Positions 1 through 64,000 of a stretch of DNA of 64,000 bases are shown here, piece by piece. This stretch comes from Lachnospiraceae bacterium. Its GTDB lineage: Bacteria; Bacillota; Clostridia; Lachnospirales; Lachnospiraceae. Both the position numbers and the translations under genes were made by a program. Each line of letters opens with the position of its first letter. Position 1 is the first letter of the stretch. The stretch covers positions 40,396 to 104,395 of the forward strand of contig JAAWEK010000009.1 of assembly GCA_022794265.1 (NCBI GenBank), read 5' to 3'. The notes beneath the pieces are model-generated. The model did no database searches, was not told the DNA's origin, and saw only the letters and a program-made list of their open reading frames with translations.

Positions 1-140
1 CTCCACCTGTGATAAAACCGTAAATGCACATTTCCCTTCCACCTCACATCCAGAACCAGTCCATCCATATGTGTCATTTCTGCGAAATCTTCAACCACGC
101 CACTTTTAAAATCAATATTACTAATGATAGTCGTTTTCAT
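1..140 (-). CDS. Unknown protein, N-terminal 46 codons only
   Basis: An open frame runs from an ATG at 140 off the left edge of the window without a stop. It begins 3 bases after the stop codon of the foldase gene and has AGGAA just upstream, so it looks like the next gene of the same operon. The visible residues (MKTTIISNIDFKSGVVEDF and on) match no family I recognise. It could still be a chance frame because the C-terminus is not visible. Confidence 0.4.
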   Translation of the reverse strand, partial: MKTTIISNIDFKSGVVEDFAEMTHMDGLVLDVRWKGNVHLRFYHRW

Positions 141-143
141 TTC

Positions 144-1175
144 CTATTCCATCAATTCATAAAAATTTGATACTTTTATATCATTCATATCACTAAATTT
201 TATGGAGTCCCATAATTCATCATTAAATTCAGAAGTTAAATCTCCGATAAAAGGATTATAAATTTCCATAAATGCCTTATCTTTCGCCTCCTGTATCATC
301 TGCTGCTTATGTACCTGGGTTTCTGCTTCCATATAATCACTGAGACATTTGATAATATAATATCCGTCCGGCGTATCTATGATTCCGCTGACCTGTCCTA
401 CTGTCATGCCAAATGCTGCAGTCTCAAATTCTGCAATCATTTCTCCTTTCCCAAACTGATATTCTACCTGTCCGGCATCTGTATGATTAGCAGCTATGGT
501 TGTAAAATCTCCTCCATTATTAATCTCTTCCATCAAATCCTCCATATCGGATTTCACCCGGACCTTCTCTTCTTCCGTATATTCAATTCTCTGACCTTCA
601 TGGTTTATAACGTAAGTCTTGGCATAAATGCTCTGTACTTTAATAATCTTGGCATCTGCATCACTAATTTCAGGATTTACCTCTTTTGTAAGCTCACTAT
701 ATACTTTCTTCGCCAAAAAATACTGATGATATACATCCTCTACCGTATCCTGCTTAATATCCATATATTCTATTTCCCTTTGTGACAGACCATTGTAATA
801 CTTTTCCGCTATCTGTCTGGTTTTCTGCTGTTCATCTTCCGTCAGTTTAATTTTTTTCTCTTTGGCTAACAGTGTCATGGTTTTCATCTCTGCCAATTCA
901 CTCTTAACATTATTTTTTACATATTCTTCAAAGGTCATATCTGCAATATTCTTTTTCCAGATTTCATTTCCATAAGAGTTTTCATATAAATTTTTTTCCG
1001 TTGTAAGAAACAGCATGGATTCTGAAAGCTTGCAGGGACTTCCGTTTATTTTAAAAACCTCATTTTTTGATAAGCCTGTTGAGAAATATACATTTTTTCC
1101 GGCACAACTGCAGCCTGCCAGCAAAAGTGCAAGCGTCGCCACTGCCACTGCTTTGATTTTTTTTCCAATCCTCAT
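144..1175 (-). CDS. Extracellular PrsA/PpiC-like peptidyl-prolyl isomerase lipoprotein
   Basis: Likely a membrane-anchored foldase that helps secreted proteins fold outside the cell. Residues 1-22 form a lipoprotein signal: KK-rich start, hydrophobic stretch, then LLAGC with the acylated Cys at position 22. A SurA-like helical part covers roughly 50-190. A parvulin-type rotamase domain lies near 210-310, with the pattern GGDFTTIA, FGKGEM, FETAAFGM and DGYYIIK. The length of 343 aa is normal for PrsA-like proteins. AAGGAA precedes the ATG. The next frame downstream starts 3 bases after the stop, suggesting an operon. I infer the family from the signal and the rotamase pattern, so the exact orthology is open. 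Confidence 0.85.
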   Translation of the reverse strand: MRIGKKIKAVAVATLALLLAGCSCAGKNVYFSTGLSKNEVFKINGSPCKLSESMLFLTTEKNLYENSYGNEIWKKNIADMTFEEYVKNNVKSELAEMKTMTLLAKEKKIKLTEDEQQKTRQIAEKYYNGLSQREIEYMDIKQDTVEDVYHQYFLAKKVYSELTKEVNPEISDADAKIIKVQSIYAKTYVINHEGQRIEYTEEEKVRVKSDMEDLMEEINNGGDFTTIAANHTDAGQVEYQFGKGEMIAEFETAAFGMTVGQVSGIIDTPDGYYIIKCLSDYMEAETQVHKQQMIQEAKDKAFMEIYNPFIGDLTSEFNDELWDSIKFSDMNDIKVSNFYELME

Positions 1176-1197
1176 GTCTTAAGTTTCCTTTCTTCAT

Positions 1198-1268
1198 TAT
1201 ACTAAATAGGTGAAAGCGAAACTTCCGACCAGTGACTATGAGTTTCGCAACCGCCTATTATACTAAAG
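1198..1268. repeat. Short hairpin repeat, copy 1
   Basis: An approximately 70 bp imperfect palindrome. The stem GCGAAAC/GTTTCGC is enclosed by AATAGG/CCTATT and flanked by ATACTAAA and TACTAAAG. A second copy sits at 46709-46782 with the same loop pattern (ACTTCyGACC then GACTA). The stem differs by a compensating base-pair change. It lies between the foldase gene and the Maf-HAD gene. Confidence 0.6.
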
Positions 1269-1300
1269 CCGGAGCCTGAATGATTCATTTGTTAAAAGTT

Positions 1301-2563
1301 TTAAATATATTCCATCAATTCTAACGGATGATGAATAATTATATCGGCTCCGTTATCCCGCAGTTCTTTTTCCTCCCGGAATCCCCAGGTTACACCTATT
1401 GTAAATAAAGAAGCGCCGGTTCCGGTTTTCATATCCGTAGAAGTATCTCCGATATATAAACATTGCCCGGAATCCACATTTATTTCTTTTAAAATAATAT
1501 CAATTCCCTCCGGACTAGGTTTCTTTTCATGATCCTCTCTCTGACCCAATATAAAATCAAAATATCCGTCTCCAAAAATATCCTTTAGTATGGAGCAGAC
1601 ATTCCCATGCTCTTTATTGGAAAATACAGCAATTTTAATATTATTTTTCTTCAATTCCATAAATAGTTCCCGGATTTCCGGATATGGTTTTACTTCATAC
1701 ATACATCCGGTTTTAAATAACTCTATATATCTGGACATTGCCGTTTCAAATGTTTTCAGTTCGGTATCTCCCGCGGCAATCAATGCCCGTTTTATCAACT
1801 CTATCTGTCCGTCTCCGGCATAAATTTTATAATTTTCTTCCGGATGAGGCATAAATCCCAGTTCCTTTAACACCTGATTTGCTGTAACCGCAATAGAAGT
1901 TACGGTGTCCAGTATGGTTCCGTCCAAATCAAAAATGCAGGCTTTCATTATATGTTTTCCGGTTACTATATCAATTCCCAGTCTTTCTCTAACCTCCGAA
2001 TAGATTCTTGAAACCGGAAGTCCCACTACATTATTATAATCTCCGGCTATTTTTTCAATATTAACGGCAAAGAGTCCCTGAATTGCATAGGAGCCAGCCT
2101 TATCCATAGGTTCCCCGGTATGGATGTACTCCCGGATTGCCTGATCCGACATCTCTTTCATATATACATCCGTACATTCCGTAAAACAACAGTCTGTTCC
2201 CGAATCACCGCTGCCTGACAGATATATTATGGTTACACCGGTATAAACCTGATGTTTATTCCCCTGAAGCATTTTTAGTGTTTCAAAGGCAGCATTTTTA
2301 TCGGAAGGCTTCCCCAATATCTGATTATTATATGCTACAATGGTATCGGCACCAATAATCAGCACTTCTTCACCAGAATACAGTTGACAAACCTTTGTAC
2401 ACACATCTGCCGCTTTTCCGGCTGATAATTCTCTTACAACCGTTTCCGGTTCGGTACTGGTTATGGTTTCCTCTTTCTCACTGACCACACATTCATAGGA
2501 CACCCCTATTTGCTTCAGTAATTCCTGTCTTCTTGGTGATTTGGAACCTAATATTATTTTCAT
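1301..2563 (-). CDS. Maf-like nucleotide pyrophosphatase fused to a HAD phosphatase
   Basis: A two-domain house-cleaning enzyme. Residues 1-200 are a Maf domain (MKIILGSKSPRRQELL at the N-terminus, GADTIV and KPSD in the middle), a family that hydrolyses non-canonical or excess nucleoside triphosphates. Residues 207-420 are a complete HAD phosphatase of the phosphoglycolate-phosphatase/PpaX type: nucleophile motif FDLDGT, a cap, then GDTSTDM with the acidic pair. I chose the ATG at 2563 because AGAAGGA lies 10 bases upstream; an ATG at 2575 would touch that site. The stop codon between the two usual genes is absent, so this is a true fusion. The HAD substrate is not predictable from sequence. 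Confidence 0.88.
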   Translation of the reverse strand: MKIILGSKSPRRQELLKQIGVSYECVVSEKEETITSTEPETVVRELSAGKAADVCTKVCQLYSGEEVLIIGADTIVAYNNQILGKPSDKNAAFETLKMLQGNKHQVYTGVTIIYLSGSGDSGTDCCFTECTDVYMKEMSDQAIREYIHTGEPMDKAGSYAIQGLFAVNIEKIAGDYNNVVGLPVSRIYSEVRERLGIDIVTGKHIMKACIFDLDGTILDTVTSIAVTANQVLKELGFMPHPEENYKIYAGDGQIELIKRALIAAGDTELKTFETAMSRYIELFKTGCMYEVKPYPEIRELFMELKKNNIKIAVFSNKEHGNVCSILKDIFGDGYFDFILGQREDHEKKPSPEGIDIILKEINVDSGQCLYIGDTSTDMKTGTGASLFTIGVTWGFREEKELRDNGADIIIHHPLELMEYI

Positions 2564-2594
2564 CTCTCTACACATTCCTTCTTAAACGTTTTTC

Positions 2595-3218
2595 TCAATC
2601 TTCCCATGGACGTATCCGGTATGTAACACCCAGATTCTCACAGATAGTTCTACATTCCTCTTCCTCTTCCCCGCTTAATGTGGTATCCACTGTAGTCAGC
2701 ACTACTGTATCAACATATTGTTTTACATCTTTCGCAAATGTCAGTACAGCCTCAAAGGATTGAATTCCAAACCTGCTTCTGGTCAGCTCCAGATATTGTT
2801 CTGCTTTTGGCGTGTTCAGACTGATGGAAACGGTATCCACAATTTCCTGAAACATTGGCGCCGTAGACGTTTTATTTATCAGATCCGATAAACCATTGGT
2901 ATTTACCCGGACATTTTTCCCATATTCCTGTTTTACAAATGCTGCCGCTTCCAAAAGTACCTGCAACCGTTCCGTGGGTTCTCCAAAACCGCAGAATACC
3001 ACTTCTCCATATCCTGACATATCAAATTTCTTAAATTCTTCTTTTAATTCCTCTATAGATGGTTCATGTTCCAGCCATAGAGACTCTGACTCTTCCATAT
3101 GGTCTCTGGTCTGTCTCAAACAGAAGGTGCAGTTGCATGGACACCTGTTTGTAAGATTAACATATAAATTATTATGTACTTCATACAATATGGTCTGAGC
3201 TTTTTTTATTTCACTCAT
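2595..3218 (-). CDS. Radical SAM protein of the TatD-linked family
   Basis: A short 207 aa radical SAM protein. The cluster-binding CX3CX2C appears in NRCPCNCTFC near residue 25. A GFGEPTE motif follows near residue 78, and VNTNGLS near 105. It resembles the family found next to or fused with TatD nucleases (TIGR04038-like). No TatD gene is visible here. It has no C-terminal auxiliary cluster domain. It lies 31 bases from the Maf-HAD gene on the same strand and is probably co-transcribed with it. Function unknown; the family call is by motif and length. Confidence 0.8.
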   Translation of the reverse strand: MSEIKKAQTILYEVHNNLYVNLTNRCPCNCTFCLRQTRDHMEESESLWLEHEPSIEELKEEFKKFDMSGYGEVVFCGFGEPTERLQVLLEAAAFVKQEYGKNVRVNTNGLSDLINKTSTAPMFQEIVDTVSISLNTPKAEQYLELTRSRFGIQSFEAVLTFAKDVKQYVDTVVLTTVDTTLSGEEEEECRTICENLGVTYRIRPWED

Positions 3219-3248
3219 CCGGATTCCCGCCTTTCAAAATAATTGTTC

Positions 3249-4079
3249 TTACTTTAATGTAGTCAGTAATTCTTCAAAACAAACACCGTCTGTTTTCGGA
3301 ATATCCAGCTCCATAGATTTCAATATACATTTCTTAATAAAATTTGAAGCCTTTCGAACGGATTTTTCAAAATTTACCCCATTTACGGCATCTGCTGCTA
3401 TAATCGAAGAAAAAATATCTCCGGTTCCGGAACGTTCGGTTCCAACCTTATGGGTTCGTAAAAATTTATCTGTTATTCCCTCTTCAAGCACATAATTTGC
3501 TATATATTCTCCCTGTATAATTCCGGTGATAACAATTTTTTTCGGCCCTTGTTCCCTGAGTTTTCCTGCAATTTTCCGGATATCCCCGGGTTTAAATGCA
3601 TCCGGTCTGTATTCCGTATCTGTCAGGATACATGCCTCTGTCAGATTTGGCGTCAGGATATCCGCATAAGATACCAATTGCCTCATTTCTTCACACATAG
3701 GTTTTGTATAGGTGGCATAAGGCTTTCCATAATCCCCCATTACCGGGTCAATAATTACAATCGTCTTTTCTGTTCTAAAATCTCCAATAAATCTTTTTAC
3801 AATATCAATCTGCTCTTTAGAGCCGAGAAATCCTGTAGCAATCCCCTCAAACTCTAAATCCAGCTTCTTCCAGTTCTCTATATAATGTTCCATCTTATCT
3901 GTATAATCATCAAAGAAAAACTCCGGAAAACCGGTATGATTAGAAAAAATGGAAGTGGGAACTGCACAGCACTGCACCTTTAAAGCCGAAATAACCGGCA
4001 GGGAAACCACGATGGAACAACGTCCAAAACCGGAAAAATCATTGATAACGGCTATTTTTTTCTGGTTATTGTGTGACAT
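3249..4079 (-). CDS. Pyridoxamine/pyridoxal kinase-like protein (ribokinase fold)
   Basis: ATP-dependent kinase of the PdxK/PdxY/ThiD group, expected to phosphorylate B6 vitamers in the salvage pathway. The start VINDFSGFGRCS matches the substrate-binding opening of the family, DPVMGDYG is the central motif, and GTGDIFSS is the anion hole with the catalytic Asp. I use the ATG at 4079, with GAGGTG 7 bases upstream; a longer frame to 4094 has no ribosome site. It is the first gene of the minus-strand group and faces the palindrome region. Phosphomethylpyrimidine kinase activity cannot be excluded. Confidence 0.85.
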   Translation of the reverse strand: MSHNNQKKIAVINDFSGFGRCSIVVSLPVISALKVQCCAVPTSIFSNHTGFPEFFFDDYTDKMEHYIENWKKLDLEFEGIATGFLGSKEQIDIVKRFIGDFRTEKTIVIIDPVMGDYGKPYATYTKPMCEEMRQLVSYADILTPNLTEACILTDTEYRPDAFKPGDIRKIAGKLREQGPKKIVITGIIQGEYIANYVLEEGITDKFLRTHKVGTERSGTGDIFSSIIAADAVNGVNFEKSVRKASNFIKKCILKSMELDIPKTDGVCFEELLTTLK

Positions 4080-4161
4080 ATGCAAGCACCTCATCTGTTA
4101 AAAATCTTTTATTCCTAAAATTTACATTCACGGATATCATTTTACCTTAATTTTCTGCATA

Positions 4162-4190
4162 TTGCAAATAGATTCCGTATCTTTTATAAT
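4162..4190 (+). promoter_or_regulatory. Sigma-A promoter upstream of the palindromic elements
   Basis: TTGCAA at 4162-4167 and TATAAT at 4185-4190 are 17 bases apart. A start near 4197 would place palindromic element A about 30 bases into the transcript. No protein start follows until 4940, so the transcript is either a non-coding RNA or an unusually long capA leader. Confidence 0.65.
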
Positions 4191-4228
4191 GGAGAGAGAT
4201 GTTATTTCGAAAATGTGGGGCAATATAT

Positions 4229-4506
4229 GAAAATTTGGCTAAACGGACGCAGCTATGCCCGGGAAGGGCGGACGGAATGTTCCACTACAAGCGGAGGAAG
4301 TTCTAAGTGTTCTGCGTTAGGTGTTCGAAGCTGGACGCTACCGTCAACAATTCGGCGTCCATGCCTCACTGTTGACTTTGCCTGACATCGTGTCAGGCAA
4401 TAGCTGGTTATTTCAGGCAGAACACTAAGAACTTCCAATCCGCCTTCCGCAGTCACATTCCGTCCGCCCTTCCCGGGCATAGCTGCTGTGCGTTGGCTAA
4501 ATTTTC
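4229..4506 (+). repeat. Large palindromic element A with a 135 bp core and predicted pseudoknot
   Basis: A 278 bp structure. The outer arms (4229-4280 and about 4455-4506) are almost perfect reverse complements, including GCAGCTATGCCCGGGAAGGG. An inner stem AGTTCTnAGTGTTCTGC closes the core at 4299-4433. Inside the core, GGACGC/GCGTCC forms a stem whose loop contains GTCAACA, which can pair with TGTTGAC downstream: an H-type pseudoknot. A 10 bp hairpin TTGCCTGACA/TGTCAGGCAA follows. The same core recurs in inverted orientation in element B, but with different outer arms that are also self-complementary. GC is far above the flanks. I do not recognise it as a known RNA or transposon family. The short open frame at 4253-4480 is a by-product of the GC-rich arms. 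Confidence 0.75.
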
Positions 4507-4644
4507 TAAAACCTGCCGTAACTGTTTTTCTAAATAACGATGGAATTGGGATTGGCTGATTTTTACAAATTTTTTGTAGAAATAGTTTTTCTAAATATTA
4601 ATAAGATAATGTGTCGGCTGATTTTTTGAATGTTTCAGAATACA

Positions 4645-4884
4645 GCAGATGGGGAAGTCTTCGGGTACAGACCGGCGACTTTCGGAAAAAGCCTGAAAAG
4701 TTCTTAGTGTTCTGCTGTAGTATTCAGCTATTGCCTGACACGGACGTCAGGCAAAGTCAACAGTGAGGCATGGACGCCGAATTGTTGACGGTAGCGTCCG
4801 CCTTCGAATACCTAACGCAGAACACTTAGAACTTTCAGGTTTTTGGAGAGGAGCCGGTCTGTGCCCGAAGACTTCCCCATCTGC
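4645..4884 (-). repeat. Large palindromic element B, inverted copy of the element A core
   Basis: A 240 bp structure facing element A. The core at 4699-4833 is the reverse complement of 4299-4433, has exactly the same length of 135 bases, and differs at few positions. The pseudoknot strands and the TTGCCTGAC hairpin are kept. The outer arms (GCAGATGGGGAAGTCTTCGGG and its complement near 4863-4884) share nothing with those of element A, yet pair with each other just as well. The capA ribosome site lies about 45 bases to the right. Confidence 0.75.
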
Positions 4885-4939
4885 GTCCGGCTGGCCAATC
4901 CACAAACATACACACAATTAACCAAAAGGAGAACCACCT

Positions 4940-6106
4940 ATGAACCGCTTCAAAAAACACATTTTATTTATTTCCAGTTTCCTCGCCCTTATTATTATTG
5001 CTATATTGGGCATTCAATATGTAAATAACACTTCGAAACCGGCAAAAGATACCATATCAGTGAATGAAAATATCTCTGAATCCACTATCAGTTCAGAGAC
5101 AGATTCTTCTGATATACAAGTCCCGGATTCGGAAACAGAAACTACCACAGAACCACTTACTTCTCCTCCGGAACCCTATTCACCGGTTACCATTGCCATG
5201 ACCGGAGATATTTTACTGTCTGACCGTCTGTATCAAAGGTATTGTGAGGGAGGCATTACGGGTTTTATCTCTCCTTTGATTGCAGATACACTGGCAAATG
5301 CGGATATCACATTTATTAATCAGGAATTTCCATTCAGCAACCGCGGAACACCAGAACCCGGAAAAGAATATACCTACTGTGTTCCAACCTCTTATGCCCA
5401 TATTTTCCCGGAAATGGGTGTAGATATCGTTTCCTTGTCAAACAATCATACTTTGGATTATGGACAGGATGCTTTATTAGACACTTTCACTGTATTGGAT
5501 GAAATTGGAATTGATTATATTGGAGCCGGCCCGGATTTAAACCGTGCCAGACAATTGATTACAAAAGAAGTCCGCGGAAAAACCATAGGGTTTCTTGCCG
5601 CTTCCAGAGTCGTACCCAGCGGGGAATGGTATGCCAGAAATGCCGGAGAAGGATATGATGCACGGGCCGGGGTTTTTACAACCTATGATTCTGCCGCTTT
5701 GTGCCAGGAAATCAGAACGGCAAAAGAAAAATGTGATGTGGTCATTGTATATGCCCACTGGGGAATTGAACGCCAGGAAGTGGCGGCCGACTATCAGCGT
5801 ATTCTGGCAAAAGATTACATCGATGCAGGTGCGGACCTGGTGGTTGGAAGTCATGCCCATGTGATGCAGGGTGTGGAATATTATAAAGATATTCCTATTG
5901 TATATGGTCTTGGGAATTTTCTTTTCAGCAATTATTATTCACGTACTACTGTTTTAACCGTGACCATTGATGAAACCAATAAATGCTCCATCTCATTTCT
6001 TCCCTGCAAAAGTCAGACCTATTATACTTCAGAATGTGATGCTGCCGGCCAGAAAGAATTTTTCTCATTTCTAAACCGTGTTTCCTTTGATGTTACATTC
6101 GATTAG
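4940..6106 (+). CDS. CapA-family (PgsA-like) membrane-anchored metallophosphatase
   Basis: Residues 8-28 are a membrane anchor, followed by a Ser/Thr/Glu-rich linker to about residue 75. A CapA domain follows to the end: the start MTGDILLS, SLSNNHTLDYG with the metal-binding Asn-His, AHWGIERQ, and GSHAHVMQG. CapA proteins resemble calcineurin-like phosphatases and occur with polyglutamate capsule genes. No pgsB/C homologue is visible here, so capsule synthesis is not implied. AAAGGAG lies 8 bases before the ATG. The stop codon abuts the stop of the opposing TraX gene. If transcription starts at the 4162 promoter, the leader contains both palindromes. Confidence 0.88.
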   Translation: MNRFKKHILFISSFLALIIIAILGIQYVNNTSKPAKDTISVNENISESTISSETDSSDIQVPDSETETTTEPLTSPPEPYSPVTIAMTGDILLSDRLYQRYCEGGITGFISPLIADTLANADITFINQEFPFSNRGTPEPGKEYTYCVPTSYAHIFPEMGVDIVSLSNNHTLDYGQDALLDTFTVLDEIGIDYIGAGPDLNRARQLITKEVRGKTIGFLAASRVVPSGEWYARNAGEGYDARAGVFTTYDSAALCQEIRTAKEKCDVVIVYAHWGIERQEVAADYQRILAKDYIDAGADLVVGSHAHVMQGVEYYKDIPIVYGLGNFLFSNYYSRTTVLTVTIDETNKCSISFLPCKSQTYYTSECDAAGQKEFFSFLNRVSFDVTFD

Positions 6107-6814
6107 CTATAAGTGAATCGCTATCATCCAAAGCAATATCAGATGAACAGGATAATACCAGTAAAAAAGATATTTGAACTTCTTACAGCCCATGCTGCCA
6201 TTATACAGATAAACCGGCAGCATGGCAGCTACCGCATATCCCTGAATATCTCCCAGCAGCCGGATATTGATATAGGACTGAAAAAGCAGATTCATAAAAA
6301 AATTATTCTCCATAAGAAAGAAACAATAAATCATAAGAATTCCGTAAAAACTATAGTCTGTTTTCAGCACTTCTGCCGACAAGGCAGTGAAAATAACTGC
6401 CGCTCCTTCCAAAGCCCCATTCATAACCGGAGATGCCGTTTTACCATAAGTCCGAAGCAGGGTAATTAATTCCATCATCAATAATCCCAATAACAAAGTA
6501 AAAAATACATTCTGGGCTTCCTTCTGAAAAATCGTCCCAAAAAATGCCAGATTAAAAGGAATTTCTGAAAGAAACGCAAATACTGCCAGCCGTCCAATAT
6601 ATTTTTTTACATTTGAAGTATTTCGAAATCCGTGAACCAGCAGAAAACAATAGATTGGAAATGCCAGTCTTCCAATAATCCGCATCCAGATACAATCCGG
6701 CAATAGAACAGCACCTGTATGGTCTATGGTCATTGATAGTACAGCAAGTATTTTTAATTTATACGTATCAAACACTCGTATTCGATTCCGAAAATCGGAA
6801 AACTTCTTTTCCAT
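6107..6814 (-). CDS. TraX-family integral membrane protein
   Basis: A 235 aa protein with about eight hydrophobic segments. Family hallmarks are KILAVLSMTIDHTGAVLLPD near the N-terminus, GRLAFPIYCFLLVHGF and the following KKYIGRLAVFAFLSEIPF. TraX was first described as an F-pilin acetylase. Chromosomal Firmicute members have no established role and may be acyltransferases. The gene starts 2 bases after the stop of the GH13-like gene, so translation is probably coupled. It converges on capA with no gap. Confidence 0.85.
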   Translation of the reverse strand: MEKKFSDFRNRIRVFDTYKLKILAVLSMTIDHTGAVLLPDCIWMRIIGRLAFPIYCFLLVHGFRNTSNVKKYIGRLAVFAFLSEIPFNLAFFGTIFQKEAQNVFFTLLLGLLMMELITLLRTYGKTASPVMNGALEGAAVIFTALSAEVLKTDYSFYGILMIYCFFLMENNFFMNLLFQSYINIRLLGDIQGYAVAAMLPVYLYNGSMGCKKFKYLFYWYYPVHLILLWMIAIHL

Positions 6815-6816
6815 AT

Positions 6817-8826
6817 CTAATTTTCTTCTTTCCTTTTTCTTTTCAAGATTTTCCCTCTTTTTTTATTTTGTGCTTCAATAGCTTTAACCGCTTCTTCCTC
6901 TGCCAGTCTCTTACGCTGTTCCATCATTAAACGTTCCCGTTTTTCCGCTTCCGAATCAACCATGCTTGACAAAACAACTACAGACCGGGGCGGCACCGTC
7001 AGATATCTGTGATTATCCGGTTCACCGTCGGATAAATCCTGTATATCCTCAGCTGTCGTGAAATCCAGTTTCCATTTCTTATTACGTCCTGCCGTCGGTA
7101 CTCCCAGTTTACGGCTCTCCCAATGCATATTAAAAGCAATGTAGATATTCTCTTCTGAATTCTTACCTGCCAGCCGGCAATAACTACCATTCAGCATAAC
7201 CCCGAAACATCTTGCAAATATATCCGTATCCAGGCTCCAGGTACGCTCGGAATGATATGAAATATCCGGCATCCCAAGGGAACGGTAATCTTTTACCTGA
7301 AGCTGTTTATCCATATGTAAAATATTGTGTTCTTTCCTGTATTGAATCAGACGTTTTGTATAATCCAACAGCCAGGCATTCTTCTTTACCAGTCTCCAGT
7401 CCAGCCAGGATACTTCATTGTCCTGACAATATGGGTTATTATTTCCGCCACAGGAATTTCCGAATTCATCTCCGGCATAAATCAATGGCGTACCCTGGCT
7501 TAACATCAGCATTGCCATTGCATTTTTAAGCTGCCGCTTTCTCAGTTCCATAACACTTTTCCGCTTTGTCTCACCTTCAAACCCACAGTTCCAGCTATAG
7601 TCTGCCTCACTGCCATCCTTATTATATTCTCCGTTTTCTTCATTATGCTTTCTGTCATAGGATACCATATCCATCATGGTAAGAGAATCATTACTGGCCA
7701 TATAATTTATGGCTGCCGCATAATCTTTGTTATAGCGGAACCGGAATGCCATATCGTTGACCTGTCCCTCATCGCCTTTTAAAAATTTTCTGGCGGTATT
7801 CATAAATACCTGATTATATTCGCCTAAATGTTTAAATTTAGAATGATTATCACTGTCAAAACCATAACTGATTATCTTGGTTCTGGACAGATAAGGATCA
7901 GCGCTGATGGCTCCCCGGACATCATTATCCATACCACAATGAATGGCATCGATATGATAATTGAATACCCAGTGTCTGAAACAGTCCATCATATAAGAAG
8001 GCGTCACTTCCCTTCCAAAATAAAATTCCATACAGACCTCAATACCATTCCGATGCAGTTCCCGGACCATGGTTTTAAACTCCTTAATGGCTCCGGCAGA
8101 ATCTTTTTTCCAGGAATATGCTGCCTTCGGCATAAAATAATCCGCATCACGATAGCCCCAGAAATCCACCTTCCTGGCTTTCAGCATTTCTTCATTGCTC
8201 AGATGAATTCTTGGTTCATACCGGCTTACCGTATCTTCAATGACTTCATTAAACTCATAAGCCGGCATAAGCTCCACCATGGTCACGCCCAAATCCTTCA
8301 AATAGTCAATCTTATCCAGGATTCCCATAAAAGTTCCTTTTTTTCTGGAACCGGAATATCGTCCCATGGTAAATCCCCGGACATGAAGTCTGTAAATCAG
8401 GGAGTCCGAAAATTCATAATTCAGTCTCCGGTCTCCGCTCCAGTCAAACTTATCATAATAAAATCCTGAAGTCTTCTTATTTAAATCCGTTTCTCCGAAT
8501 TCAGTGGCTCCATGAATCAGCGCCGCATATGGGTCAGTGATTATCTTATTATCTATCCTGTAATTGTATTCAAAAGATTTGGGAGAAATTCCCCTGACCA
8601 GCATTGCATATATATTACCAAACCGCATCTCTTCAGTAAAAACAATCTCTGTGGCAATTTTTCTCGTACCTTTATCATATAAAATCAGAGAACAGTTCTT
8701 AACATTCTCTGTAACGATTAATGCAAAATTTATTCCACCGTCTGTCTTTGCAGCTCCCAGCTGCATGGGATTTCCTATTTCTATCTTGTAATTCAGTTCT
8801 TTATTTCTAACAGTATTTTCTGCCAT
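6817..8826 (-). CDS. GH13 (GlgX/isoamylase-like) protein, probably catalytically inactive
   Basis: The layout is a CBM48-like N-terminal domain, a GH13 barrel and a C-terminal beta domain with a basic tail. It keeps the GlgX-type signature NGEYNKDG, SWNCGFEGET, GDEFGN and NNNPYCQDNE. The catalytic regions are altered: the usual DVVYNH reads EFYFGR, the nucleophile region reads IDAIHCGMD (about 7930-7956) with Gly where the nucleophile Asp belongs, and the acid/base Glu region reads ISYGFD with Gly. Only the third Asp (SNDS) remains. I infer a glucan-binding or regulatory pseudoenzyme. The start is uncertain: ATG 8826, or TTG 8838 with AAGGA 8 bases upstream. TraX follows in the same operon. 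Confidence 0.8.
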   Translation of the reverse strand: MAENTVRNKELNYKIEIGNPMQLGAAKTDGGINFALIVTENVKNCSLILYDKGTRKIATEIVFTEEMRFGNIYAMLVRGISPKSFEYNYRIDNKIITDPYAALIHGATEFGETDLNKKTSGFYYDKFDWSGDRRLNYEFSDSLIYRLHVRGFTMGRYSGSRKKGTFMGILDKIDYLKDLGVTMVELMPAYEFNEVIEDTVSRYEPRIHLSNEEMLKARKVDFWGYRDADYFMPKAAYSWKKDSAGAIKEFKTMVRELHRNGIEVCMEFYFGREVTPSYMMDCFRHWVFNYHIDAIHCGMDNDVRGAISADPYLSRTKIISYGFDSDNHSKFKHLGEYNQVFMNTARKFLKGDEGQVNDMAFRFRYNKDYAAAINYMASNDSLTMMDMVSYDRKHNEENGEYNKDGSEADYSWNCGFEGETKRKSVMELRKRQLKNAMAMLMLSQGTPLIYAGDEFGNSCGGNNNPYCQDNEVSWLDWRLVKKNAWLLDYTKRLIQYRKEHNILHMDKQLQVKDYRSLGMPDISYHSERTWSLDTDIFARCFGVMLNGSYCRLAGKNSEENIYIAFNMHWESRKLGVPTAGRNKKWKLDFTTAEDIQDLSDGEPDNHRYLTVPPRSVVVLSSMVDSEAEKRERLMMEQRKRLAEEEAVKAIEAQNKKRGKILKRKRKEEN

Positions 8827-8929
8827 TTTCCGCACCAATCTTACAATCCTTCCAACATGTATTATATACCAATTATAGCCTATCCACCTCCAAATCACAA
8901 GAACATTTCAAAAGTCAGGTAAAAATAGC

Positions 8930-8957
8930 TTGCAAAATGCTTAATTTACTGTAAAAT
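8930..8957 (+). promoter_or_regulatory. Probable sigma-A promoter of the ABC-F/PHP operon
   Basis: TTGCAA at 8930-8935 and TAAAAT at 8952-8957 are spaced by 16 bases, about 50 bases before the ABC-F start codon. Confidence 0.45.
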
Positions 8958-9009
8958 AGGAAAGGAAAGCGTTTAATTCATATATAGATAAAAAGGAAGG
9001 TATAGCAAT

Positions 9010-10644
9010 ATGATAAGTGCAAATAATATTACTTTGAGAATTGGAAAAAAAGCATTATTCGAAGAAGTTAATATAAAATTTACAGAAGGGAACTGTTATG
9101 GTCTGATTGGTGCAAACGGTGCAGGAAAATCCACTTTTTTAAAGATTCTTTCCGGCCAGATAGATTCCACAAACGGAGATATCGTTATTACTCCTGGACA
9201 GCGTCTCTCATTCCTGCAGCAGGATCATTTCAAATATGATGAATATACGGTTCTGGACACTGTCATCATGGGCAATGCCAGACTTTATGAAATCATGAAA
9301 GAAAAAGAAAAAATTTATGCCAAAGAGGATTTCTCGGAAGAGGACGGTATTTTAGCCGGTAAACTGGAAGAAGAATTTGCAAACATGAACGGCTGGGAGG
9401 CGGAATCGGATGCCGCTACCCTGTTAAACGGTCTGGGCATTGAAACTGATCATCATTATAAATATTTAAAAGAACTGACCGGAAGCCAGAAAGTAAAGGT
9501 ACTGCTGGCACAGGCATTATTCGGTAATCCTGATATTCTTCTTCTGGATGAGCCCACCAACCATCTGGACCTGGATGCCATTGCCTGGCTGGAAGAATTC
9601 CTAATCAACTTTGAAAACACGGTTATCGTCGTTTCCCATGACCGGTACTTCCTGAATAAAGTCTGTACGCATATTGCAGATATTGACTATGGAAAAATTC
9701 AGCTTTATGCCGGTAACTATGATTTCTGGTATGAATCCAGCCAGCTGATTATGAAGCAGCGAAAGGAAGCCAATAAAAAGAAGGAAGAACAGATTAAGGA
9801 ACTGCAGGAATTTATTCAGCGGTTCAGCGCCAATGCTTCCAAATCCAAACAGGCAACCTCCAGAAAACGGGCATTGGAAAAAATTGAACTGGATGATATC
9901 CGTCCTTCCAGCAGAAAATATCCTTATATTGATTTCCGTCCAAATCGTGAAATCGGCAATGAAGTGCTGACTGTAGAACATTTATCCAAAACCATTGACG
10001 GTGTAAAAATTCTGGACGATATTTCCTTTATTGTAGGGCGGGAAGATAAAATTGCTTTTGTTGGTTCCAATGAAATCGCAAAAACCACATTATTCCGTAT
10101 TCTGACCGGAGATTTGGAGCCGGATGAAGGTTCCTATAAATGGGGCGTTACTACTACACAGGCTTATTTCCCAAAGGACAGTACAAAGGAATTCGATAAC
10201 GATTATTCCATTGTTGACTGGCTGACCGGATATTCCGAGATTAAAGATGCTACTTATGTCCGTGGCTTTCTGGGACGAATGTTATTTGCCGGAGATGATG
10301 GTGTGAAAAAAGTCAAGGTTTTATCCGGAGGTGAGAAAGTAAGATGTCTGTTATCCAAAATGATGATTAGCGGTGCAAATATTCTGATTTTGGATGAACC
10401 GACCAACCATCTGGACATGGAATCCATTACGGCATTGAATAACGGACTGATTAAATTCCCAGGTGTGGTTTTATTTGCTTCCCATGACCATCAGTTTGTA
10501 CAAACCACTGCCAACCGGATTATGGAGATTGTGAACGGAAGTCTTATTGACAAAATTACAACTTATGACGAGTATCTTGCCAATGATGAACTGGCAAGAA
10601 AACGTCAGGTATATTCCATGGATGAACAGGATAGTGATAATTAA
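9010..10644 (+). CDS. ABC-F family ATPase (YkpA/YbiT-like)
   Basis: A soluble duplicated ABC ATPase of 544 aa that likely acts on the ribosome rather than in transport, as there are no membrane segments or permease. First cassette: Walker A GANGAGKST, signature LTGSQ (degenerate), Walker B LLLDEPTNHLD. A charged linker (about 240-310) of the ABC-F type joins the halves. Second cassette: the P-loop reads GSNEIAKTT, lacking the usual Gly before Lys, then a proper LSGGE signature and LDEPTNHLD. The NEIAKTT P-loop is typical of the YkpA/YbiT branch as I recall it. AAGGAAGG precedes the ATG. The PHP gene overlaps by one base (TAATG). Confidence 0.92.
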   Translation: MISANNITLRIGKKALFEEVNIKFTEGNCYGLIGANGAGKSTFLKILSGQIDSTNGDIVITPGQRLSFLQQDHFKYDEYTVLDTVIMGNARLYEIMKEKEKIYAKEDFSEEDGILAGKLEEEFANMNGWEAESDAATLLNGLGIETDHHYKYLKELTGSQKVKVLLAQALFGNPDILLLDEPTNHLDLDAIAWLEEFLINFENTVIVVSHDRYFLNKVCTHIADIDYGKIQLYAGNYDFWYESSQLIMKQRKEANKKKEEQIKELQEFIQRFSANASKSKQATSRKRALEKIELDDIRPSSRKYPYIDFRPNREIGNEVLTVEHLSKTIDGVKILDDISFIVGREDKIAFVGSNEIAKTTLFRILTGDLEPDEGSYKWGVTTTQAYFPKDSTKEFDNDYSIVDWLTGYSEIKDATYVRGFLGRMLFAGDDGVKKVKVLSGGEKVRCLLSKMMISGANILILDEPTNHLDMESITALNNGLIKFPGVVLFASHDHQFVQTTANRIMEIVNGSLIDKITTYDEYLANDELARKRQVYSMDEQDSDN

Positions 10645-11495
10645 TGAAATATATAGATTTGCATGTACATTCCACAGCTTCGGATGGCTCCTTAACGCCA
10701 TCCGAACTTGTTAATTATGCAATTGCTAAAGATTTATGCGCCTTTGCACTGACAGACCATGATACCACCGCCGGAATCGAAGAGGCACAAATTGAAGCCG
10801 GACGTATCAATACCGCAGCCGGACAGACCATATTACAGGTGATTCCCGGTATAGAATTATCCGCGGAATATGAAGGAAAAGATATTCATATCCTGGGACT
10901 GAACATTAACCATACTGACCCCGGTTTTCTGGAACAGCTGGAGCAATTTCAAAAAACCAGACTCGCAAGAAACCAAAAGATGATTGAACTGTTAAACCTC
11001 AACGGATTCAATATTACACCGGAAAGAATTAAAAAACGTTTCGGAAATGCGGTGATTACCAGAGCCCACTATGCAATTCTTATGATAGAAGGCGGTTATG
11101 TTAAGGATAAAGACGTTGCTTTTCATAAATACCTGAATCCGGGTTGTCCATGTTATGTGCCAAGAACCAAAGTATCCGTTACCGATGCGGTTAAGATTAT
11201 TTTAAAAGCAGAAGGAAAACCGGTCCTCGCCCATCCCCTGTTGTATAAACTCACCATACGGGAATTGGAACATCTGGTATCCCTGTTAAAAACGGCAGGT
11301 TTACAAGGTATAGAAGCAATATACTCCGCTAATAAATGGGACGATGAATCCCGAATGAAACAACTGGCAAAAAAATATGATTTATTTATTACCGGAGGAA
11401 CGGATTTTCATGGAACAGCAAAACCCACACTGGATTTAGGGGTGGGATATGGAAATATGCAGATTTCCTCCGAACTTCTGGAATCTATATTATAA
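10644..11495 (+). CDS. PHP-domain phosphoesterase (nucleoside bisphosphate phosphatase/YciV-like)
   Basis: A 283 aa PHP protein with metal-binding motifs DLHVHSTASDG at the start, LTDHDT near residue 38, IPGIELSAE near 72, VLAHP near 193 and GTDFHG near 253. The same architecture is seen in E. coli YciV/TrpH, which cleaves 3',5'-nucleoside bisphosphates and trims rRNA 5' ends. Its ATG overlaps the ABC-F stop codon, so translation is coupled. A strong terminator follows directly. The substrate is inferred from family only. Confidence 0.88.
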   Translation: MKYIDLHVHSTASDGSLTPSELVNYAIAKDLCAFALTDHDTTAGIEEAQIEAGRINTAAGQTILQVIPGIELSAEYEGKDIHILGLNINHTDPGFLEQLEQFQKTRLARNQKMIELLNLNGFNITPERIKKRFGNAVITRAHYAILMIEGGYVKDKDVAFHKYLNPGCPCYVPRTKVSVTDAVKIILKAEGKPVLAHPLLYKLTIRELEHLVSLLKTAGLQGIEAIYSANKWDDESRMKQLAKKYDLFITGGTDFHGTAKPTLDLGVGYGNMQISSELLESIL

Positions 11496-11525
11496 CAGCT
11501 GACTGTCTCCCAGTCAGCTGTTTTT
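11496..11525 (+). terminator. Rho-independent terminator of the ABC-F/PHP operon
   Basis: CAGCTGACTG and its complement CAGTCAGCTG around a TCTCC-type loop, followed by TTTTT, immediately after the PHP stop codon. Confidence 0.9.
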
Positions 11526-11537
11526 CATTCCATCCTT

Positions 11538-12062
11538 TTAATTTCCCTCATATTTAATCACCGATTCCACCCGGTACCCCTTTAACTTCTCCCTTCCTTT
11601 TAATCCTTCCAGCTCCATTAAAAAGCAAATCGCCGCTACTTCTCCGCCCACTTCTTCAACCAGCTGAATAATTGCATCTATGGTACCGCCAGTTGCAATC
11701 AAATCATCAACGATTACAACTTTTTGTCCCGGCAAAATGGCATCCCTGTGCATTTCAAGTACGGCAGTACCGTATTCCAGCTCATATTCCCGCTCTACGG
11801 TTGCACATGGAAGCTTTCCCTTTTTGCGTACCGGAACAAAAGGCTTATGTAAATTATAGGCAATCGGCACGCCAAAAATAAATCCTCTGGATTCGGGACC
11901 TACAATCACATCAAAATCCAAATCCTGAATACTATCCTGCATTAAATCAATCGCCAGATGCAGCCCATCCGCATCCTGCAACACTGAAGTAACATCCCGG
12001 AAAATAATACCTTCCTGTGGAAAGTTAGTAATACTTCTTACATATTCATCGATTTTCTTCAT
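11538..12062 (-). CDS. apt: Adenine phosphoribosyltransferase
   Basis: Cytoplasmic purine salvage enzyme converting adenine and PRPP to AMP and pyrophosphate. 174 aa, the usual length. The PRPP-binding loop reads VVIVDDLIATGGTIDA (about residue 118), and GPESRGFIFG and VPVRKKGKLP are the expected substrate loops. The ribosome site is weak. It is the last gene of the secDF-recJ-apt run; in many Clostridia apt follows recJ, often with relA next, which is not the case here because the downstream neighbour is convergent. Confidence 0.97.
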   Translation of the reverse strand: MKKIDEYVRSITNFPQEGIIFRDVTSVLQDADGLHLAIDLMQDSIQDLDFDVIVGPESRGFIFGVPIAYNLHKPFVPVRKKGKLPCATVEREYELEYGTAVLEMHRDAILPGQKVVIVDDLIATGGTIDAIIQLVEEVGGEVAAICFLMELEGLKGREKLKGYRVESVIKYEGN

Positions 12063-12212
12063 TTTTAATACCCATGCATATCACAGACCTGCCTGTGATA
12101 CTGCCCTGTTAAATAAACTAAAAGAAGGGCATTTCGCAATTTTCCTTTCTTTTGATAATATCTTTCAACCTTCATTCTTTAAAATACATACATTTATTTA
12201 TATACCTTTATT

Positions 12213-14039
12213 TTAACATAGGTATCTTTTTATCACAACTCTAATATTTTTTAATCCGTTATATTCATTGATTTCCGGATAATAGATTACCGATAACTGA
12301 ACATTATTATTATAGCCCTGAAACAGCCCGTCAATCTGGTTTTCTGTATATTTCTCCAGAAGTCCCTGCCGGAATTCCTCTTCAGTTTCAAACAGAACCG
12401 CTTCCATCGGTGTGCCGTTTGTATTGGTGACATTCATCATAATTACGTTTTTATTTTTTCCTCTGACCTGCAGCCGGTTTATAGCTGCAATTTTATCTGC
12501 AAATACCGGTTTTTCGTTTCCCTTACCAAAGGGTTCCAGCAATTTTAACTCATCAATGAGGCGTTGGGAAATATGTTCAAAGGGTAGCGCAACATCAATC
12601 CATACTTTTCTTGCCATCATTTCTTCCGTTAGGTTACAGTTTTCATTAAGTGTCTTACGGAAAAGTTCTATATTTTCTTTTGGCAGCGACAGTCCGGCTG
12701 CCATACTGTGTCCTCCGAATTTACTTAAACAACGGACAGTTGCATTGGTCATAACAAGATTGTCAAACATATGATAACCTTCGATGGAACGGCCGGAACC
12801 TTTGACGCCGTCTGCTGAATCCGTTAACACAAATACCGGTTTGTTATACTTTTCCCGCAGTCTTCCGGCAATAATACCTGCCAAAGACTCATGACATTGG
12901 TTCAGATAAAGCACTAATACCCTGTCCTCCTGTAGCTCTACAGAATCTTCAATTAATTTTACGGCTTTCTCCGTGAATTCAGTAGTCATGTTTTTCCGCA
13001 ATTCATTGATATCTTTCAGTTCTGCTGCCAACTCTGCTGCAATAGCCGGAGTTTCGGCCATAAACAAACGGAATGCCAGTCTTGCAGTCTCTAATCGTCC
13101 TCCGGCATTAATACATGGTCCCAGAATAAATCCGATATGATAAGAAGTTATTTCCTTTTCCTCCAGATGATTTACGGCAATCAGTGCCTGGAGTCCGTAA
13201 TTATCTGTTTTTTTTATGTTTTCCAGCCCGTATCGCACCAGTATCCTGTTTTCTCCTGTTAAATCTACAATATCTCCAACAGTGGCTATTGCTGCAAATA
13301 CATAATATTTCTTTAATCTTTCTTCACCCTGTTCCGCCTTCAGCCGGCCGCCTTCCTTTCCATCATTCTGCTTTTTTATATAATCCAGCAATGCAATCAC
13401 AAGCTTCAGCGCTACTCCTGCCCCACACAAATCTTTAAAAGGGTACCCGCAGTCTTCCTGTTTGGGATTTACCACTGCATCTGCTTTCGGCAGAATATAA
13501 CTGCGTTTCTCTCCCTGATCTATAAACGGTACCTCATGGTGGTCGGTTATAATTACTTCCATACCAAGACTTTTGGCATATTCAACAGGAATTTCAGCAG
13601 CTATGCCGTTATCACAGGTAATAATCATCTGTACCCCATCGTCAAAGGATTGCTTTATCAGTCTTTCATTTACCCCATACCCATCTTTCACCCGCTCCGG
13701 CACATCAAAATCCACATTGGCGCCTATGGTTTTCAGCAGATCCGTTAATATATATCCGGAACAGACTCCGTCAATATCGTAATCACCGATGACCCGGATT
13801 CGTTTTTCTGATACAACGGCATCATAGATTATGCTCACGGCCTTATCCATATCCTTAAGCAGAAATGGAGAGTTCATATTCCGAATATCTCCCCGGAGAT
13901 ACTCATTATATTCTTCCATGGTACAGTGATTTCTGTTACGGATAACTCTTGCCGTAATTGGCGTAATTCCGAATATTTTCCCCAATTCTTCAAAATCTGC
14001 TTTTTTACCCTGCACACGCCAAACTTCCTGTATATCCAT
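12213..14039 (-). CDS. recJ: Single-stranded-DNA exonuclease RecJ
   Basis: A 5'-3' single-strand exonuclease of recombination and mismatch repair. DHH-family motifs are present: GDYDIDGVCSGY, CDNGIA, ITDHHEVP and CGAGVALKL, then the DHHA1 part with GIIAGRL and GGHSMAAG. About 608 aa from the ATG at 14039, chosen because AAAGGA lies 6 bases upstream; the frame also extends to 14075 without a ribosome site. It sits between secDF and apt, a common Clostridial order. Confidence 0.96.
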   Translation of the reverse strand: MDIQEVWRVQGKKADFEELGKIFGITPITARVIRNRNHCTMEEYNEYLRGDIRNMNSPFLLKDMDKAVSIIYDAVVSEKRIRVIGDYDIDGVCSGYILTDLLKTIGANVDFDVPERVKDGYGVNERLIKQSFDDGVQMIITCDNGIAAEIPVEYAKSLGMEVIITDHHEVPFIDQGEKRSYILPKADAVVNPKQEDCGYPFKDLCGAGVALKLVIALLDYIKKQNDGKEGGRLKAEQGEERLKKYYVFAAIATVGDIVDLTGENRILVRYGLENIKKTDNYGLQALIAVNHLEEKEITSYHIGFILGPCINAGGRLETARLAFRLFMAETPAIAAELAAELKDINELRKNMTTEFTEKAVKLIEDSVELQEDRVLVLYLNQCHESLAGIIAGRLREKYNKPVFVLTDSADGVKGSGRSIEGYHMFDNLVMTNATVRCLSKFGGHSMAAGLSLPKENIELFRKTLNENCNLTEEMMARKVWIDVALPFEHISQRLIDELKLLEPFGKGNEKPVFADKIAAINRLQVRGKNKNVIMMNVTNTNGTPMEAVLFETEEEFRQGLLEKYTENQIDGLFQGYNNNVQLSVIYYPEINEYNGLKNIRVVIKRYLC

Positions 14040-14077
14040 ATGTAATCCTTTCTTCCATGATATTTGGTTTCTCAATT

Positions 14078-14134
14078 ACAAAAAACCACCGCATAAGCCA
14101 TGACACTAAATACCATGACCTCTGTTGCGATGGC
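14078..14134 (-). terminator. Terminator after secDF
   Basis: On the minus strand CCATCGCA pairs with TGCGGTGG and is followed by a six-T run, just downstream of the secDF stop codon and before recJ. Confidence 0.6.
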
Positions 14135-14152
14135 TTTACTTTTTATTTTTCT

Positions 14153-16378
14153 TTATTGATATTTCTTTTTAGACATTACATACCAGAGAGAACCTGTAAT
14201 GAATACGGAAGAATAACCGCCTGCAAGGATACCCACCATAATTGGCAGTGCAAATTCACGAATGGAAGATACTCCCAGAATAAACAGTACAAATACCATT
14301 ACAAATGTCGTAAAGGATGTATAAATACTTCTAGTAAGTGTCTGTGTAATACTTGCATTCACAATTTCCTTTAAATCAATTTTCTTGGAATTTGCCTTTT
14401 CTGCAAGATTTTCCCTGATTCGGTCAAAAATAACGATGGTTGCATTGATGGAGTAACCTACGATTGTAAGCATACATGCAATAAAAGTTGTACCAACCGT
14501 AGTTCTGGACAAAGCATAAAAGCCCAGCACAATCAATACGTCATGTATCAGTGCAATAACAGCACTTCCTGCAAACTTAAGATTTTTAAACCGGAACCAT
14601 ATATATATCAGCATGCAAAGTGTTGCAAGAGTAACCGCTATGATGGCATCCGACTGCATTTCCTTACTGACACTGGAACTGATATTGGTTTCTTCAAAGC
14701 TGTCTTCCATTGCACCAAAATCGTCAATCAATTTTTTCTTAAATGCTTCCCGGGTTTCCGTTTCCTTTATAACCGGAGTCTTAATGGTATATTTATTGGA
14801 GCCTGTTTCTTTCTGTCCCTGAATGTCACTGCTTCCGATAATCTCAGACAGTTCCGGTTTTATCTTATCATTGAATTCATCAATGGAGATATCCTTCGGA
14901 AATTCCAATGTAGTCGCTGTACCGCCCTTAAATTCTATACTGTAATTAAAAGCGCCGTTATCGTTTACAGCATTATATACAACACCGGCTGCTCCTGCCA
15001 GAATACAGATAACGGATATACTGAACCATATCGCTTTCTTACTCAGGAAGTCAACAGTTTTTCTTTCTTTCTGTACACCATAAAATTTCCTGTCTTTGAA
15101 TCCCATATTATAGAACAAAATTACCAGAACCCTGGATACTACCATTGCCGTAATCATGGATAATACAATACCAATGGCAAGAGTTGTTGCAAATCCCTGT
15201 ACCGGCCCCGTTCCTTTCCACATCAGAACCAATGCAGCGATAAAGGTGGTAATATTGCCGTCCACAATTGCAGAAGTCGCTTTTTTGAATCCTACTTTTA
15301 TCGCCGATTCCGTTGTCTTTCCCAAAGCCAGTTCTTCTTTAATACGGGCATAAATGATTACATTGGCATCCACCGCCATACCGATGGAAAGTATAATACC
15401 TGCAATACCCGGCAAAGTCAGTGTTAAATCAAATCCGTTTAATACCAGTAATTCCAATATGGTATATAATGCAAGCGCAATACCTGACACAAGACCTGGA
15501 ATCCGGTATACAATCATCATAAATAAAATTACTACAACCAATCCAATCAGGCCTGCTAAAAGGCTTGTCTCAATGGCATCATTTCCCAGTTTCGCACTAA
15601 CAACCTTGGAACTGATTTCCTCCAGTTCCAGACTGAGGGAACCGATACGGATTGTGGAAGCCAGAGAATTTGCCTCTTCTAATGAACCAATTTTATTAAT
15701 AACAGCCTCACCTGTTGTAATGGCGCTCTCCACAGTTGGAGAACTAATGATTTTGTCATCATATAAAATGGAAATTGTCTTTCCAAGATTGGTTGTTGTG
15801 GCATCCGCAAACTTCTTTGTGCCAGCCTCGGTCATTTCAAGTGCCACCACATATTCGGATGCTCCGGTACTGTTAGATGTCTGGGCTCTGCCCTGGGCAT
15901 CCGCTACATCAGAACCGGTCAGCCACACTTTGTACCGGCTTCCGCTTTCCGTTACATACAACGGATAGGTATCATCTCCGGTAAAATCCTCATCTGCTTC
16001 CGTTACAAACATCAGGGAACCCGGTTTGCCCAGCTCCGAAATTACAGATTCCGAATCATACTGTCCTGGTATATCCACAGTAATTCTGTTGTCGCCTTCC
16101 TTATATACCTCTGATTCGGTACTGAAATTTGCAACACGAAGCTGCAATTTGTACACCGTATCGTTTACCTGTTCTTTTGTAAAACTCTCATCCTGGATTT
16201 CATAAGTAATACTTACTCCACCCTTTAGATCCAATCCTAATATAATGTTTTCTGCTGAACCTGTTTTCTTACTGCCTATACCAAATCCTGCCACATAACC
16301 CACAAATACAATACAGAGCAATGCAAGAATGAATAGAACAATACTGTTACTCTTCTTTAGCTTCATTTTCTTCTCCAT
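14153..16378 (-). CDS. secDF: Fused protein translocase subunit SecDF
   Basis: Membrane protein that uses the proton gradient to assist Sec export. The SecD half shows the first membrane segment, LGLDLKGGVSITYE, VDIPG, the P1 head and the DLTLTLPGIAGIILSIGMAVDANVII-type D4/D5 region (in part). The SecF half starts near residue 450, with IEFKGGT, and YSINATIVIFDRIRENL. SecD and SecF are separate in many bacteria; the fusion is usual in several Firmicutes. The start is uncertain: ATG at 16378, or GTG at 16390, neither with a strong ribosome site. Confidence 0.95.
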   Translation of the reverse strand: MEKKMKLKKSNSIVLFILALLCIVFVGYVAGFGIGSKKTGSAENIILGLDLKGGVSITYEIQDESFTKEQVNDTVYKLQLRVANFSTESEVYKEGDNRITVDIPGQYDSESVISELGKPGSLMFVTEADEDFTGDDTYPLYVTESGSRYKVWLTGSDVADAQGRAQTSNSTGASEYVVALEMTEAGTKKFADATTTNLGKTISILYDDKIISSPTVESAITTGEAVINKIGSLEEANSLASTIRIGSLSLELEEISSKVVSAKLGNDAIETSLLAGLIGLVVVILFMMIVYRIPGLVSGIALALYTILELLVLNGFDLTLTLPGIAGIILSIGMAVDANVIIYARIKEELALGKTTESAIKVGFKKATSAIVDGNITTFIAALVLMWKGTGPVQGFATTLAIGIVLSMITAMVVSRVLVILFYNMGFKDRKFYGVQKERKTVDFLSKKAIWFSISVICILAGAAGVVYNAVNDNGAFNYSIEFKGGTATTLEFPKDISIDEFNDKIKPELSEIIGSSDIQGQKETGSNKYTIKTPVIKETETREAFKKKLIDDFGAMEDSFEETNISSSVSKEMQSDAIIAVTLATLCMLIYIWFRFKNLKFAGSAVIALIHDVLIVLGFYALSRTTVGTTFIACMLTIVGYSINATIVIFDRIRENLAEKANSKKIDLKEIVNASITQTLTRSIYTSFTTFVMVFVLFILGVSSIREFALPIMVGILAGGYSSVFITGSLWYVMSKKKYQ

Positions 16379-16477
16379 GCTATTCTGCACTTCTTACTGA
16401 AGGAGATTCGCACATAATCCTTTCTTTTATTTTATTCACAGGTGATTCCATTTTATAATGGAACTGCACCAACCTGA

Positions 16478-17845
16478 CTATTCTGAATCTTCCGCCAGAG
16501 CTGCTTTTATCATAATCGCACACTCAACTCTTTTTCTTTCCATTTCACAGCCGATATCATAAGCATCGGTTATGGATCCGTGAAACTGATAAGAATTGGC
16601 GGCGCACCCACCGCTACAATAGTATTTTGCAAAACAGCTTCTGCACTTATCTTTTGCATATACATTACACATTTTAAATTCATCACAGATATCTGTTCTT
16701 GTGATACCATCCTCCACATTGCCTAATAAAAAGTCTTCCCTGCCCACAAACTGATGGCATGGATATAAATCTCCCCATGGAGTAACCGCCAGATATTCAG
16801 TACCTGAACCACAGCCGGACAACCGCTTTGCCACACATGGTCCCTGTTCCAAATCTATCATAAAATGAAAGAAGTTAAATCCTCTTCCCTCTTTTTTGCG
16901 CTTTATAAATTCCTTAGCCAAAGCATCGTATTCTTCCATTATTTTCGGTAAATCTTCTTCCCGAATGGCATATGACTGGCTGTCATCTCCTACTACCGGC
17001 TCTATAGACATCTGCTGAAATCCCAAATCGGCAAAATGAATCACATCCTGCGAGAAATCAAGATTGTCATGTGTAAATGTTCCCCTGACATAATAGTTTG
17101 TCTGATTTCTGCTATCTGCCAGTTTTTGAAATTTCGGAACGATTAAATCATAACTGCCTGCTCCATTACGAAACGGCCGCATTTTATCATTTACTTCTTT
17201 CCGGCCGTCCAGACTCAGAACCACATTTGACATTTCCTGATTGACAAATTCCATAACTTCATCATTCAGCAACACACCATTGGTAGTCAGAGTAAATCTG
17301 AATTTTTTATTATATTTCTCTTCCTGGGAACGTCCGTATCGTACTAACTCTTTCACTACTTCCCAGTTCATAAGGGGCTCTCCACCGAAAAAATCAACTT
17401 CCAGATTGTGCCTGTTTCCTGAATTCTTAATCAGAAAATCCAAAGCTTTTTTCCCCACTTCAAAACTCATCAGCGCTCTTCTGCCGTGATATTCCCCCTC
17501 TTCTGCGAAGCAATATTTGCATGCCAGATTGCAATCATGGGCAATATGAAGACACAATGCCTTTACAACTGTTTTTCTTTTCTTAAAATCAGCTATATAA
17601 TTCTGATATATATCCTCTGTATACAATAATTCCTGTTCTTTTAACTGTGATACTTCATCAATGGCTTCCGCTATTAACTCTTTGGAATACCCTGATTCCG
17701 TTCCCAGCCTGTCTATAATCTGTTCTCTGGTATTTTCTTCGAAAAGCGGAATCACATCATAGACCACATCATCAACCACATGCACGGAACCGCTGTTTAC
17801 ATCAAGAACAATATTATAACCATTATTCTTATACTGGTGAATCAC
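16478..17845 (-). CDS. SCIFF peptide maturase, radical SAM/SPASM thioether synthase (CteB/ScfB-like)
   Basis: Introduces a Cys-to-Thr thioether bridge into the SCIFF peptide. Residues 1-95 look like the peptide-recognition domain. The radical SAM motif is CNLACKYC near residue 105, followed by FFGGEPLMNW. The SPASM-type C-terminus has many Cys: CVAKRLSGCGSGTEY, YPCHQF, CNVYAKDKCRSCFAKYYCSGGC, which should hold two auxiliary clusters (residues shown in parts). It starts at GTG 17845. It lies directly downstream of the peptide gene, with a hairpin between them. The reaction is established for clostridial homologues; its biological role is not. Confidence 0.93.
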   Translation of the reverse strand: MIHQYKNNGYNIVLDVNSGSVHVVDDVVYDVIPLFEENTREQIIDRLGTESGYSKELIAEAIDEVSQLKEQELLYTEDIYQNYIADFKKRKTVVKALCLHIAHDCNLACKYCFAEEGEYHGRRALMSFEVGKKALDFLIKNSGNRHNLEVDFFGGEPLMNWEVVKELVRYGRSQEEKYNKKFRFTLTTNGVLLNDEVMEFVNQEMSNVVLSLDGRKEVNDKMRPFRNGAGSYDLIVPKFQKLADSRNQTNYYVRGTFTHDNLDFSQDVIHFADLGFQQMSIEPVVGDDSQSYAIREEDLPKIMEEYDALAKEFIKRKKEGRGFNFFHFMIDLEQGPCVAKRLSGCGSGTEYLAVTPWGDLYPCHQFVGREDFLLGNVEDGITRTDICDEFKMCNVYAKDKCRSCFAKYYCSGGCAANSYQFHGSITDAYDIGCEMERKRVECAIMIKAALAEDSE

Positions 17846-17872
17846 TTTGCTACCATACCTTTCTAACGCACG

Positions 17873-17926
17873 ATAACAGAGTCAGTGCCTGTATTTTTCT
17901 GCAAACGCCCTGCACCGGCTCTGTTA
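17873..17926 (-). other. Stem-loop between SCIFF peptide and maturase genes
   Basis: ATAACAGAG pairs with CTCTGTTAT, extended by GTGC/GCAC after a 3-base internal loop. There is no T-run, so it is more likely an mRNA stability or differential-expression hairpin, letting peptide mRNA outlast maturase mRNA, than a full terminator. Confidence 0.55.
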
Positions 17927-17961
17927 TGAGAATTATCTTCTTATACTGAATTTCGTATTTT

Positions 17962-18102
17962 TTATTTGTTCTCGCAGCTCTGATTTCCAACTGTACATGA
18001 TGTCTTACATGCTGACTGGCAGGATGTCTGACATTCTCCGCAACCGCCTTTTTTCATGGTATCTTTTAAAGTCTTTGTACTTAATGTCTTTACGTGTTTC
18101 AT
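17962..18102 (-). CDS. scfA: SCIFF ribosomal peptide precursor (six cysteines in forty-five)
   Basis: A 46 aa peptide starting MKHVKTLSTKTLKDTMKKGG and containing six Cys in its last 27 residues (GGC, GEC, TSC, SAC, TSC, QSC) with Thr residues between them. AAAGGAGG precedes the ATG with ideal spacing. It is too short for most ORF callers. The N-terminal part acts as the leader recognised by the maturase encoded just downstream. It matches the pan-Clostridial SCIFF family in length, Cys count and leader; the mature product and function are unknown. Confidence 0.95.
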   Translation of the reverse strand: MKHVKTLSTKTLKDTMKKGGCGECQTSCQSACKTSCTVGNQSCENK

Positions 18103-18173
18103 GGAATATCCTCCTTTAATTCATTAGCTTGCATTATTATAACACATAATATGAATATTTCAAAGTTTTTTTT

Positions 18174-18533
18174 CTAACTAATCATTCCGCCTAACATACC
18201 TCCCCCTACACATGCCAAAAGCGCATACAGAGAATGTGGTGTAAATATATCCGGCTCTTTCATTACTATTATGGAAATCAGTAGCAAAATTATAAAATAG
18301 ACGGCTCCTACCATCATGCCAAATAAATATTTTTTTCGGCCGGCAATTTTTCCAAATATAAATCCTCCAACAAAGTTAGATAATACATATGTAACATAAA
18401 CCCCTATCATTATTTTGCTGTTATTAATCTGAAGTTTATAAAATAATAATGTCATGATAAGTAACATAAGTAATGTTGTTATGTAGGTACATGCAAGCGT
18501 TTTCACAATCCTGAATATATTATTTTTAACCAT
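18174..18533 (-). CDS. TIGR04086-like small membrane protein
   Basis: A 119 aa protein with four hydrophobic segments (about 12-32, 40-60, 67-88, 96-118), Gly-rich at the end (CVGGGMLGGM). This fits the TIGR04086 family of Clostridial membrane proteins, which in my recollection is often encoded near the SCIFF locus. GGAGAAGG precedes the ATG. It is upstream of and in line with the SCIFF peptide gene. No function is known. Confidence 0.75.
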   Translation of the reverse strand: MVKNNIFRIVKTLACTYITTLLMLLIMTLLFYKLQINNSKIMIGVYVTYVLSNFVGGFIFGKIAGRKKYLFGMMVGAVYFIILLLISIIVMKEPDIFTPHSLYALLACVGGGMLGGMIS

Positions 18534-18719
18534 ACCCTTCTCCCTGTTACTAATTTATTCTATATTAAAATATATTTGTCTGCTTTGGAAATATGTAAAT
18601 TTTCTGCTTATTTTTTAATTTTTTCCATTGTTTTTTCCCGAACCCCTTTACACCCAAAGATTTTTAAGGTAAAATTCTTTCATTATAGTTATAAATAAAC
18701 AGAATTGAGGTAAAAACAT

Positions 18720-19973
18720 TTGAGTACATCATCTATAACAATGATAATTATATTATTAATACTGATTATTTTATCCGCATTTTTTTCATCTGCAGAAACA
18801 GCTTTAACAACAGTCAGCAAAATTACCATTCGTTCTATGATAGAGGAAGGTAATAAAAAAGCAGTTATCGTAGACAAAATTATTAACAATCAGGGTAAAA
18901 TGCTGAGTGCGATTCTAATCGGCAATAATCTGGTAAATATAATTGCATCGGCTCTGGCCACTATTCTGGCACAAAATTTATTTGGTCAGTATGCGGTCAG
19001 CTTTGCCACCGGACTACTGACGATTGTAGTATTAATCTTTGGCGAGATTACACCGAAGTCCCTGGCTACACTGAATGCTCTGAAACTATCCCTGGCCTAT
19101 TCAAAAATTATATATTCATTAATGTTCTTACTGACACCGGCTATTTTTATCATTAATAAAATGGCATATTTCTTTATGCGGATATTAGGTATTGACCCTA
19201 CCAGGAAAATGGCTTCCATTACAGAAACAGAACTGCGTACCATCGTAGATGTCAGTCACGAAGAAGGCATTATTGAAAAAGAAGAACGGCAGATGATTAA
19301 TAATGTGTTTGATTTCGGCGATGCTATCGCATCCGATGTCATGGTTCCCAAAATTGATATGGCTATGGCGGATATTAACAGCACATATGAAGAACTGATT
19401 AAAATCTTCCGTTCCGAAAAATATACCAGAATCCCAATTTTTCAAGATAGTACGGATAATGTCATTGGTATCATCAATATGAAAGACCTGCTTTTATATA
19501 ACCCGGAAGAAATCTTTGATGTCAGAAAATATCTGCGCTCCGCATTCTATACATATGAATCAAAAAAATTATCCGAGCTGATGATTGAAATGAAAAAAAC
19601 TTCCGTTAATATTGTTATCGTACTGGATGAATACGGTGTTACCGCCGGACTCATTACACTGGAAGACCTGCTGGAAGAAATTGTTGGTGAAATCCATGAC
19701 GAATACGATTTAGACGAAGATGAACCGATTAAAAAAATATCAGAAAATATATATATTTTAGAAGGCCAGATGAAAATCGACGATTTAAATGATTACCTTG
19801 GCGTTAATCTTTCTTCCGATGATTATGATTCCATTGGCGGTCTCATAATTGAAAAACTTGACCGTCTGCCTACTGTGGGCGATAAAATAACGATTGACTC
19901 TCTTTCCTTTAAAGTAACTTCCATGGATAAAATGAGAATCAACTACGTGGAATTATTAATCAATTCAAAATAA
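18720..19973 (+). CDS. CNNM/CorC-type membrane protein with CBS domains (TlyC-like)
   Basis: The layout is a DUF21 membrane domain (about 1-180, four hydrophobic segments, ALTTVSKITIRSM), two CBS repeats (about 200-330, VMVPKIDM, TRIPIFQD, GVTAGLITLEDLLEEIVGEI) and a CorC/HlyC C-terminal domain. Such proteins are linked to magnesium or cobalt transport and resistance. The start is TTG at 18720, with GAGG 9 bases upstream. Its 3' end overlaps the opposing pilus-locus gene by about 30 bases. The hemolysin name of older annotations is not supported by sequence. Confidence 0.9.
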   Translation: MSTSSITMIIILLILIILSAFFSSAETALTTVSKITIRSMIEEGNKKAVIVDKIINNQGKMLSAILIGNNLVNIIASALATILAQNLFGQYAVSFATGLLTIVVLIFGEITPKSLATLNALKLSLAYSKIIYSLMFLLTPAIFIINKMAYFFMRILGIDPTRKMASITETELRTIVDVSHEEGIIEKEERQMINNVFDFGDAIASDVMVPKIDMAMADINSTYEELIKIFRSEKYTRIPIFQDSTDNVIGIINMKDLLLYNPEEIFDVRKYLRSAFYTYESKKLSELMIEMKKTSVNIVIVLDEYGVTAGLITLEDLLEEIVGEIHDEYDLDEDEPIKKISENIYILEGQMKIDDLNDYLGVNLSSDDYDSIGGLIIEKLDRLPTVGDKITIDSLSFKVTSMDKMRINYVELLINSK

Positions 19974-20581
19974 TCCAGGTTTCCCTTCTGTTTTAATGCT
20001 GCGCCAGACAAAAAATATCGGCTGTATCCGTTTCCGTTCAATTGTAAAGTAACATCTTCACATAATATCAGAAACGAATACTCTGATATTGTCTGGCTGT
20101 ATGATTCTCCGCTATTTGCTGGTATGTTTATTTTATATTTCTCTGAATCCGTTTTATTATTCACGGCCCTTGACAGACTTCTGACAATGACTTTTACTTT
20201 TTCTTCATGTTCTTCTGTTTCAAATAATATTTTGCTACTCCATCTTCCTTCTGAATACACAAAATAGCCATTTCTTTCCACATAAATTATTTTTTTTACA
20301 AATAGTGGTATATATTGTCTGATTTCTGCTTCTTCCAACAACAAAGAACTTTCCTTCATAAATTCCAAAATCATCTTATCTTTATCTATCAGAGGGAATA
20401 GATTTCCATCTACTCCCCCATAACCCTCTTTCATGGCATCCACTACTATCTCATCCATAATTTTATTCAATTCTGCTGTTGTAAAAATCACTGATTCTGA
20501 TGCCCGGTTCCCGATGCTATATGATAAATAAAATGCCATAAATACAATACAAAATATTATAGAAAAATCAGTAGCTTTCAT
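19943..20581 (-). CDS. Unknown single-pass protein, last gene of the Tad-like pilus locus
   Basis: A 212 aa protein with one N-terminal membrane segment (about residues 6-24) and a soluble remainder predicted outside. It resembles pseudopilin-like or TadE-like proteins only in topology. I recognise no conserved motif. It overlaps the preceding gene by 14 bases, so it belongs to the operon. A minor pilin or assembly role is inferred from position. Confidence 0.7.
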   Translation of the reverse strand: MKATDFSIIFCIVFMAFYLSYSIGNRASESVIFTTAELNKIMDEIVVDAMKEGYGGVDGNLFPLIDKDKMILEFMKESSLLLEEAEIRQYIPLFVKKIIYVERNGYFVYSEGRWSSKILFETEEHEEKVKVIVRSLSRAVNNKTDSEKYKINIPANSGESYSQTISEYSFLILCEDVTLQLNGNGYSRYFLSGAALKQKGNLDYFELINNST

Positions 20582-21014
20582 CTTTTATTTTTCCTCCGTA
20601 ATATCCCACCAATGTACCATCCTGTTTTTTTACCTTTAATTTTACAACATCTCCTGTCCGGAACCGATATACACCATCATTCGCAAGTGTTTCCAAAATC
20701 CAGTCTGTGGAATTCATTTGCACTCCAATCTCGTTTTCTATTTGAAAATGCTGTATTTCTATATCATATACATTACCTGTATCCTCCAATGCATTCAGAA
20801 AATTCAGATACATACTGCCGGTAAGACAGCCGGTATTTCGGACCCGGTCGGTTAAATCTATAATTTCCGTATAAACAAACGTCTGCATTGCCCGGTTATT
20901 TTCTTCAATCATGATTAATACTGGAGCAATAAACATTAAAACCGAACTAAGTATAACTGCCGTTACCTTTGAAAATACATCACTCAGACTGAACCACCTC
21001 CGGATTTCTTTCAT
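20568..21014 (-). CDS. Unknown single-pass protein of the Tad-like locus
   Basis: 148 aa with one hydrophobic segment near residues 17-35 (VTAVILSSVLMFIAPVLIMI) followed by an extracytoplasmic-looking domain. Its start lies inside the upstream 51-codon gene, and its end overlaps the next gene, so translation is coupled on both sides. The exact start is unclear because no ribosome site precedes the ATG at 21014. The family is unrecognised; the topology fits a minor pilin. Confidence 0.65.
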   Translation of the reverse strand: MKEIRRWFSLSDVFSKVTAVILSSVLMFIAPVLIMIEENNRAMQTFVYTEIIDLTDRVRNTGCLTGSMYLNFLNALEDTGNVYDIEIQHFQIENEIGVQMNSTDWILETLANDGVYRFRTGDVVKLKVKKQDGTLVGYYGGKIKDESY

Positions 21015-21135
21015 TGAAATATATTTTTTTGTTATTTTCTTCTAAAATATTATGGAAATAAATCAGAATTTCCAATGCTGCCAGAAACATAAAAATTCCC
21101 ATCCCCATGTACACAATTTTAAATACATGTTCCAT
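20980..21135 (-). CDS. 51-aa membrane protein of the Tad-like locus
   Basis: ATG at 21135 to TGA at 20980. AGGATGG lies just upstream. It encodes MEHVFKIVYMGMGIFMFL, a single membrane segment, then a charged tail ending VVQSE. It begins 9 bases after the pilin stop codon and overlaps the next gene by 35 bases. Too short for standard callers, but the tight packing argues that it is real. Role unknown. Confidence 0.65.
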   Translation of the reverse strand: MEHVFKIVYMGMGIFMFLAALEILIYFHNILEENNKKIYFNERNPEVVQSE

Positions 21136-21143
21136 ATTCCATC

Positions 21144-21593
21144 CTATTTCTGCTGAAACTTAATTCCGGTTATCGCACCGTTTTCATTTCTGATAACAGT
21201 ACCCTCAAAAATTGCATATGGATTTATATAGGAGGCAGATGTGGCTGACTGGGCTATATTGTATGTATTTTTGTTTTGTGTTTTCAGTTCTCCGCTGTTT
21301 TCATCAAAACTATATCCATAATAGGTACTGTTAGTCTTTGTCACTACATAGATACCGACTTCCTGCCCGCTAACCTTTTTTATAGCGTTAATCACCTCAT
21401 TACCGGATACTTTACTCCCATCGTATATACTTTTATCACTTTCTGAAAACTCACTGTTGATTTTGCCAATTCGGCTGGTTCCCGCTGATGCCGTAGCCTG
21501 CGCCTCCTTTGATATATAAAATCCCAATGATATAACCACGCATGTAATAATGGTTCCTGCTGCCAATATTAACCCCTTTAAACTATTTTCCAT
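21144..21593 (-). CDS. Pilin-like protein of the Tad-like locus
   Basis: 149 aa with a short N-terminus, one hydrophobic helix (about 7-28, LILAAGTIITCVVISLGFYI) and a Ser/Thr/Gly/Asn-rich extracellular domain rich in Tyr (NSTYYGYSF). Size, topology and position just after the TadB/C-like gene fit a structural or pseudopilin subunit. No classical Flp motif (G/X-EY) is present after the helix start. It is separated from the upstream gene by 80 bases, so it may have its own control. Confidence 0.65.
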   Translation of the reverse strand: MENSLKGLILAAGTIITCVVISLGFYISKEAQATASAGTSRIGKINSEFSESDKSIYDGSKVSGNEVINAIKKVSGQEVGIYVVTKTNSTYYGYSFDENSGELKTQNKNTYNIAQSATSASYINPYAIFEGTVIRNENGAITGIKFQQK

Positions 21594-21673
21594 ACTATTT
21601 CGTCCTTTCCCTGTTTTGTTATTTTAGAATACCTATGTTCATCTGTTTTATTTCTATCCCTGTATAAACAGTT

Positions 21674-23314
21674 TCAAAGTTTAAACGCTGATAATTGTTT
21701 TAATCCATAATATACAAACGGAACAATTAACTCTGCAATTATCACCAGACATAACGGAATAAATGCGATTGTTTTAGCAACAACTGCTTTATTGTTTAAT
21801 ATCACTTCATTTTCCTGTTTATGTTTTTCAATATAGTAAATCCGTTCCGATAATATATCCGAAAATGCCTCGCTGATACCTATCCGGTCACTAACAATAA
21901 AACAATCCAGTATCCGCTCATAGGGCAGAAAACTTATCGTTTCTTTTGCTTTGTAAAATGCCTGAATTCCATCATATGTCAGACTGTCAGCAATCATTTC
22001 CAGATTATTTTTAAAGACAACAGCAAATTGTTCCATCCATTCAATAATCAGCTCCACAGTTACCCGGTCCATGTACATTAAGATTAATATAATCGATTGA
22101 AATCTGACCACTTCTTCCTCCCTGTGAATTTCCAGCATCATTTTTCTCATCATTATATTTAGAGTCTCAAAATGATATGCAATTACCGAACTGCAGACTG
22201 TCAAAAATATACCCAGTAAAAATCCACCATATGCAACACCCATGACAGATATTCGAAACAAACCGATACTGGTCAGTAATGTCAGCATTATTATAAAGGT
22301 TATTCCTCCGTTCATAATCTGCTTTGCCATAAGTTCTTTTACATTATAAGGATATACGATAGATTTCAGCATTTGCTCCCTATTATAATAATAATGATAT
22401 TTTTTAGAGATACGTTTCATCAATAATCTGTTTATCCATTGAATGTCCAGAAATTCTTCCACCCACTGGCTTTTATGCCTGTCAAAGTCAATGGGATATT
22501 TTAATTTCATAATTATATGATATATCATCAATGATACTGCCGTTATAAAAACTGTAGTTATGGCTCCGGCTATCTCCAGATAAAATCCCCGTAACTCCGG
22601 CATATTATGTATTCCCCACTGTTCTATTAATTTTATGGAGAAAACCGGAAGAATCGTAACCCCGGTTAATCCCATAAATAACGCCCTGGTTTTTTCTCTT
22701 TTTAATATTTCAATATTTATATCTTCTTTTAAATAACCGATATTGGTTAAAAACAGCGACTTACCCTTTATCTTCTTATCTCCGTAAAATATCACTGTCT
22801 CACATAATGCATAAAAGGTTAAAAAAAGATGATTGGGTGCCAGTTCCTCATAAACTTCAACAGATTCCTCCTTTTTCCATGCATTCAGACTCTCTATCAT
22901 TTTCATTCCCTGCAGAGACATTTCATACCCAGAATTTTGAACAGCTTCCTGCAAAGCTTCTTCCAGCATTCCATCAAACCGAAACTGAAACCGGATATCC
23001 TGAATAAATTTCTCAAATTGCTTTAACAGTTTTATTTCCAGTCTGTCATAGCCGGAATATATACTGTTTAAACCCTGGGCATACAGCAATACCGCCCCCG
23101 CTATACAGAAATAAAATGAAACTCTTCCCAATAATACTATAATTGTCATAAAAAGAACTGCCATAAATATTAGTTTTATAAGTTTCTGTTCCGTTTTCCG
23201 GATTAACGTCTGAGAATCCATAGGATATATAATCTTTAGCCTGTTCTCTATCCGATTTATCATATTCTTTGTAATCCTGTTTTTAGAACAGAAATTATAC
23301 AGGAAACATCTCAT
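21674..23314 (-). CDS. TadB/TadC-like pilus platform protein, unusually long
   Basis: A 546 aa membrane protein with hydrophobic pairs near 48-82, 208-265, 333-385 and 505-540 and basic cytoplasmic loops, the pattern of two T2SS-F-type modules. TadB and TadC are normally separate proteins of about 300 aa, so this may be both in one chain. It would form the inner-membrane platform on which the CpaF-like ATPase acts. It overlaps that gene by 20 bases. The call rests on topology and neighbours, as sequence motifs of this family are weak. Confidence 0.7.
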   Translation of the reverse strand: MRCFLYNFCSKNRITKNMINRIENRLKIIYPMDSQTLIRKTEQKLIKLIFMAVLFMTIIVLLGRVSFYFCIAGAVLLYAQGLNSIYSGYDRLEIKLLKQFEKFIQDIRFQFRFDGMLEEALQEAVQNSGYEMSLQGMKMIESLNAWKKEESVEVYEELAPNHLFLTFYALCETVIFYGDKKIKGKSLFLTNIGYLKEDINIEILKREKTRALFMGLTGVTILPVFSIKLIEQWGIHNMPELRGFYLEIAGAITTVFITAVSLMIYHIIMKLKYPIDFDRHKSQWVEEFLDIQWINRLLMKRISKKYHYYYNREQMLKSIVYPYNVKELMAKQIMNGGITFIIMLTLLTSIGLFRISVMGVAYGGFLLGIFLTVCSSVIAYHFETLNIMMRKMMLEIHREEEVVRFQSIILILMYMDRVTVELIIEWMEQFAVVFKNNLEMIADSLTYDGIQAFYKAKETISFLPYERILDCFIVSDRIGISEAFSDILSERIYYIEKHKQENEVILNNKAVVAKTIAFIPLCLVIIAELIVPFVYYGLKQLSAFKL

Positions 23315-24887
23315 AGAATTCCTCCCTCTCAGCCGCTGTTAAATGTTTTTCCATATCCTTCCTGACATTTTCCGAGAAATCTCCGCATTTAACATATGCT
23401 CCGTCTCTATATTCTACCAGATTATTTACATCATAAAGTTTTCCATCCTTCGCCTTTGCTTCTTTTGGAATGATTTCCGATATTCTTTCTATATATCGAT
23501 GTCCATCCAAATCCTTTTCCAAATGGATGTCAAACCGTATGGTATCCACCACCTGCTCCTCGGCAATTTCCTCATTTTGAAATGCCCCATCCGTCAGAAG
23601 ACAATTTCTCATATATTTTACAAGTGCTTTCGTTGTTTTGGCATGATGGGTAAACATTGTAAACAATGATGCAGTCAAAGACATCTGTATCAGCCAGGAG
23701 GCAACCGGTGCCGTGGCAACTTCCCCAAGAATATTCACAACACCGTCTGTTTTTTTCTGCAAATCAAGACCTTCCTGTCCGCTGATATGGTCCGTTTCCT
23801 GAAATGTAACAATATTTCTTTCCTCATATATATCACGCAAATGCAATTCAAAGGATAACTCCTGAATTCTTAATGTATACGACGGATGAATATATCCGAT
23901 CAAAGCCATTAGAAGTGTGGTTTTACCACAACCCTGTGCTCCGGTAACCGCCGTTATCTGACATCCTTTTACAATCCATTTTAAGATACTGATAGGCAAT
24001 TCCCTGTTCAGGTCGGTAATCAGTTCTTCCAGTGTTTTATGCTCTATTGTATCAAATTTACGAACAAAAAATACAAAACTTTCACAAAATGGCGGTCTTG
24101 CCACTACTACCCTGGAATGATCTTTCATTTCATTGACAATGTAACCTCTGTTCATCGATAACTGTCCAGGATGATTATAGCGGTATATATTCATACAGAT
24201 CCGTTCCAGTTCCGACTCTGACTGAAAATCCAGAAAATGCAAATGAATTGTTTTTCCTTTAATAAATGCCCATACACTGTGATAATCCCCTTCTCTGCCG
24301 GATACTCCTCCCGATATTCCATCCAGTTTCATATCCCTTAATTCATCTACAACTCCAAGTCCCCTGTATGCCTCATATATCTTTTGAGACAATATTTCCA
24401 ACTTATCCTCATAGTTTAAGGAAACAGAAACATGATTAAAAACCTCTTCAATATCCTCTTCGTTTATTTCGTATCTGCCAACCTCTGCATGTTTGTCTGT
24501 TGGCTCTAACAGTTGATAATCCTCAAGTAATTTTAAAAAAGCATTTGTATCATATTCTTTCTTATACACATAGAGTAAAATATCAAACTTATCTTTAACG
24601 GATAATTGTTTTTCATCTATAAACGGTATTATGTCATTTATTTTTTCCTCTGTTATGTCCAACTTTTCTGTTAATATATCTTTTATCAGCGTTTTGACAT
24701 AAATTTTTGCTCTTAAATCACCAATACCACAATTTTTTAATGCCCTTCTCAGTTCCCTTTTCTTATTTCTCAGCCTTAATAATTCTTCTTTTTTTAAAGA
24801 AAGCTCATATAAATTTGCCCTTAAAATTCCATTTAATTCTTCACCGATTTTCTCCACCAAATCCCCGACGAAGTCTTTACGTTCCAA
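23295..24887 (-). CDS. CpaF/TadA-like secretion ATPase
   Basis: A 530 aa VirB11-like hexameric ATPase for pilus assembly. An N-terminal helical region extends to about 150. The Walker A motif is GAQGCGKTT near residue 320, a His-box-like Glu motif is FQETDHIS, Walker B is VVNILGEV and the late His region is MFTHHAKTT. The arginine-finger stretch that usually reads LRMRPDR is replaced by LQKKTDG, making it a divergent member. It overlaps both neighbours by about 10 to 20 bases. The family is confident; export of a Tad-like pilus is inferred. Confidence 0.85.
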   Translation of the reverse strand: MERKDFVGDLVEKIGEELNGILRANLYELSLKKEELLRLRNKKRELRRALKNCGIGDLRAKIYVKTLIKDILTEKLDITEEKINDIIPFIDEKQLSVKDKFDILLYVYKKEYDTNAFLKLLEDYQLLEPTDKHAEVGRYEINEEDIEEVFNHVSVSLNYEDKLEILSQKIYEAYRGLGVVDELRDMKLDGISGGVSGREGDYHSVWAFIKGKTIHLHFLDFQSESELERICMNIYRYNHPGQLSMNRGYIVNEMKDHSRVVVARPPFCESFVFFVRKFDTIEHKTLEELITDLNRELPISILKWIVKGCQITAVTGAQGCGKTTLLMALIGYIHPSYTLRIQELSFELHLRDIYEERNIVTFQETDHISGQEGLDLQKKTDGVVNILGEVATAPVASWLIQMSLTASLFTMFTHHAKTTKALVKYMRNCLLTDGAFQNEEIAEEQVVDTIRFDIHLEKDLDGHRYIERISEIIPKEAKAKDGKLYDVNNLVEYRDGAYVKCGDFSENVRKDMEKHLTAAEREEFYEMFPV

Positions 24888-25704
24888 TACTATTCACCCT
24901 CTTAAGAATCATTTTTGAAGCTTTTCCTGCTTCTTTAAAAAAGCTGAAATCTTCTTCATACTTCAGACATTTATAATGTCTGTTCACAAATTCCATTGTT
25001 TTACCCTCATTAACTGAATCCTGATACTTCACACTGTAAGGAATCACCGCAACGAAATCCTCATTTATACGCTGTCTACGAATCATATTTCTTACATTAT
25101 ATTTGGAATTGCTGTCATATCTTCCAATCAAAAACAATGCTTTTTCCATCAATATCGGCTGATTCTTTATATCATGAATCATTTTGCTTCCCTGTCCGAT
25201 ATTAACCACAATTAAATCCAAAAGATTCAGCATATGCCTGCCCAGACTTTCCATTCCGCTGTCCAGCTCAATAAAAATCAATTTATCAAGCCCCTTCAGT
25301 GCCTTAAAAAACCTTTGTGACACCCTTTGAAACTTCTGCCGGAATAAATCCGGATTATTTCTGATACTTCCGGGCATATATAAAAGATTTGATTGATTCA
25401 CACTAATTAGATTTTCATAAAAATCTTTTCCTGTATACAAGTTATTCATATGTTTTTCCAAAACATCATCAATTCCGGGATGATTATAATAACCAAAATC
25501 TTCTTTCAGAATATCATTCCGTATTCCGGGTGAAAATGCATAATCTAATTTCAGAATATCATATTTTCCCTGAATGAGAATAACCTCCCGGTCTGTTTCC
25601 TTCGCTGCCATAACTCCAGTAATGATCATATTGGATGTGGTGCCGCCAATACCTGCCCGGTCACTCCAAAACCCGATTATCAAATAGTTTCCCCTCCTTT
25701 GCAT
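24877..25704 (-). CDS. CpaE-like MinD/ParA-fold protein lacking the P-loop lysine
   Basis: 275 aa. The N-terminus reads IIGFWSDRAGIGGTTSNM where MinD/CpaE proteins have KGGxGKT: both the signature Lys and the P-loop Lys are gone, though Gly and Thr remain. The rest keeps the fold, with IFIELDSGMES as the Walker-B-like strand. CpaE localises pilus machinery. It overlaps the ATPase gene by 11 bases and the preceding CpaE-like gene by 44 bases. ATP hydrolysis seems unlikely. Confidence 0.7.
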   Translation of the reverse strand: MQRRGNYLIIGFWSDRAGIGGTTSNMIITGVMAAKETDREVILIQGKYDILKLDYAFSPGIRNDILKEDFGYYNHPGIDDVLEKHMNNLYTGKDFYENLISVNQSNLLYMPGSIRNNPDLFRQKFQRVSQRFFKALKGLDKLIFIELDSGMESLGRHMLNLLDLIVVNIGQGSKMIHDIKNQPILMEKALFLIGRYDSNSKYNVRNMIRRQRINEDFVAVIPYSVKYQDSVNEGKTMEFVNRHYKCLKYEEDFSFFKEAGKASKMILKRVNSIGT

Positions 25705-26329
25705 ATTTTAAAGCCTTCTCTGCCATATGTTCCGGTTTTCCCGTAAGTATTCCGGCAATCTTTACCAGTGTCTTACAATATTTTTGAGAAAGATATCTGA
25801 ATTGTATAAAACCTCCGTAATCCATTTCTGTCTGATAATCTTTATCCGTATAATCCAGTGGAATTTCATACAAGCATGACACAAAAGTCATATATTTCAT
25901 ATAATTCTGTTTTAAATATGTTCTGTCCTTACCGCTGCCGGTTGTATCCCTTAATACCAGTAGTGTTTCTTTCTTCAGACTGACCGCCTGTTTCAGATGA
26001 GTTAAAATCTCCTGCCGGCTCATGGAAGAATTTACAATGATATAGCGGTAACTTCCGGCCTGTTCCGGACAACTTAAATCTCCTGTATAATCCAGAGTAA
26101 AATCATAATGTTTGTCTCTGCATTCTCCAAAATAAATATCTATATTCCGATATGTAAGCAATCGCTCCTTCAGATCATAATCCGAAAACATAGTCATAAA
26201 ATCCTGCCGGGAAGATTTATCATTAATCAGGACACGATGTTCCAGATTATTTAATAAAAGGGCCATGTAAAAAACAAAGTCTTTATAATTGCTTCCGACA
26301 AAGCATATTTTTTTTGTGTCCGTTTTTAT
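25661..26329 (-). CDS. Rossmann-like companion of the CpaE protein, first gene of the Tad-like operon
   Basis: About 223 aa. The start strand KICFVGSNYKDFVFYMALLL looks like a MinD/response-receiver-like opening without a P-loop. The middle (DFTLDYTGDL, YRYIIVNSSMSR) resembles the CpaE fold, so this may be the partner or split N-terminal half of the next gene. The start is unusual: AAGGAGGA at 26333-26340 lies 4 bases before an ATA codon at 26329, while the only common start (TTG 26353) has no ribosome site. I place the start at the ATA with modest confidence. Confidence 0.6.
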   Translation of the reverse strand: MKTDTKKICFVGSNYKDFVFYMALLLNNLEHRVLINDKSSRQDFMTMFSDYDLKERLLTYRNIDIYFGECRDKHYDFTLDYTGDLSCPEQAGSYRYIIVNSSMSRQEILTHLKQAVSLKKETLLVLRDTTGSGKDRTYLKQNYMKYMTFVSCLYEIPLDYTDKDYQTEMDYGGFIQFRYLSQKYCKTLVKIAGILTGKPEHMAEKALKYAKEGKLFDNRVLE

Positions 26330-26616
26330 GCGTCCTCCTTTTCTTATTTTCAATAATCACTTTTTAATTTGTTATTTGAGATATATTATATGATAACATA
26401 GGTGGGTAGCTTTGTAAATTCTTAATTGTTTACTATTAAAAATACTTTTTTTCGAAAAAGTGTTCCCTGTGACTATCCAGAAAAGTCCGATGAGTATTTA
26501 ACCTATTCCAGATTTACCCCAGAACTCAACATATTTTTTTATTGCATTTCCCCCAAACATATATTAATATAATAAACAAAGCTTGTACCACATCCATGTG
26601 GCAGATTGGAGGAAAT

Positions 26617-27537
26617 ATGCGTCACTTACTTAGTCCTTTGGATTTTTCCGTTGAAGAACTTGACAATCTATTAAACCTTGCATCAGATATTGAACATAAT
26701 CCCGACAAATATAAAGATATCTGCAAAGGAAAAAAATTAGCAACTCTTTTTTACGAACCTAGTACCCGTACCCGTCTCAGTTTCGAAGCTGCAATGCTGA
26801 ATCTCGGCGGTAATGTATTAGGTTTTTCTTCTGCCGACTCCAGTTCCGCCTCCAAAGGCGAAAGTGTATCGGATACCATACGGATTATTTCCTGTTATGC
26901 TGATATATGTGCCATGAGACACCCAAAAGAAGGTGCACCTTTAGTTGCTGCATCCAAATCCTCCATTCCGGTAATCAACGCCGGAGACGGCGGCCATCAG
27001 CATCCGACCCAGACCCTTACCGACCTGATGACGATAAAATCATTAAAAGGCAGACTGGATCATCTGGTAATCGGATTGTGCGGAGATTTGAAATTTGGCC
27101 GAACAGTTCATTCCCTGATTAATGCACTGGTCCGGTATCCAGGTATTAAATTTGTACTGATTTCACCAAAAGAACTGCGTATCCCTGATTATATCCGTCA
27201 GGATGTACTGGAAGCCAATGGTGTGGAATATCTGGAAGTGGAACATCTGGAAGATGTCCTCGGCAGTCTGGAAATTTTATATATGACCCGGGTTCAGCGG
27301 GAACGTTTCTTTAATGAAGAAGAATATATCCGTTTAAAGGACAGTTATATCCTGAATTCCGAAAAAATGTCTCTTGCAAACAAAGATATGCTTGTCCTGC
27401 ATCCGCTCCCCCGTGTAAATGAAATTTCTGTAGAAGTGGACGACGATGAACGCGCTGCCTACTTTAAACAGGTTCAGTACGGCGTATATGTCCGGATGGC
27501 ATTAATATTAACACTGCTGGATATATCCGTAGACTAG
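26617..27537 (+). CDS. pyrB: Aspartate carbamoyltransferase, catalytic subunit
   Basis: Joins carbamoyl phosphate and aspartate in pyrimidine synthesis. 306 aa, normal. STRTRLSFE is the carbamoyl-phosphate loop. HPTQTLTDL and HPLPRVNEI are the other active-site segments. GGAGG lies 4 bases before the ATG at 26617; the frame extends upstream to 26542 but without a ribosome site. It is followed by pyrI after 67 bases, so it forms the regulated two-subunit enzyme. A small hairpin (CCACAT/ATGTGG at 26588-26601) sits just before the ribosome site and might affect initiation. Confidence 0.97.
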
Positions 27538-27604
27538 ATTGTGTCTGAAAATTCATTAAAAATAGAATTCATATATATTCTCACGGAAAGGTAAGGTGTC
27601 ATTC

Positions 27605-28036
27605 ATGTTAAATGTTGGTTCTCTTAACGAAGGAATAGTTCTTGACCATATAAAAGCCGGAAAGGCCATGTCTATCTATAAATATCTCGGTCTTGATAAA
27701 CTGGATTGTCAGGTAGCAATCATTAAAAATGCACGAAGTGCCAAGATGGGCCGGAAAGATATCATTAAAATTGAAGGTTCCATTGATTTAGTAGATTTAG
27801 ACATCCTTGGTTTTATTGACCATGATATTACTGTTAATATTATTCAGGACGGAAAAATCTGCGAAAAAGAAAAATTAACACTCCCAAATACCATTAAAAA
27901 TGTAATCGTATGTAAAAATCCAAGATGTATCACTTCTATCGAGCAGGAACTTGATCAGATATTTGTTCTCTCCGACAAAGAAAAAGAAATTTACAGATGT
28001 AAATATTGCGAAGAAAAATATACGGCCGGATTATAA
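27605..28036 (+). CDS. pyrI: Aspartate carbamoyltransferase, regulatory subunit
   Basis: 143 aa regulatory chain that binds nucleotides and gives feedback control to PyrB. The C-terminal zinc site is complete: CKNPRCI and later CKYC with normal spacing. I use the ATG at 27605, with AAGGTG 6 bases upstream, instead of the GTG at 27596. A strong terminator follows 4 bases after the stop. Confidence 0.96.
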   Translation: MLNVGSLNEGIVLDHIKAGKAMSIYKYLGLDKLDCQVAIIKNARSAKMGRKDIIKIEGSIDLVDLDILGFIDHDITVNIIQDGKICEKEKLTLPNTIKNVIVCKNPRCITSIEQELDQIFVLSDKEKEIYRCKYCEEKYTAGL

Positions 28037-28040
28037 AAAA

Positions 28041-28079
28041 TTGCAGTACAACAATTGAATTGTTGTACTGCAGTTTTTA
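28041..28079. terminator. Bidirectional terminator between pyrI and the deacetylase gene
   Basis: A perfect inverted repeat of about 16 bp (TGCAGTACAACAATT and complement) with T-runs on both strands. It serves pyrBI on plus and the deacetylase on minus. Confidence 0.92.
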
Positions 28080-28091
28080 TTTTTATATGAA

Positions 28092-29018
28092 CTATCGTAT
28101 CGAACCATATCTCTCATTCTTAGAAAGACCGCCCCGTTTATAATAAGCCAGTTCGCTGACAGTTACCAGCTGATACCCCTGCTGTTGCAGCCATGGAATA
28201 ATCTGCACTGCCGCATCTACGCTCTCGGCATGAATATCATGCATCAAAATGATATCTCCATCTTGAACATTCTGCTGGATATTCGCAATTGTCTGTGCTG
28301 CATTTCTGGTTTCCCAGTCCCTGGTATCAATAGACCACAATATGACTGGCGCATCCACAACTGCCTGAACCCTTTCATCAACAGCACCATATGGCGGTCT
28401 GCAGATAACCGTATTTTGACCGGTAAGGGATTTTATGGTTTCTGCCACCGAATGAATTTCATTGGCTACAGATGCATCATCCAGACTTGTCAGTTTTGCA
28501 TGGGAATAAGAATGATTTCCCACTTCGCAACCCAGAGCCGCCGCCCTTTTTATATTTTCTTCATCTCCCGGAATCCTGTTGCCGACAATAAAAAACGTAG
28601 CGTGAGCCCCGTACTGTTCCAGCGCATCCAACAGTCTCCCGGTCTTTGATCCGGCAGGGCCGTCATCAAACGTAAGGGCTACCATAGGTTTGCCTGGGTC
28701 AATTGTACCACTGACAGGATTCTGTTCCACAAAATCACCACTGAGGGTGGTCTGCGCTTCCGTCTGAGTCTCCGTTTCCTGCGTTGACGTTTCATTATCC
28801 AATGTTGATTCCGATTCTGAAGTCACATCCTCCGCAGTCGTCTCTTTTCCCGATTCGGTTTCCGCAGTTGTGGATTCGCCAGAACTGCTGTCTTCTGTTG
28901 TATTCTGTTCTCCATCCGCCGACTCTTTTAATTCCGTCGTTCCCACAAATATTCCTATTAAAATTACAACAACGGCTATTATAACCGACGCAATTAATAT
29001 TTTTATCTTATTCTTCAT
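28092..29018 (-). CDS. Membrane-anchored polysaccharide deacetylase (NodB domain)
   Basis: Residues 5-25 are a membrane anchor and about 30-95 a Ser/Thr/Glu-rich wall-spanning linker. The NodB domain occupies about 105-300: ALTFDDGP with the catalytic Asp and metal Asp, GNHSYSHAKLT with the two metal His, RPPYGA, and DIILMHDIH with the final His. It likely removes acetyl groups from peptidoglycan or another surface polymer. Start: ATG 29018 with AGGTG upstream, or GTG 29027 with AAGGA upstream. It follows the RNase P RNA on the same strand. Confidence 0.93.
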   Translation of the reverse strand: MKNKIKILIASVIIAVVVILIGIFVGTTELKESADGEQNTTEDSSSGESTTAETESGKETTAEDVTSESESTLDNETSTQETETQTEAQTTLSGDFVEQNPVSGTIDPGKPMVALTFDDGPAGSKTGRLLDALEQYGAHATFFIVGNRIPGDEENIKRAAALGCEVGNHSYSHAKLTSLDDASVANEIHSVAETIKSLTGQNTVICRPPYGAVDERVQAVVDAPVILWSIDTRDWETRNAAQTIANIQQNVQDGDIILMHDIHAESVDAAVQIIPWLQQQGYQLVTVSELAYYKRGGLSKNERYGSIR

Positions 29019-29044
29019 TTCTATCACCTAATATCCTTAGTCTG

Positions 29045-29440
29045 GTTGAGCAAAATGATAAGCCGGGTTATGTTTTCAATAATCATCTGTCTAGTTTCAT
29101 TGTTGCCAATGAAATCAAGCAACCTACCCGAAAGCCAAGCGGGCCGCTTCATTGCTTTCTGTTCGGTTTTGCTTCGGATGGGGTTTACATGTGCCCGGTA
29201 TGTTACCATACCGGCGGTAGTCTCTTAAACTGCCTTTCCACCCTTACCATGAGTTTAATCGAAGCTTTAACTCTTAAGTATAGCCAAACTCCTACTTAAA
29301 TTCTGGCGGTTTATTTCTGTTGCACTTGCCTTGGAGTCGCCTCCACCGGACGTTATCCGGCATCCTGCCCTGTGAAGCCCGGACTTTCCTCACCTGCGTT
29401 CTTTCGACTATAGCAGCTGCGATTATTTATCTTACTCAAC
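29045..29440 (-). ncRNA. rnpB: RNase P RNA (bacterial type A)
   Basis: Catalytic RNA that matures tRNA 5' ends. The conserved core is visible on the minus strand: GAGGAAAGTCCGGGCTTCAC, AGGGCAGG, then ACAGAA, GTAAGGGTGGAAAGGCAG and the late AACCCGGCTTAT. The outer helix GTTGAG/CTCAAC defines both ends. Length is about 396 bases. The short frames seen in it are not genes. Confidence 0.96.
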
Positions 29441-29533
29441 CATGTCTACTTTAACATTATTTTTATGTTTTGTAAATACGATTTATGCCTCATTTTTACA
29501 CAATACAAAAATATTACAAATTCATAAAAAAAT

Positions 29534-31204
29534 CTAAACATTAAAACAACTGCCGCCTACAAATTCCCGTATCAACGAATTGTTTGGAATATCTTCGGTA
29601 CTGACTCCCAAAAAATAATCCAGAAACTTCAACAAACGGTTGGCTTCTACATATTCCGGCGCCTCCTTGGGTATTCCAAAGAGCAACGGTTCCGCATACT
29701 GCTTTAAAACCGACAATTCATAAATCAAAGCTGAATTAAACATAACGTCCGCAGCCTCCTGAAACGGAAAAATATAACTCTCTTCCCCGTTTCTTACCGA
29801 CTGCCAGCGATTGATGGTTTCCACAGCGGAAATCCCCCTGGTTCTGGCATCTCTCACCATTCGGCGAATCAGTCTGCCGTCGGTTGTAGGAATCCTGTTA
29901 TGTTCATCCACATTTAACTGTGTAAGCGCACTGATATAAATTTTAAATTTACTTTCCCGCGGTAATGCATAGGATAATTTATCATTGATTCCATGAATCC
30001 CCTCAATCACAAGAATATCATCCGGTCCCAGCTCCATTAACCTTCCTTTATATTCACGCTTACCAGTAATAAAATTATATGTGGGCATTTGGACTTTTTC
30101 TCCATTGGATAACGAAATCATGTCCTTATTAAACTGTTCCACATCAATGGCTTCCAGTCTTTCAAAATCATAATCCCCTTTTTCATCCCTGGGCGTAAAT
30201 TCCCGGTCAACAAAATAATCGTCCACCCCGATGGTTCGTGGTTTCAAGCCGTTAGCCCGAAGCTGGATACTCAGACGATGGGAAAAGCTAGTCTTTCCTG
30301 AGGAGGAAGGACCGGCAATCATAATAAATTTTTTTGAAGGATTTTCAGCAATTCTTGCGGCAATTTCCGCAATTTTTTTCTCCTGTAGCGCCTCTGCCAC
30401 TAAAATGATATCCTTGATGTTTCCTCTGGAAATCTGTTCATTCAACGCCCCCACTGTATCTACTTCCAGCATTTCTCCCCAGTGTTCCGATTCCTTTAAC
30501 ACTTGAAAAAGCTTATTCTGAGGCTGAAATTCAGGAACCACATTAGGATTTTCCTTTACCGGAAGCTGCAGCACAAATCCTTCATCATAAAGAAACAGAT
30601 CAAAATGCTTAATATATCCGGACATGGGCACCATATAACCGTAAAAATAATCTTCAAATCCTTTTAAGCTATAAATATTTACTTTGGAAGCCCTGCGGTA
30701 TTTAAACAATTTCTCTTTATCAAACATTTTATGCCGACGAAACAGATGAATTGCTGATGTGGTACTGATGGAACGCTTATTGATCGGAAGATTCTCACCG
30801 ACAATTTCATACATTTTTGCTTTTACCCGGTCCAACAGTTCCTGATTCAGTGAAACGTTTCCCTTAACCGTACAATAATAGCCTTTACTCAGAGAATACT
30901 GTACACTTATCTTTTCTATATTCTTTCTGCCTGCCACATCATAAAATGCTTTCAGCATAATCAGCGTAGCACTTCTTTTATATGCTTCGATTCCCGGCGC
31001 CGTCTGGGTAGTCAGAAACTGAATTTCACAATCGTTTGTCACTTTCTTAAACAACTCACATAATTTTCCGTTTTTTAATACCAATACGATATCACTGTCA
31101 TATTCCGACTGATACGCTTTTGCAATCTCAAAAAAACTGGTTCCCTCTTCATACTCTTTTGTAACTTCACCTACTTTTACCTTGCACATATCTCCCATTT
31201 TCAT
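29534..31204 (-). CDS. TGS-domain nucleoside (uridine-like) kinase
   Basis: 556 aa. The N-terminal part (1-200) resembles the TGS and second additional domain of threonyl-tRNA synthetase (SAIHLFRRHKMFDKEKLFKY). The C-terminal part is a P-loop kinase of the uridine/phosphoribulokinase class: GPSSSGKTSFSHRL at about 292, DDYFVDREFTPRDE and DILVIEGIHGIND. This architecture is common in Clostridia and annotated as nucleoside kinase; the true substrate is not settled. Start: one of ATG 31204, 31198 or 31189; AAAGGA lies upstream. The next upstream gene is trmK, 17 bases away. Confidence 0.85.
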   Translation of the reverse strand: MKMGDMCKVKVGEVTKEYEEGTSFFEIAKAYQSEYDSDIVLVLKNGKLCELFKKVTNDCEIQFLTTQTAPGIEAYKRSATLIMLKAFYDVAGRKNIEKISVQYSLSKGYYCTVKGNVSLNQELLDRVKAKMYEIVGENLPINKRSISTTSAIHLFRRHKMFDKEKLFKYRRASKVNIYSLKGFEDYFYGYMVPMSGYIKHFDLFLYDEGFVLQLPVKENPNVVPEFQPQNKLFQVLKESEHWGEMLEVDTVGALNEQISRGNIKDIILVAEALQEKKIAEIAARIAENPSKKFIMIAGPSSSGKTSFSHRLSIQLRANGLKPRTIGVDDYFVDREFTPRDEKGDYDFERLEAIDVEQFNKDMISLSNGEKVQMPTYNFITGKREYKGRLMELGPDDILVIEGIHGINDKLSYALPRESKFKIYISALTQLNVDEHNRIPTTDGRLIRRMVRDARTRGISAVETINRWQSVRNGEESYIFPFQEAADVMFNSALIYELSVLKQYAEPLLFGIPKEAPEYVEANRLLKFLDYFLGVSTEDIPNNSLIREFVGGSCFNV

Positions 31205-31221
31205 CCAATCCTTTCACTCTG

Positions 31222-31929
31222 TCATATGATGTGATTCAATGCCTGCTCTGTCAGCCTCATCTGCTCCCTGATTTCTTCCAGACGGATTTTTCCATGCTCT
31301 GCTGCATTCTCCTGTAGTTTTTGTGCAATCTGATTATATTTATTCTTTTCCTTTTTCAAATATTCGAAAAGAACTTTATCCTTTTTACGAAGCAGTATCC
31401 TTCCGTATTTTAATTCCATTTGTGTATATGCTTCTTCTTTCCCATGCAAACTTTCCCCACAGGATATTTTCAGAATTGTATAATATTTCCCTTCATCCAT
31501 CAGCATGATTTCATCTGATATGCAAAAATTATTTTCAGTCAGATACTTTCTTACCAGATTCAATTCGGAGTGGGGTGAAACCACCAGTTCCGACACGGTT
31601 CGGATAACCTGCTTTCCATCCTCCAGTATGCGAATCATCAATTCCCCGCCAATTCCTGCCATCACCACGGCATCTGCCTCACTACTCCGCAATTGGTGCA
31701 GGCCGTCTGACTGTCTGGTCTCTATAAAATCCGTCAGATGCTCTCTGATGATGTTATTCTTTGCCCGCTCCAACGGTCCGGCATTGATATCCATGGCAAT
31801 TGCTTTTTTACAGATACCATGCTGTATTAAATAAATTGGCACATAACCATGATCGGTTCCCACATCTGCCACTACTTCGCATGGAGTTATCATTTCCGCC
31901 ACCTGCCGTAATCTGTCTGATAACTTCAT
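31222..31929 (-). CDS. trmK: tRNA (adenine22-N1)-methyltransferase
   Basis: 235 aa SAM-dependent enzyme that methylates A22 of tRNAs. The SAM motif is VADVGTDHGYVPIYL, followed by AMDINAGPLERA, and AVVMAGIGGELMIRIL as the catalytic strand. The C-terminal coiled-coil part (about 160-230) fits the family. It is directly downstream of rpoD, the classical Firmicute arrangement. Confidence 0.95.
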   Translation of the reverse strand: MKLSDRLRQVAEMITPCEVVADVGTDHGYVPIYLIQHGICKKAIAMDINAGPLERAKNNIIREHLTDFIETRQSDGLHQLRSSEADAVVMAGIGGELMIRILEDGKQVIRTVSELVVSPHSELNLVRKYLTENNFCISDEIMLMDEGKYYTILKISCGESLHGKEEAYTQMELKYGRILLRKKDKVLFEYLKKEKNKYNQIAQKLQENAAEHGKIRLEEIREQMRLTEQALNHII

Positions 31930-31945
31930 ATTCTTATTCCATCTC

Positions 31946-33079
31946 CTATTCCAGATAATCCCGAAGCTTCCGGCTCCTGCTGGGATGTCTGAGTTTTCTC
32001 AATGCTTTGGCTTCAATCTGTCTGATTCTCTCCCGGGTAACATTGAATTCTTTTCCAACCTCTTCCAAAGTTCTCGGACGCCCGTCGTCCAAACCAAACC
32101 GGAGCCTCAGTACCTTCTGTTCTCTTTCGGTCAAAGTCGTCAGTACCTCTACAATCTGTTCCTTCAGCATAGTATAGGTAGCTGCTTCAGCTGGTACCGG
32201 CACATTATCATCCTGAATAAAATCCCCCAGATGACTGTCTTCTTCCTCTCCGATAGGGGTTTCCAATGATACCGGCTCCTGTGCTATCTTTAAAATCTCC
32301 CTGACCCGGTCTACCGGCATATCCAACTGCTGCGCTATCTCTTCCGGCAAAGGTTCTCTGCCCAGTTCCTGTACCAGCTGTCTGGATACCCTCATCAGTT
32401 TATTGATGGTCTCCACCATATGAACCGGAATACGGATTGTCCGGGCCTGATCCGCAATAGCTCTGGTAATGGCCTGACGAATCCACCATGTAGCATAGGT
32501 ACTAAATTTAAAACCTTTTTTATAATCAAATTTATCTACCGCTTTAATCAGACCCAGATTGCCCTCCTGAATCAAATCCAGAAACAGCATTCCCCGGCCG
32601 ACATAACGTTTCGCAATGCTGACAACCAGTCTTAAGTTCGCCTCTGCCAGCCGTTTCTTTGCATTATCGTTACCAAGTTCCATCTGTTTTGCCAGCTCAA
32701 TTTCTTCTTCCGCACTCAGTAGCGGTACTTTTCCTATTTCCTTTAAATACATCCTCACCGGATCGTCCAGACCGATACCTTCCGGAATCGATAAATCCAG
32801 CTTCGATATGTCCATATTAAATAATTCTTCTTCCAGAGCTGCCTCATCAATCTCATCCACTTCAAGTAATACCGGCTCCTGTTCATTATCTATGGCTGCA
32901 AGAATCTCAACTCTGGTTTTTTCCAGTTCTTCTAAAATTTTATCAAATAATTCCCCATCCATGGAAGCTTCCGGAAACTCCGACAAAATCTCATCATACT
33001 TCAGGGTATTCTTGTTTTTTGCCGCTATATCCAGTAAGAGCGCCATCTTTTCATTAAACTTTATCATATTCTCTTCCAT
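31946..33079 (-). CDS. rpoD: Housekeeping RNA polymerase sigma factor
   Basis: Sigma-70/SigA. Region 1.2 to 2 shows [17 protein letters not shown] and the core-binding [17 protein letters not shown]. Region 2.4 reads [17 protein letters not shown]. Region 4.2 shows [20 protein letters not shown]. About 377 aa, with the short N-terminal region 1.1 typical of Firmicutes. The start is not certain: ATG 33079 or ATG 33067, the latter with GGAAGAG upstream. It follows dnaG in the conserved dgt-dnaG-rpoD-trmK order. Confidence 0.97.
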
Positions 33080-33113
33080 TTTTGTTGCCCCATCTTTCCA
33101 ATACATATCCGTT

Positions 33114-34889
33114 TTACAGTGATATATGTATTTTTTGTAATTTTTTCTTTTCCTGAATTATATTTTGAAGAGTATTAAAATCTGCAGCCGTCTTCGATAC
33201 ATAGTCCAGACTATTATTTTTCACTTTCTTAACGGCATCCGTTATTGCCCGTTCCTTCTCCTGTACATTCATTTCACCCAATAAAGAAGTATTGAACAGT
33301 TCGGCTGCCTGCCTGTGTTCCTCCTCCTCCGTAAAATCATTCAGTATTTTTGCCGGATTCACTGCCCCTTCCCTTAACTGGTCAAAAAGCATCCCTGCTA
33401 CCCTGTTGTATGGCTGTTCTATAAAATCCTCCTCTGTAATGATGTCCTTGATTTTATCATAGACAGACGGCTCTTCCACCAGCCATGTAAGCAATATTTT
33501 CTGTGCCTGTCTGGTTCCGTCCTCCGAATTTTTTCTGGCGTTTTTCCGGTTCGTTTTAGTAAACTCTTCTTCTGGAACAATATTTGTTTCTCCAGAACCA
33601 GTATATGTCAGCGCCAGCCGGAGTACCATCTTCGAAAGGCTGTCCTGAGGAATCAGAAATTCTCTGCTTACAGCTTCAATATAGACATTCCGCTCCAGTT
33701 CATTAGGAAATTCCAATAATTTAACCGCTGTTTTATTATAAAATTCCGCTTTCCCATGAGGATCCTCCATGTCATAATCTTTCTGCAGCATCATGATTTC
33801 AAACAAAAATCCATTTTCAGCATTATCGATTCTCTTCTGATATTCCTCCGCTCCCAGATTCCGAATAAACTCATCCGGATCTTTATACGGCTTCATATCC
33901 AGTACCTTCACGGATATTCCCACTGACTTTAAAATCGGAATTGCCCTTAAAGCCGCTTTCTGTCCGGCGCCGTCACTGTCAAAAGTCAGTACCACTTCTT
34001 TTACATACCGTTTGATTAGCATGGCATGCTGCTGGGTAAATGCTGTTCCCAGTGCTGCAACCGCATTCGTAAAACCGGCCCGATGTAACGCTATGACATC
34101 CATATAGCCTTCACATATTAAAATATATGGTTTCCTTGAAATCCTTGCAAAATTCATACCATATAAATTTCTGCTTTTTTCAAATATTCTTGTTTCAGGC
34201 GAATTCAGATATTTCGGTTCACCTTCGCCCATCACCCGGCCGCCGAAGCCAATGACCCGGTTATTAATATCAAGAATGGGAAACATTACCCTGTTCCAGA
34301 ATTTATCATACGTTCCCTTTTCTGAAAATGCAAATAATCCGGTTTCCTTCAAAAACTCATCCGAATAATTTTGTTGTTTAAAATACCGGTAGAGATCATC
34401 ACTGGTTTTACTGGAATACCCCAGTCCGAAACGGACAATGGTCTCATAGTCCAAACCTCTGGAACTGAAATAATCCAGACCGGTTTTTCCCTTTTCACTT
34501 CTGAGCAGACGATGAAAATACAATGCCGCCTGTTTATTGATTTCCAGCAATGCTGCCTTTAAATCCGCTTTCCGTTTCTCCTCTTCCGTATATTCCGTTT
34601 CCGGAAGCCGTACCCCTGCTCTGTCAGCCAGCATTTTCACAGCTTCAAGGAATGTATAATTTTCGTATTTCATTATAAAAGAGTATACATTACCTCCCTC
34701 TCCGCAACCGAAACAGTAATACATCTGCTTCCCCGGAGTAACCGAAAACGAGGGTGATTTTTCATTATGAAAAGGGCACAATCCGAAATAGGTCGCACCC
34801 TGTCTTTTTAACTTTACATATCCCGAAATTACTTCTATAATATCATTTCTCGAACGAATTTCCTCAATTAAATCATCTGAATAATACAT
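33114..34889 (-). CDS. dnaG: DNA primase
   Basis: Makes RNA primers at the replication fork. The CHC2 zinc finger is present ([20 protein letters not shown]). The TOPRIM domain is near 255-340 ([25 protein letters not shown]), followed by the helicase-binding C-terminus. About 591 aa from ATG 34889, chosen because AGGT lies 7 bases upstream and the protein then begins [18 protein letters not shown] as expected; the longer frame runs to 34955 inside dgt. Confidence 0.96.
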
Positions 34890-34917
34890 GTCTTTACCTG
34901 TTTTATCACAATATAAT

Positions 34918-35925
34918 TTACATTTTCCAAAAAGACGGAACAAAAAGCTCTTCAAACTTCCGTACCGAATACTGATCGCTCATTCCCGCAATATAATCGC
35001 ATACCACCCGTTCTGCCTTCTGGTTTTTCTTTTCAATTAACATTCTGTATTCCCCCGGCATTTCCAGAAGATTTTCCAGATAATAGCCATACAGTGATGC
35101 CAGCATCCGCTTCGCTTTATATTCTTCGCCTTTTGCAACCGGATTGGAGTACACCCGTTCAAACATAAACTGGCGGAGCTCTTTCATTGCCTGTCCGATT
35201 TCCTCCGACATTAAAATATCCGGCTGGTATCTGGAATGATTCACTATATCATATATCATCGTATTCAGCCGCTCCTTTTTGGAATGACCTAATACATTTG
35301 TATATGTACCTGGGATATCCTCCTCCCGCAGTATTTTCCCCCGAATGGCATCATCAATATCGTGATTAATATACGCTATCTTATCTGACAACCTTACGAT
35401 TTTTCCCTCCAGTGTGGACGGAGTCCCGGAAGTCCTATGATTGATTATACCATCCCTTACTTCCCAGGTCAGATTTAATCCCTGTCCTTTTTTCTCCAGT
35501 AGCTCCACTACCCGGAGACTTTGTTCAAAATGTGAAAAACCTTCCGCACAAACCTTATTTAATGCGGCTTCTCCTGCATGTCCAAATGGAGTATGTCCCA
35601 AATCATGTCCCAATGCAATGGCTTCCGTCAGTTCTTCATTCAGCCGCAACGCCCTGGCAATCGTCCGTGCAATCTGGGATACTTCCAAAGTATGCGTCAG
35701 TCTGGTTCTATAATGATCTCCTGCTGGTGCCAGAAATACCTGAGTCTTATGTTTTAGTCTGCGAAATGCCTTACAGTGAATAATCCTGTCCCGGTCTCTC
35801 TGATAGCAGGTTCTGATATCACAGGCAGTTTCTTCCATGTCCCTGCCTCTGGAATACCGGCTAAAGGACGCATATTCACTTAAACTTCTAAGTTCATCAT
35901 TTTCCAGTTCTTCCCGTATCGTCAA
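34918..35925 (-). CDS. dgt: dGTP triphosphohydrolase-like HD-domain protein
   Basis: 335 aa HD phosphohydrolase that converts dNTPs, typically dGTP, to nucleoside and tripolyphosphate. The metal site reads RLTHTLEVSQIAR with GHDLGHTPFGHAGE, and further on KIAYINHDIDDAI. The start is TTG at 35925, with GGAGG 7 bases upstream. It is the first gene of the dgt-dnaG-rpoD-trmK cluster, so it is tied to replication genes. Confidence 0.93.
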   Translation of the reverse strand: MTIREELENDELRSLSEYASFSRYSRGRDMEETACDIRTCYQRDRDRIIHCKAFRRLKHKTQVFLAPAGDHYRTRLTHTLEVSQIARTIARALRLNEELTEAIALGHDLGHTPFGHAGEAALNKVCAEGFSHFEQSLRVVELLEKKGQGLNLTWEVRDGIINHRTSGTPSTLEGKIVRLSDKIAYINHDIDDAIRGKILREEDIPGTYTNVLGHSKKERLNTMIYDIVNHSRYQPDILMSEEIGQAMKELRQFMFERVYSNPVAKGEEYKAKRMLASLYGYYLENLLEMPGEYRMLIEKKNQKAERVVCDYIAGMSDQYSVRKFEELFVPSFWKM

Positions 35926-36045
35926 TTTTAATCCTCCGGTTCCTGAAATACATCTGAAACCCTTTTCTACAATTGTTACGTTTCGTTGCCAGGACCAAAG
36001 TCCTCTATAAACTATATTCTGTATTTTTTGCGGATTTCCTTTATT

Positions 36046-36774
36046 TTATTGCAGACTTTCGTGTAAATTTATGGTATTTAACGCAATTTCCATCATATCG
36101 GTAAAGGATTTTTCCCGTTGTTCTGCCGTTGTTTCCCGGGATGAGACGAATGAATCCGATATCGTCAACAGACAGGCCCCGTTTTTGCCAAGGACTGCCG
36201 CATTGTGAAACAATGCAAAACTTTCCATCTCCACACAGATACAGCCTTTTTCCTGATGCAGTTTCTTATAATAAGGCGTCCGGTCTTCTCTGTAAAATAC
36301 ATCCGAAGAATGTACACACCCCTCAATCAGTTCTTTTCCCAGTTTTTTTGCCGACTTCCTGATTTTTTTATTCAGATCTTCAGAAGGGTAGGTTATATCT
36401 CTATCATATCCGTTCTGTACTTTTGCATAACTGGATTCTGAATATGCAGAAGATGCAAGAACCACATCAAACAGATCCGCCTCTTTACAATAAGACCCCG
36501 CCGAACCGATTCGTATGATATTATCCACTCCATACCAGCTGTATAATTCATATGAATAAATGCCGATGGAAGGCATACCCATTCCAGAACCCATAACCGA
36601 TACCTTTGTTCCCTTATACTCTCCGGTATAACCAAACATATTCCTTACTTCATTAAATCTTTTTACATTTACGAGAAAGGTTTCTGCAATATATCTGGCT
36701 CTTAACGGGTCTCCCGGCATTAATACTGTTTTTGCTATCTCTCCTGCCTCTGCCTGATTATGTGGTGTTGACAT
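36046..36774 (-). CDS. deoD: Purine nucleoside phosphorylase, DeoD type
   Basis: 242 aa hexameric-type phosphorylase that cleaves purine (deoxy)nucleosides with phosphate. VLMPGDPLRA is the phosphate loop. GSGMGMPSIGIYSYEL and VEMESFAL are the substrate motifs. GGAGGG lies before the ATG. It stands alone, about 120 bases before the dgt cluster on the same strand, with no other deo gene nearby. Confidence 0.95.
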   Translation of the reverse strand: MSTPHNQAEAGEIAKTVLMPGDPLRARYIAETFLVNVKRFNEVRNMFGYTGEYKGTKVSVMGSGMGMPSIGIYSYELYSWYGVDNIIRIGSAGSYCKEADLFDVVLASSAYSESSYAKVQNGYDRDITYPSEDLNKKIRKSAKKLGKELIEGCVHSSDVFYREDRTPYYKKLHQEKGCICVEMESFALFHNAAVLGKNGACLLTISDSFVSSRETTAEQREKSFTDMMEIALNTINLHESLQ

Positions 36775-36889
36775 GATAATCCCTCCTATATCGTTTTCAT
36801 TACAAGATAACTATACATATAAAAAGAATTATAACATATTCCATTAATTTTTGAAATGTTAAATAATATAAAAGTTCCTGATATTATAA

Positions 36890-36928
36890 CAAAAGCGGCG
36901 GTATCACTGGCAATACCGCCGCTTTTGT
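36890..36928. terminator. Strong bidirectional-looking terminator
   Basis: AAAAGCGGCGGTAT pairs with ATACCGCCGCTTTT across an 8-base loop. It lies upstream of deoD and downstream of the tRNA-Leu on the minus strand. It separates the two transcription units. Confidence 0.85.
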
Positions 36929-36949
36929 TCTTCACACTTAAAATATACT

Positions 36950-36990
36950 AAAAATCCGAAGCCGCTCCCGATTGGAACCGGGTTCGGATT
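36950..36990 (-). terminator. Terminator of the tRNA-Leu(AAG) gene
   Basis: On the minus strand AATCCGAA pairs with TTCGGATT around an inner CCCG/CGGG stem and ends in TTTTT. It begins 10 bases after the tRNA 3' end. Confidence 0.85.
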
Positions 36991-36999
36991 ATCATTATC

Positions 37000-37086
37000 T
37001 GGTGCGGAAAAAGGGACTTGAACCCTCACGTCGTTTCCAACACTAGATCCTTAGTCTAGCCTGTCTGCCAATTCCAGCATTTCCGC
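37000..37086 (-). tRNA. tRNA-Leu, anticodon AAG
   Basis: Class II tRNA with a long variable arm. The acceptor GCGGAAA pairs with TTTCCGC, and discriminator A and CCA are encoded. The anticodon stem CTAGA/TCTAG holds the loop CTAAGGA, which gives AAG. A34 would be expected to be deaminated to inosine, which is unusual for a bacterial leucine tRNA. Confidence 0.93.
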
Positions 37087-37210
37087 ACATATTTCTCAAA
37101 CGCGATAATTATAATAACATTATTAAGGAATATTGTCAATATTTTTTTTGTAATTTATACCACTCAGATATTTTTTCTTTTAAAATGATTTCTGTCTGCC
37201 GTATTACCTT

Positions 37211-38947
37211 CTAAAATTTAAAGATTTTTACTTCTTTTTCCAGTTTCACTGCCAGTTCTTTTAACGTTTCCGCATCCATAGCCAGTCCTTCGATGGTAGC
37301 CTTTAATTCTTCGGTAGCAGCCGTTGTTTCCTGAGAGGCTGCCGCATTTTCTTCCGATATGGCAGAAAGAGACTGGATGGTTTCTATGATTTCTCCGCGG
37401 GCATGATTTAAAACTTCTGCTTTCTTTTCAATATCTTTAATGTCGCTCATGGAACTACGGATTCCTTTGCTGACATCTTCAAATTTGCTCTTTGTCTGCT
37501 TTAGTTTTCGGGACTGCTCGCCAACCAGTGTATTAACATCCTGCATAATCTGAACCGTTTTTTCAGAATCCATCAGCAATTCTCCAATAATTCCCTGAAT
37601 TTCTCCTGCTGCATCATTGGACTGTTCTGCCAGCTTCTGAATTTCGCTGGCAACAACCGCAAAACCTTTACCGTTTTCGCCGGCTCTGGCTGCCTCTATA
37701 CTGGCATTCAGCGCCAGAAGATTGGTCTGCTCCGCTATATTGGTAATGATTTCCATGGTCTGGCTGATCTGCTGCACACATTCATTGGTTATACTGGTCT
37801 GTTTTGCAATCCGGTCAATAGCTTCCATGGTCTTCGCATTAGATCCGTTCAGTTCTTTTATGATTCCGCCCGCCTCTTCATCATTTTTATTCATTTCGGC
37901 AGAATTATTGGTAAGTATTTTTAACTTTGTGGCAATGTTTTCTATCTGATTTCCCATATCAATGACATTATCTGTGGCCTGCTGAGTCTCCTCTGCCTGT
38001 GACATGGCTCCAGTAGCAATTTCTTCCACTGCTTTTGTCACTTCGTCCGTAGACCTGTTCGTTATATCTGCCATGGATTCCAGTTTATGAGAGGTTTCTC
38101 TCATATTTTCAAAAGCCGCAACCATATCACCCAGAATATTTTTTAATTCATGGTTCAGTATCACCGCGGTATCTCCCATAGATCCGATTTCCGTTTTATC
38201 TTTTAAAACTTTGTCATTCAGTTCTGCAGCCAGATTTCCTTTGGCTATTTCCTCCAGATAAAGGTTTACATATCCGATTCTTTTCTTGATTTTTAAAACA
38301 AACAGAACGATTACCACAATAACCAGCAACAAAATAATTCCGATACCCACACCGGACTTAATGGTGTTTGTCCAAATTGCCTTCTGCACACTGTTTAAAT
38401 GCTTTCCTGCAAAAATCATACCTGCAATACTTCCATCTTTGTCACGCAACGGCGTATAATATGCCAGATATTTTTCCCCCAGAAGATTTACGCTACCCTT
38501 ATAATCCTGTTCATTATTAATTACTTTATCGGCAACATCCTCTGGAGCTTTTGTTCCTACTACTCTTTCGCCATTACCGTCTAAAATCGTCGTTAGTATT
38601 CTGGTATCTCCATAGAGAATAGTTACTTCCAGATCATTTGCTTCTTTAATCTTATCCAAAAAATCAACATTATCGGTTAATTGAAATTTTCCCTTGGATA
38701 TAATACCTGATTTTTCGTTATATGCCCCCTCATCAACTTCATCCAGCATTCCACTCACAGTATATGTAACTGTCTTTAACTCGTCATATATCTGTTCTTC
38801 CAATGAATCGGTCAGTGACACCATTCCAAAAATTATCGCCATAACTCCTGCCAAAAGCGTTGGAATTACAGATATCAGCATCAGTCTCCACATCAAGCCT
38901 TTTTTTCTTTTTTTGTTCTTATCATCCATAAATCTCGGTTCTTCCAT
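37211..38947 (-). CDS. Transmembrane methyl-accepting chemotaxis protein with Cache-like sensor
   Basis: About 578 aa. Membrane segments lie near 18-40 and 190-212, with a single-Cache-like extracellular sensor between them ([32 protein letters not shown] in part). A HAMP-like linker and a signalling coiled coil follow, with the hairpin tip [19 protein letters not shown] and a Gln/Glu-rich methylation region. AAAGGAGGAG precedes ATG 38947; the frame runs on to 39112 without support. Ligand unknown. No che genes are in the window. Confidence 0.93.
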
Positions 38948-39112
38948 GTTCTCCTCCTTTATTGGCTTTTTGTTTTTCAAAACCGTTACTGCTATTATAC
39001 TATACTCTCTATACAAAATAAACAAACAAATTTCATTTACTGGTGTTTTTTTATAAAAAACGTGGAAATTATTAAAAATATATATTTTTTGGATATTTTT
39101 CAAAAAAAACAT

Positions 39113-39141
39113 TTGACGAATCAGGATTTTTGTTTTATAAT
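39113..39141 (+). promoter_or_regulatory. Sigma-A promoter of tRNA-Leu(CAG)
   Basis: TTGACG at 39113-39118 and TATAAT at 39136-39141, 17 bases apart, 14 bases before the tRNA 5' end. Confidence 0.85.
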
Positions 39142-39155
39142 ACTGCTTGTTGTTA

Positions 39156-39239
39156 GCACTTGTGGCGGAATTGGCATACGCGCATGATTCAGGTTCATGT
39201 CCGGGTTCCCGGGTGTGGGTTCAAGTCCCATCGAGTGCA
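39156..39239 (+). tRNA. tRNA-Leu, anticodon CAG
   Basis: Class II tRNA. The acceptor GCACTTG pairs with CGAGTGC and the discriminator is A; CCA is not encoded. The anticodon stem CATGA/TCATG holds TTCAGGT, giving CAG. The variable arm is long. Confidence 0.95.
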
Positions 39240-39247
39240 TATATCCT

Positions 39248-39283
39248 ATGTCACTTCATTTGATTGAAGTGACATATTTTTTT
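39248..39283 (+). terminator. Terminator of tRNA-Leu(CAG)
   Basis: ATGTCACTTCA pairs with TGAAGTGACAT, followed by seven T residues. Confidence 0.9.
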
Positions 39284-39326
39284 ATTTCTAATATTTTATA
39301 TATTTTTTCATGGTATTTCTGACCAT

Positions 39327-39378
39327 AAAAAACAGGATGTCTTTTCAAAACCAACATCTGATTACGAAAAGACATCCT
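39327..39378 (-). terminator. Terminator of tRNA-Asn
   Basis: On the minus strand AGGATGTCTTTTC pairs with GAAAAGACATCCT across an 18-20 base loop, followed by six T residues. Confidence 0.85.
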
Positions 39379-39392
39379 ATACTTCAATCTGA

Positions 39393-39465
39393 CTCCCCGA
39401 GTAGGACTCGAACCTACGACAACTCGGTTAACAGCCGAGCGCTCTACCGACTGAGCTATCGAGGA
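39393..39465 (-). tRNA. tRNA-Asn, anticodon GTT
   Basis: 73 bases. The acceptor TCCTCGA pairs with TCGGGGA and the discriminator is G; CCA is not encoded. The anticodon stem CTCGG/CCGAG holds CTGTTAA, giving GTT. The T arm has GTTCGAGTC. Confidence 0.96.
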
Positions 39466-39653
39466 ATATTAAATACAAATGATATTATACCTCACTTTTT
39501 TTAAATGTCAACAGTTTTTTTAACAAAACTGCAAAAATATAAAATTGTTCTGCCGCTGGCTGAAAAATCTAAAAGTATTAATCTCTCAGACGTTTCGGTC
39601 CCTGCTGCAGAACAATATCAAAACATTACATATTTATATTACAGAACTTTCGA

Positions 39654-40241
39654 TTACTTAATACTTACCAAAACATTGATACAATCCGTTAATTCCACAA
39701 GGGAAGCTTTAATGGACTGGTTAATCTCACCTGAATTACGAGCCAGTTTCCCAACTTCATCTGCAACTACTGCAAAACCTTTACCCAGTTCTCCTGCTCT
39801 GGCTGCCTCAATCGTAGCATTTAAAGCAAGGATTCTCTGTTTGGATTCAATCTTATCCAGTGCTTTTGATTTATCGTTCAGTTCAATCAGAAGATTTGAG
39901 GCTTTTGTTACATATTCATCATTCTTAGCTTCCTCATCTTCTTCTGTATATAATTCTTTTACCTTTGTAACCAGCAGATAATCTACAAATCTTTTCACTC
40001 GCTGAATGCTTTCCGGGTCCGTTCCCTCCAACGAAACGATAACAACATTGGCAATCACTTCACCGCCCGCAACTACTTCCACTTTCTCAGCCTCTTCAAT
40101 AATCGCCGAATCATAATCTTTACAATTCGTAACTTCGTTCATATCGGCATCATAAATCAATATATCCATACCTGATAAGGCTGTTAAATCTTCCTGTATA
40201 TTCTGTAATGTTTCCAAATCAATAAATTCTGTAATCTGCAT
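39654..40241 (-). CDS. Soluble mini chemoreceptor-like protein
   Basis: About 195 aa without membrane segments. The N-terminal 90 residues form a small sensor-like domain ([32 protein letters not shown]) of a type seen in PocR/PAS-like modules, though I cannot assign it. A helix then leads to a short receptor tip [20 protein letters not shown] followed by [15 protein letters not shown]. The usual long signalling coiled coil and methylation sites are missing. ATG 40241 was chosen over 40253 and 40334 by spacing from AAAGGA. It could act as a soluble CheA/CheW partner or as a non-chemotactic sensor. Confidence 0.75.
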
Positions 40242-40485
40242 ATGTATACGCATCCTTTCTAATCTGTATTTCGTACACGACCATACGTTTTTTGGGCATA
40301 CATCGATTATATCATACATTATCTTTTTTAACAATACTATGATTTTTTTGAGTTAAATCTTTATTTCTTTGTGTAAATTCACTAATTTTTATCACATTGT
40401 TCATGATTTATACACATTTCTTTTTTAATATATAATCATTCAAAAAAAGAAAAATCTTTTCATATTTTAATCTTTTTCATAATTT

Positions 40486-40518
40486 TAAAGGAGTAATATA
40501 TATCATATATTACTCCTC
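40486..40518 (-). terminator. Stem-loop after the ABC permease gene
   Basis: GGAGTAATATAT pairs with its complement, followed by a short T-rich stretch on the minus strand; a weak terminator for the exporter operon. Confidence 0.55.
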
Positions 40519-40538
40519 CTCCTTTTTATATAACAGCT

Positions 40539-41822
40539 TTACCTCTTTATCATCTCATGAATCCCCCACCTGTGACTCATATATCCCAGAACCAATGATA
40601 ACAGATAATACATAAATAAAACAATAAAAACAGCCATCCCCACAGATACTGCAAATATCCCATTACTGCTGATTATATCCGGATCAATCCCTTCTATCAC
40701 ATACTGGTCGATAAAATATCTCAGCAAAATATTTCCCGCTGTGGCTACCAAAACGGAACCTGCAGCTATCATTCCATATTCTGCCCAAAGCAGCTTTCTC
40801 ATATCTTTTTTTGTTATACCATAGGCACGGATGATACCCAGATATCCACAATTGCAATGAAACTCATATATAAATATCAGACCCAGGTTGGCAATACAAA
40901 TGATTCCGATTAACAACAATATCATTCCAAAAACTTCCGACAAACTGTCCTGCAGTTTCGCTACATTTTCATAGGAATCTGCTGCAAATGATGACTGTAC
41001 CGACAGACCCAGTTCCGAATTTATAAACTCTTTAATCCGGTTGACATCCTGATAGGAATCAATATAGAGCTTGCAAAGCGTAGCCGTTTCATAAGAAAAA
41101 CCTTTTCCCGAAGCAAAAAAGATATATGTCAGGTCGCTTCCCCTGCCTGCAATATGCAAAGCTTTGCTGTTTATGATTCCGCTAATTGTATAAGTTCCGA
41201 ATAACGTTTTTCCATTCTTATGATTCACCACAGAAAAACTCTTTCCCACCAGTTCCTTCCATTCCTCAGGTCCAACACCATATTTTTCCAGAAGATTATC
41301 ACTGAGTACCACCTGACCAGCTTCCTGCAGTTCCGTTCCATGAAGATAAAGAGGTTCCTTCTTATTATAGTAACGAAATTCCCGTTCCTCGTTGCCGCTG
41401 AATTGTTCATATGTCAAATCATATTCACAAACATTCAGATATCTGGTATTAAACATATCCAGATAACCGGAAGGAACAACGGAATGCACCTGCCGGTCCA
41501 ATACAAGATCCAGTTCGGATATCTCCCTTCTCCCGAATACAGTATCCATTTCCCGTACAATGGAAATTCCCGAGACACCCGGTATCTTTCCTCTGTTTCC
41601 GGCTATTTTTCCTATTGTTTCCCCATCCGCAGCATACAAATAACATTCTGAAAACCGACCTTTTTGAATGGAGTTTAGATAATGTTGTAAAGTAAAATTC
41701 AAGTATCCGCACAGAAAAACTAACACTCCCATAAAAGCAAACATCATGCCGATAGCCAGTCTGCTTTTCCGTTTGGAAACAATATTTCTTCCTGCCAGAT
41801 ATATATAATCCCGTAATTTCAT
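40539..41822 (-). CDS. FtsX/MacB-type ABC transporter permease
   Basis: About 427 aa. A membrane segment lies at 20-45, then a large extracellular domain (about 50-290), then three membrane segments (about 300-325, 345-375, 390-420): the FtsX/MacB permease pattern. It is the third gene of an operon with another permease and an ATPase. Such systems export lipoproteins or peptides or sense cell-wall antibiotics. Start: ATG 41822. The substrate is unknown; no regulator or two-component system adjoins. Confidence 0.85.
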   Translation of the reverse strand: MKLRDYIYLAGRNIVSKRKSRLAIGMMFAFMGVLVFLCGYLNFTLQHYLNSIQKGRFSECYLYAADGETIGKIAGNRGKIPGVSGISIVREMDTVFGRREISELDLVLDRQVHSVVPSGYLDMFNTRYLNVCEYDLTYEQFSGNEEREFRYYNKKEPLYLHGTELQEAGQVVLSDNLLEKYGVGPEEWKELVGKSFSVVNHKNGKTLFGTYTISGIINSKALHIAGRGSDLTYIFFASGKGFSYETATLCKLYIDSYQDVNRIKEFINSELGLSVQSSFAADSYENVAKLQDSLSEVFGMILLLIGIICIANLGLIFIYEFHCNCGYLGIIRAYGITKKDMRKLLWAEYGMIAAGSVLVATAGNILLRYFIDQYVIEGIDPDIISSNGIFAVSVGMAVFIVLFMYYLLSLVLGYMSHRWGIHEMIKR

Positions 41823-41853
41823 TGACTGTACCAACCTGTTTATTTCTTAATAA

Positions 41854-43020
41854 TTACATACTCTGCCGTATACCGGCTTTCATAATTTTATCATTTAGTT
41901 TTTTCCAACGAAAAATCATGATGAATCCCAAAAAAATCTGTAGCAACAGAAACAGCGCCAGAAGATTACCGCCTATACACTGTAACACCGACGTCTGTAA
42001 TCTTCCCGTACTTCTTCCACTTCCCATTCCGTCATTATAATATACCATTGCCACAGAAATTCCATAGGACGCTAAAATACCCACTGCCGTTACCGCTTCA
42101 CACAGTAACAGATAAAGTACCATCACCTTTGTATTCGACAGTCCAAAGGCTTTTAAAATCATAATATTCTTGTTTCGAAGCAGCAATAACACGGATACAC
42201 AATAACTAATGATAAACGCAACCGCAAAAACCATAACCAGCGTCATAAAGTAAATGGTTCTTTTAATCAGACGAAAGGTTCTCATCTGTTCCAATAATAA
42301 TTCATTTCCCGAAGGACGCAGATTTCGTTCCTCCATAACTTCATAGACAGATAAATATTCCGAAACATCCGGTATTTTAAGCAAAAGATTACAGCGGTTA
42401 TGAAACCCGTTTTGTAAAATCAGCCTGTTCCCTGTATCTTCGTCCACAAGAAAATCATAATCCGGAAAATCGTCTTTCAAAATACCACATACTACAAATG
42501 GTTCCTCAAGCAGAACATTGCTGGAAATCGTAACCTGTTCTCCTGTTGTAATCTTTAATTCTTTACAAATGTTCTCTTTTATCCACAACCTGTTTTCCGA
42601 ATTTCCGTCCGGTAAATCATCAGAAAACGGATGGTCTCCCTCTGTAATATAAGTATCTATATTCAAAAAATTCATTCCCTGAATCAGAATTCTGCCCTTC
42701 CAATCCTCTTTCCAATGATTTATGGCAAACCCCCGCAGTAAATCTCCTTCTGCAGCAAAAGATAACCTCTGAATCTCTACATTGAATTCTTGAACTTCTT
42801 CTACTTTACTATACCTAATATTGTTCAGACTGATACTGGCCCCATTGGGATATTGACTGCATAAAGGTTTATAATATTCCGTTTCATATCCATCCATCAT
42901 AAACTGCAGATAAAGGATAATTGCAGAAACCGAAGCAATAATTAAAAACATACAACATAAATATTTTTTACAACTTTTCCCCTCCAATACCAGAAGCCTG
43001 CTTAATCTATATCCTCTCAT
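41854..43020 (-). CDS. FtsX/MacB-type ABC transporter permease, second subunit
   Basis: About 388 aa, same layout: an N-terminal membrane segment near 22-42, an extracellular domain (about 45-250), and three C-terminal membrane segments. It overlaps the ATPase gene by 14 bases if the ATG at 43020 is used. It pairs with the permease at 40539-41822 as a heterodimer; the two share topology but little obvious sequence. Confidence 0.85.
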   Translation of the reverse strand: MRGYRLSRLLVLEGKSCKKYLCCMFLIIASVSAIILYLQFMMDGYETEYYKPLCSQYPNGASISLNNIRYSKVEEVQEFNVEIQRLSFAAEGDLLRGFAINHWKEDWKGRILIQGMNFLNIDTYITEGDHPFSDDLPDGNSENRLWIKENICKELKITTGEQVTISSNVLLEEPFVVCGILKDDFPDYDFLVDEDTGNRLILQNGFHNRCNLLLKIPDVSEYLSVYEVMEERNLRPSGNELLLEQMRTFRLIKRTIYFMTLVMVFAVAFIISYCVSVLLLLRNKNIMILKAFGLSNTKVMVLYLLLCEAVTAVGILASYGISVAMVYYNDGMGSGRSTGRLQTSVLQCIGGNLLALFLLLQIFLGFIMIFRWKKLNDKIMKAGIRQSM

Positions 43021-43684
43021 CTGCCACAATCCTGCCATCTTTCATTCTTATGAGCCGGTCAGTCATAGCCGCATGTTCATGATTGTGCGTGACCAAAATC
43101 ACCGTTATGCCGGACACAACTAATTCCCGGAATAAATCCATAATCATCTGTCCATTTTTAGAATCCAGATTTCCACAAGGCTCGTCTGCCAGAAGAATGA
43201 CCGGACAATTTACCAGGGCTCTTGCAATACTGACCCTCTGTTGTTCTCCTCCTGATAATTCTCCCGGCTTCTTTTTCAATAGATTACTGATATTTACCTG
43301 TTCTGCCACCTGCCGGATTCTCTGATTCCGTTCCCCTTTCTCGATTCCTGCAATCACCATAGGCACTTCAATATTCTCAAAAACAGAATATGTATGTTCT
43401 AAATAATAGTTTTGAAAAATAAAGCCCATCTGGCTGTTTCGCAAACTGGATAATTCCTTCTCCGTCATATCGCCTGTCCGCACTCCATCCAGCTCAATAT
43501 AACCTTTGGTTGGAATTTCAATCAGTCCCATCATACTGAGCAGCGTTGATTTTCCACTCCCGGATTCACCTACTATGCTTATAAACTCATTTTTTTCAAC
43601 CATAAAAGAAGCGCCTTCCACTGCCAGGCACTTCACACCAGATTCCGAAATAAATTCTTTTGAAATATTACATACTTTTATCAT
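43007..43684 (-). CDS. ABC transporter ATPase of the MacB/LolD type
   Basis: 225 aa from ATG 43684, with AAAGGG just upstream. Walker A GESGSGKSTLLSMMG, Q-loop FQNYYLEHTYS, signature LSGGEQQRVSIARAL, Walker B VILLADEPCGNLD and the H-loop VTHNHEHA are all intact. It is the first gene of the three-gene exporter operon. The decayed paralogue cluster lies immediately upstream. Confidence 0.95.
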   Translation of the reverse strand: MIKVCNISKEFISESGVKCLAVEGASFMVEKNEFISIVGESGSGKSTLLSMMGLIEIPTKGYIELDGVRTGDMTEKELSSLRNSQMGFIFQNYYLEHTYSVFENIEVPMVIAGIEKGERNQRIRQVAEQVNISNLLKKKPGELSGGEQQRVSIARALVNCPVILLADEPCGNLDSKNGQMIMDLFRELVVSGITVILVTHNHEHAAMTDRLIRMKDGRIVADERI

Positions 43685-43770
43685 AATCCCTTTCCCATTC
43701 ACAATTTAATCATTTTGCTTCTTTGAATATATTTTATTATAAACCCTCATTTTAATCTTTCCTGTATGTT

Positions 43771-43923
43771 TTATTTTAAAAAAACACTATGATTGTCCAG
43801 TAATTCTATTCTAAAATTTGCCGCATCCTCTTCTACCGGCCAGAACCGCAGAAAATCAGTACATTCTACATATTCCAATCTAATTTTTATACCGATATAT
43901 ATCACCAGCTTACCGTGATACTG
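43771..43923 (-). pseudogene. Remnant of the FWPVEGDAANF protein family
   Basis: A 50-codon open stretch reads YHGKLVIYIG at one end and then FLRFWPVEEDAANFRIELL to a stop. Both parts match separate parts of the intact 139 aa protein at 44009-44428 (KLSIEI near its middle and its C-terminal motif). About 50 intervening residues and the N-terminus are missing. I read it as an internally deleted pseudogene. Confidence 0.6.
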
Positions 43924-44008
43924 TTATTTATTTCTTCGTATACGTTTTATTAAATAATGTAATTGTTTCTTGTTCCAAATTACTTATAATTGTTTTAAGA
44001 TATTATCA

Positions 44009-44428
44009 CTAATTTGCTTTTTCATATATTTTATTCAAAAAAGAAATACTATGATCTTCCAACAGAGTAATACTAAAATTAGCAGCATCCCCCTCTACCG
44101 GCCAAAAATAAAACGTATCCGAATCTCTCTCATATTCTATACCATTTTTCATGTTTTCTATAAAATTATCTACAAAATTATCAAATCCCTTTTTATCCAT
44201 ATTCTCATTATATAATGTAGAATACAAATAATCTTGTAGATACCCCTGTTCAGTCTCTGTAATACAAATAACTTTGTTTGCTATTTCAATGGATAATTTA
44301 TTTTGTTCTGAAATATAGGTTCCATAAATATCAATTTCTTCTTTATTATTCCAAACATATAAAAAGATTCCAACAGCTACCGCAAAAAATAACATTACCA
44401 AAACAAATATATGTAATTTCTTTTTCAA
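44009..44428 (-). CDS. Unknown membrane-anchored protein, intact member of a local family
   Basis: 139 aa with a single N-terminal membrane segment (about 5-27), then a soluble domain predicted outside. The C-terminal motif FYFWPVEGDAANFSITLLED also appears in remnants at 43771-43923 and 44972-45238. I recognise no wider family. The base composition is more AT-rich than neighbours. It is 13 bases downstream of the lipoprotein gene, so the two are co-transcribed. Position beside the exporter suggests a possible functional link, but that is inference. Confidence 0.65.
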   Translation of the reverse strand: MKKKLHIFVLVMLFFAVAVGIFLYVWNNKEEIDIYGTYISEQNKLSIEIANKVICITETEQGYLQDYLYSTLYNENMDKKGFDNFVDNFIENMKNGIEYERDSDTFYFWPVEGDAANFSITLLEDHSISFLNKIYEKAN

Positions 44429-44441
44429 TTATTCTTCTCCT

Positions 44442-44870
44442 TTATTTTTTGTATTTCATTGCATTACGAGTTATTACTTTACAATCCTTACTTAAACTAG
44501 CAGAAAACAATGATTTTCCTAATATTTCTCCATCGTCAATAATTGTACCCTTATAATTTCTAATTTTATAATTTTTAGTTTTTAATTTCAAATGATAATA
44601 TGCTGCCTGTGTGGTCGTTTTATATTGTGTTGCCTCTCCTGTTCCTTCCCCTGTTAAAAAACATCCTTGACTTCCTAACAAAACTCCAAGATATACATTT
44701 TTACAATTCACTCTTCCACTTGAATAAATCTTGATATAATAATTATTATGATTATTTTCCAACCTATAATAACTTCCTCTTATATTTCCTTTCTCCTCTG
44801 AACTACATCCAGCAAACATACTAGCAACAATAAATACCATAAAAATAGATGCAATAAATCTTCTCTTCAT
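44442..44870 (-). CDS. Unknown small lipoprotein
   Basis: 142 aa with a lipoprotein signal: KRR, a hydrophobic stretch, then SMFAGC with Cys at position 21. The mature part is Tyr-, Asn- and Lys-rich and beta-like. No family recognised. Very AT-rich coding sequence. It precedes the 139 aa membrane protein by 13 bases. A surface role is implied by the signal only. Confidence 0.65.
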   Translation of the reverse strand: MKRRFIASIFMVFIVASMFAGCSSEEKGNIRGSYYRLENNHNNYYIKIYSSGRVNCKNVYLGVLLGSQGCFLTGEGTGEATQYKTTTQAAYYHLKLKTKNYKIRNYKGTIIDDGEILGKSLFSASLSKDCKVITRNAMKYKK

Positions 44871-44971
44871 AATTATCCTCCACCAAATTAACTTGTAAGA
44901 TTATACTTATAACTACTCAATTTGTCAACAGATTTTTCCAAGATAAACATATCGTATATTCACTTATAAAA

Positions 44972-45238
44972 TCACTTTTTACGATATACTACTTCACTAA
45001 AAAATACTGCCATCTTCCAATAGATAAACACTAAATTTATCCAATTACCTTCAATCGGCCAAAACGTTAACGAATCGGGATACTCCACATATTTCACAAC
45101 ATTTTTTAAATTTTCCGTTATTTCTGATACATAGTTTTTAACATTTTCTTTTTTGGCATTATTACTGAATAGATTTATTATGTAATTATATAAATAATCC
45201 GAAATAATTATACATTTTATCGTTTTCTCTGTCAACAT
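44972..45238 (-). pseudogene. Truncated, frameshifted paralogue of the 139 aa family
   Basis: The open frame reads ISDYLYNYIINLFSNNAKK and SLTFWPIEGN, matching the middle of the intact protein, but lacks the membrane anchor. After WPIEGN the frame is lost: shifting by one base restores KFSVYLLEDGSIFL and a stop, which matches NFSITLLEDHSISFL. So one base is missing near 45040. No ribosome site precedes it. Confidence 0.65.
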
Positions 45239-45261
45239 ATTTTATCAAATATATTACCAAC

Positions 45262-45292
45262 AAAAAAACGCCAACCGGTTTCCCAATCAGCG
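45262..45292 (-). terminator. Terminator of the infC-rpmI-rplT operon
   Basis: On the minus strand CGCTGATTGG pairs with CCGGTTGGCG around a GAAA tetraloop, followed by seven T residues. Confidence 0.88.
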
Positions 45293-45324
45293 ATTTTTCA
45301 TTCTATGTTCTCTTAAATAAATTC

Positions 45325-45681
45325 CTATGCAATTTTAGATTTTGCAAGTTCAGCTAACTTAGCAAATCCTTCCGCATCGTTAATTGCCATGTCAGATAAA
45401 ATCTTTCTGTTCAAATCAACACCTGCAACCTTTAATCCATACATAAACCTGCTATAGGATAAGCCGTTCATTCTTGCAGCCGCATTAATTCTTGCAATCC
45501 ATAACTGTCTGAACTGTCTCTTTCTCTGCTTTCTGCCTGCATAAGCAGTTGTTAAAGCTCTCATTACTGACTGTTTTGCCACTCTATACTGCTTTGATCT
45601 GGCTCCTCTGTAACCTTTAGCAAGCTTTAATACTCTGTTATGTCTCTTTTTAGCGTTCATTCCGCCTTTTATTCTAGCCAT
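45325..45681 (-). CDS. rplT: Ribosomal protein L20
   Basis: 118 aa basic protein of the large subunit, needed for early assembly and for autoregulation of this operon. [19 protein letters not shown] and [12 protein letters not shown] are characteristic. Last gene of infC-rpmI-rplT; a terminator follows. Confidence 0.98.
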
Positions 45682-45709
45682 TTCCGTTATCCTCCTATAT
45701 TATTTCATC

Positions 45710-45907
45710 CTATAAATAAGGTAAAATCTTCTTCATATTCTTAACGTTGGTCGCATCAGTAATGGTAGCTTTTCTGAGATTTCTCTTTCTCTTAGCTGTC
45801 TTTTTTGTAAGAATGTGGCTCTTATAAGCTTTCATTCTCTTTAATTTTCCAGTACCTGTTTTTTTGAAACGTTTCGCAGCTGCTCTGCTTGTCTTCATTT
45901 TTGGCAT
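45710..45907 (-). CDS. rpmI: Ribosomal protein L35
   Basis: 65 aa basic protein starting [18 protein letters not shown], with the [16 protein letters not shown] tail. AGGAGG precedes the ATG. Located between infC and rplT as in most Firmicutes. Confidence 0.98.
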
Positions 45908-45965
45908 TATTACGTCCTCCTTAAATTCATCTATTTTTTAACATCCAAGAAACAATAATAAACGA

Positions 45966-46472
45966 TTATCGTTTTTCAGTTAAAAACATCTGCATACTTC
46001 TGCCTTCCAGCTTGGCAGGTTTGTCAATCACAGCTATATCGGAAAGTAATTCAGCAAAATCATCCAGTACATGCTTGCTGCTGCCCATGTGAGCCATCTC
46101 TCTTCCTCTAAAGCGAAGTGTAACCTTAACCTTATCACCTTTTTCCAGGAACTTCCTAGCCATATTAGCTTTTGTTTTCATATCGTTTTCTTCAATATTC
46201 GGTGACAAACGTACTTCTTTTACATCGATTACTTTCTGTTTCTTTTTGGCTTCTTTTTCTTTTCTGGCCAACTCATATTTATACTTACCATAATCAATGA
46301 TCTTGCAAACCGGCGGCTTTGCTGTCGGAGCAATCTTCACCAAATCAAGACCGGCCTCTCTTGCCAGCTTCATGGCATCTCTGGCAGACATGATACCCAG
46401 CTGTTCACCGTCTTCTCCAATCAAACGAATTTCTTTGTCTCTGATTTGTTCGTTAATATTTAATTCGCTAAT
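45966..46472 (-). CDS. infC: Translation initiation factor IF-3 (ATT start codon)
   Basis: 168 aa. The N-terminal domain begins ISELNINEQIRDKEIRLIGE and the linker and C-terminal domain contain KVTLRFRGREMAH. The true start is ATT at 46472, with GGAGGTG 7 bases upstream; TTG 46424 would cut off the conserved NINEQIR segment. An AUU start is the classic device by which IF-3 represses its own translation. Heads the ribosomal protein operon. Confidence 0.96.
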   Translation of the reverse strand: MSELNINEQIRDKEIRLIGEDGEQLGIMSARDAMKLAREAGLDLVKIAPTAKPPVCKIIDYGKYKYELARKEKEAKKKQKVIDVKEVRLSPNIEENDMKTKANMARKFLEKGDKVKVTLRFRGREMAHMGSSKHVLDDFAELLSDIAVIDKPAKLEGRSMQMFLTEKR

Positions 46473-46479
46473 AGTAGTG

Positions 46480-46620
46480 CACCTCCATAAAAAAAGTGGA
46501 TAGTCAGACTATCCACTTTCAAACGGCAATTCCGCAGACTGCCGTACAATCCTGAAATATTAACCATTGGTCACTCAAGCGTGCCACGGTGAGAGTGGAT
46601 ACTCTGCTTCATTTATTTAC
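46480..46620 (-). promoter_or_regulatory. L20-type leader of the infC-rpmI-rplT operon
   Basis: On the minus strand the leader contains the stems TACGGCAG...CTGCGGAATTGCCG and then GTGGATAGTCTGACTATCCAC followed by seven T residues (46488-46519), directly before the infC ribosome site. Position and layout fit the Firmicute L20 leader, where L20 binding promotes premature termination. GTGGAT also recurs early in the leader (near 46600), which may offer alternative pairing. Confidence 0.8.
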
Positions 46621-46708
46621 AACTCTGATATTTTACCATTATTTATTTATATTGTCAATATCTTTTTCATTCCAGTATATCACTTCATAATATTCCTGCA
46701 GACGGAGC

Positions 46709-46782
46709 ATACTAAAGTATATAGACGATTGCAAAACTTCTGACCTGCGACTACTTGTTTTGCAATTGCCTGACTAAAGTAT
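46709..46782. repeat. Short hairpin repeat, copy 2
   Basis: Stem TTGCAAAAC/GTTTTGCAA with the same loop pattern as copy 1 at 1198-1268, flanked by ATACTAAAG and GACTAAAGTAT. It ends just before the ribosome site of the 61 aa gene. Confidence 0.6.
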
Positions 46783-46803
46783 AAGAAAAAAGGAGGCAGT
46801 TTC

Positions 46804-46989
46804 ATGAAAAAAGCAGAAAAAGACAATCCCATAAATACCATTCCCAAAGGCGCCTATGAAGCTGGCGCCACAAACCGTTCCATCCGAAACAACGACCGGA
46901 ACCCGAATGATATTACTACCGATATCCAGGGAAACGGATATCCGGTAAAAACCATAAAACACGAAAACAAACAGCATAACGGAAAATAA
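46804..46989 (+). CDS. Unknown 61-aa hydrophilic protein
   Basis: MKKAEKDNPINTIPKGAY followed by an Asn-, Lys- and Thr-rich chain without hydrophobic segments, predicted disordered. AAAAAAGGAGG lies 7 bases before the ATG, which argues that it is translated. It lies alone on the plus strand between divergent and convergent units; a terminator follows. I do not recognise the family. Confidence 0.7.
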   Translation: MKKAEKDNPINTIPKGAYEAGATNRSIRNNDRNPNDITTDIQGNGYPVKTIKHENKQHNGK

Positions 46990-47020
46990 TTCTGTCTGGC
47001 AGACCAGACAGCAGGCAAAT

Positions 47021-47070
47021 AAAAAGAAATGCGACAGAGGAACCACACAATCCTTATCGCATTTCTTTTT
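47021..47070. terminator. Bidirectional terminator between the 61-aa gene and the DUF1540 gene
   Basis: AAAGAAATGCGA pairs with TCGCATTTCTTT around a 20-base loop, with T-runs in both directions. Confidence 0.85.
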
Positions 47071-47079
47071 ACGATAATA

Positions 47080-47403
47080 CTATTTGTCCGTAAATGTTGA
47101 ACACTCCGTATCACAGCAATCATGGGAGTTCGGTCCGGCTACCTGAATCTGGCCGGCTCTGCACTTACAGTCGTCATTATAATTACAATGCACCGCCTTA
47201 CAGTCAATATCCGATGTGCTGGTAGGACATCCGCAGGTTTCAACAGCACTGGTATAAATATCCTTGGAACGCTCCTTAAAACTTCCGCAGGCAGTATCAT
47301 TTGCTACTTTTGCATTTTCGCCTTCTACCTTTATGCTGTCCAAACAGCACAGATTATCCTTATTATAATGACAATTTCCTACTGTACAATTTAATATCGG
47401 CAT
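47080..47403 (-). CDS. Double DUF1540 cysteine-rich protein
   Basis: 107 aa with two copies of the DUF1540 module (CTVGNCHYNKDNLCCLDSI and VHCNYNDDCKCRAGQIQV), each with four or more Cys and a following CxxF/CSTF Cys. Probably metal- or cluster-binding. AGGAGGT precedes the ATG. Function unknown; such proteins are widespread in Clostridia and sometimes linked with sporulation. Confidence 0.9.
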   Translation of the reverse strand: MPILNCTVGNCHYNKDNLCCLDSIKVEGENAKVANDTACGSFKERSKDIYTSAVETCGCPTSTSDIDCKAVHCNYNDDCKCRAGQIQVAGPNSHDCCDTECSTFTDK

Positions 47404-47487
47404 AAATCCTTACCTCCTGATTTTCATAATTGATAGTTACAAAAATATTATGTTCCAAAGGATATAAGGATATTCATGAATAAAATT

Positions 47488-48249
47488 CTAGTATATTTCT
47501 TTATAAAAATGTTGATAATCTTTCGGAGAATCCCATTCACCGCCCCATTTCCATCCGCGGCTGACAAATGCATTGTAACACACATCACCAGATACTATTT
47601 TATGGGCAAATTCTGCTGATCTATCGGCATATGCCCCGGCATTTACCGGAAGTACATCCCTCTCTCCAAAACCAGACCGGACATAGGGATTATACAAAGG
47701 ATTGATATCAACTGCAATTCCATAGCTATGGTCAGATATAGTTTCCTGTCCGTCAATCTTCCGAAAGCAAAATGCAGACGTGTTATTATCTGCCATGGAT
47801 GCCTCATCATCCGCATTGTATTCATCAATCAGACGGATTTTTTCAATCGGGTAACGCGCATCATATAAATCTTTAAATATTGCCGACACATCATCTGCCA
47901 CCTGAACATTTACAATCAACATACCTTCATATTCCATATCATCAAATCCGATATACCGTACCGTCACCTGTCTTAAATCACTGTAATCAATAATATCATT
48001 TTCCTGGAAAGATTTTCCGGATATTATCTCCTTGATTTCCTCTGAAAGAGGTTCATAATAAAACCCTTCTGCAAAGGTTATCCGGATACCCGGAATATTC
48101 TCCGTCTGTAATCTGTCACTTGTATTGGTTTCCGCAGCCGGAATGTTCATAATTCTATCCTCCAAAGATAGTTTAATAACCAATATTCCATTGACAAGAA
48201 TTAAACCAAACGAAACTATGGCTATCATTATTTTTACTTTTTTACTCAC
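47488..48249 (-). CDS. M15-family D,D-/L,D-type peptidase (VanY/endolysin-like), membrane anchored
   Basis: About 253 aa with an N-terminal membrane segment (about 8-28) and a C-terminal M15 peptidase domain. Zinc ligands are visible in SDHSYGIAVDINP and the final WGGEWDSPKDYQHFY. It likely trims peptidoglycan peptides outside the cell. Start: GTG 48249 (AGGTG 5 bases upstream) or GTG 48255. It follows the thrS stop by about 10 bases, so it is read through from thrS. Confidence 0.85.
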   Translation of the reverse strand: MSKKVKIMIAIVSFGLILVNGILVIKLSLEDRIMNIPAAETNTSDRLQTENIPGIRITFAEGFYYEPLSEEIKEIISGKSFQENDIIDYSDLRQVTVRYIGFDDMEYEGMLIVNVQVADDVSAIFKDLYDARYPIEKIRLIDEYNADDEASMADNNTSAFCFRKIDGQETISDHSYGIAVDINPLYNPYVRSGFGERDVLPVNAGAYADRSAEFAHKIVSGDVCYNAFVSRGWKWGGEWDSPKDYQHFYKEIY

Positions 48250-48260
48250 ATTCACACCTG

Positions 48261-50219
48261 TTATTGCTTTTCTTCTACTTCAATCTTCCGGATTTCTTTT
48301 GTCCTGATTTCCCTGCATACATCCTCAATGAATTCCGACAGATTTTTTTGTCCCTCATCTCCAAGATAACGGCTTCTTACCGAAACCTTATTTTCTTCCT
48401 GCTCTTTCTGTCCTACCACAAGCATATACGGCACCCTTGCCAGTCTGGTCTCACGAATCTTAAAGCCAATCTTCTCCGAACGGTCATCAATCTTACACCG
48501 GATTCCGTTTGCTTTCAGTTCTTTTTCCACCTGTTCCGCATATTCCTGATATTTTTCAGAAATCGGCAACACCCTTACCTGTTCCGGACACAGCCAGGTC
48601 GGGAACAATCCTGCATATTTTTCAATGAGCCAGGCCAGTGTTCTTTCATAACAGCCCATGGAAGTTCTGTGGATGATATATGGTCTCACTTTCTCACCGT
48701 TCTGGTCAATATAATACATGTCAAACTGTTCCGCCAGCAATGCATCCCATTGTATGGTTATCATGGTATCTTCCTTACCATATACATTCTTTGCCTGAAT
48801 ATCTACTTTCGGTCCATAGAATGCCGCTTCTCCTTCTTCCTCCGTAAATTTTATTCCCAGTTCGTTTAAAACATTCCTGATTCTGTCCTGAGTTTCTTCC
48901 CATACCTCTGCAGAACCGATATATTTCTCCTGGTCCTTTGGATCCCACTTTGACAGTCGGTAGGTAACATCCTCTTCCACTCCAAGGGTCTGCAAACAAT
49001 ATCTTGCCAAATCCAGACATCCTTTAAACTCTTCATCCATCTGATCCGGTCTGACAATCAAATGTCCCTCGGATATAGTAAACTGACGGACTCTGGTAAG
49101 ACCATGCATTTCGCCGGAGTCCTCATTCCGGAACAGGGTAGAAGTTTCGCCGTAACGCAGCGGAAGGTCCCGATAACTCTTCTGACTTGCCTTATATACA
49201 TAATACTGGAACGGACAGGTCATCGGTCTTAAAGCAAATACTTCTTTATCCTTATCTTCATCACCCAATACAAACATACCTTCCTTATAGTGATCCCAGT
49301 GTCCGGATATTTTATACAGGTCTGACTTTGCCATCAGCGGAGTCTTTGTTCTCACATATCCCCGCTTTGTTTCCTCATCTTCAATCCATCTCTGAAGTTC
49401 CTGAATCATTATCACGCCGTTTGGCATCAATAGCGGCAGTCCCTGACCGATAACATCCACAGTTGTAAATAATTCCATCTCACGTCCCAGTTTATTATGG
49501 TCCCTCTTTTTAATTTCCTCCAGATGTACCAGATATTCCTCCAAATCCGCTTTTTTGGTAAATGCCGTTCCATAAATTCTGGTCAGCATCTTCTTATTGG
49601 AATCTCCTCTCCAGTATGCTCCGGAAGACGATGTCAGTTTAAAAGCCTTAATCCCACCAGTAGTCATCAGATGAGGTCCCGCACATAAATCCGTAAACTC
49701 TCCCTGTTTATAAAAAGAAATTACTGCATCCTCTGGTAAATCCCGGATTAGTTCCACCTTATACGGTTCTTCCCGCTCTTCCATCAGCCGGATGGCTTCC
49801 TCTCTTGGAAGGGTAAACTTTTCCAGTTTCGCATTTTCTTTAATAATCTTCTTCATTTCCGCTTCAATTTTATCCAAATCCTCTCTGGAAAACGGCTCAT
49901 GTTCAAAATCATAATAATACCCGGTATCTATGGAAGGACCGATAGCAAGCTTTGCCTCCGGATATAATCTCTTAACCGCTTCTGCCAGAACATGGGAAGT
50001 TGTATGACGGTATGCAGCCTTTCCTTTCTCGTCATTAAAGGTTAAAATGCTTAACTCACAATCCCTGTCCACTACTTCCCTTAAATCCACTACTACTCCG
50101 TCTATTTCACCGGCACATGCCATTCTTGCCAGTCCCTCACTGATATCCTTTGCAATATCAATCACAGACATTGCCTCTGCATATTCCTTTACTGAACCGT
50201 CCTTTAATGTAATCTTCAT
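48261..50219 (-). CDS. thrS: Threonyl-tRNA synthetase
   Basis: 652 aa class II synthetase that charges tRNA-Thr. TGS domain 1-60; editing domain with HTTSHVLAEAV and, later, HLMTTGGI; catalytic core with MTCPFQYY as the zinc Cys, RYGETSTLFRNEDSG as motif 2, and an anticodon-binding domain at the end. ATG 50219 has AAAGGA 8 bases upstream. A GNAT gene sits between it and the T-box leader, so uncharged tRNA-Thr should raise both. Confidence 0.97.
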   Translation of the reverse strand: MKITLKDGSVKEYAEAMSVIDIAKDISEGLARMACAGEIDGVVVDLREVVDRDCELSILTFNDEKGKAAYRHTTSHVLAEAVKRLYPEAKLAIGPSIDTGYYYDFEHEPFSREDLDKIEAEMKKIIKENAKLEKFTLPREEAIRLMEEREEPYKVELIRDLPEDAVISFYKQGEFTDLCAGPHLMTTGGIKAFKLTSSSGAYWRGDSNKKMLTRIYGTAFTKKADLEEYLVHLEEIKKRDHNKLGREMELFTTVDVIGQGLPLLMPNGVIMIQELQRWIEDEETKRGYVRTKTPLMAKSDLYKISGHWDHYKEGMFVLGDEDKDKEVFALRPMTCPFQYYVYKASQKSYRDLPLRYGETSTLFRNEDSGEMHGLTRVRQFTISEGHLIVRPDQMDEEFKGCLDLARYCLQTLGVEEDVTYRLSKWDPKDQEKYIGSAEVWEETQDRIRNVLNELGIKFTEEEGEAAFYGPKVDIQAKNVYGKEDTMITIQWDALLAEQFDMYYIDQNGEKVRPYIIHRTSMGCYERTLAWLIEKYAGLFPTWLCPEQVRVLPISEKYQEYAEQVEKELKANGIRCKIDDRSEKIGFKIRETRLARVPYMLVVGQKEQEENKVSVRSRYLGDEGQKNLSEFIEDVCREIRTKEIRKIEVEEKQ

Positions 50220-50243
50220 ATCAATAGTCCTTTCTGTCATTCT

Positions 50244-50747
50244 TTATATTTCTTTTTCCATAACATAATCATCCATCACAAAACCTGAGCCGATATCCGT
50301 AACTTCCGAACGTATCGTTCGAAATCCTTTCTTTGTATACACTCCGATAGCATTGTCGTTATGTTTATTTACTGTCAGCCATATGGATGTTAATCCCATC
50401 CCCCGGCAAAGACCTTCCAGAAACTCAAACGTCTCGCCGGCATACCCTTTTTTCCGAAAGGATTTCAGAATGTATATCTTGCTTAAAAACAGCTTTCCGG
50501 TTTCATTTTCTGCATGAATACCAATATAACCCACATTCATTCCACCTGCGTTTAAGAAATAATACTCATATCCATCCTGAACCATCTGTTTTTTCATGGG
50601 CCCAAAAGACTGAAACTTTTTCACCATATAGTCAATCTGTTCCGCAGATAAAATACTGATAAACCATTCATGCCAGACAGTATCTGCCATAAAAGCCAAC
50701 ATATGAATCTGCTCATCCGTGACAACAGGTATAAACTGTAATGCCAT
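50244..50747 (-). CDS. GNAT-family N-acetyltransferase
   Basis: 167 aa from ATG 50747, with GGAGG 7 bases upstream. Acetyl-CoA-binding strand and loop: LFLSKIYILKSFRKKGYAGE, then WLTVNKHNDNAIGVYTKKGF. Only 24 bases separate it from thrS, and it lies directly behind the T-box leader. Target unknown; linkage to thrS suggests a role related to amino acid or tRNA metabolism, which is inference. Confidence 0.88.
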   Translation of the reverse strand: MALQFIPVVTDEQIHMLAFMADTVWHEWFISILSAEQIDYMVKKFQSFGPMKKQMVQDGYEYYFLNAGGMNVGYIGIHAENETGKLFLSKIYILKSFRKKGYAGETFEFLEGLCRGMGLTSIWLTVNKHNDNAIGVYTKKGFRTIRSEVTDIGSGFVMDDYVMEKEI

Positions 50748-50811
50748 AGGAAACCTCCATACAAAATAATCCATTGTAATCATCCATAAATAATATTCCG
50801 GTTAATAATTC

Positions 50812-51059
50812 CAAAAGAAAATCCCCCGCATCAGCCAACGACTGACGCAAGGGACGAATATTCCGCGGTTCCACCCTGCATTGTACCTATATCAGGTACC
50901 TGCTCATTAATGATTATAACGTAATCAACGGGCCGGATTAGGGCCGCTCCGAGGTAGTCTTCGGCAATACTCCGGTAAGATATTTCCAGCAAATCATATC
51001 TCTCTCTGAACCTTCTGTATTACTTACTCGTCTCATCCACGCATTTCATTATTAACCTG
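50812..51059 (-). promoter_or_regulatory. T-box leader controlling the GNAT-thrS operon
   Basis: On the minus strand the T-box GGGTGGAACCGCGG is at about 50863-50876. The competing terminator CCCTTGCGTCAG/CTGATGCGGGGG with a T-rich tail is at 50812-50855. Upstream lie the stem I elements (AGAGA-like stretch, hairpin AGATAT/ATATCT). Candidate threonine specifier codons ACT/ACC occur in GACTACCTC at 50951-50959. The downstream thrS supports threonine specificity. Confidence 0.9.
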
Positions 51060-51065
51060 ATAATA

Positions 51066-51093
51066 AGTATAACATCTTAAAATAATTTGTCAA
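51066..51093 (-). promoter_or_regulatory. Sigma-A promoter of the T-box/thrS operon
   Basis: On the minus strand TTGACA (51088-51093) and TATACT (51066-51071) are spaced by 16 bases. The start would be near 51059, just before the T-box stem I. Confidence 0.8.
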
Positions 51094-51137
51094 GCAGACT
51101 TAAAAATTTTCCAGTTCTCATATATATATCTATTTTC

Positions 51138-51893
51138 TTAACGAAGTACCAGTTCCTTTGCCAATGCAAGACCTTCTCTCACCATATAGTTTAACAGCAG
51201 ACGCTGATCCGACTTTCCTGCAATCCCCTGAACATTTTTAAATCCCACATGTTCCGCCAGATACATGGCCCGGTACACGTGAAAATTATTGGTAACTACC
51301 GCAACCTCTGCATTCCCATCTCCAATAATCTCCATGGCAAACTTTAAATTCTCGTAAGTATTTACAGACTTATCTTCCAGCAGAATCCGGTCTTCTTTAA
51401 TGCCTGCCTGAAGCAGATACTGTTTCATGGCCTGAGCTTCCGTTATATCTTCGCCCGGCCCCTGTCCGCCGGTACATACTGCCTTTGCATCCGGATGTTT
51501 CATCAGATAATCCCCTGCGGCATCTAACCGTTTTGCCAGAGATTTTGTCACCTTCGTACCTTTTACCTGGGCGCCCAGAACAATCAGATATTCAACATTG
51601 TCATCTGCAGTTCTTCTCATACCACTGATAATCATGCCCTCCATAACGGTAAAAAACAACACGCCTGCCAGAACCAGGGTGACAAATATTATCTTTACCG
51701 CTTTCGGTATAACATCCAGAATATGTCTTTTCTTATGCAGAATTGCAATCACCATGATTCCCGCAAATCCAATAGCCGCTAATACCCAGAAAAACAAAAA
51801 AGCGGAACCGAATCCCGCATAAGATGCGGCAAACACATAATATCCCATACAAAAAGCAGCCAAAACTCCAAAAACAATTATTATTATATTCAT
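51138..51893 (-). CDS. YdcF/SanA-like DUF218 membrane protein
   Basis: 251 aa. Three to four N-terminal membrane segments (to about residue 90) are followed by a DUF218 domain: VEYLIVLGAQVKG, CTGGQGPGEDITEAQAM, ESKS-like EDKSVNTYENLKF and VTNNFHVYRA. E. coli ElyC and SanA of this family affect envelope integrity. The biochemical role is unsettled. The gene stands alone upstream of the T-box unit on the same strand. Confidence 0.88.
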   Translation of the reverse strand: MNIIIIVFGVLAAFCMGYYVFAASYAGFGSAFLFFWVLAAIGFAGIMVIAILHKKRHILDVIPKAVKIIFVTLVLAGVLFFTVMEGMIISGMRRTADDNVEYLIVLGAQVKGTKVTKSLAKRLDAAGDYLMKHPDAKAVCTGGQGPGEDITEAQAMKQYLLQAGIKEDRILLEDKSVNTYENLKFAMEIIGDGNAEVAVVTNNFHVYRAMYLAEHVGFKNVQGIAGKSDQRLLLNYMVREGLALAKELVLR

Positions 51894-51923
51894 CTCCTAT
51901 AATCCTTTCATTCCATATCTGTT

Positions 51924-53576
51924 TTATAAACTAAGATATTTTCTCTCAAAATCCTGTACTTTCATTGGTTTTCCAAAATAAAAACCCTGTATCATATCAA
52001 TGTTAAGTTCTTTTAAAACCGCCAGCTGTTTTTCATCCTCCACTCCTTCCACACAAACCTTCACATTTAATTGTGCTGATAATTCCGCAATCAGCTTAAT
52101 AAACGCTTTCGCATAGTCATCTTCGGCAATATCCCTGATAAATGTCCGGTCCACTTTAATAATATCCAGATCCATTTGCTTTATATAATTAAGAGAAGAA
52201 TAACCGGTGCCGAAATCATCCAATGCAATATTGACTCCCAGGGCTTTAATCTCTTTTATTATATTTTTCATCCGGCTCATATCATTAATCGCCAGGCTCT
52301 CTGTAACCTCCAATACCAGATTTTCCGGTTTTACTCCGGTTCTGGATATGATGTCTGCTATATTATCAACAATATTATTGGAAAGAAGCTGTACAATTGA
52401 TAAATTTACATTGATATGTATATCAATCCCCTGATCGCTCCATTTTTTGTTCAGCATACAGGACTGCCTTAATACATATTCACCAATCGGAGTAATCAGT
52501 CCCATATGTTCTGCCAGAGGAATAAAATCTCCCGGCGACAAAAATCCCAGTTTCCGGCTGTTCCAACGGATTAGCGCCTCCCCGCCTATACACTGCTCCG
52601 TTGCCACATCCACAATGGGCTGGATATGAATTTCAAACTCACTGCAATGGGAAGCCACCGCTGAACGCATATTTTTCTCAATATCTAACTTAATATAAGA
52701 ATTCTTATCCCCTCCTTTATTATACCGGACCGATTTGTTTTTTCCGCTTTTTTTCGCCTCATACATGGCGATGTCCGCTTTTTTTATCAAATCATTCACA
52801 TCACTGCCGTTATCCACAAAAGTTACAATACCCATACTCATGGTGCAGTAATAATCTGCGCCTCCCAGATACCAGGGTTTTGAAAATAATTTCTGTATCT
52901 CTGAAATAATTTCCTCCATTTGAGAATATACCGCCGGTTCTATAATGATAATAAATTCATCGCCCCCCACCCTGTAACACCTTTTTTCAATGCCTTTTAT
53001 CTGCTGAAGACCTACGGAAATCATTTTTAAAAGAACATCTCCATATTGGTGTCCCAATCCGTCATTGATATGTTTAAAATCATCCAGATCAATAAACAGG
53101 ATTGCCCCTTTAGTTTTGGAACTCTGTGCTTCCATGATACATATCTGTAAATCCTCTTCACACCGCATACGATTAAACAAACCTGTCAGGAAATCATTAT
53201 TTGCCTGAAATTCAATACGCTGCTGGTATTTTTTCTTATCAGTGATATCCGTCACATTACAGAGGGATACTTCCCTTCCATCCACCCATGTGATATCGTT
53301 ATATTTAACTTCATACCAGCGCTCCATCTTTTCATCAAAGGTTTCAGTAAAGTAATTCTTATGTTTTAATGGTATACAATATTTACATTGCTCCGCCATT
53401 CCGTTATAGTGAAAATCATAACAATGGTATCCCACCATATCATGACCTGCCATTTTCGCTATAATCTCATTGTGAAACAAAATTTTCCTTGTTACCTTAT
53501 CGATTACAAAAATACCGCTTCCCAGATTGTTCAATATTTCTTTCAGCGCTTTATAAGAATTATCATTTTCACTCAT
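51924..53576 (-). CDS. PAS-GGDEF-EAL protein for cyclic di-GMP turnover
   Basis: About 550 aa, soluble. A PAS-like sensor occupies about 10-120 and includes three Cys (CKYC, YHCYDF) that could bind a ligand or metal. GGDEF is intact (YRVGGDEFIIII) at about 210. EAL at about 320-545 begins EALIRW and contains DDFGTGYSSLNY, so both cyclase and phosphodiesterase residues are present. Start: ATG 53576, with GGGTG upstream. Which activity dominates cannot be told. A fused arrangement implies local signal-dependent control of c-di-GMP. Confidence 0.93.
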   Translation of the reverse strand: MSENDNSYKALKEILNNLGSGIFVIDKVTRKILFHNEIIAKMAGHDMVGYHCYDFHYNGMAEQCKYCIPLKHKNYFTETFDEKMERWYEVKYNDITWVDGREVSLCNVTDITDKKKYQQRIEFQANNDFLTGLFNRMRCEEDLQICIMEAQSSKTKGAILFIDLDDFKHINDGLGHQYGDVLLKMISVGLQQIKGIEKRCYRVGGDEFIIIIEPAVYSQMEEIISEIQKLFSKPWYLGGADYYCTMSMGIVTFVDNGSDVNDLIKKADIAMYEAKKSGKNKSVRYNKGGDKNSYIKLDIEKNMRSAVASHCSEFEIHIQPIVDVATEQCIGGEALIRWNSRKLGFLSPGDFIPLAEHMGLITPIGEYVLRQSCMLNKKWSDQGIDIHINVNLSIVQLLSNNIVDNIADIISRTGVKPENLVLEVTESLAINDMSRMKNIIKEIKALGVNIALDDFGTGYSSLNYIKQMDLDIIKVDRTFIRDIAEDDYAKAFIKLIAELSAQLNVKVCVEGVEDEKQLAVLKELNIDMIQGFYFGKPMKVQDFERKYLSL

Positions 53577-53622
53577 TGATTCACCCAACCTTCCATTTTC
53601 TGCACTACCGGCACGGATAACT

Positions 53623-54978
53623 TTATATCTTCAAAACTATCGTAGCAATCCTGAAATATATTAACAATGAAATGGCATCTACGATGGTTGTAATAAACGG
53701 ACTGGCCATCACCGCCGGATCAAAGCCGATTTTCTTGGCAAGTATCGGCAGGGTACAGCCTATAAACTTGGCTATAATAACCGTAGCAATCAATGTCAGA
53801 CAGATTACAACCGCCACAGACATGGATACCCGGTCAATAATCAGTAATTTCACAAAATTACAGACTGATAATGTAAAACCGCAAGCCAACGCAACCCGGA
53901 ATTCTTTCCAGATTACCCGGAAAATATCCGAAAATTCCACTTCTCCCAGAGACAAAGCACGAATAATCGTAACCGAAGCCTGCCCGCCGGAATTTCCTCC
54001 GGTATCCATAAGCATTGGAATAAATGCCGTCAGTACCGCCTGAACCGCCAGTGCATCTTCAAAGGAAGTAATAATCATCCCGGTAAATGTAGCGGATATC
54101 ATTAATAAAAGCAGCCACGGAATTCTGGCTTTCCAGGTTTCAAATACCGTAGTTCTGAAATATGCCTTGTCCGAAGGAATGATGGCAGCCATCTTTTTAA
54201 TATCTTCAGTAGCCTCGTCCTGCATGACATCAATGGCATCATCAAAGGTTACAATACCTACCAGCCGGTTTTCATCATCCACAACCGGAATTGCCAGTAA
54301 ATCATATTTATTAAATTTGTTTGCAACCTGTTCCTGGTCTTCCATGGTATGAACCGATATACTGTTGATATCCATGATATCTTTAATCAATTCCGTTTCT
54401 TCCGACAGCAACAGGTCTTTAATCGAAACCGTTCCCAGCAGTACCCGGTTATCATCCGTTACATAACAGGTATAAATCGTTTCCTTGTCCACACCAGTCC
54501 GGCGGATTCGCTTAATAGCTTCCTCCACACTCATGGACGGCCGCAGGCTGACATACTCAATAGTCATAATACTTCCGGCACTGTCATCCGGGTATTTGAG
54601 AATCTCATTTATCATTTTCCGTGTATCCGGGTCCGTATTGGACAAAATTCTTTTTACCACGTTTGCCGGCATTTCTTCCACAATATCAACCGCATCATCC
54701 AGATATAATTCATCCAAAACTTCTTTTAACTCATTGTCACTAAACCCGTGAATCAGCATTGCCTGTGCACCCGGTTCCATTTCTACAAAGGTTTCCGCCG
54801 CCAGTACCTTGGGCAGCAACCGAAAGAGCAATGGAATTTTCACCATATTTAATTCCTCAAACAACGCCGCTATGTCCGCTGAATTCATTTTGCAGAGAAT
54901 CGACTTGATATCCGGATATTTTTTTTCCTCCAGCAGCTCTAAAATCTTTTCATCTAAATCCGTGATTCTTTCTTCCAC
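53623..54978 (-). CDS. mgtE: Magnesium transporter MgtE
   Basis: 451 aa. N domain to about 130, two CBS domains (about 135-255, VLLGTVSIKDLLL and VGIVTFDDAIDV), plug helix, then five membrane segments (about 285-450) with the channel residues PMLMDTGGNSGGQAS. The cytosolic domains close the channel when magnesium is high. The start is GTG at 54978 with a poor ribosome site, so initiation may depend on the structured leader upstream. The leader carries a small ORF and hairpins described separately. Confidence 0.95.
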   Translation of the reverse strand: MEERITDLDEKILELLEEKKYPDIKSILCKMNSADIAALFEELNMVKIPLLFRLLPKVLAAETFVEMEPGAQAMLIHGFSDNELKEVLDELYLDDAVDIVEEMPANVVKRILSNTDPDTRKMINEILKYPDDSAGSIMTIEYVSLRPSMSVEEAIKRIRRTGVDKETIYTCYVTDDNRVLLGTVSIKDLLLSEETELIKDIMDINSISVHTMEDQEQVANKFNKYDLLAIPVVDDENRLVGIVTFDDAIDVMQDEATEDIKKMAAIIPSDKAYFRTTVFETWKARIPWLLLLMISATFTGMIITSFEDALAVQAVLTAFIPMLMDTGGNSGGQASVTIIRALSLGEVEFSDIFRVIWKEFRVALACGFTLSVCNFVKLLIIDRVSMSVAVVICLTLIATVIIAKFIGCTLPILAKKIGFDPAVMASPFITTIVDAISLLIYFRIATIVLKI

Positions 54979-55058
54979 ATTAAAGTACCATACCTTTCTT
55001 TTTTTATAAATTCCTCACTTATAAAATGGTATGGAAGCAATATCGCGGACGACCTTTT

Positions 55059-55116
55059 GCTGACGGCATACATCTAAGATTCAAATGATTTTGAATTTTA
55101 AATCTATGCCGTCAGC
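55059..55116 (-). promoter_or_regulatory. Long hairpin in the mgtE leader
   Basis: GCTGACGGCATA pairs perfectly with TATGCCGTCAGC and the stem continues with few mismatches to a short loop, about 26 pairs in all. Its 5' strand contains the TGA stop codon of the leader peptide. Outside it, GGAAG...CGCGG (inside the peptide ORF) can pair with CCGCG...CTTCC (55037-55052 region), closing a larger helix. Confidence 0.7.
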
Positions 55117-55162
55117 GAAACATCCCCCGCGGCTTACTTCCGCTTCCCGAACCTGTGTCCAT
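55112..55162 (-). CDS. Leader peptide upstream of mgtE (16 codons)
   Basis: ATG at 55162 with AAAGGAG 5 bases upstream, the best ribosome site in the leader. It encodes MDTGSGSGSKPRGMFR and stops at TGA inside the 5' arm of the long hairpin. A ribosome stalled near KPRGMFR would block that hairpin and the closing helix. No homologue is known to me. The context resembles leader-peptide control of magnesium transporters such as mgtL, which is analogy only. Confidence 0.6.
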   Translation of the reverse strand: MDTGSGSGSKPRGMFR

Positions 55163-55234
55163 AGCTCTCCTTTCTGCTTATACCTCTAGCATAAGCAATC
55201 TTTCATTGAATTATTCCGTGTCTCCCAGACAACC

Positions 55235-55276
55235 ATACCCGTAAAAAAATCCCATGTTGTAATCATGGGTGGGTAT
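55235..55276 (-). promoter_or_regulatory. Early terminator-like structure in the mgtE leader
   Basis: On the minus strand CCCATG pairs with CATGGG and is followed by seven T residues, a compact terminator about 15 bases after the predicted start of transcription. ATACCC and GGGTAT flank it and could pair to enclose it. A further palindrome GTATCTGTCAGATAC precedes it and could compete for GATACCC. This looks like an attenuator. Confidence 0.55.
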
Positions 55277-55293
55277 CTGACAGATACACTGAT

Positions 55294-55322
55294 ATCATAA
55301 CTTGATTGGAAGGGTTTGTCAA
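55294..55322 (-). promoter_or_regulatory. Sigma-A promoter of mgtE
   Basis: On the minus strand TTGACA (55317-55322) and TATGAT (55294-55299), 17 bases apart. It implies an mgtE leader of about 310 bases. Confidence 0.8.
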
Positions 55323-55424
55323 TTAAAATCATGGTGGGAATTTGGCACAAATGTTTCATTTTTTTAGTATTAAATAGCGAAAGAACGCAGATAAATCCAG
55401 GGAAGGCAGTTCATGTTTCACTAC

Positions 55425-55468
55425 AAAAAACAGGCACAGCCGGAATAACTATTCTCCGGCTATGCCTG
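55425..55468 (-). terminator. Terminator of groESL
   Basis: On the minus strand AGGCATAGCCGGA pairs with TCCGGCTGTGCCT, followed by GTTTTTT, about 50 bases after the groEL stop codon. Confidence 0.92.
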
Positions 55469-55519
55469 CTTAATATTCATATCATTTTTTCACTCTATAC
55501 ACACCTTCACAGGCAATTC

Positions 55520-57148
<1,629 letters not shown>

Positions 57149-57159
57149 CTACCTCCTAT

Positions 57160-57444
57160 TTATTCAACAACTGCAAGAATATCGCTCTGTTTTACTATGA
57201 TATATGTTTCGTCTTCGATTTCTACTTCCGTACCGGAATACTTGGAATAAATTACCTTGTCTCCATTCTTTACTTCCATCTTTATCTCTTTACCGTCAAC
57301 CATTCCACCCGGTCCCACTGCTATCACTTCTGCCTGCTGTGGTTTTTCCTTTGCCTGGCCCGGCAATACGATTCCTGATTTAGTGGTTTCTTCAGCAACT
57401 AACTGTTTTAAAACAACTCTGTCATTTAATGGTACTAATTTCAT
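57160..57444 (-). CDS. groES: Co-chaperonin GroES
   Basis: 94 aa lid of the GroEL chamber. MKLVPLNDRVVLKQ, GIVLPGQAKEKPQQ (mobile loop) and the end DILAVVE are characteristic. ATG 57444 is preferred to 57459 because the family begins with MKLxPLxDRV. Confidence 0.98.
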   Translation of the reverse strand: MKLVPLNDRVVLKQLVAEETTKSGIVLPGQAKEKPQQAEVIAVGPGGMVDGKEIKMEVKNGDKVIYSKYSGTEVEIEDETYIIVKQSDILAVVE

Positions 57445-57487
57445 GTTCAAATCCTCCATTCCGCCAAAAGGCTCCTATTTCTGTTTA

Positions 57488-57514
57488 TTAGCACTCTTCA
57501 TCATCGAGTGCTAA
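57488..57514 (-). promoter_or_regulatory. CIRCE operator of groESL
   Basis: Perfect TTAGCACTC-N9-GAGTGCTAA, between the promoter and groES. Binding site of the HrcA repressor, so heat induction is expected. Confidence 0.98.
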
Positions 57515-57526
57515 TTCATGTTTTAT

Positions 57527-57555
57527 ATAATAATTCCTTTGCTTTAATAATGCAA
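57527..57555 (-). promoter_or_regulatory. Sigma-A promoter of groESL
   Basis: On the minus strand TTGCAT (57550-57555) and TATTAT (57527-57532) with 17 bases between; the start would lie at the CIRCE edge. Confidence 0.7.
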
Positions 57556-57672
57556 GAGGAATTATTTTAATAAACCAATCGATTTTCTTATTTAATCTTT
57601 TTTTTTCTTTTATTTTCTCGCTTATTCTCGTTTTTTCAAAATTTTGTAAATTTTTTATAAACAGGTAATATC

Positions 57673-58479
57673 CTATATAAGTCCAAACCTTTTTAAAGAC
57701 AGATAGATTCCTCCCTTATCGAAATCCTCCGTAACATATTTCATTTTATTTTTAAAATCGAAATCGCTGTTCCCCATGGCCACACCGAAGCGGACATAGT
57801 TTAACATTTCAAAATCATTCATACTGTCACCATATGCATAAGTATCTTCTATGGATATGGAATCCGAATTACTTTTATTGTAATAATCAATCAGCCTTCG
57901 AATACCTACTGCCTTGGAATATCCTTTTGGAATCATTTCTGCCAGCACACCGCCATGAATCACAAAGTTAAATCTGTCCTGATATTTATTCATTAACCGG
58001 TCCAGCCTGCTGTCTTCTAGCAGCCTTCCGCTGATTTTAGAAACTGCAATCCTTTCACATCCTTGTATATCCCGAATTTTATCTGGTATTTTTTCCTGAT
58101 ATATCCGGTACACCTTCTGGTATTCTGCTTTCATATCCGCCAATGGATAATATAAATGCTGAATCCCTTCCGCTATGGGCATAATATGACATTCATTCAT
58201 AAAGGCAATAATTTCTTCTGCTTCGCCAGACTCCATCTCATATTTATATATAACGGTTCCGTCAACCTCAAGATAAGTTCCTGCTCCCGCAATTAACACA
58301 TTGGTATTTAACTGAAACATCTCTTCGAAAATCATTGCTTTTGTCCTGCCGGTGCAGATAACTGGTATATGACCTGCCTGCTTCAGCATGGAAATAGCCT
58401 CTGCGGTATCCTGGGGAATTCCTGTTTTATATGAATAAATAGTACCATCTATATCAAAGAATATTATTTTTCTTTTCAT
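57673..58479 (-). CDS. Cof-type HAD hydrolase
   Basis: 268 aa of the HAD-IIB class. The nucleophile motif is FFDIDGTIYS, motif II ICTGRT, the Lys before the C2 cap GGVLAEMIPKGYSKAVGI, and motif IV AYGDSMNDFEML. Probably a sugar-phosphate or FMN-type phosphatase; substrate unknown. ATG 58479 has GGAG 8 bases upstream. Last conserved chromosomal gene before the mobile region. Confidence 0.92.
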   Translation of the reverse strand: MKRKIIFFDIDGTIYSYKTGIPQDTAEAISMLKQAGHIPVICTGRTKAMIFEEMFQLNTNVLIAGAGTYLEVDGTVIYKYEMESGEAEEIIAFMNECHIMPIAEGIQHLYYPLADMKAEYQKVYRIYQEKIPDKIRDIQGCERIAVSKISGRLLEDSRLDRLMNKYQDRFNFVIHGGVLAEMIPKGYSKAVGIRRLIDYYNKSNSDSISIEDTYAYGDSMNDFEMLNYVRFGVAMGNSDFDFKNKMKYVTEDFDKGGIYLSLKRFGLI

Positions 58480-58750
58480 ACATAAATCTCCTTTGTGCCT
58501 TATTAGTGTATTACGGCATGCGAAAAGATATACTAAGAATATCATTTTGCTGATTATCTTCTATCACAACATAGTTCTACCCATATTATTTGAAACTATT
58601 TTTGCATTTGCTCTATTAGTCCAAGTCTCTTCAATCATAGTACGAACATCTCCTCTAAAAACTCTATGCATTTCCCTCTGATAATTTGGAATTCCATGTT
58701 TCTGAACATGCTTAAGAACTGTTTTCCCTTATGGTTAAAATTAATCCAAG

Positions 58751-58796
58751 TTTGAAAAAACACACTTTCCCAAGCCGATACTCAAATCTGCTTAAA
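58751..58796. repeat. 46-bp direct repeat, copy 1
   Basis: TTTGAAAAAACACACTTT...AAGCCGATACTCAAATCTGC..., matching 62082-62127 with only two substitutions. In this copy it abuts the broken end of an IS110 transposase; in copy 2 the same bases lie in the Rhs reading frame. Confidence 0.75.
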
Positions 58797-59397
58797 TTTT
58801 ATCATATATTCAGCCTTTTTCCCAATCTCAGCCAGTATCTTTACTGCTGTGATGATATTTACCCCTGGAATAGTTGTAAGAGTACAGTCCAGCATATGAT
58901 AACATTTCTTCCAACTGTTTATCCACTTCCTCAAGCTGTTCATCATAATGCCTGATATCACTGACAATTCCTAGTTTCACCATATTTCTGGCATCCTGAA
59001 AATCATTTTCCTTTGCCTTATCAGCAACGATAACGTTTAAAATTTTTCTATAGGTTTTAACAGAACATCTGTTATGGCTGACAGGGACAAGCTCCTCCCT
59101 CAAATCTTCTACAATCTTGCCCTTTAAATACTTTTTGGATGGATAATGCTCCCAGAAATACAGTGCTGTAGGTCTTCCGATATCTGAAAAAATGTCTTAT
59201 AACTCTGCCATACACAGCTGTTCATGAAGCTGGTTAATCAGTCTGATACGCTGTTTCATAATGTTATCCCTTCTATGTACCAGCTTTCCTAATGACCAAT
59301 AGGCAGCATTAGGGCATGCATCGTGAAGTGTATCAAGCATATTTAAAGTTGTAAGTACAATGGCACAGGCTGTTGTGATAAAGTAAAGTTGTAACAA
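58797..59397 (-). pseudogene. IS110-family transposase, fragmentary with several frameshifts
   Basis: Three minus-strand pieces in different frames join into one IS110 protein: NAAYWSLGKLVHRRDN to LHEQLCMA, then IGRPTALYFWEHYPSK to EEMLSYAG, then CTLTTIPGVNIITAVKILAEIG. The last piece matches the Transposase_20 region of the copy at 62559-63053. The N-terminal catalytic half is absent and the C-terminus ends at the 46-bp repeat. Not functional. Confidence 0.8.
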
Positions 59398-59446
59398 TAG
59401 TGGCTAATAAGATATAATCATCTTACAAAGAAAAGAGGTGCTAATT

Positions 59447-59731
59447 ATGCCACAGAATTACACTCCCGAATTTAAAAAGAAGATCGTCCGCCTCCGTCTG
59501 GAGGAAGGACGCACCATTAACATCATCACCACGGAATACAGCATTTCCAAAGAGACCATCCGCCGTTGGTGCAATGAGTTGAAAAAAGAATGCCAGACAA
59601 GCCCCGATACGAAAACAGAGTATGATAACATGAAAGAGATGCTTAATCTCAAAAGAGAAAACGAGGAGCTTCGAAAGGAGAACCTATTCTTAAAAAAAGC
59701 AGCGGCATTCTTCGCAAAGGAAATCGATTAG
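59447..59731 (+). CDS. IS3-family transposase OrfA (helix-turn-helix)
   Basis: 94 aa: PQNYTPEFKKKIVRLRLEEG, helix-turn-helix ISKETIRRWC, then a leucine-zipper-like NLKRENEELRKENLFLKK. GAGGTG lies 6 bases before ATG 59447. OrfA appears intact, but its OrfB partner downstream is cut off after about 40 codons, so the element is dead unless helped in trans. Its orientation is opposite to that of the OrfB at the right edge of the window. Confidence 0.85.
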   Translation: MPQNYTPEFKKKIVRLRLEEGRTINIITTEYSISKETIRRWCNELKKECQTSPDTKTEYDNMKEMLNLKRENEELRKENLFLKKAAAFFAKEID

Positions 59732-59850
59732 AGGCTTATCGGTTTATCGAACAGCATAACAAAGAATTTGGCGTCCGCTGGCTGTTGGGGCGATTCGGCA
59801 TTTGCCCCAACGCCTATTGCCACTTTAAATTTTACTTGGCTGGTCTCGTA
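59732..59850 (+). pseudogene. 5' remnant of IS3 OrfB
   Basis: In the frame before OrfA ends one reads EAYRFIEQHNKEFGVRWLL and GRFGICPNAYCHFKFYLA, the usual opening of IS150-group OrfB, then unrelated AT-rich DNA. The rest of the DDE domain is missing. From 59851 to 60030 I see no gene; a minus-strand frame to 59928 joins this remnant to unrelated sequence. Confidence 0.7.
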
Positions 59851-60034
59851 TAGTTTAATTGCATCTGAGTTCACTTTTTTAATACGCACAAAAACACACA
59901 CCTTTCGTAACAAATTTCTTTGATACAAAAAGTGCGTTTATGTTAGCTTTTTGGAACTAAATATCGATTTTGTTCTTTCGTATACCTAAGGGCATATTTT
60001 GCCATAAGGTGTTCATTCATTCCCTTTAGGTCAT

Positions 60035-60105
60035 GAAAAAAAGATACTGTTACCTGCATTCTTATTGTCATTCGTCAACGAAAGTCTGGTAACAGTACCT
60101 TTTTT
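60035..60105. terminator. Terminator of the toxin-immunity-NADAR operon
   Basis: TACTGTTACC pairs with GGTAACAGTA across about 34 bases, flanked by A6 and T6, so it works on both strands. It lies 40 bases beyond the NADAR stop codon. Confidence 0.8.
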
Positions 60106-60146
60106 ATTAAAGGAATTGGTGTCCTAAAATATAACCATAACTAAAT

Positions 60147-60575
60147 TTAAAGTTTTTCTCTCACTTCCGTCAATATAATTCCAAGCATATTTTCCCCAGA
60201 ACCATCTTTACCACATCCCCAATAATAATCATTGGATGTATTTTCGATTATGGTCTCTTTTCCAGTAGATAATAATACATTTTTAATCTCTTCGTTTTGT
60301 TTAAACTTCGCCAATACTGCATTTCGCATGACATCAGCTTTGACTTCTTCCCAATCAGCTCTTAATGGTAAATCTCTATTTCTTCCCATCTCTGCTGCTT
60401 TCATAGGATTGTCAAGCAAACGAATCATCTCTTCATACTCAGTTCCACAAAATTTCTGTGCTTGAAAATAATGTTCACTAGTCATCCACCATTTTCCATC
60501 TAACTCAAAGCCATAATGTGCAAAATTTGAAAAACAACCATATTCATCATTAATTTTGTAAAAATATATTGCCAT
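60147..60575 (-). CDS. NADAR-family (YbiA-like) ADP-ribose-guanosine glycohydrolase
   Basis: 142 aa, full length for the family. Motifs: GCFSNFAHYGFEL, MTSEHYFQAQKF with the catalytic-region Glu, and NDYYWGCGKDGSGENMLG. NADAR proteins are N-glycosidases; members paired with DarT1 remove ADP-ribose from guanosine in DNA. It starts 5 bases after the putative immunity gene and ends before a terminator, so it is the third gene of the toxin operon. I infer a protective role against the transferase encoded upstream. A role in riboflavin-pathway clean-up is the alternative. Confidence 0.85.
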   Translation of the reverse strand: MAIYFYKINDEYGCFSNFAHYGFELDGKWWMTSEHYFQAQKFCGTEYEEMIRLLDNPMKAAEMGRNRDLPLRADWEEVKADVMRNAVLAKFKQNEEIKNVLLSTGKETIIENTSNDYYWGCGKDGSGENMLGIILTEVREKL

Positions 60576-60579
60576 ATTA

Positions 60580-60987
60580 TTATCCCCTTAAGCTACATGT
60601 CCATTCTTCAAAATATTCTAATTGTTCCTGTATTGTTGCATATTCATCTATTGAACAAGAATCAAATATATCAACTAGTGAATTCATTTTAGCCTGCTCT
60701 CCATGTATTAATGTATACGCATTTCGTCCTGCACCCATACATAATAACATTCCAGATGGATAAACATTTTTACAACAGCCTTTACATAACAATTTAATAT
60801 TCGATTTTTCAAGTTCTTCCCTTATTTTTATTAATGTATCAAAATAATTATCTCCTTCCTTTTCTAACACTAATTCACCTAGAGAAAACCTGATTGTAAC
60901 ACTATCTTCATTTTCTGTTAATTCAATTAATGCATTTCTATCTTGTTCCTTTTCTATGCATATAACACTACATATTTCTTTTTCCAT
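60580..60987 (-). CDS. Putative immunity protein of the Rhs toxin
   Basis: 135 aa, acidic, soluble, no signal. Contains a Cys-rich stretch CKGCCKNVYPSGMLLCMG and a C-terminal acidic helix (EQLEYFEEWTCSL). The toxin stop and this ATG overlap in TGATG, and the toxin's last Gly codons (GGAGGA) serve as its ribosome site, a tight coupling typical of toxin-immunity pairs. I recognise no named Imm family. Strongly AT-rich compared with the Rhs core. Confidence 0.7.
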   Translation of the reverse strand: MEKEICSVICIEKEQDRNALIELTENEDSVTIRFSLGELVLEKEGDNYFDTLIKIREELEKSNIKLLCKGCCKNVYPSGMLLCMGAGRNAYTLIHGEQAKMNSLVDIFDSCSIDEYATIQEQLEYFEEWTCSLRG

Positions 60988-61601
60988 CAATTTCCTCCAA
61001 AATTCGGATTAGGAATAAAATCTCCTATGATTTTTCCACCTTGTTTCTTATACGCGCCAACAATTTCAGATGGCTTTATTCCACCTGGTATTGAAAATTC
61101 CATTTGCTCTGGGAAATATGCACCTGCTCCATATGTGCTATTTATATCAACATAATTATCGGTTTGTATTACATATACATAACCATTTTTACCAGCAAAC
61201 CCTGTAGCAATTGCTTTATCTCCAGAAGTAGATACAAAATTTCCAGCAGTTGTATTACTTTTAGTATGTAATAGTGCAGCATTATGTGTCCCCTTCGGTT
61301 CAAATCCGTTTTTGAATACGTCATCTAGAACTACACTAGCCCTATCACCTCTAAATAACGTCTTAGTCTTACTACCACTCTCAACCCCCATACACCTACT
61401 CTGCCCATTGGGATCCACATACTTCACCGGATTATTCCCCTCATACGCATACAGATTCAGCCCGTCCCCATGATACCCGTCCATCTGGGTAAATCTTCCA
61501 ATCACTGGATTATAATACCGCGCACGTAAATAATACTGCCCCGTTACACCGTCATACATCTCCCCGGTAAACCGGTAACGGTTCACCGCCTGCTCCGACA
61601 A
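60987..61601 (-). CDS. Rhs C-terminal fragment carrying an ADP-ribosyltransferase-like toxin domain
   Basis: 204 codons from a TTG. Residues 1-66 are the conserved Rhs end (RYRFTGEMYDGVTGQYYLRA, GNNPVKYVDPNGQ). Residues 70-204 are the variable toxin tip. It has the ART R-S-E pattern: LFRGD (R84), FVSTS (124-126) and EQMEFSIPGGI with Gln166 and Glu168, a QxE pair as in pierisin/scabin and C3-type transferases. GC drops sharply at the junction near 61395. An upstream TGA at 61635 cuts it off from the Rhs core, so it is an orphan toxin module unless expressed internally. Confidence 0.78.
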   Translation of the reverse strand: MSEQAVNRYRFTGEMYDGVTGQYYLRARYYNPVIGRFTQMDGYHGDGLNLYAYEGNNPVKYVDPNGQSRCMGVESGSKTKTLFRGDRASVVLDDVFKNGFEPKGTHNAALLHTKSNTTAGNFVSTSGDKAIATGFAGKNGYVYVIQTDNYVDINSTYGAGAYFPEQMEFSIPGGIKPSEIVGAYKKQGGKIIGDFIPNPNFGGN

Positions 61602-62127
61602 ATCCGTCGTATTTCCAAAAGAGTCATATCTGTATCAGCACAGAATTCTCTCTTCCAGTGTTCCCGGAGTTTCATACTCATTTCCCGCCAGCACATGGGT
61701 AATACTGCCCAGCCGGTCACTGGCATAATGATAATATGTTCTGGCACTTTCACAGTCTGAAGCCACCAGTCTTCCGTTTCCACAGATATAACGGGTAATT
61801 CCCCGCTCCTCTTCTTCCTCATTCGCCACATCCCGGCCGCTTTGGAAACCAGACGCCCACAGACATCATATTCATAACGGTAGCAGATGCCACCGCCACT
61901 TGCCTGTATCAGCCTTCCATCTGGAGTATACCGGTAGGAATGGAATTCCACCTGTTTCTTTTTTTCCCGCTCTTCCGGGTCTCTGTCCGGTTCCGCAACG
62001 ATAGTTCCGCAGCAGTTTTCTTCCCTGCCGCTTTCCATCCTTATTCTGGCACGCTCCTCCAGAATATTTCCAAACACATCATTTGAAAAAACACACTTTT
62101 CTAAGCCGATACTCAAATCTGCTTAAA
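61602..62127 (-). pseudogene. Decayed Rhs/YD-repeat core
   Basis: Reads NDVFGNILEERARIRMESG and YRYTPDGRLIQASGGG, YRYEYDVCGRLVSK in one frame, then shifts by one base near 61840 into GITRYICGNGRLVASD and YHYASDRLGSITHVLAGN, and ends at an in-frame TGA (61635) before YRYDSFGNTTDLSEQ. These are YD repeats and the RHS core. The 5' part of the gene is missing beyond 62127. Frameshift plus stop indicate decay. Confidence 0.8.
62082..62127. repeat. 46-bp direct repeat, copy 2
   Basis: Same orientation and 44 of 46 positions identical to 58751-58796. Here it encodes the first visible Rhs residues (SIGLEKCVFS on the minus strand), suggesting that copy 1 is a scar of another Rhs copy or of recombination. 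Confidence 0.75.
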
Positions 62128-62275
62128 ATTATTTCTTTCTGTCCCCTTGGATATTTTTTGTACCATCTGTACCGCCAGAAAATAAATATAATAACAGTTT
62201 CTATTTATCAGATATTTTTATATATGTCTCTTTTACATTTTCAGATTCTTTTAGGTTGATTTTCCACATCTGCTT

Positions 62276-62416
62276 TTATTCATTCCCCCCTATATTAATT
62301 CCAAAATAATATGATGGGTCTAAAAAAAGGGTTTTATGACTAATAAAATGATCCTTAAAATTCTTTCCTGCTTTAATTTCAGATATACTACCACTCTTGA
62401 CTAAGCCTCTTACTAC
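62276..62416 (-). pseudogene. Possible C-terminal remnant of a displaced toxin module
   Basis: A 46-codon open stretch ending at a stop reads SGSISEIKAGKNFKDHFISH and continues KTLFLDPSYYFGINIGG. It has no start codon or upstream continuation. The composition and EIKAGKNF-type motif remind me of nuclease-like toxin tails, but I cannot assign it. The remaining bases from 62128 to 62558 are AT-rich with no other gene that I can support. Confidence 0.35.
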
Positions 62417-62558
62417 TTATATTTTACCAGACAGCACCTTTTCCTTTTAAAAAAATCAACACTTAACAAACCAATACACCTTCAAATTTTAAATTTCAAA
62501 ATCACTGTCACCATTTTACCATATTTTATCTTGTTTCACTACTAAATCTTTTTCAATC

Positions 62559-63053
62559 TTACCCCTGCATTTCTAAGTCCTGCGTATCTTCTTTTAGCTG
62601 GGGCATTCTGTATTCTGTCTGGGTTTTCAGCATTCCATAGATGATACAAATCAAGCGTCTGAAAATGCATATCAACGCCTGTTTTGATGCCTTTCCTTCT
62701 TTTATTCTTCTCTCATAATAGTCTCGAAATACTGGATTTCTCGGTACACCTTTGGATGACACCTGTATCATCTGAATAGCAAGAAAATATATCGTTGACT
62801 GTAATCTTCGATTACCTTCTTTTCTCTTTTCTGTTTTCTCACTATTAGAGGATGAGATTTTCAATGGTGCTATTGCTGCAAACTGTGCCAGCTTGGATGC
62901 ACTTTTGAATCGTCTTACATCACCAATCTCGGATACAATCTTAGCCGCTGTGATAACATTTACCCCCGGAATTGTGGTAAGGGTACAACCCATCTTGTTA
63001 TACAATTCTTCGATTGCCTTATCCATCTCTTTCAACTGTTCTGATATTGTCAA
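62559..63053 (-). pseudogene. IS110-family transposase, C-terminal half only
   Basis: 164 codons covering the Transposase_20 domain: GCTLTTIPGVNVITAAKIVSEIG, FKSASKLAQFAAIAPL, SSSNSEKTEKRKEGNRRLQS and the helical C-terminus (given in parts). The N-terminal DEDD RuvC-like domain is absent; the frame is cut at about 63055-63066, where the IS3 element begins. It was probably broken by that insertion. Confidence 0.8.
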
Positions 63054-63089
63054 TATTGGTTGACACTTTTTTTACAAGGATATCAATGC

Positions 63090-63998
63090 CTATGCCGCAA
63101 TACCCGTAGATTCATAATATCTCTGTCGTTTAATCATAGGAGGAAGCCCGTCATTAGCAGAGCATATCCTCCTGTTATTCCAATAGCTAGTGAAGTATCT
63201 CCATATGATGGTCCTTAGCTCCTCTATGGTCATGCTCTCGGTATCATAACGGTTATAGAGAAGCTCATCCTTCATCCGTGCCCACATACTCTCGCAGCGG
63301 GCATTGTCATGGCATCGTCCTCCGGCGCTGTTCATGCTCTGGGATATGCCATATTTTGAAATCGCTTTGCGGTAGGTTTCGCTGGTGTACTGTGTTCCTC
63401 TGTCAGAGTGGATGACCGCTCCCCTGAGCGCAGGATAGGAACGGATGGCGTTATCCAAGGTCTGTTTGCACAATGAAGCTTTCATGTTCGTATCCATTGA
63501 AAGACCAAGGACAGCAGCATCGAAACAGTCAAATATGGCAGACACATAAAGTTTTCCGTCTTTTGCCTTGATTTCGGTTATGTCTGTGACACATTTTTTC
63601 AACGGCTCCGCAGATGCGAAATCCCTTTTCAGCAGGTCATCGGATTTACGCGCTTCCCGGTCAGCTTTGGTAATTCCGTTTGGTTTCCGTTTCGGATGAT
63701 GGCTTAAGCCTATTTCCTTCATGACGCGATAAACCGTCCGCTCGCCCGGGATATGTACGTCGTCCGGATGTTTTAAAAGCAATGCCTGATACATACGGAT
63801 TCTTCCATAAGTGTCATTGCATTCGTCCTCCGACGCGATTTCTCGCATGGCATCGGCTAGGTCCTGATAGTTCCATGGGCGGTCTTTGTTTGTCAGATAT
63901 TTGTAAAATCCCTGTCGGGTTACTTTCAGCATCCGGCAGTAGAAAGAAAGCTTCCCCTTGATAACGCCGTCTTCGGTTTTTATGGCAATGAACATCAT
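63090..63998 (-). CDS. IS3-family (IS150 group) transposase OrfB, running to the window edge
   Basis: 302 codons. HTH_21-like N-terminus (FYCRMLKVTRQGFYKYL), then the rve integrase core with D in VTDITE, D in HSDRGTQYTS and E in CHDNARCESMWARMK; all three catalytic acids are present. OrfB is normally made by frameshift from OrfA, which must lie beyond position 64000. The right end of the element is near 63066, inside the IS110 remnant. Confidence 0.9.
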   Translation of the reverse strand: MMFIAIKTEDGVIKGKLSFYCRMLKVTRQGFYKYLTNKDRPWNYQDLADAMREIASEDECNDTYGRIRMYQALLLKHPDDVHIPGERTVYRVMKEIGLSHHPKRKPNGITKADREARKSDDLLKRDFASAEPLKKCVTDITEIKAKDGKLYVSAIFDCFDAAVLGLSMDTNMKASLCKQTLDNAIRSYPALRGAVIHSDRGTQYTSETYRKAISKYGISQSMNSAGGRCHDNARCESMWARMKDELLYNRYDTESMTIEELRTIIWRYFTSYWNNRRICSANDGLPPMIKRQRYYESTGIAA

Positions 63999-64000
63999 TC

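What the first reader, a model, noticed from the sequence alone, without database searches (positions are those of the whole stretch)
60147..61601. ADP-ribosyltransferase-like Rhs toxin encoded with its own NADAR ADP-ribose-removing enzyme
Seen: a three-gene minus-strand operon (toxin tip, small acidic protein, NADAR) with a 1-base overlap and a 5-base gap, ended by a terminator. The toxin has R84, S124-T125-S126 and the QxE pair Gln166/Glu168. Known: QxE transferases of the pierisin/scabin type modify guanine bases, and NADAR proteins paired with DarT1 remove ADP-ribose from guanosine. Inference: the NADAR reverses the toxin's modification, adding an enzymatic immunity layer to the binding-type immunity protein. 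I do not know of a described Rhs-ART plus NADAR cassette of this form.
Basis: partly seen in the sequence, partly recalled or inferred. Interest (0 to 1): 0.87.

Follow-up and report, generated by a model that had tools for sequence, protein, structure and literature searches.

The report
Toxin cassette with two-layer self-protection
A movable bacterial toxin cassette appears to carry two different self-protection genes, one that would plug the toxin and one that would wipe off the chemical mark the toxin makes, and relatives of the cassette occur in distant bacteria.

Summary
The three genes are real. The toxin tip (window 60990-61379, minus) is a Scabin/pierisin-type ADP-ribosyltransferase with a QxE motif; its best match among solved structures is TreX. 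The small acidic protein is a homologue of TriX, the immunity protein in the same PDB entry. The third gene is a YbiA-type NADAR with its catalytic residues intact.

The new evidence is genomic. Against C. porci, similarity rises at the toxin and falls after the NADAR although the Rhs cores differ, so the genes moved as one unit. A related NADAR (70-77% identical) follows a different QxE toxin and a different small gene in two more genomes. Six of six readable NADAR-linked toxins are QxE; three intact TriX-type relatives without NADAR are ExE or DxE; a decayed QxE copy also lacks it.

Best reading: a binder plus an enzyme that erases guanine ADP-ribosylation. The chemistry is untested, and this copy sits on a broken Rhs core, probably a silent orphan. 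Precedents: Bxa/Bsi/BAH and YarT/YbiA.

The parts
61602..62082 (-). Remnant of an Rhs core, out of frame with the toxin tip and shortened by an internal deletion
   Evidence: Two blocks 96.5% and 97.6% identical to the intact paralogue L003 (G000:C30); ORF 61583-62116 in another frame, RHS_repeat E 5.2e-4, just under its cut-off
61380..61601 (-). End of the Rhs core in frame with the toxin (residues 1-74 of the 204-aa ORF)
   Evidence: TIGR03696 Rhs_assc_core, residues 5-67, E 1.6e-20; DNA nearly identical to L003 down to 61352
60990..61379 (-). ADP-ribosyltransferase toxin domain, R-S-E class, QxE (R84, S124-T125-S126, Q166, E168)
   Evidence: PF22596 Scabin-like E 2.6e-13; TreX 8s2m_B E 2.7e-13, ScARP 5zj4 E 7e-7; residues
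60580..60987 (-). TriX-like immunity protein, 135 aa, pI 4.5
   Evidence: TriX 8s2m_A E 2e-7; aligned homologues; pI
60147..60575 (-). NADAR (YbiA-type), predicted guanine de-ADP-ribosylase; E34, K41, E111 conserved
   Evidence: PF08719 E 1.4e-39; TIGR02464 E 1.2e-44; catalytic columns
60151..61352 (-). Extent of the exchanged cassette (toxin domain + TriX-like + NADAR)
   Evidence: Left border against own-genome paralogue L003, right border against C. porci L001; GC 32.4% against 49.2% in the core
60037..60105 (-). Long-loop hairpin with T run, probable transcription terminator
   Evidence: 18-nt arms, 33-nt loop; z -4.87; similar 13-nt hairpin after the NADAR in L029

Best explanation
This is a polymorphic-toxin cassette of an Rhs system: a base-modifying ADP-ribosyltransferase tip (QxE, pierisin/ScARP type) followed by two immunity genes of different kinds. 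The TriX-like protein binds the toxin and blocks it (inferred from homology to the TreX/TriX pair). The NADAR enzyme removes ADP-ribose from guanine that escaped toxin has already modified, in nucleotides, DNA or RNA (inferred from NADAR biochemistry and from the QxE signature). The three genes travel together between Rhs cores. In this genome the cassette sits on a broken core, so today it is probably a silent orphan whose immunity genes may still protect against relatives carrying the same toxin.
For: Family assignment of all three proteins. Triplet in the same order in L001, L019 and L013; L013 and L019 ORFs. Cassette border at the NADAR end: against C. porci, DNA identity is 50-70% in the core bins and 34% in the bin at the toxin start, 50-94% (mostly 76-94%) through toxin, TriX-like gene and NADAR, then 32-40% after it. 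GC 32.4% against 49.2% in the core. The NADAR is the only one found in this genome. The same NADAR type follows another QxE toxin with another small gene in L030 and L102; that toxin is distantly related (E 8e-4) to RhsF-CT of Chromobacterium violaceum (PDB 9ZDM), reported to ADP-ribosylate RNA in vitro (PMC13324451, section 7). Six cassette NADARs form one clade, support 100/96, among 75 NADARs. Six of six readable NADAR-linked toxins have QxE. NADARs including YbiA reverse ScARP-made guanosine ADP-ribosylation in DNA and RNA (passages).
Against: No activity has been measured. QxE is not proof of guanine: C3 enzymes with QxE modify asparagine of proteins. A decayed QxE copy with its TriX-like gene (L020) has no NADAR within about 1.5 kb, and a distant QxE relative (L027) has neither partner. 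The toxin in L013 is truncated. NADAR activity in vitro does not guarantee protection in cells: E. coli YbiA failed to rescue DarT1 or YarT. NADAR does not remove the 2'-OH RNA mark of RhsP2. The predicted structure was unusable. The Rhs core here is broken.
Confidence: 0.68

Rival explanations
1. The NADAR is a passenger: a YbiA-like gene for riboflavin-intermediate clean-up or phage defence that hitch-hikes at the edge of an Rhs cassette and has nothing to do with the toxin.
For: NADARs are common and diverse: 29 of 397 genomes of the family have one at E <= 1e-10. The protein also matches an anti-phage NADAR model (NF053876), below its cut-off, and the riboflavin N-glycosidase model TIGR02464 above its cut-off.
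Against: It is inside the exchanged unit, recurs directly after the immunity gene in six loci with two toxin types, and 0 of 27 other family NADAR loci have an ART, TriX-like, type-B or Rhs-core hit nearby (phmmer E <= 0.05, flanks about 1.5 kb, some cut by contig ends).
Confidence: 0.12
2. The QxE toxin modifies a protein side chain (asparagine or glutamine, as C3 does), and the NADAR removes that or acts elsewhere.
For: C3 uses the same QxE geometry on asparagine (passage). MTX, a pierisin relative, targets EF-Tu (passage).
Against: The nearest QxE relatives by sequence with known targets, ScARP and Scabin, modify guanine; NADARs tested in the papers I saw act on guanosine ADP-ribose and not on the thymidine, phosphate-end or 2'-OH RNA marks tested.
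Confidence: 0.12
3. This copy is a dead or immunity-only relic: the toxin is not made, and the two downstream genes serve as stand-alone protection against neighbours that carry the live cassette.
For: Broken Rhs core, TTG start without an obvious ribosome-binding site, insertion-sequence genes on both sides. An intact, nearly identical Rhs core with a different tip exists in the genome.
Against: All three reading frames of the cassette are open, with residues and start/stop spacing kept, so decay of the cassette itself is not visible. This reading is about the present copy and does not conflict with the best explanation of the cassette.
Confidence: 0.55

Closest known systems
TreX/TriX of Xenorhabdus bovienii (PDB 8s2m, 8s2n, 9gco)
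   Same: Best sequence match in the PDB for both the toxin domain and the immunity protein
   Different: TreX has E-A-E where this toxin has Q-M-E (alignment). Whether a NADAR follows TriX in Xenorhabdus could not be checked; the TreX paper (PMC11606950) is not held, only its title was seen
Bxa with Bsi and BAH (Bacteroides stercoris prophage)
   Same: One ART toxin, one binding immunity protein, one ADP-ribose-removing enzyme, side by side (PMC11699363, abstract and passages)
   Different: Bxa modifies arginine of proteins and its eraser is an ARH1-type hydrolase; MuF-type prophage toxin, not Rhs
YarT/YbiA of myxobacteria
   Same: ART toxin neutralised by a YbiA-family NADAR encoded next to it (PMC11125620, passages)
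   Different: YarT is a stand-alone toxin of the HYD1 clade with an H-Y-E motif, two genes, no TriX-like partner, no Rhs core
DarT1-NADAR (DarTG1)
   Same: Guanine ART paired with a NADAR that reverses it (PMC11543638, passages and section 12)
   Different: Toxin is DarT, not R-S-E/Scabin-like; the NADAR there is of the BC4488 type with catalytic Asp, here Glu
Imm-ARG with R-S-E ART polymorphic toxins
   Same: Enzymatic immunity by removing ADP-ribose; described in 2012 as the only known enzymatic immunity protein (PMC3482391, passages)
   Different: ADP-ribosylglycohydrolase fold, not NADAR; the words DUF1768 and YbiA have 0 occurrences in the held part of that paper
RhsF/RhsFi of Chromobacterium violaceum (PDB 9ZDM)
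   Same: Distant relative of the type-B toxin that shares the NADAR (E 8e-4); ADP-ribosylates RNA in vitro
   Different: Aligned motif is D-Q-E rather than Q-Q-E; the paper has 0 occurrences of NADAR

Membership tests
Scabin/pierisin-type R-S-E ADP-ribosyltransferase | Family profile match above curated cut-off | tested here: met
   PF22596 50.4 bits, cut-off 27
Scabin/pierisin-type R-S-E ADP-ribosyltransferase | R, STS and ARTT loop X-X-aromatic-X-X-Q-X-E | tested here: met
   R84, S124-S126, A161 Y162 F163 P164 E165 Q166 M167 E168; loop definition in PMC7827354
Scabin/pierisin-type R-S-E ADP-ribosyltransferase | ART fold | tested here: inconclusive
   AlphaFold2 from two sequences, pLDDT 38.7; fold rests on homology to solved structures
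Scabin/pierisin-type R-S-E ADP-ribosyltransferase | Modifies guanine N2 | not testable with these tools
   Needs biochemistry
TriX-like immunity protein | Homology to TriX and position directly after a TreX-like toxin | tested here: met
   E 2e-7; 1-base overlap
TriX-like immunity protein | Binds and blocks the toxin | not testable with these tools
NADAR, YbiA subfamily | Profile match and catalytic Glu/Lys/Glu | tested here: met
   PF08719 136.4 bits, cut-off 35.1; E34, K41, E111 aligned to E43, K50, E125 of the Phytophthora enzyme
NADAR, YbiA subfamily | Removes ADP-ribose from guanine | not testable with these tools
   Shown for other NADARs
DarT1-NADAR toxin-antitoxin | DarT toxin and BC4488-type NADAR with Asp | tested here: not met
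   Toxin is Scabin-like; NADAR has Glu
Binder-plus-eraser double immunity (Bxa type) | Non-enzymatic immunity gene and ADP-ribose hydrolase gene both beside one ART toxin | tested here: met
   Gene order here and in L001, L019, L013; functions inferred
Working Rhs effector | Intact Rhs core joined in frame to the toxin | tested here: not met
   Core out of frame and with an internal deletion in this copy; in L001 and L019 the toxin is in frame with 569- and 496-aa Rhs frames that run off the locus

The most novel reading that the evidence does not exclude
NADAR is a portable eraser module for base-modifying polymorphic toxins: one NADAR lineage has been passed between unrelated toxin/binder pairs, is kept only where the toxin is of the QxE kind, and gives general protection against many guanine-modifying toxins while the binder gives protection against one.
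Probability: 0.42. Interest if true: 0.78.

Novelty: new variant of a known kind. Interest (0 to 1): 0.64.

Why it matters
Immunity to a toxin is usually described as one tight-fitting plug. Here the cassette seems to carry a plug and a repair enzyme, and the repair enzyme is the part that recurs with two different toxins. If true, it gives an in-cell job to YbiA-type NADARs, whose physiological role is described as poorly understood (PMC11125620 abstract), makes the toxin's target predictable from the neighbouring gene, and suggests that genomes with a NADAR may resist a whole class of weapons.

Tried and rejected
Structure prediction of the toxin domain was run once, from two sequences (window and L001); pLDDT 38.7, so no fold search was made with it. 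Independent capture of NADAR by the Methylobacterium cassette was considered: the tree keeps L013 apart (0% of 200 bootstrap trees unite the seven), but an AU test does not reject one clade (p 0.36), and it also does not reject one clade for the type-A rows window, L001 and L019 (p 0.354), so neither independent origin nor swapping of NADAR between types is claimed as proven. The bootstrap of that tree had not fully settled.

The QxE association is small and the loci are related: 6 of 6 against 0 of 3 gives Fisher p 0.012; with the decayed L020 counted, 6 of 7 against 0 of 3, p 0.033; with the distant L027 counted as well, 6 of 8 against 0 of 3, p 0.061. L029 was left out of these counts because its contig begins inside the NADAR and the toxin cannot be seen. 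The chance estimate (about 4e-5 for a NADAR within 1.5 kb) assumes an average genome size and is rough.

Coverage limits. TriX-like searches: 4 of 397 family genomes, 9 of 392 order genomes, 1 of 398 phylum genomes (profile A1), 4 of 101 genomes of one genus, with overlapping draws; 8 plasmid records, of which 6 were opened; 0 phage records; none in viral contigs. Toxin-domain searches: 1 locus in genome contigs; 16 plasmid records, of which 4 were looked at (L013, L017, L026, L027); 9 phage records, all Paenibacillus, none opened. NADAR: 21 plasmid records at E <= 1e-20, of which 6 were looked at; 43 viral loci, none with a toxin or immunity hit of these types. Ten TriX-like loci without a recognised ART (L010, L011, L014, L015, L016, L018, L021, L022, L023, L058) have no NADAR hit either; L024, found by phmmer only, is a further one. 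Literature: searches found no paper describing an Rhs ART plus NADAR cassette; the library lacks most subscription papers, the TreX paper and the 2012 NADAR paper by de Souza and Aravind was not read.

Full report
What is there. On the minus strand, window 61601-60147 holds three open reading frames: a 204-aa frame, a small acidic protein and a NADAR protein. The first two share one base; the second and third are 4 bases apart, not 5.

The first frame is not a whole gene. Residues 5-67 are the end of an Rhs core (TIGR03696, E 1.6e-20). The rest is an ADP-ribosyltransferase domain: Pfam Scabin-like E 2.6e-13; among solved structures TreX E 2.7e-13, ScARP E 7e-7, Scabin about 2e-6 to 9e-6, pierisin-1 1.5e-3. 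The Rhs core upstream is out of frame. The genome (2,877,891 bases, 34 contigs) has a nearly identical Rhs core on contig C30, in an open frame of 1819 aa with a different tip. Window and paralogue are 96.5% and 97.6% identical over two blocks, with an internal deletion in the window copy, and lose all similarity from about 61352 on, where the toxin begins.

The second protein matches TriX (E 2e-7), the immunity protein in PDB entry 8s2m, whose other chain is TreX. The third is a NADAR (E 1.4e-39), 159.6 bits against E. coli YbiA. Its E34, K41 and E111 line up with E43, K50 and E125 of the Phytophthora enzyme, residues that coordinate ADP-ribose; the equivalents in E. coli C7 NADAR were shown to matter by mutation. 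It is the only NADAR found in this genome.

Does the triplet recur? Yes. Three more loci have the toxin or its remnant with a TriX-like gene and an intact or partly intact motif but no NADAR: L009, L017 and L026; a fourth, L020, has a decayed toxin, a TriX-like gene and no NADAR. The examined stretch is about 1.5 kb each side for L009 and L020 and about 4 kb for L017 and L026.

Is NADAR part of the mobile unit? In 50-base bins, the window and C. porci are 50-70% identical in the Rhs core and 34% in the bin just before the toxin. From 61351 to about 60151 nearly all bins lie between 74% and 94%, with one at 50%. Just beyond the NADAR stop they fall to 32-40%. GC is 49.2% in the core and 32.4% in the cassette. 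So toxin, TriX-like gene and NADAR moved as one piece.

A second toxin with the same NADAR. Searching the family with this NADAR gave 31 places in 29 of 397 genomes. Three score above 250 bits (this one; G125, cut by a contig start; G166); the next best scores 87. In G166 (L030) the NADAR, 77% identical, follows an Rhs protein with another toxin tip (ending ...WQQEVS..., QxE) and a different 99-aa protein. The same type-B trio, with a 70% identical NADAR, is on a Priestia koreensis plasmid (L102). The type-B toxin is distantly related (E 8e-4) to RhsF-CT of Chromobacterium violaceum, PDB 9ZDM, reported to ADP-ribosylate RNA in vitro (PMC13324451, section 7). Against 27 other NADAR loci of the family no ART, TriX-like, type-B or Rhs-core hit was found nearby; one of the 31 places had no locus to examine. 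In a tree of 75 NADARs the six Bacillota cassette NADARs (window, L029, L001, L019, L030, L102) form one clade (100/96) that holds both toxin types; L013 lies outside, but the data do not reject one clade for all seven (p 0.36) nor one clade for the type-A rows (p 0.354).

Which toxins carry a NADAR? The sixth position of the ARTT loop is Q in all six readable NADAR-linked toxins (window, L001, L019, L013, L030, L102). It is E or D in the three intact TriX-type relatives without NADAR (L026 E, L017 E, L009 D) and E in TreX, whose neighbourhood could not be examined. Against this, L020 (decayed) and the distant L027 are Q without NADAR. Position six decides the target: in ScARP, Q162 contacts guanine and W159 stacks on it, while in C3 a Q contacts asparagine (PMC7827354, passages). 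In the window the aromatic position is F163.

Mechanism. Shown here: gene content, motifs, cassette borders, recurrence. From the literature: NADARs of several kinds remove ADP-ribose from guanosine in DNA and RNA made by ScARP, and do not act on thymidine or 2'-OH marks (PMC11125620 and PMC11833690, passages). Inferred: the TriX-like protein blocks the toxin; the NADAR repairs what the toxin has done; together they are a plug and an eraser. The same logic with other chemistry is published for Bxa, whose neighbours Bsi and BAH bind the toxin and remove its arginine mark (PMC11699363, abstract and passages). A caution from the same field: in-vitro activity of a NADAR did not ensure rescue in cells.

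Status of this copy. With a broken core and no obvious start signal for the toxin, this looks like an orphan tip of the kind that Rhs loci store (general knowledge of Rhs systems, recalled). The cassette's own frames are intact, so it could protect against relatives or return to use by recombination with the intact core; neither was tested.

Verdict. A real and recurring arrangement, not found in the papers I could search (the TreX paper was not held). It is a new variant of a known kind: double immunity with a NADAR as the eraser, and one NADAR type shared by two toxin types.

Noticed in passing
L003 (G000:C30), 1-2409: Intact Rhs frame with nearly the same core as the window and a different toxin tip and small downstream gene; a likely recombination partner for the orphan cassette.
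   Followed up: partly
L026 4001-8393 (Agrobacterium larrymoorei plasmid): Rhs toxin with E-L-E motif and a TriX-like gene, then an IS66 element and, on the other strand, an ADP-ribosylglycohydrolase (PF03747 E 5.3e-47). Possibly the arginine-type counterpart of NADAR.
   Followed up: partly
L013 (Methylobacterium aquaticum plasmid pMaq22A_1p), 516-9692: Repeated Rhs core pieces with different tips and small genes between them; the ART-TriX-NADAR trio is one of these displaced tips.
   Followed up: partly
L029 (G125) 1-1010: NADAR 90% identical to the window's at a contig edge, followed by the same hairpin and an Rhs-like fragment also found downstream in the window (60515-59824, 83.9% DNA identity).
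   Followed up: partly
L108 1465-3401 (G633): A different NADAR (52% identical) followed by an ADP-ribosylglycohydrolase gene, without an ART hit.
   Followed up: no
L010 1024-1476, L011 1372-1857 and eight or nine other loci: TriX-like proteins with no recognised ADP-ribosyltransferase nearby; possible orphan immunity genes or partners of another toxin.
   Followed up: no
window 62559-63053, 63090-63998, 59438-59731: IS110-type and integrase-core transposase genes or pieces on both sides of the cassette.
   Followed up: no
phage records: Nine Paenibacillus phage records hold an ART-like match at about 31% identity annotated as toxin or RICIN-domain protein; not opened.
   Followed up: no
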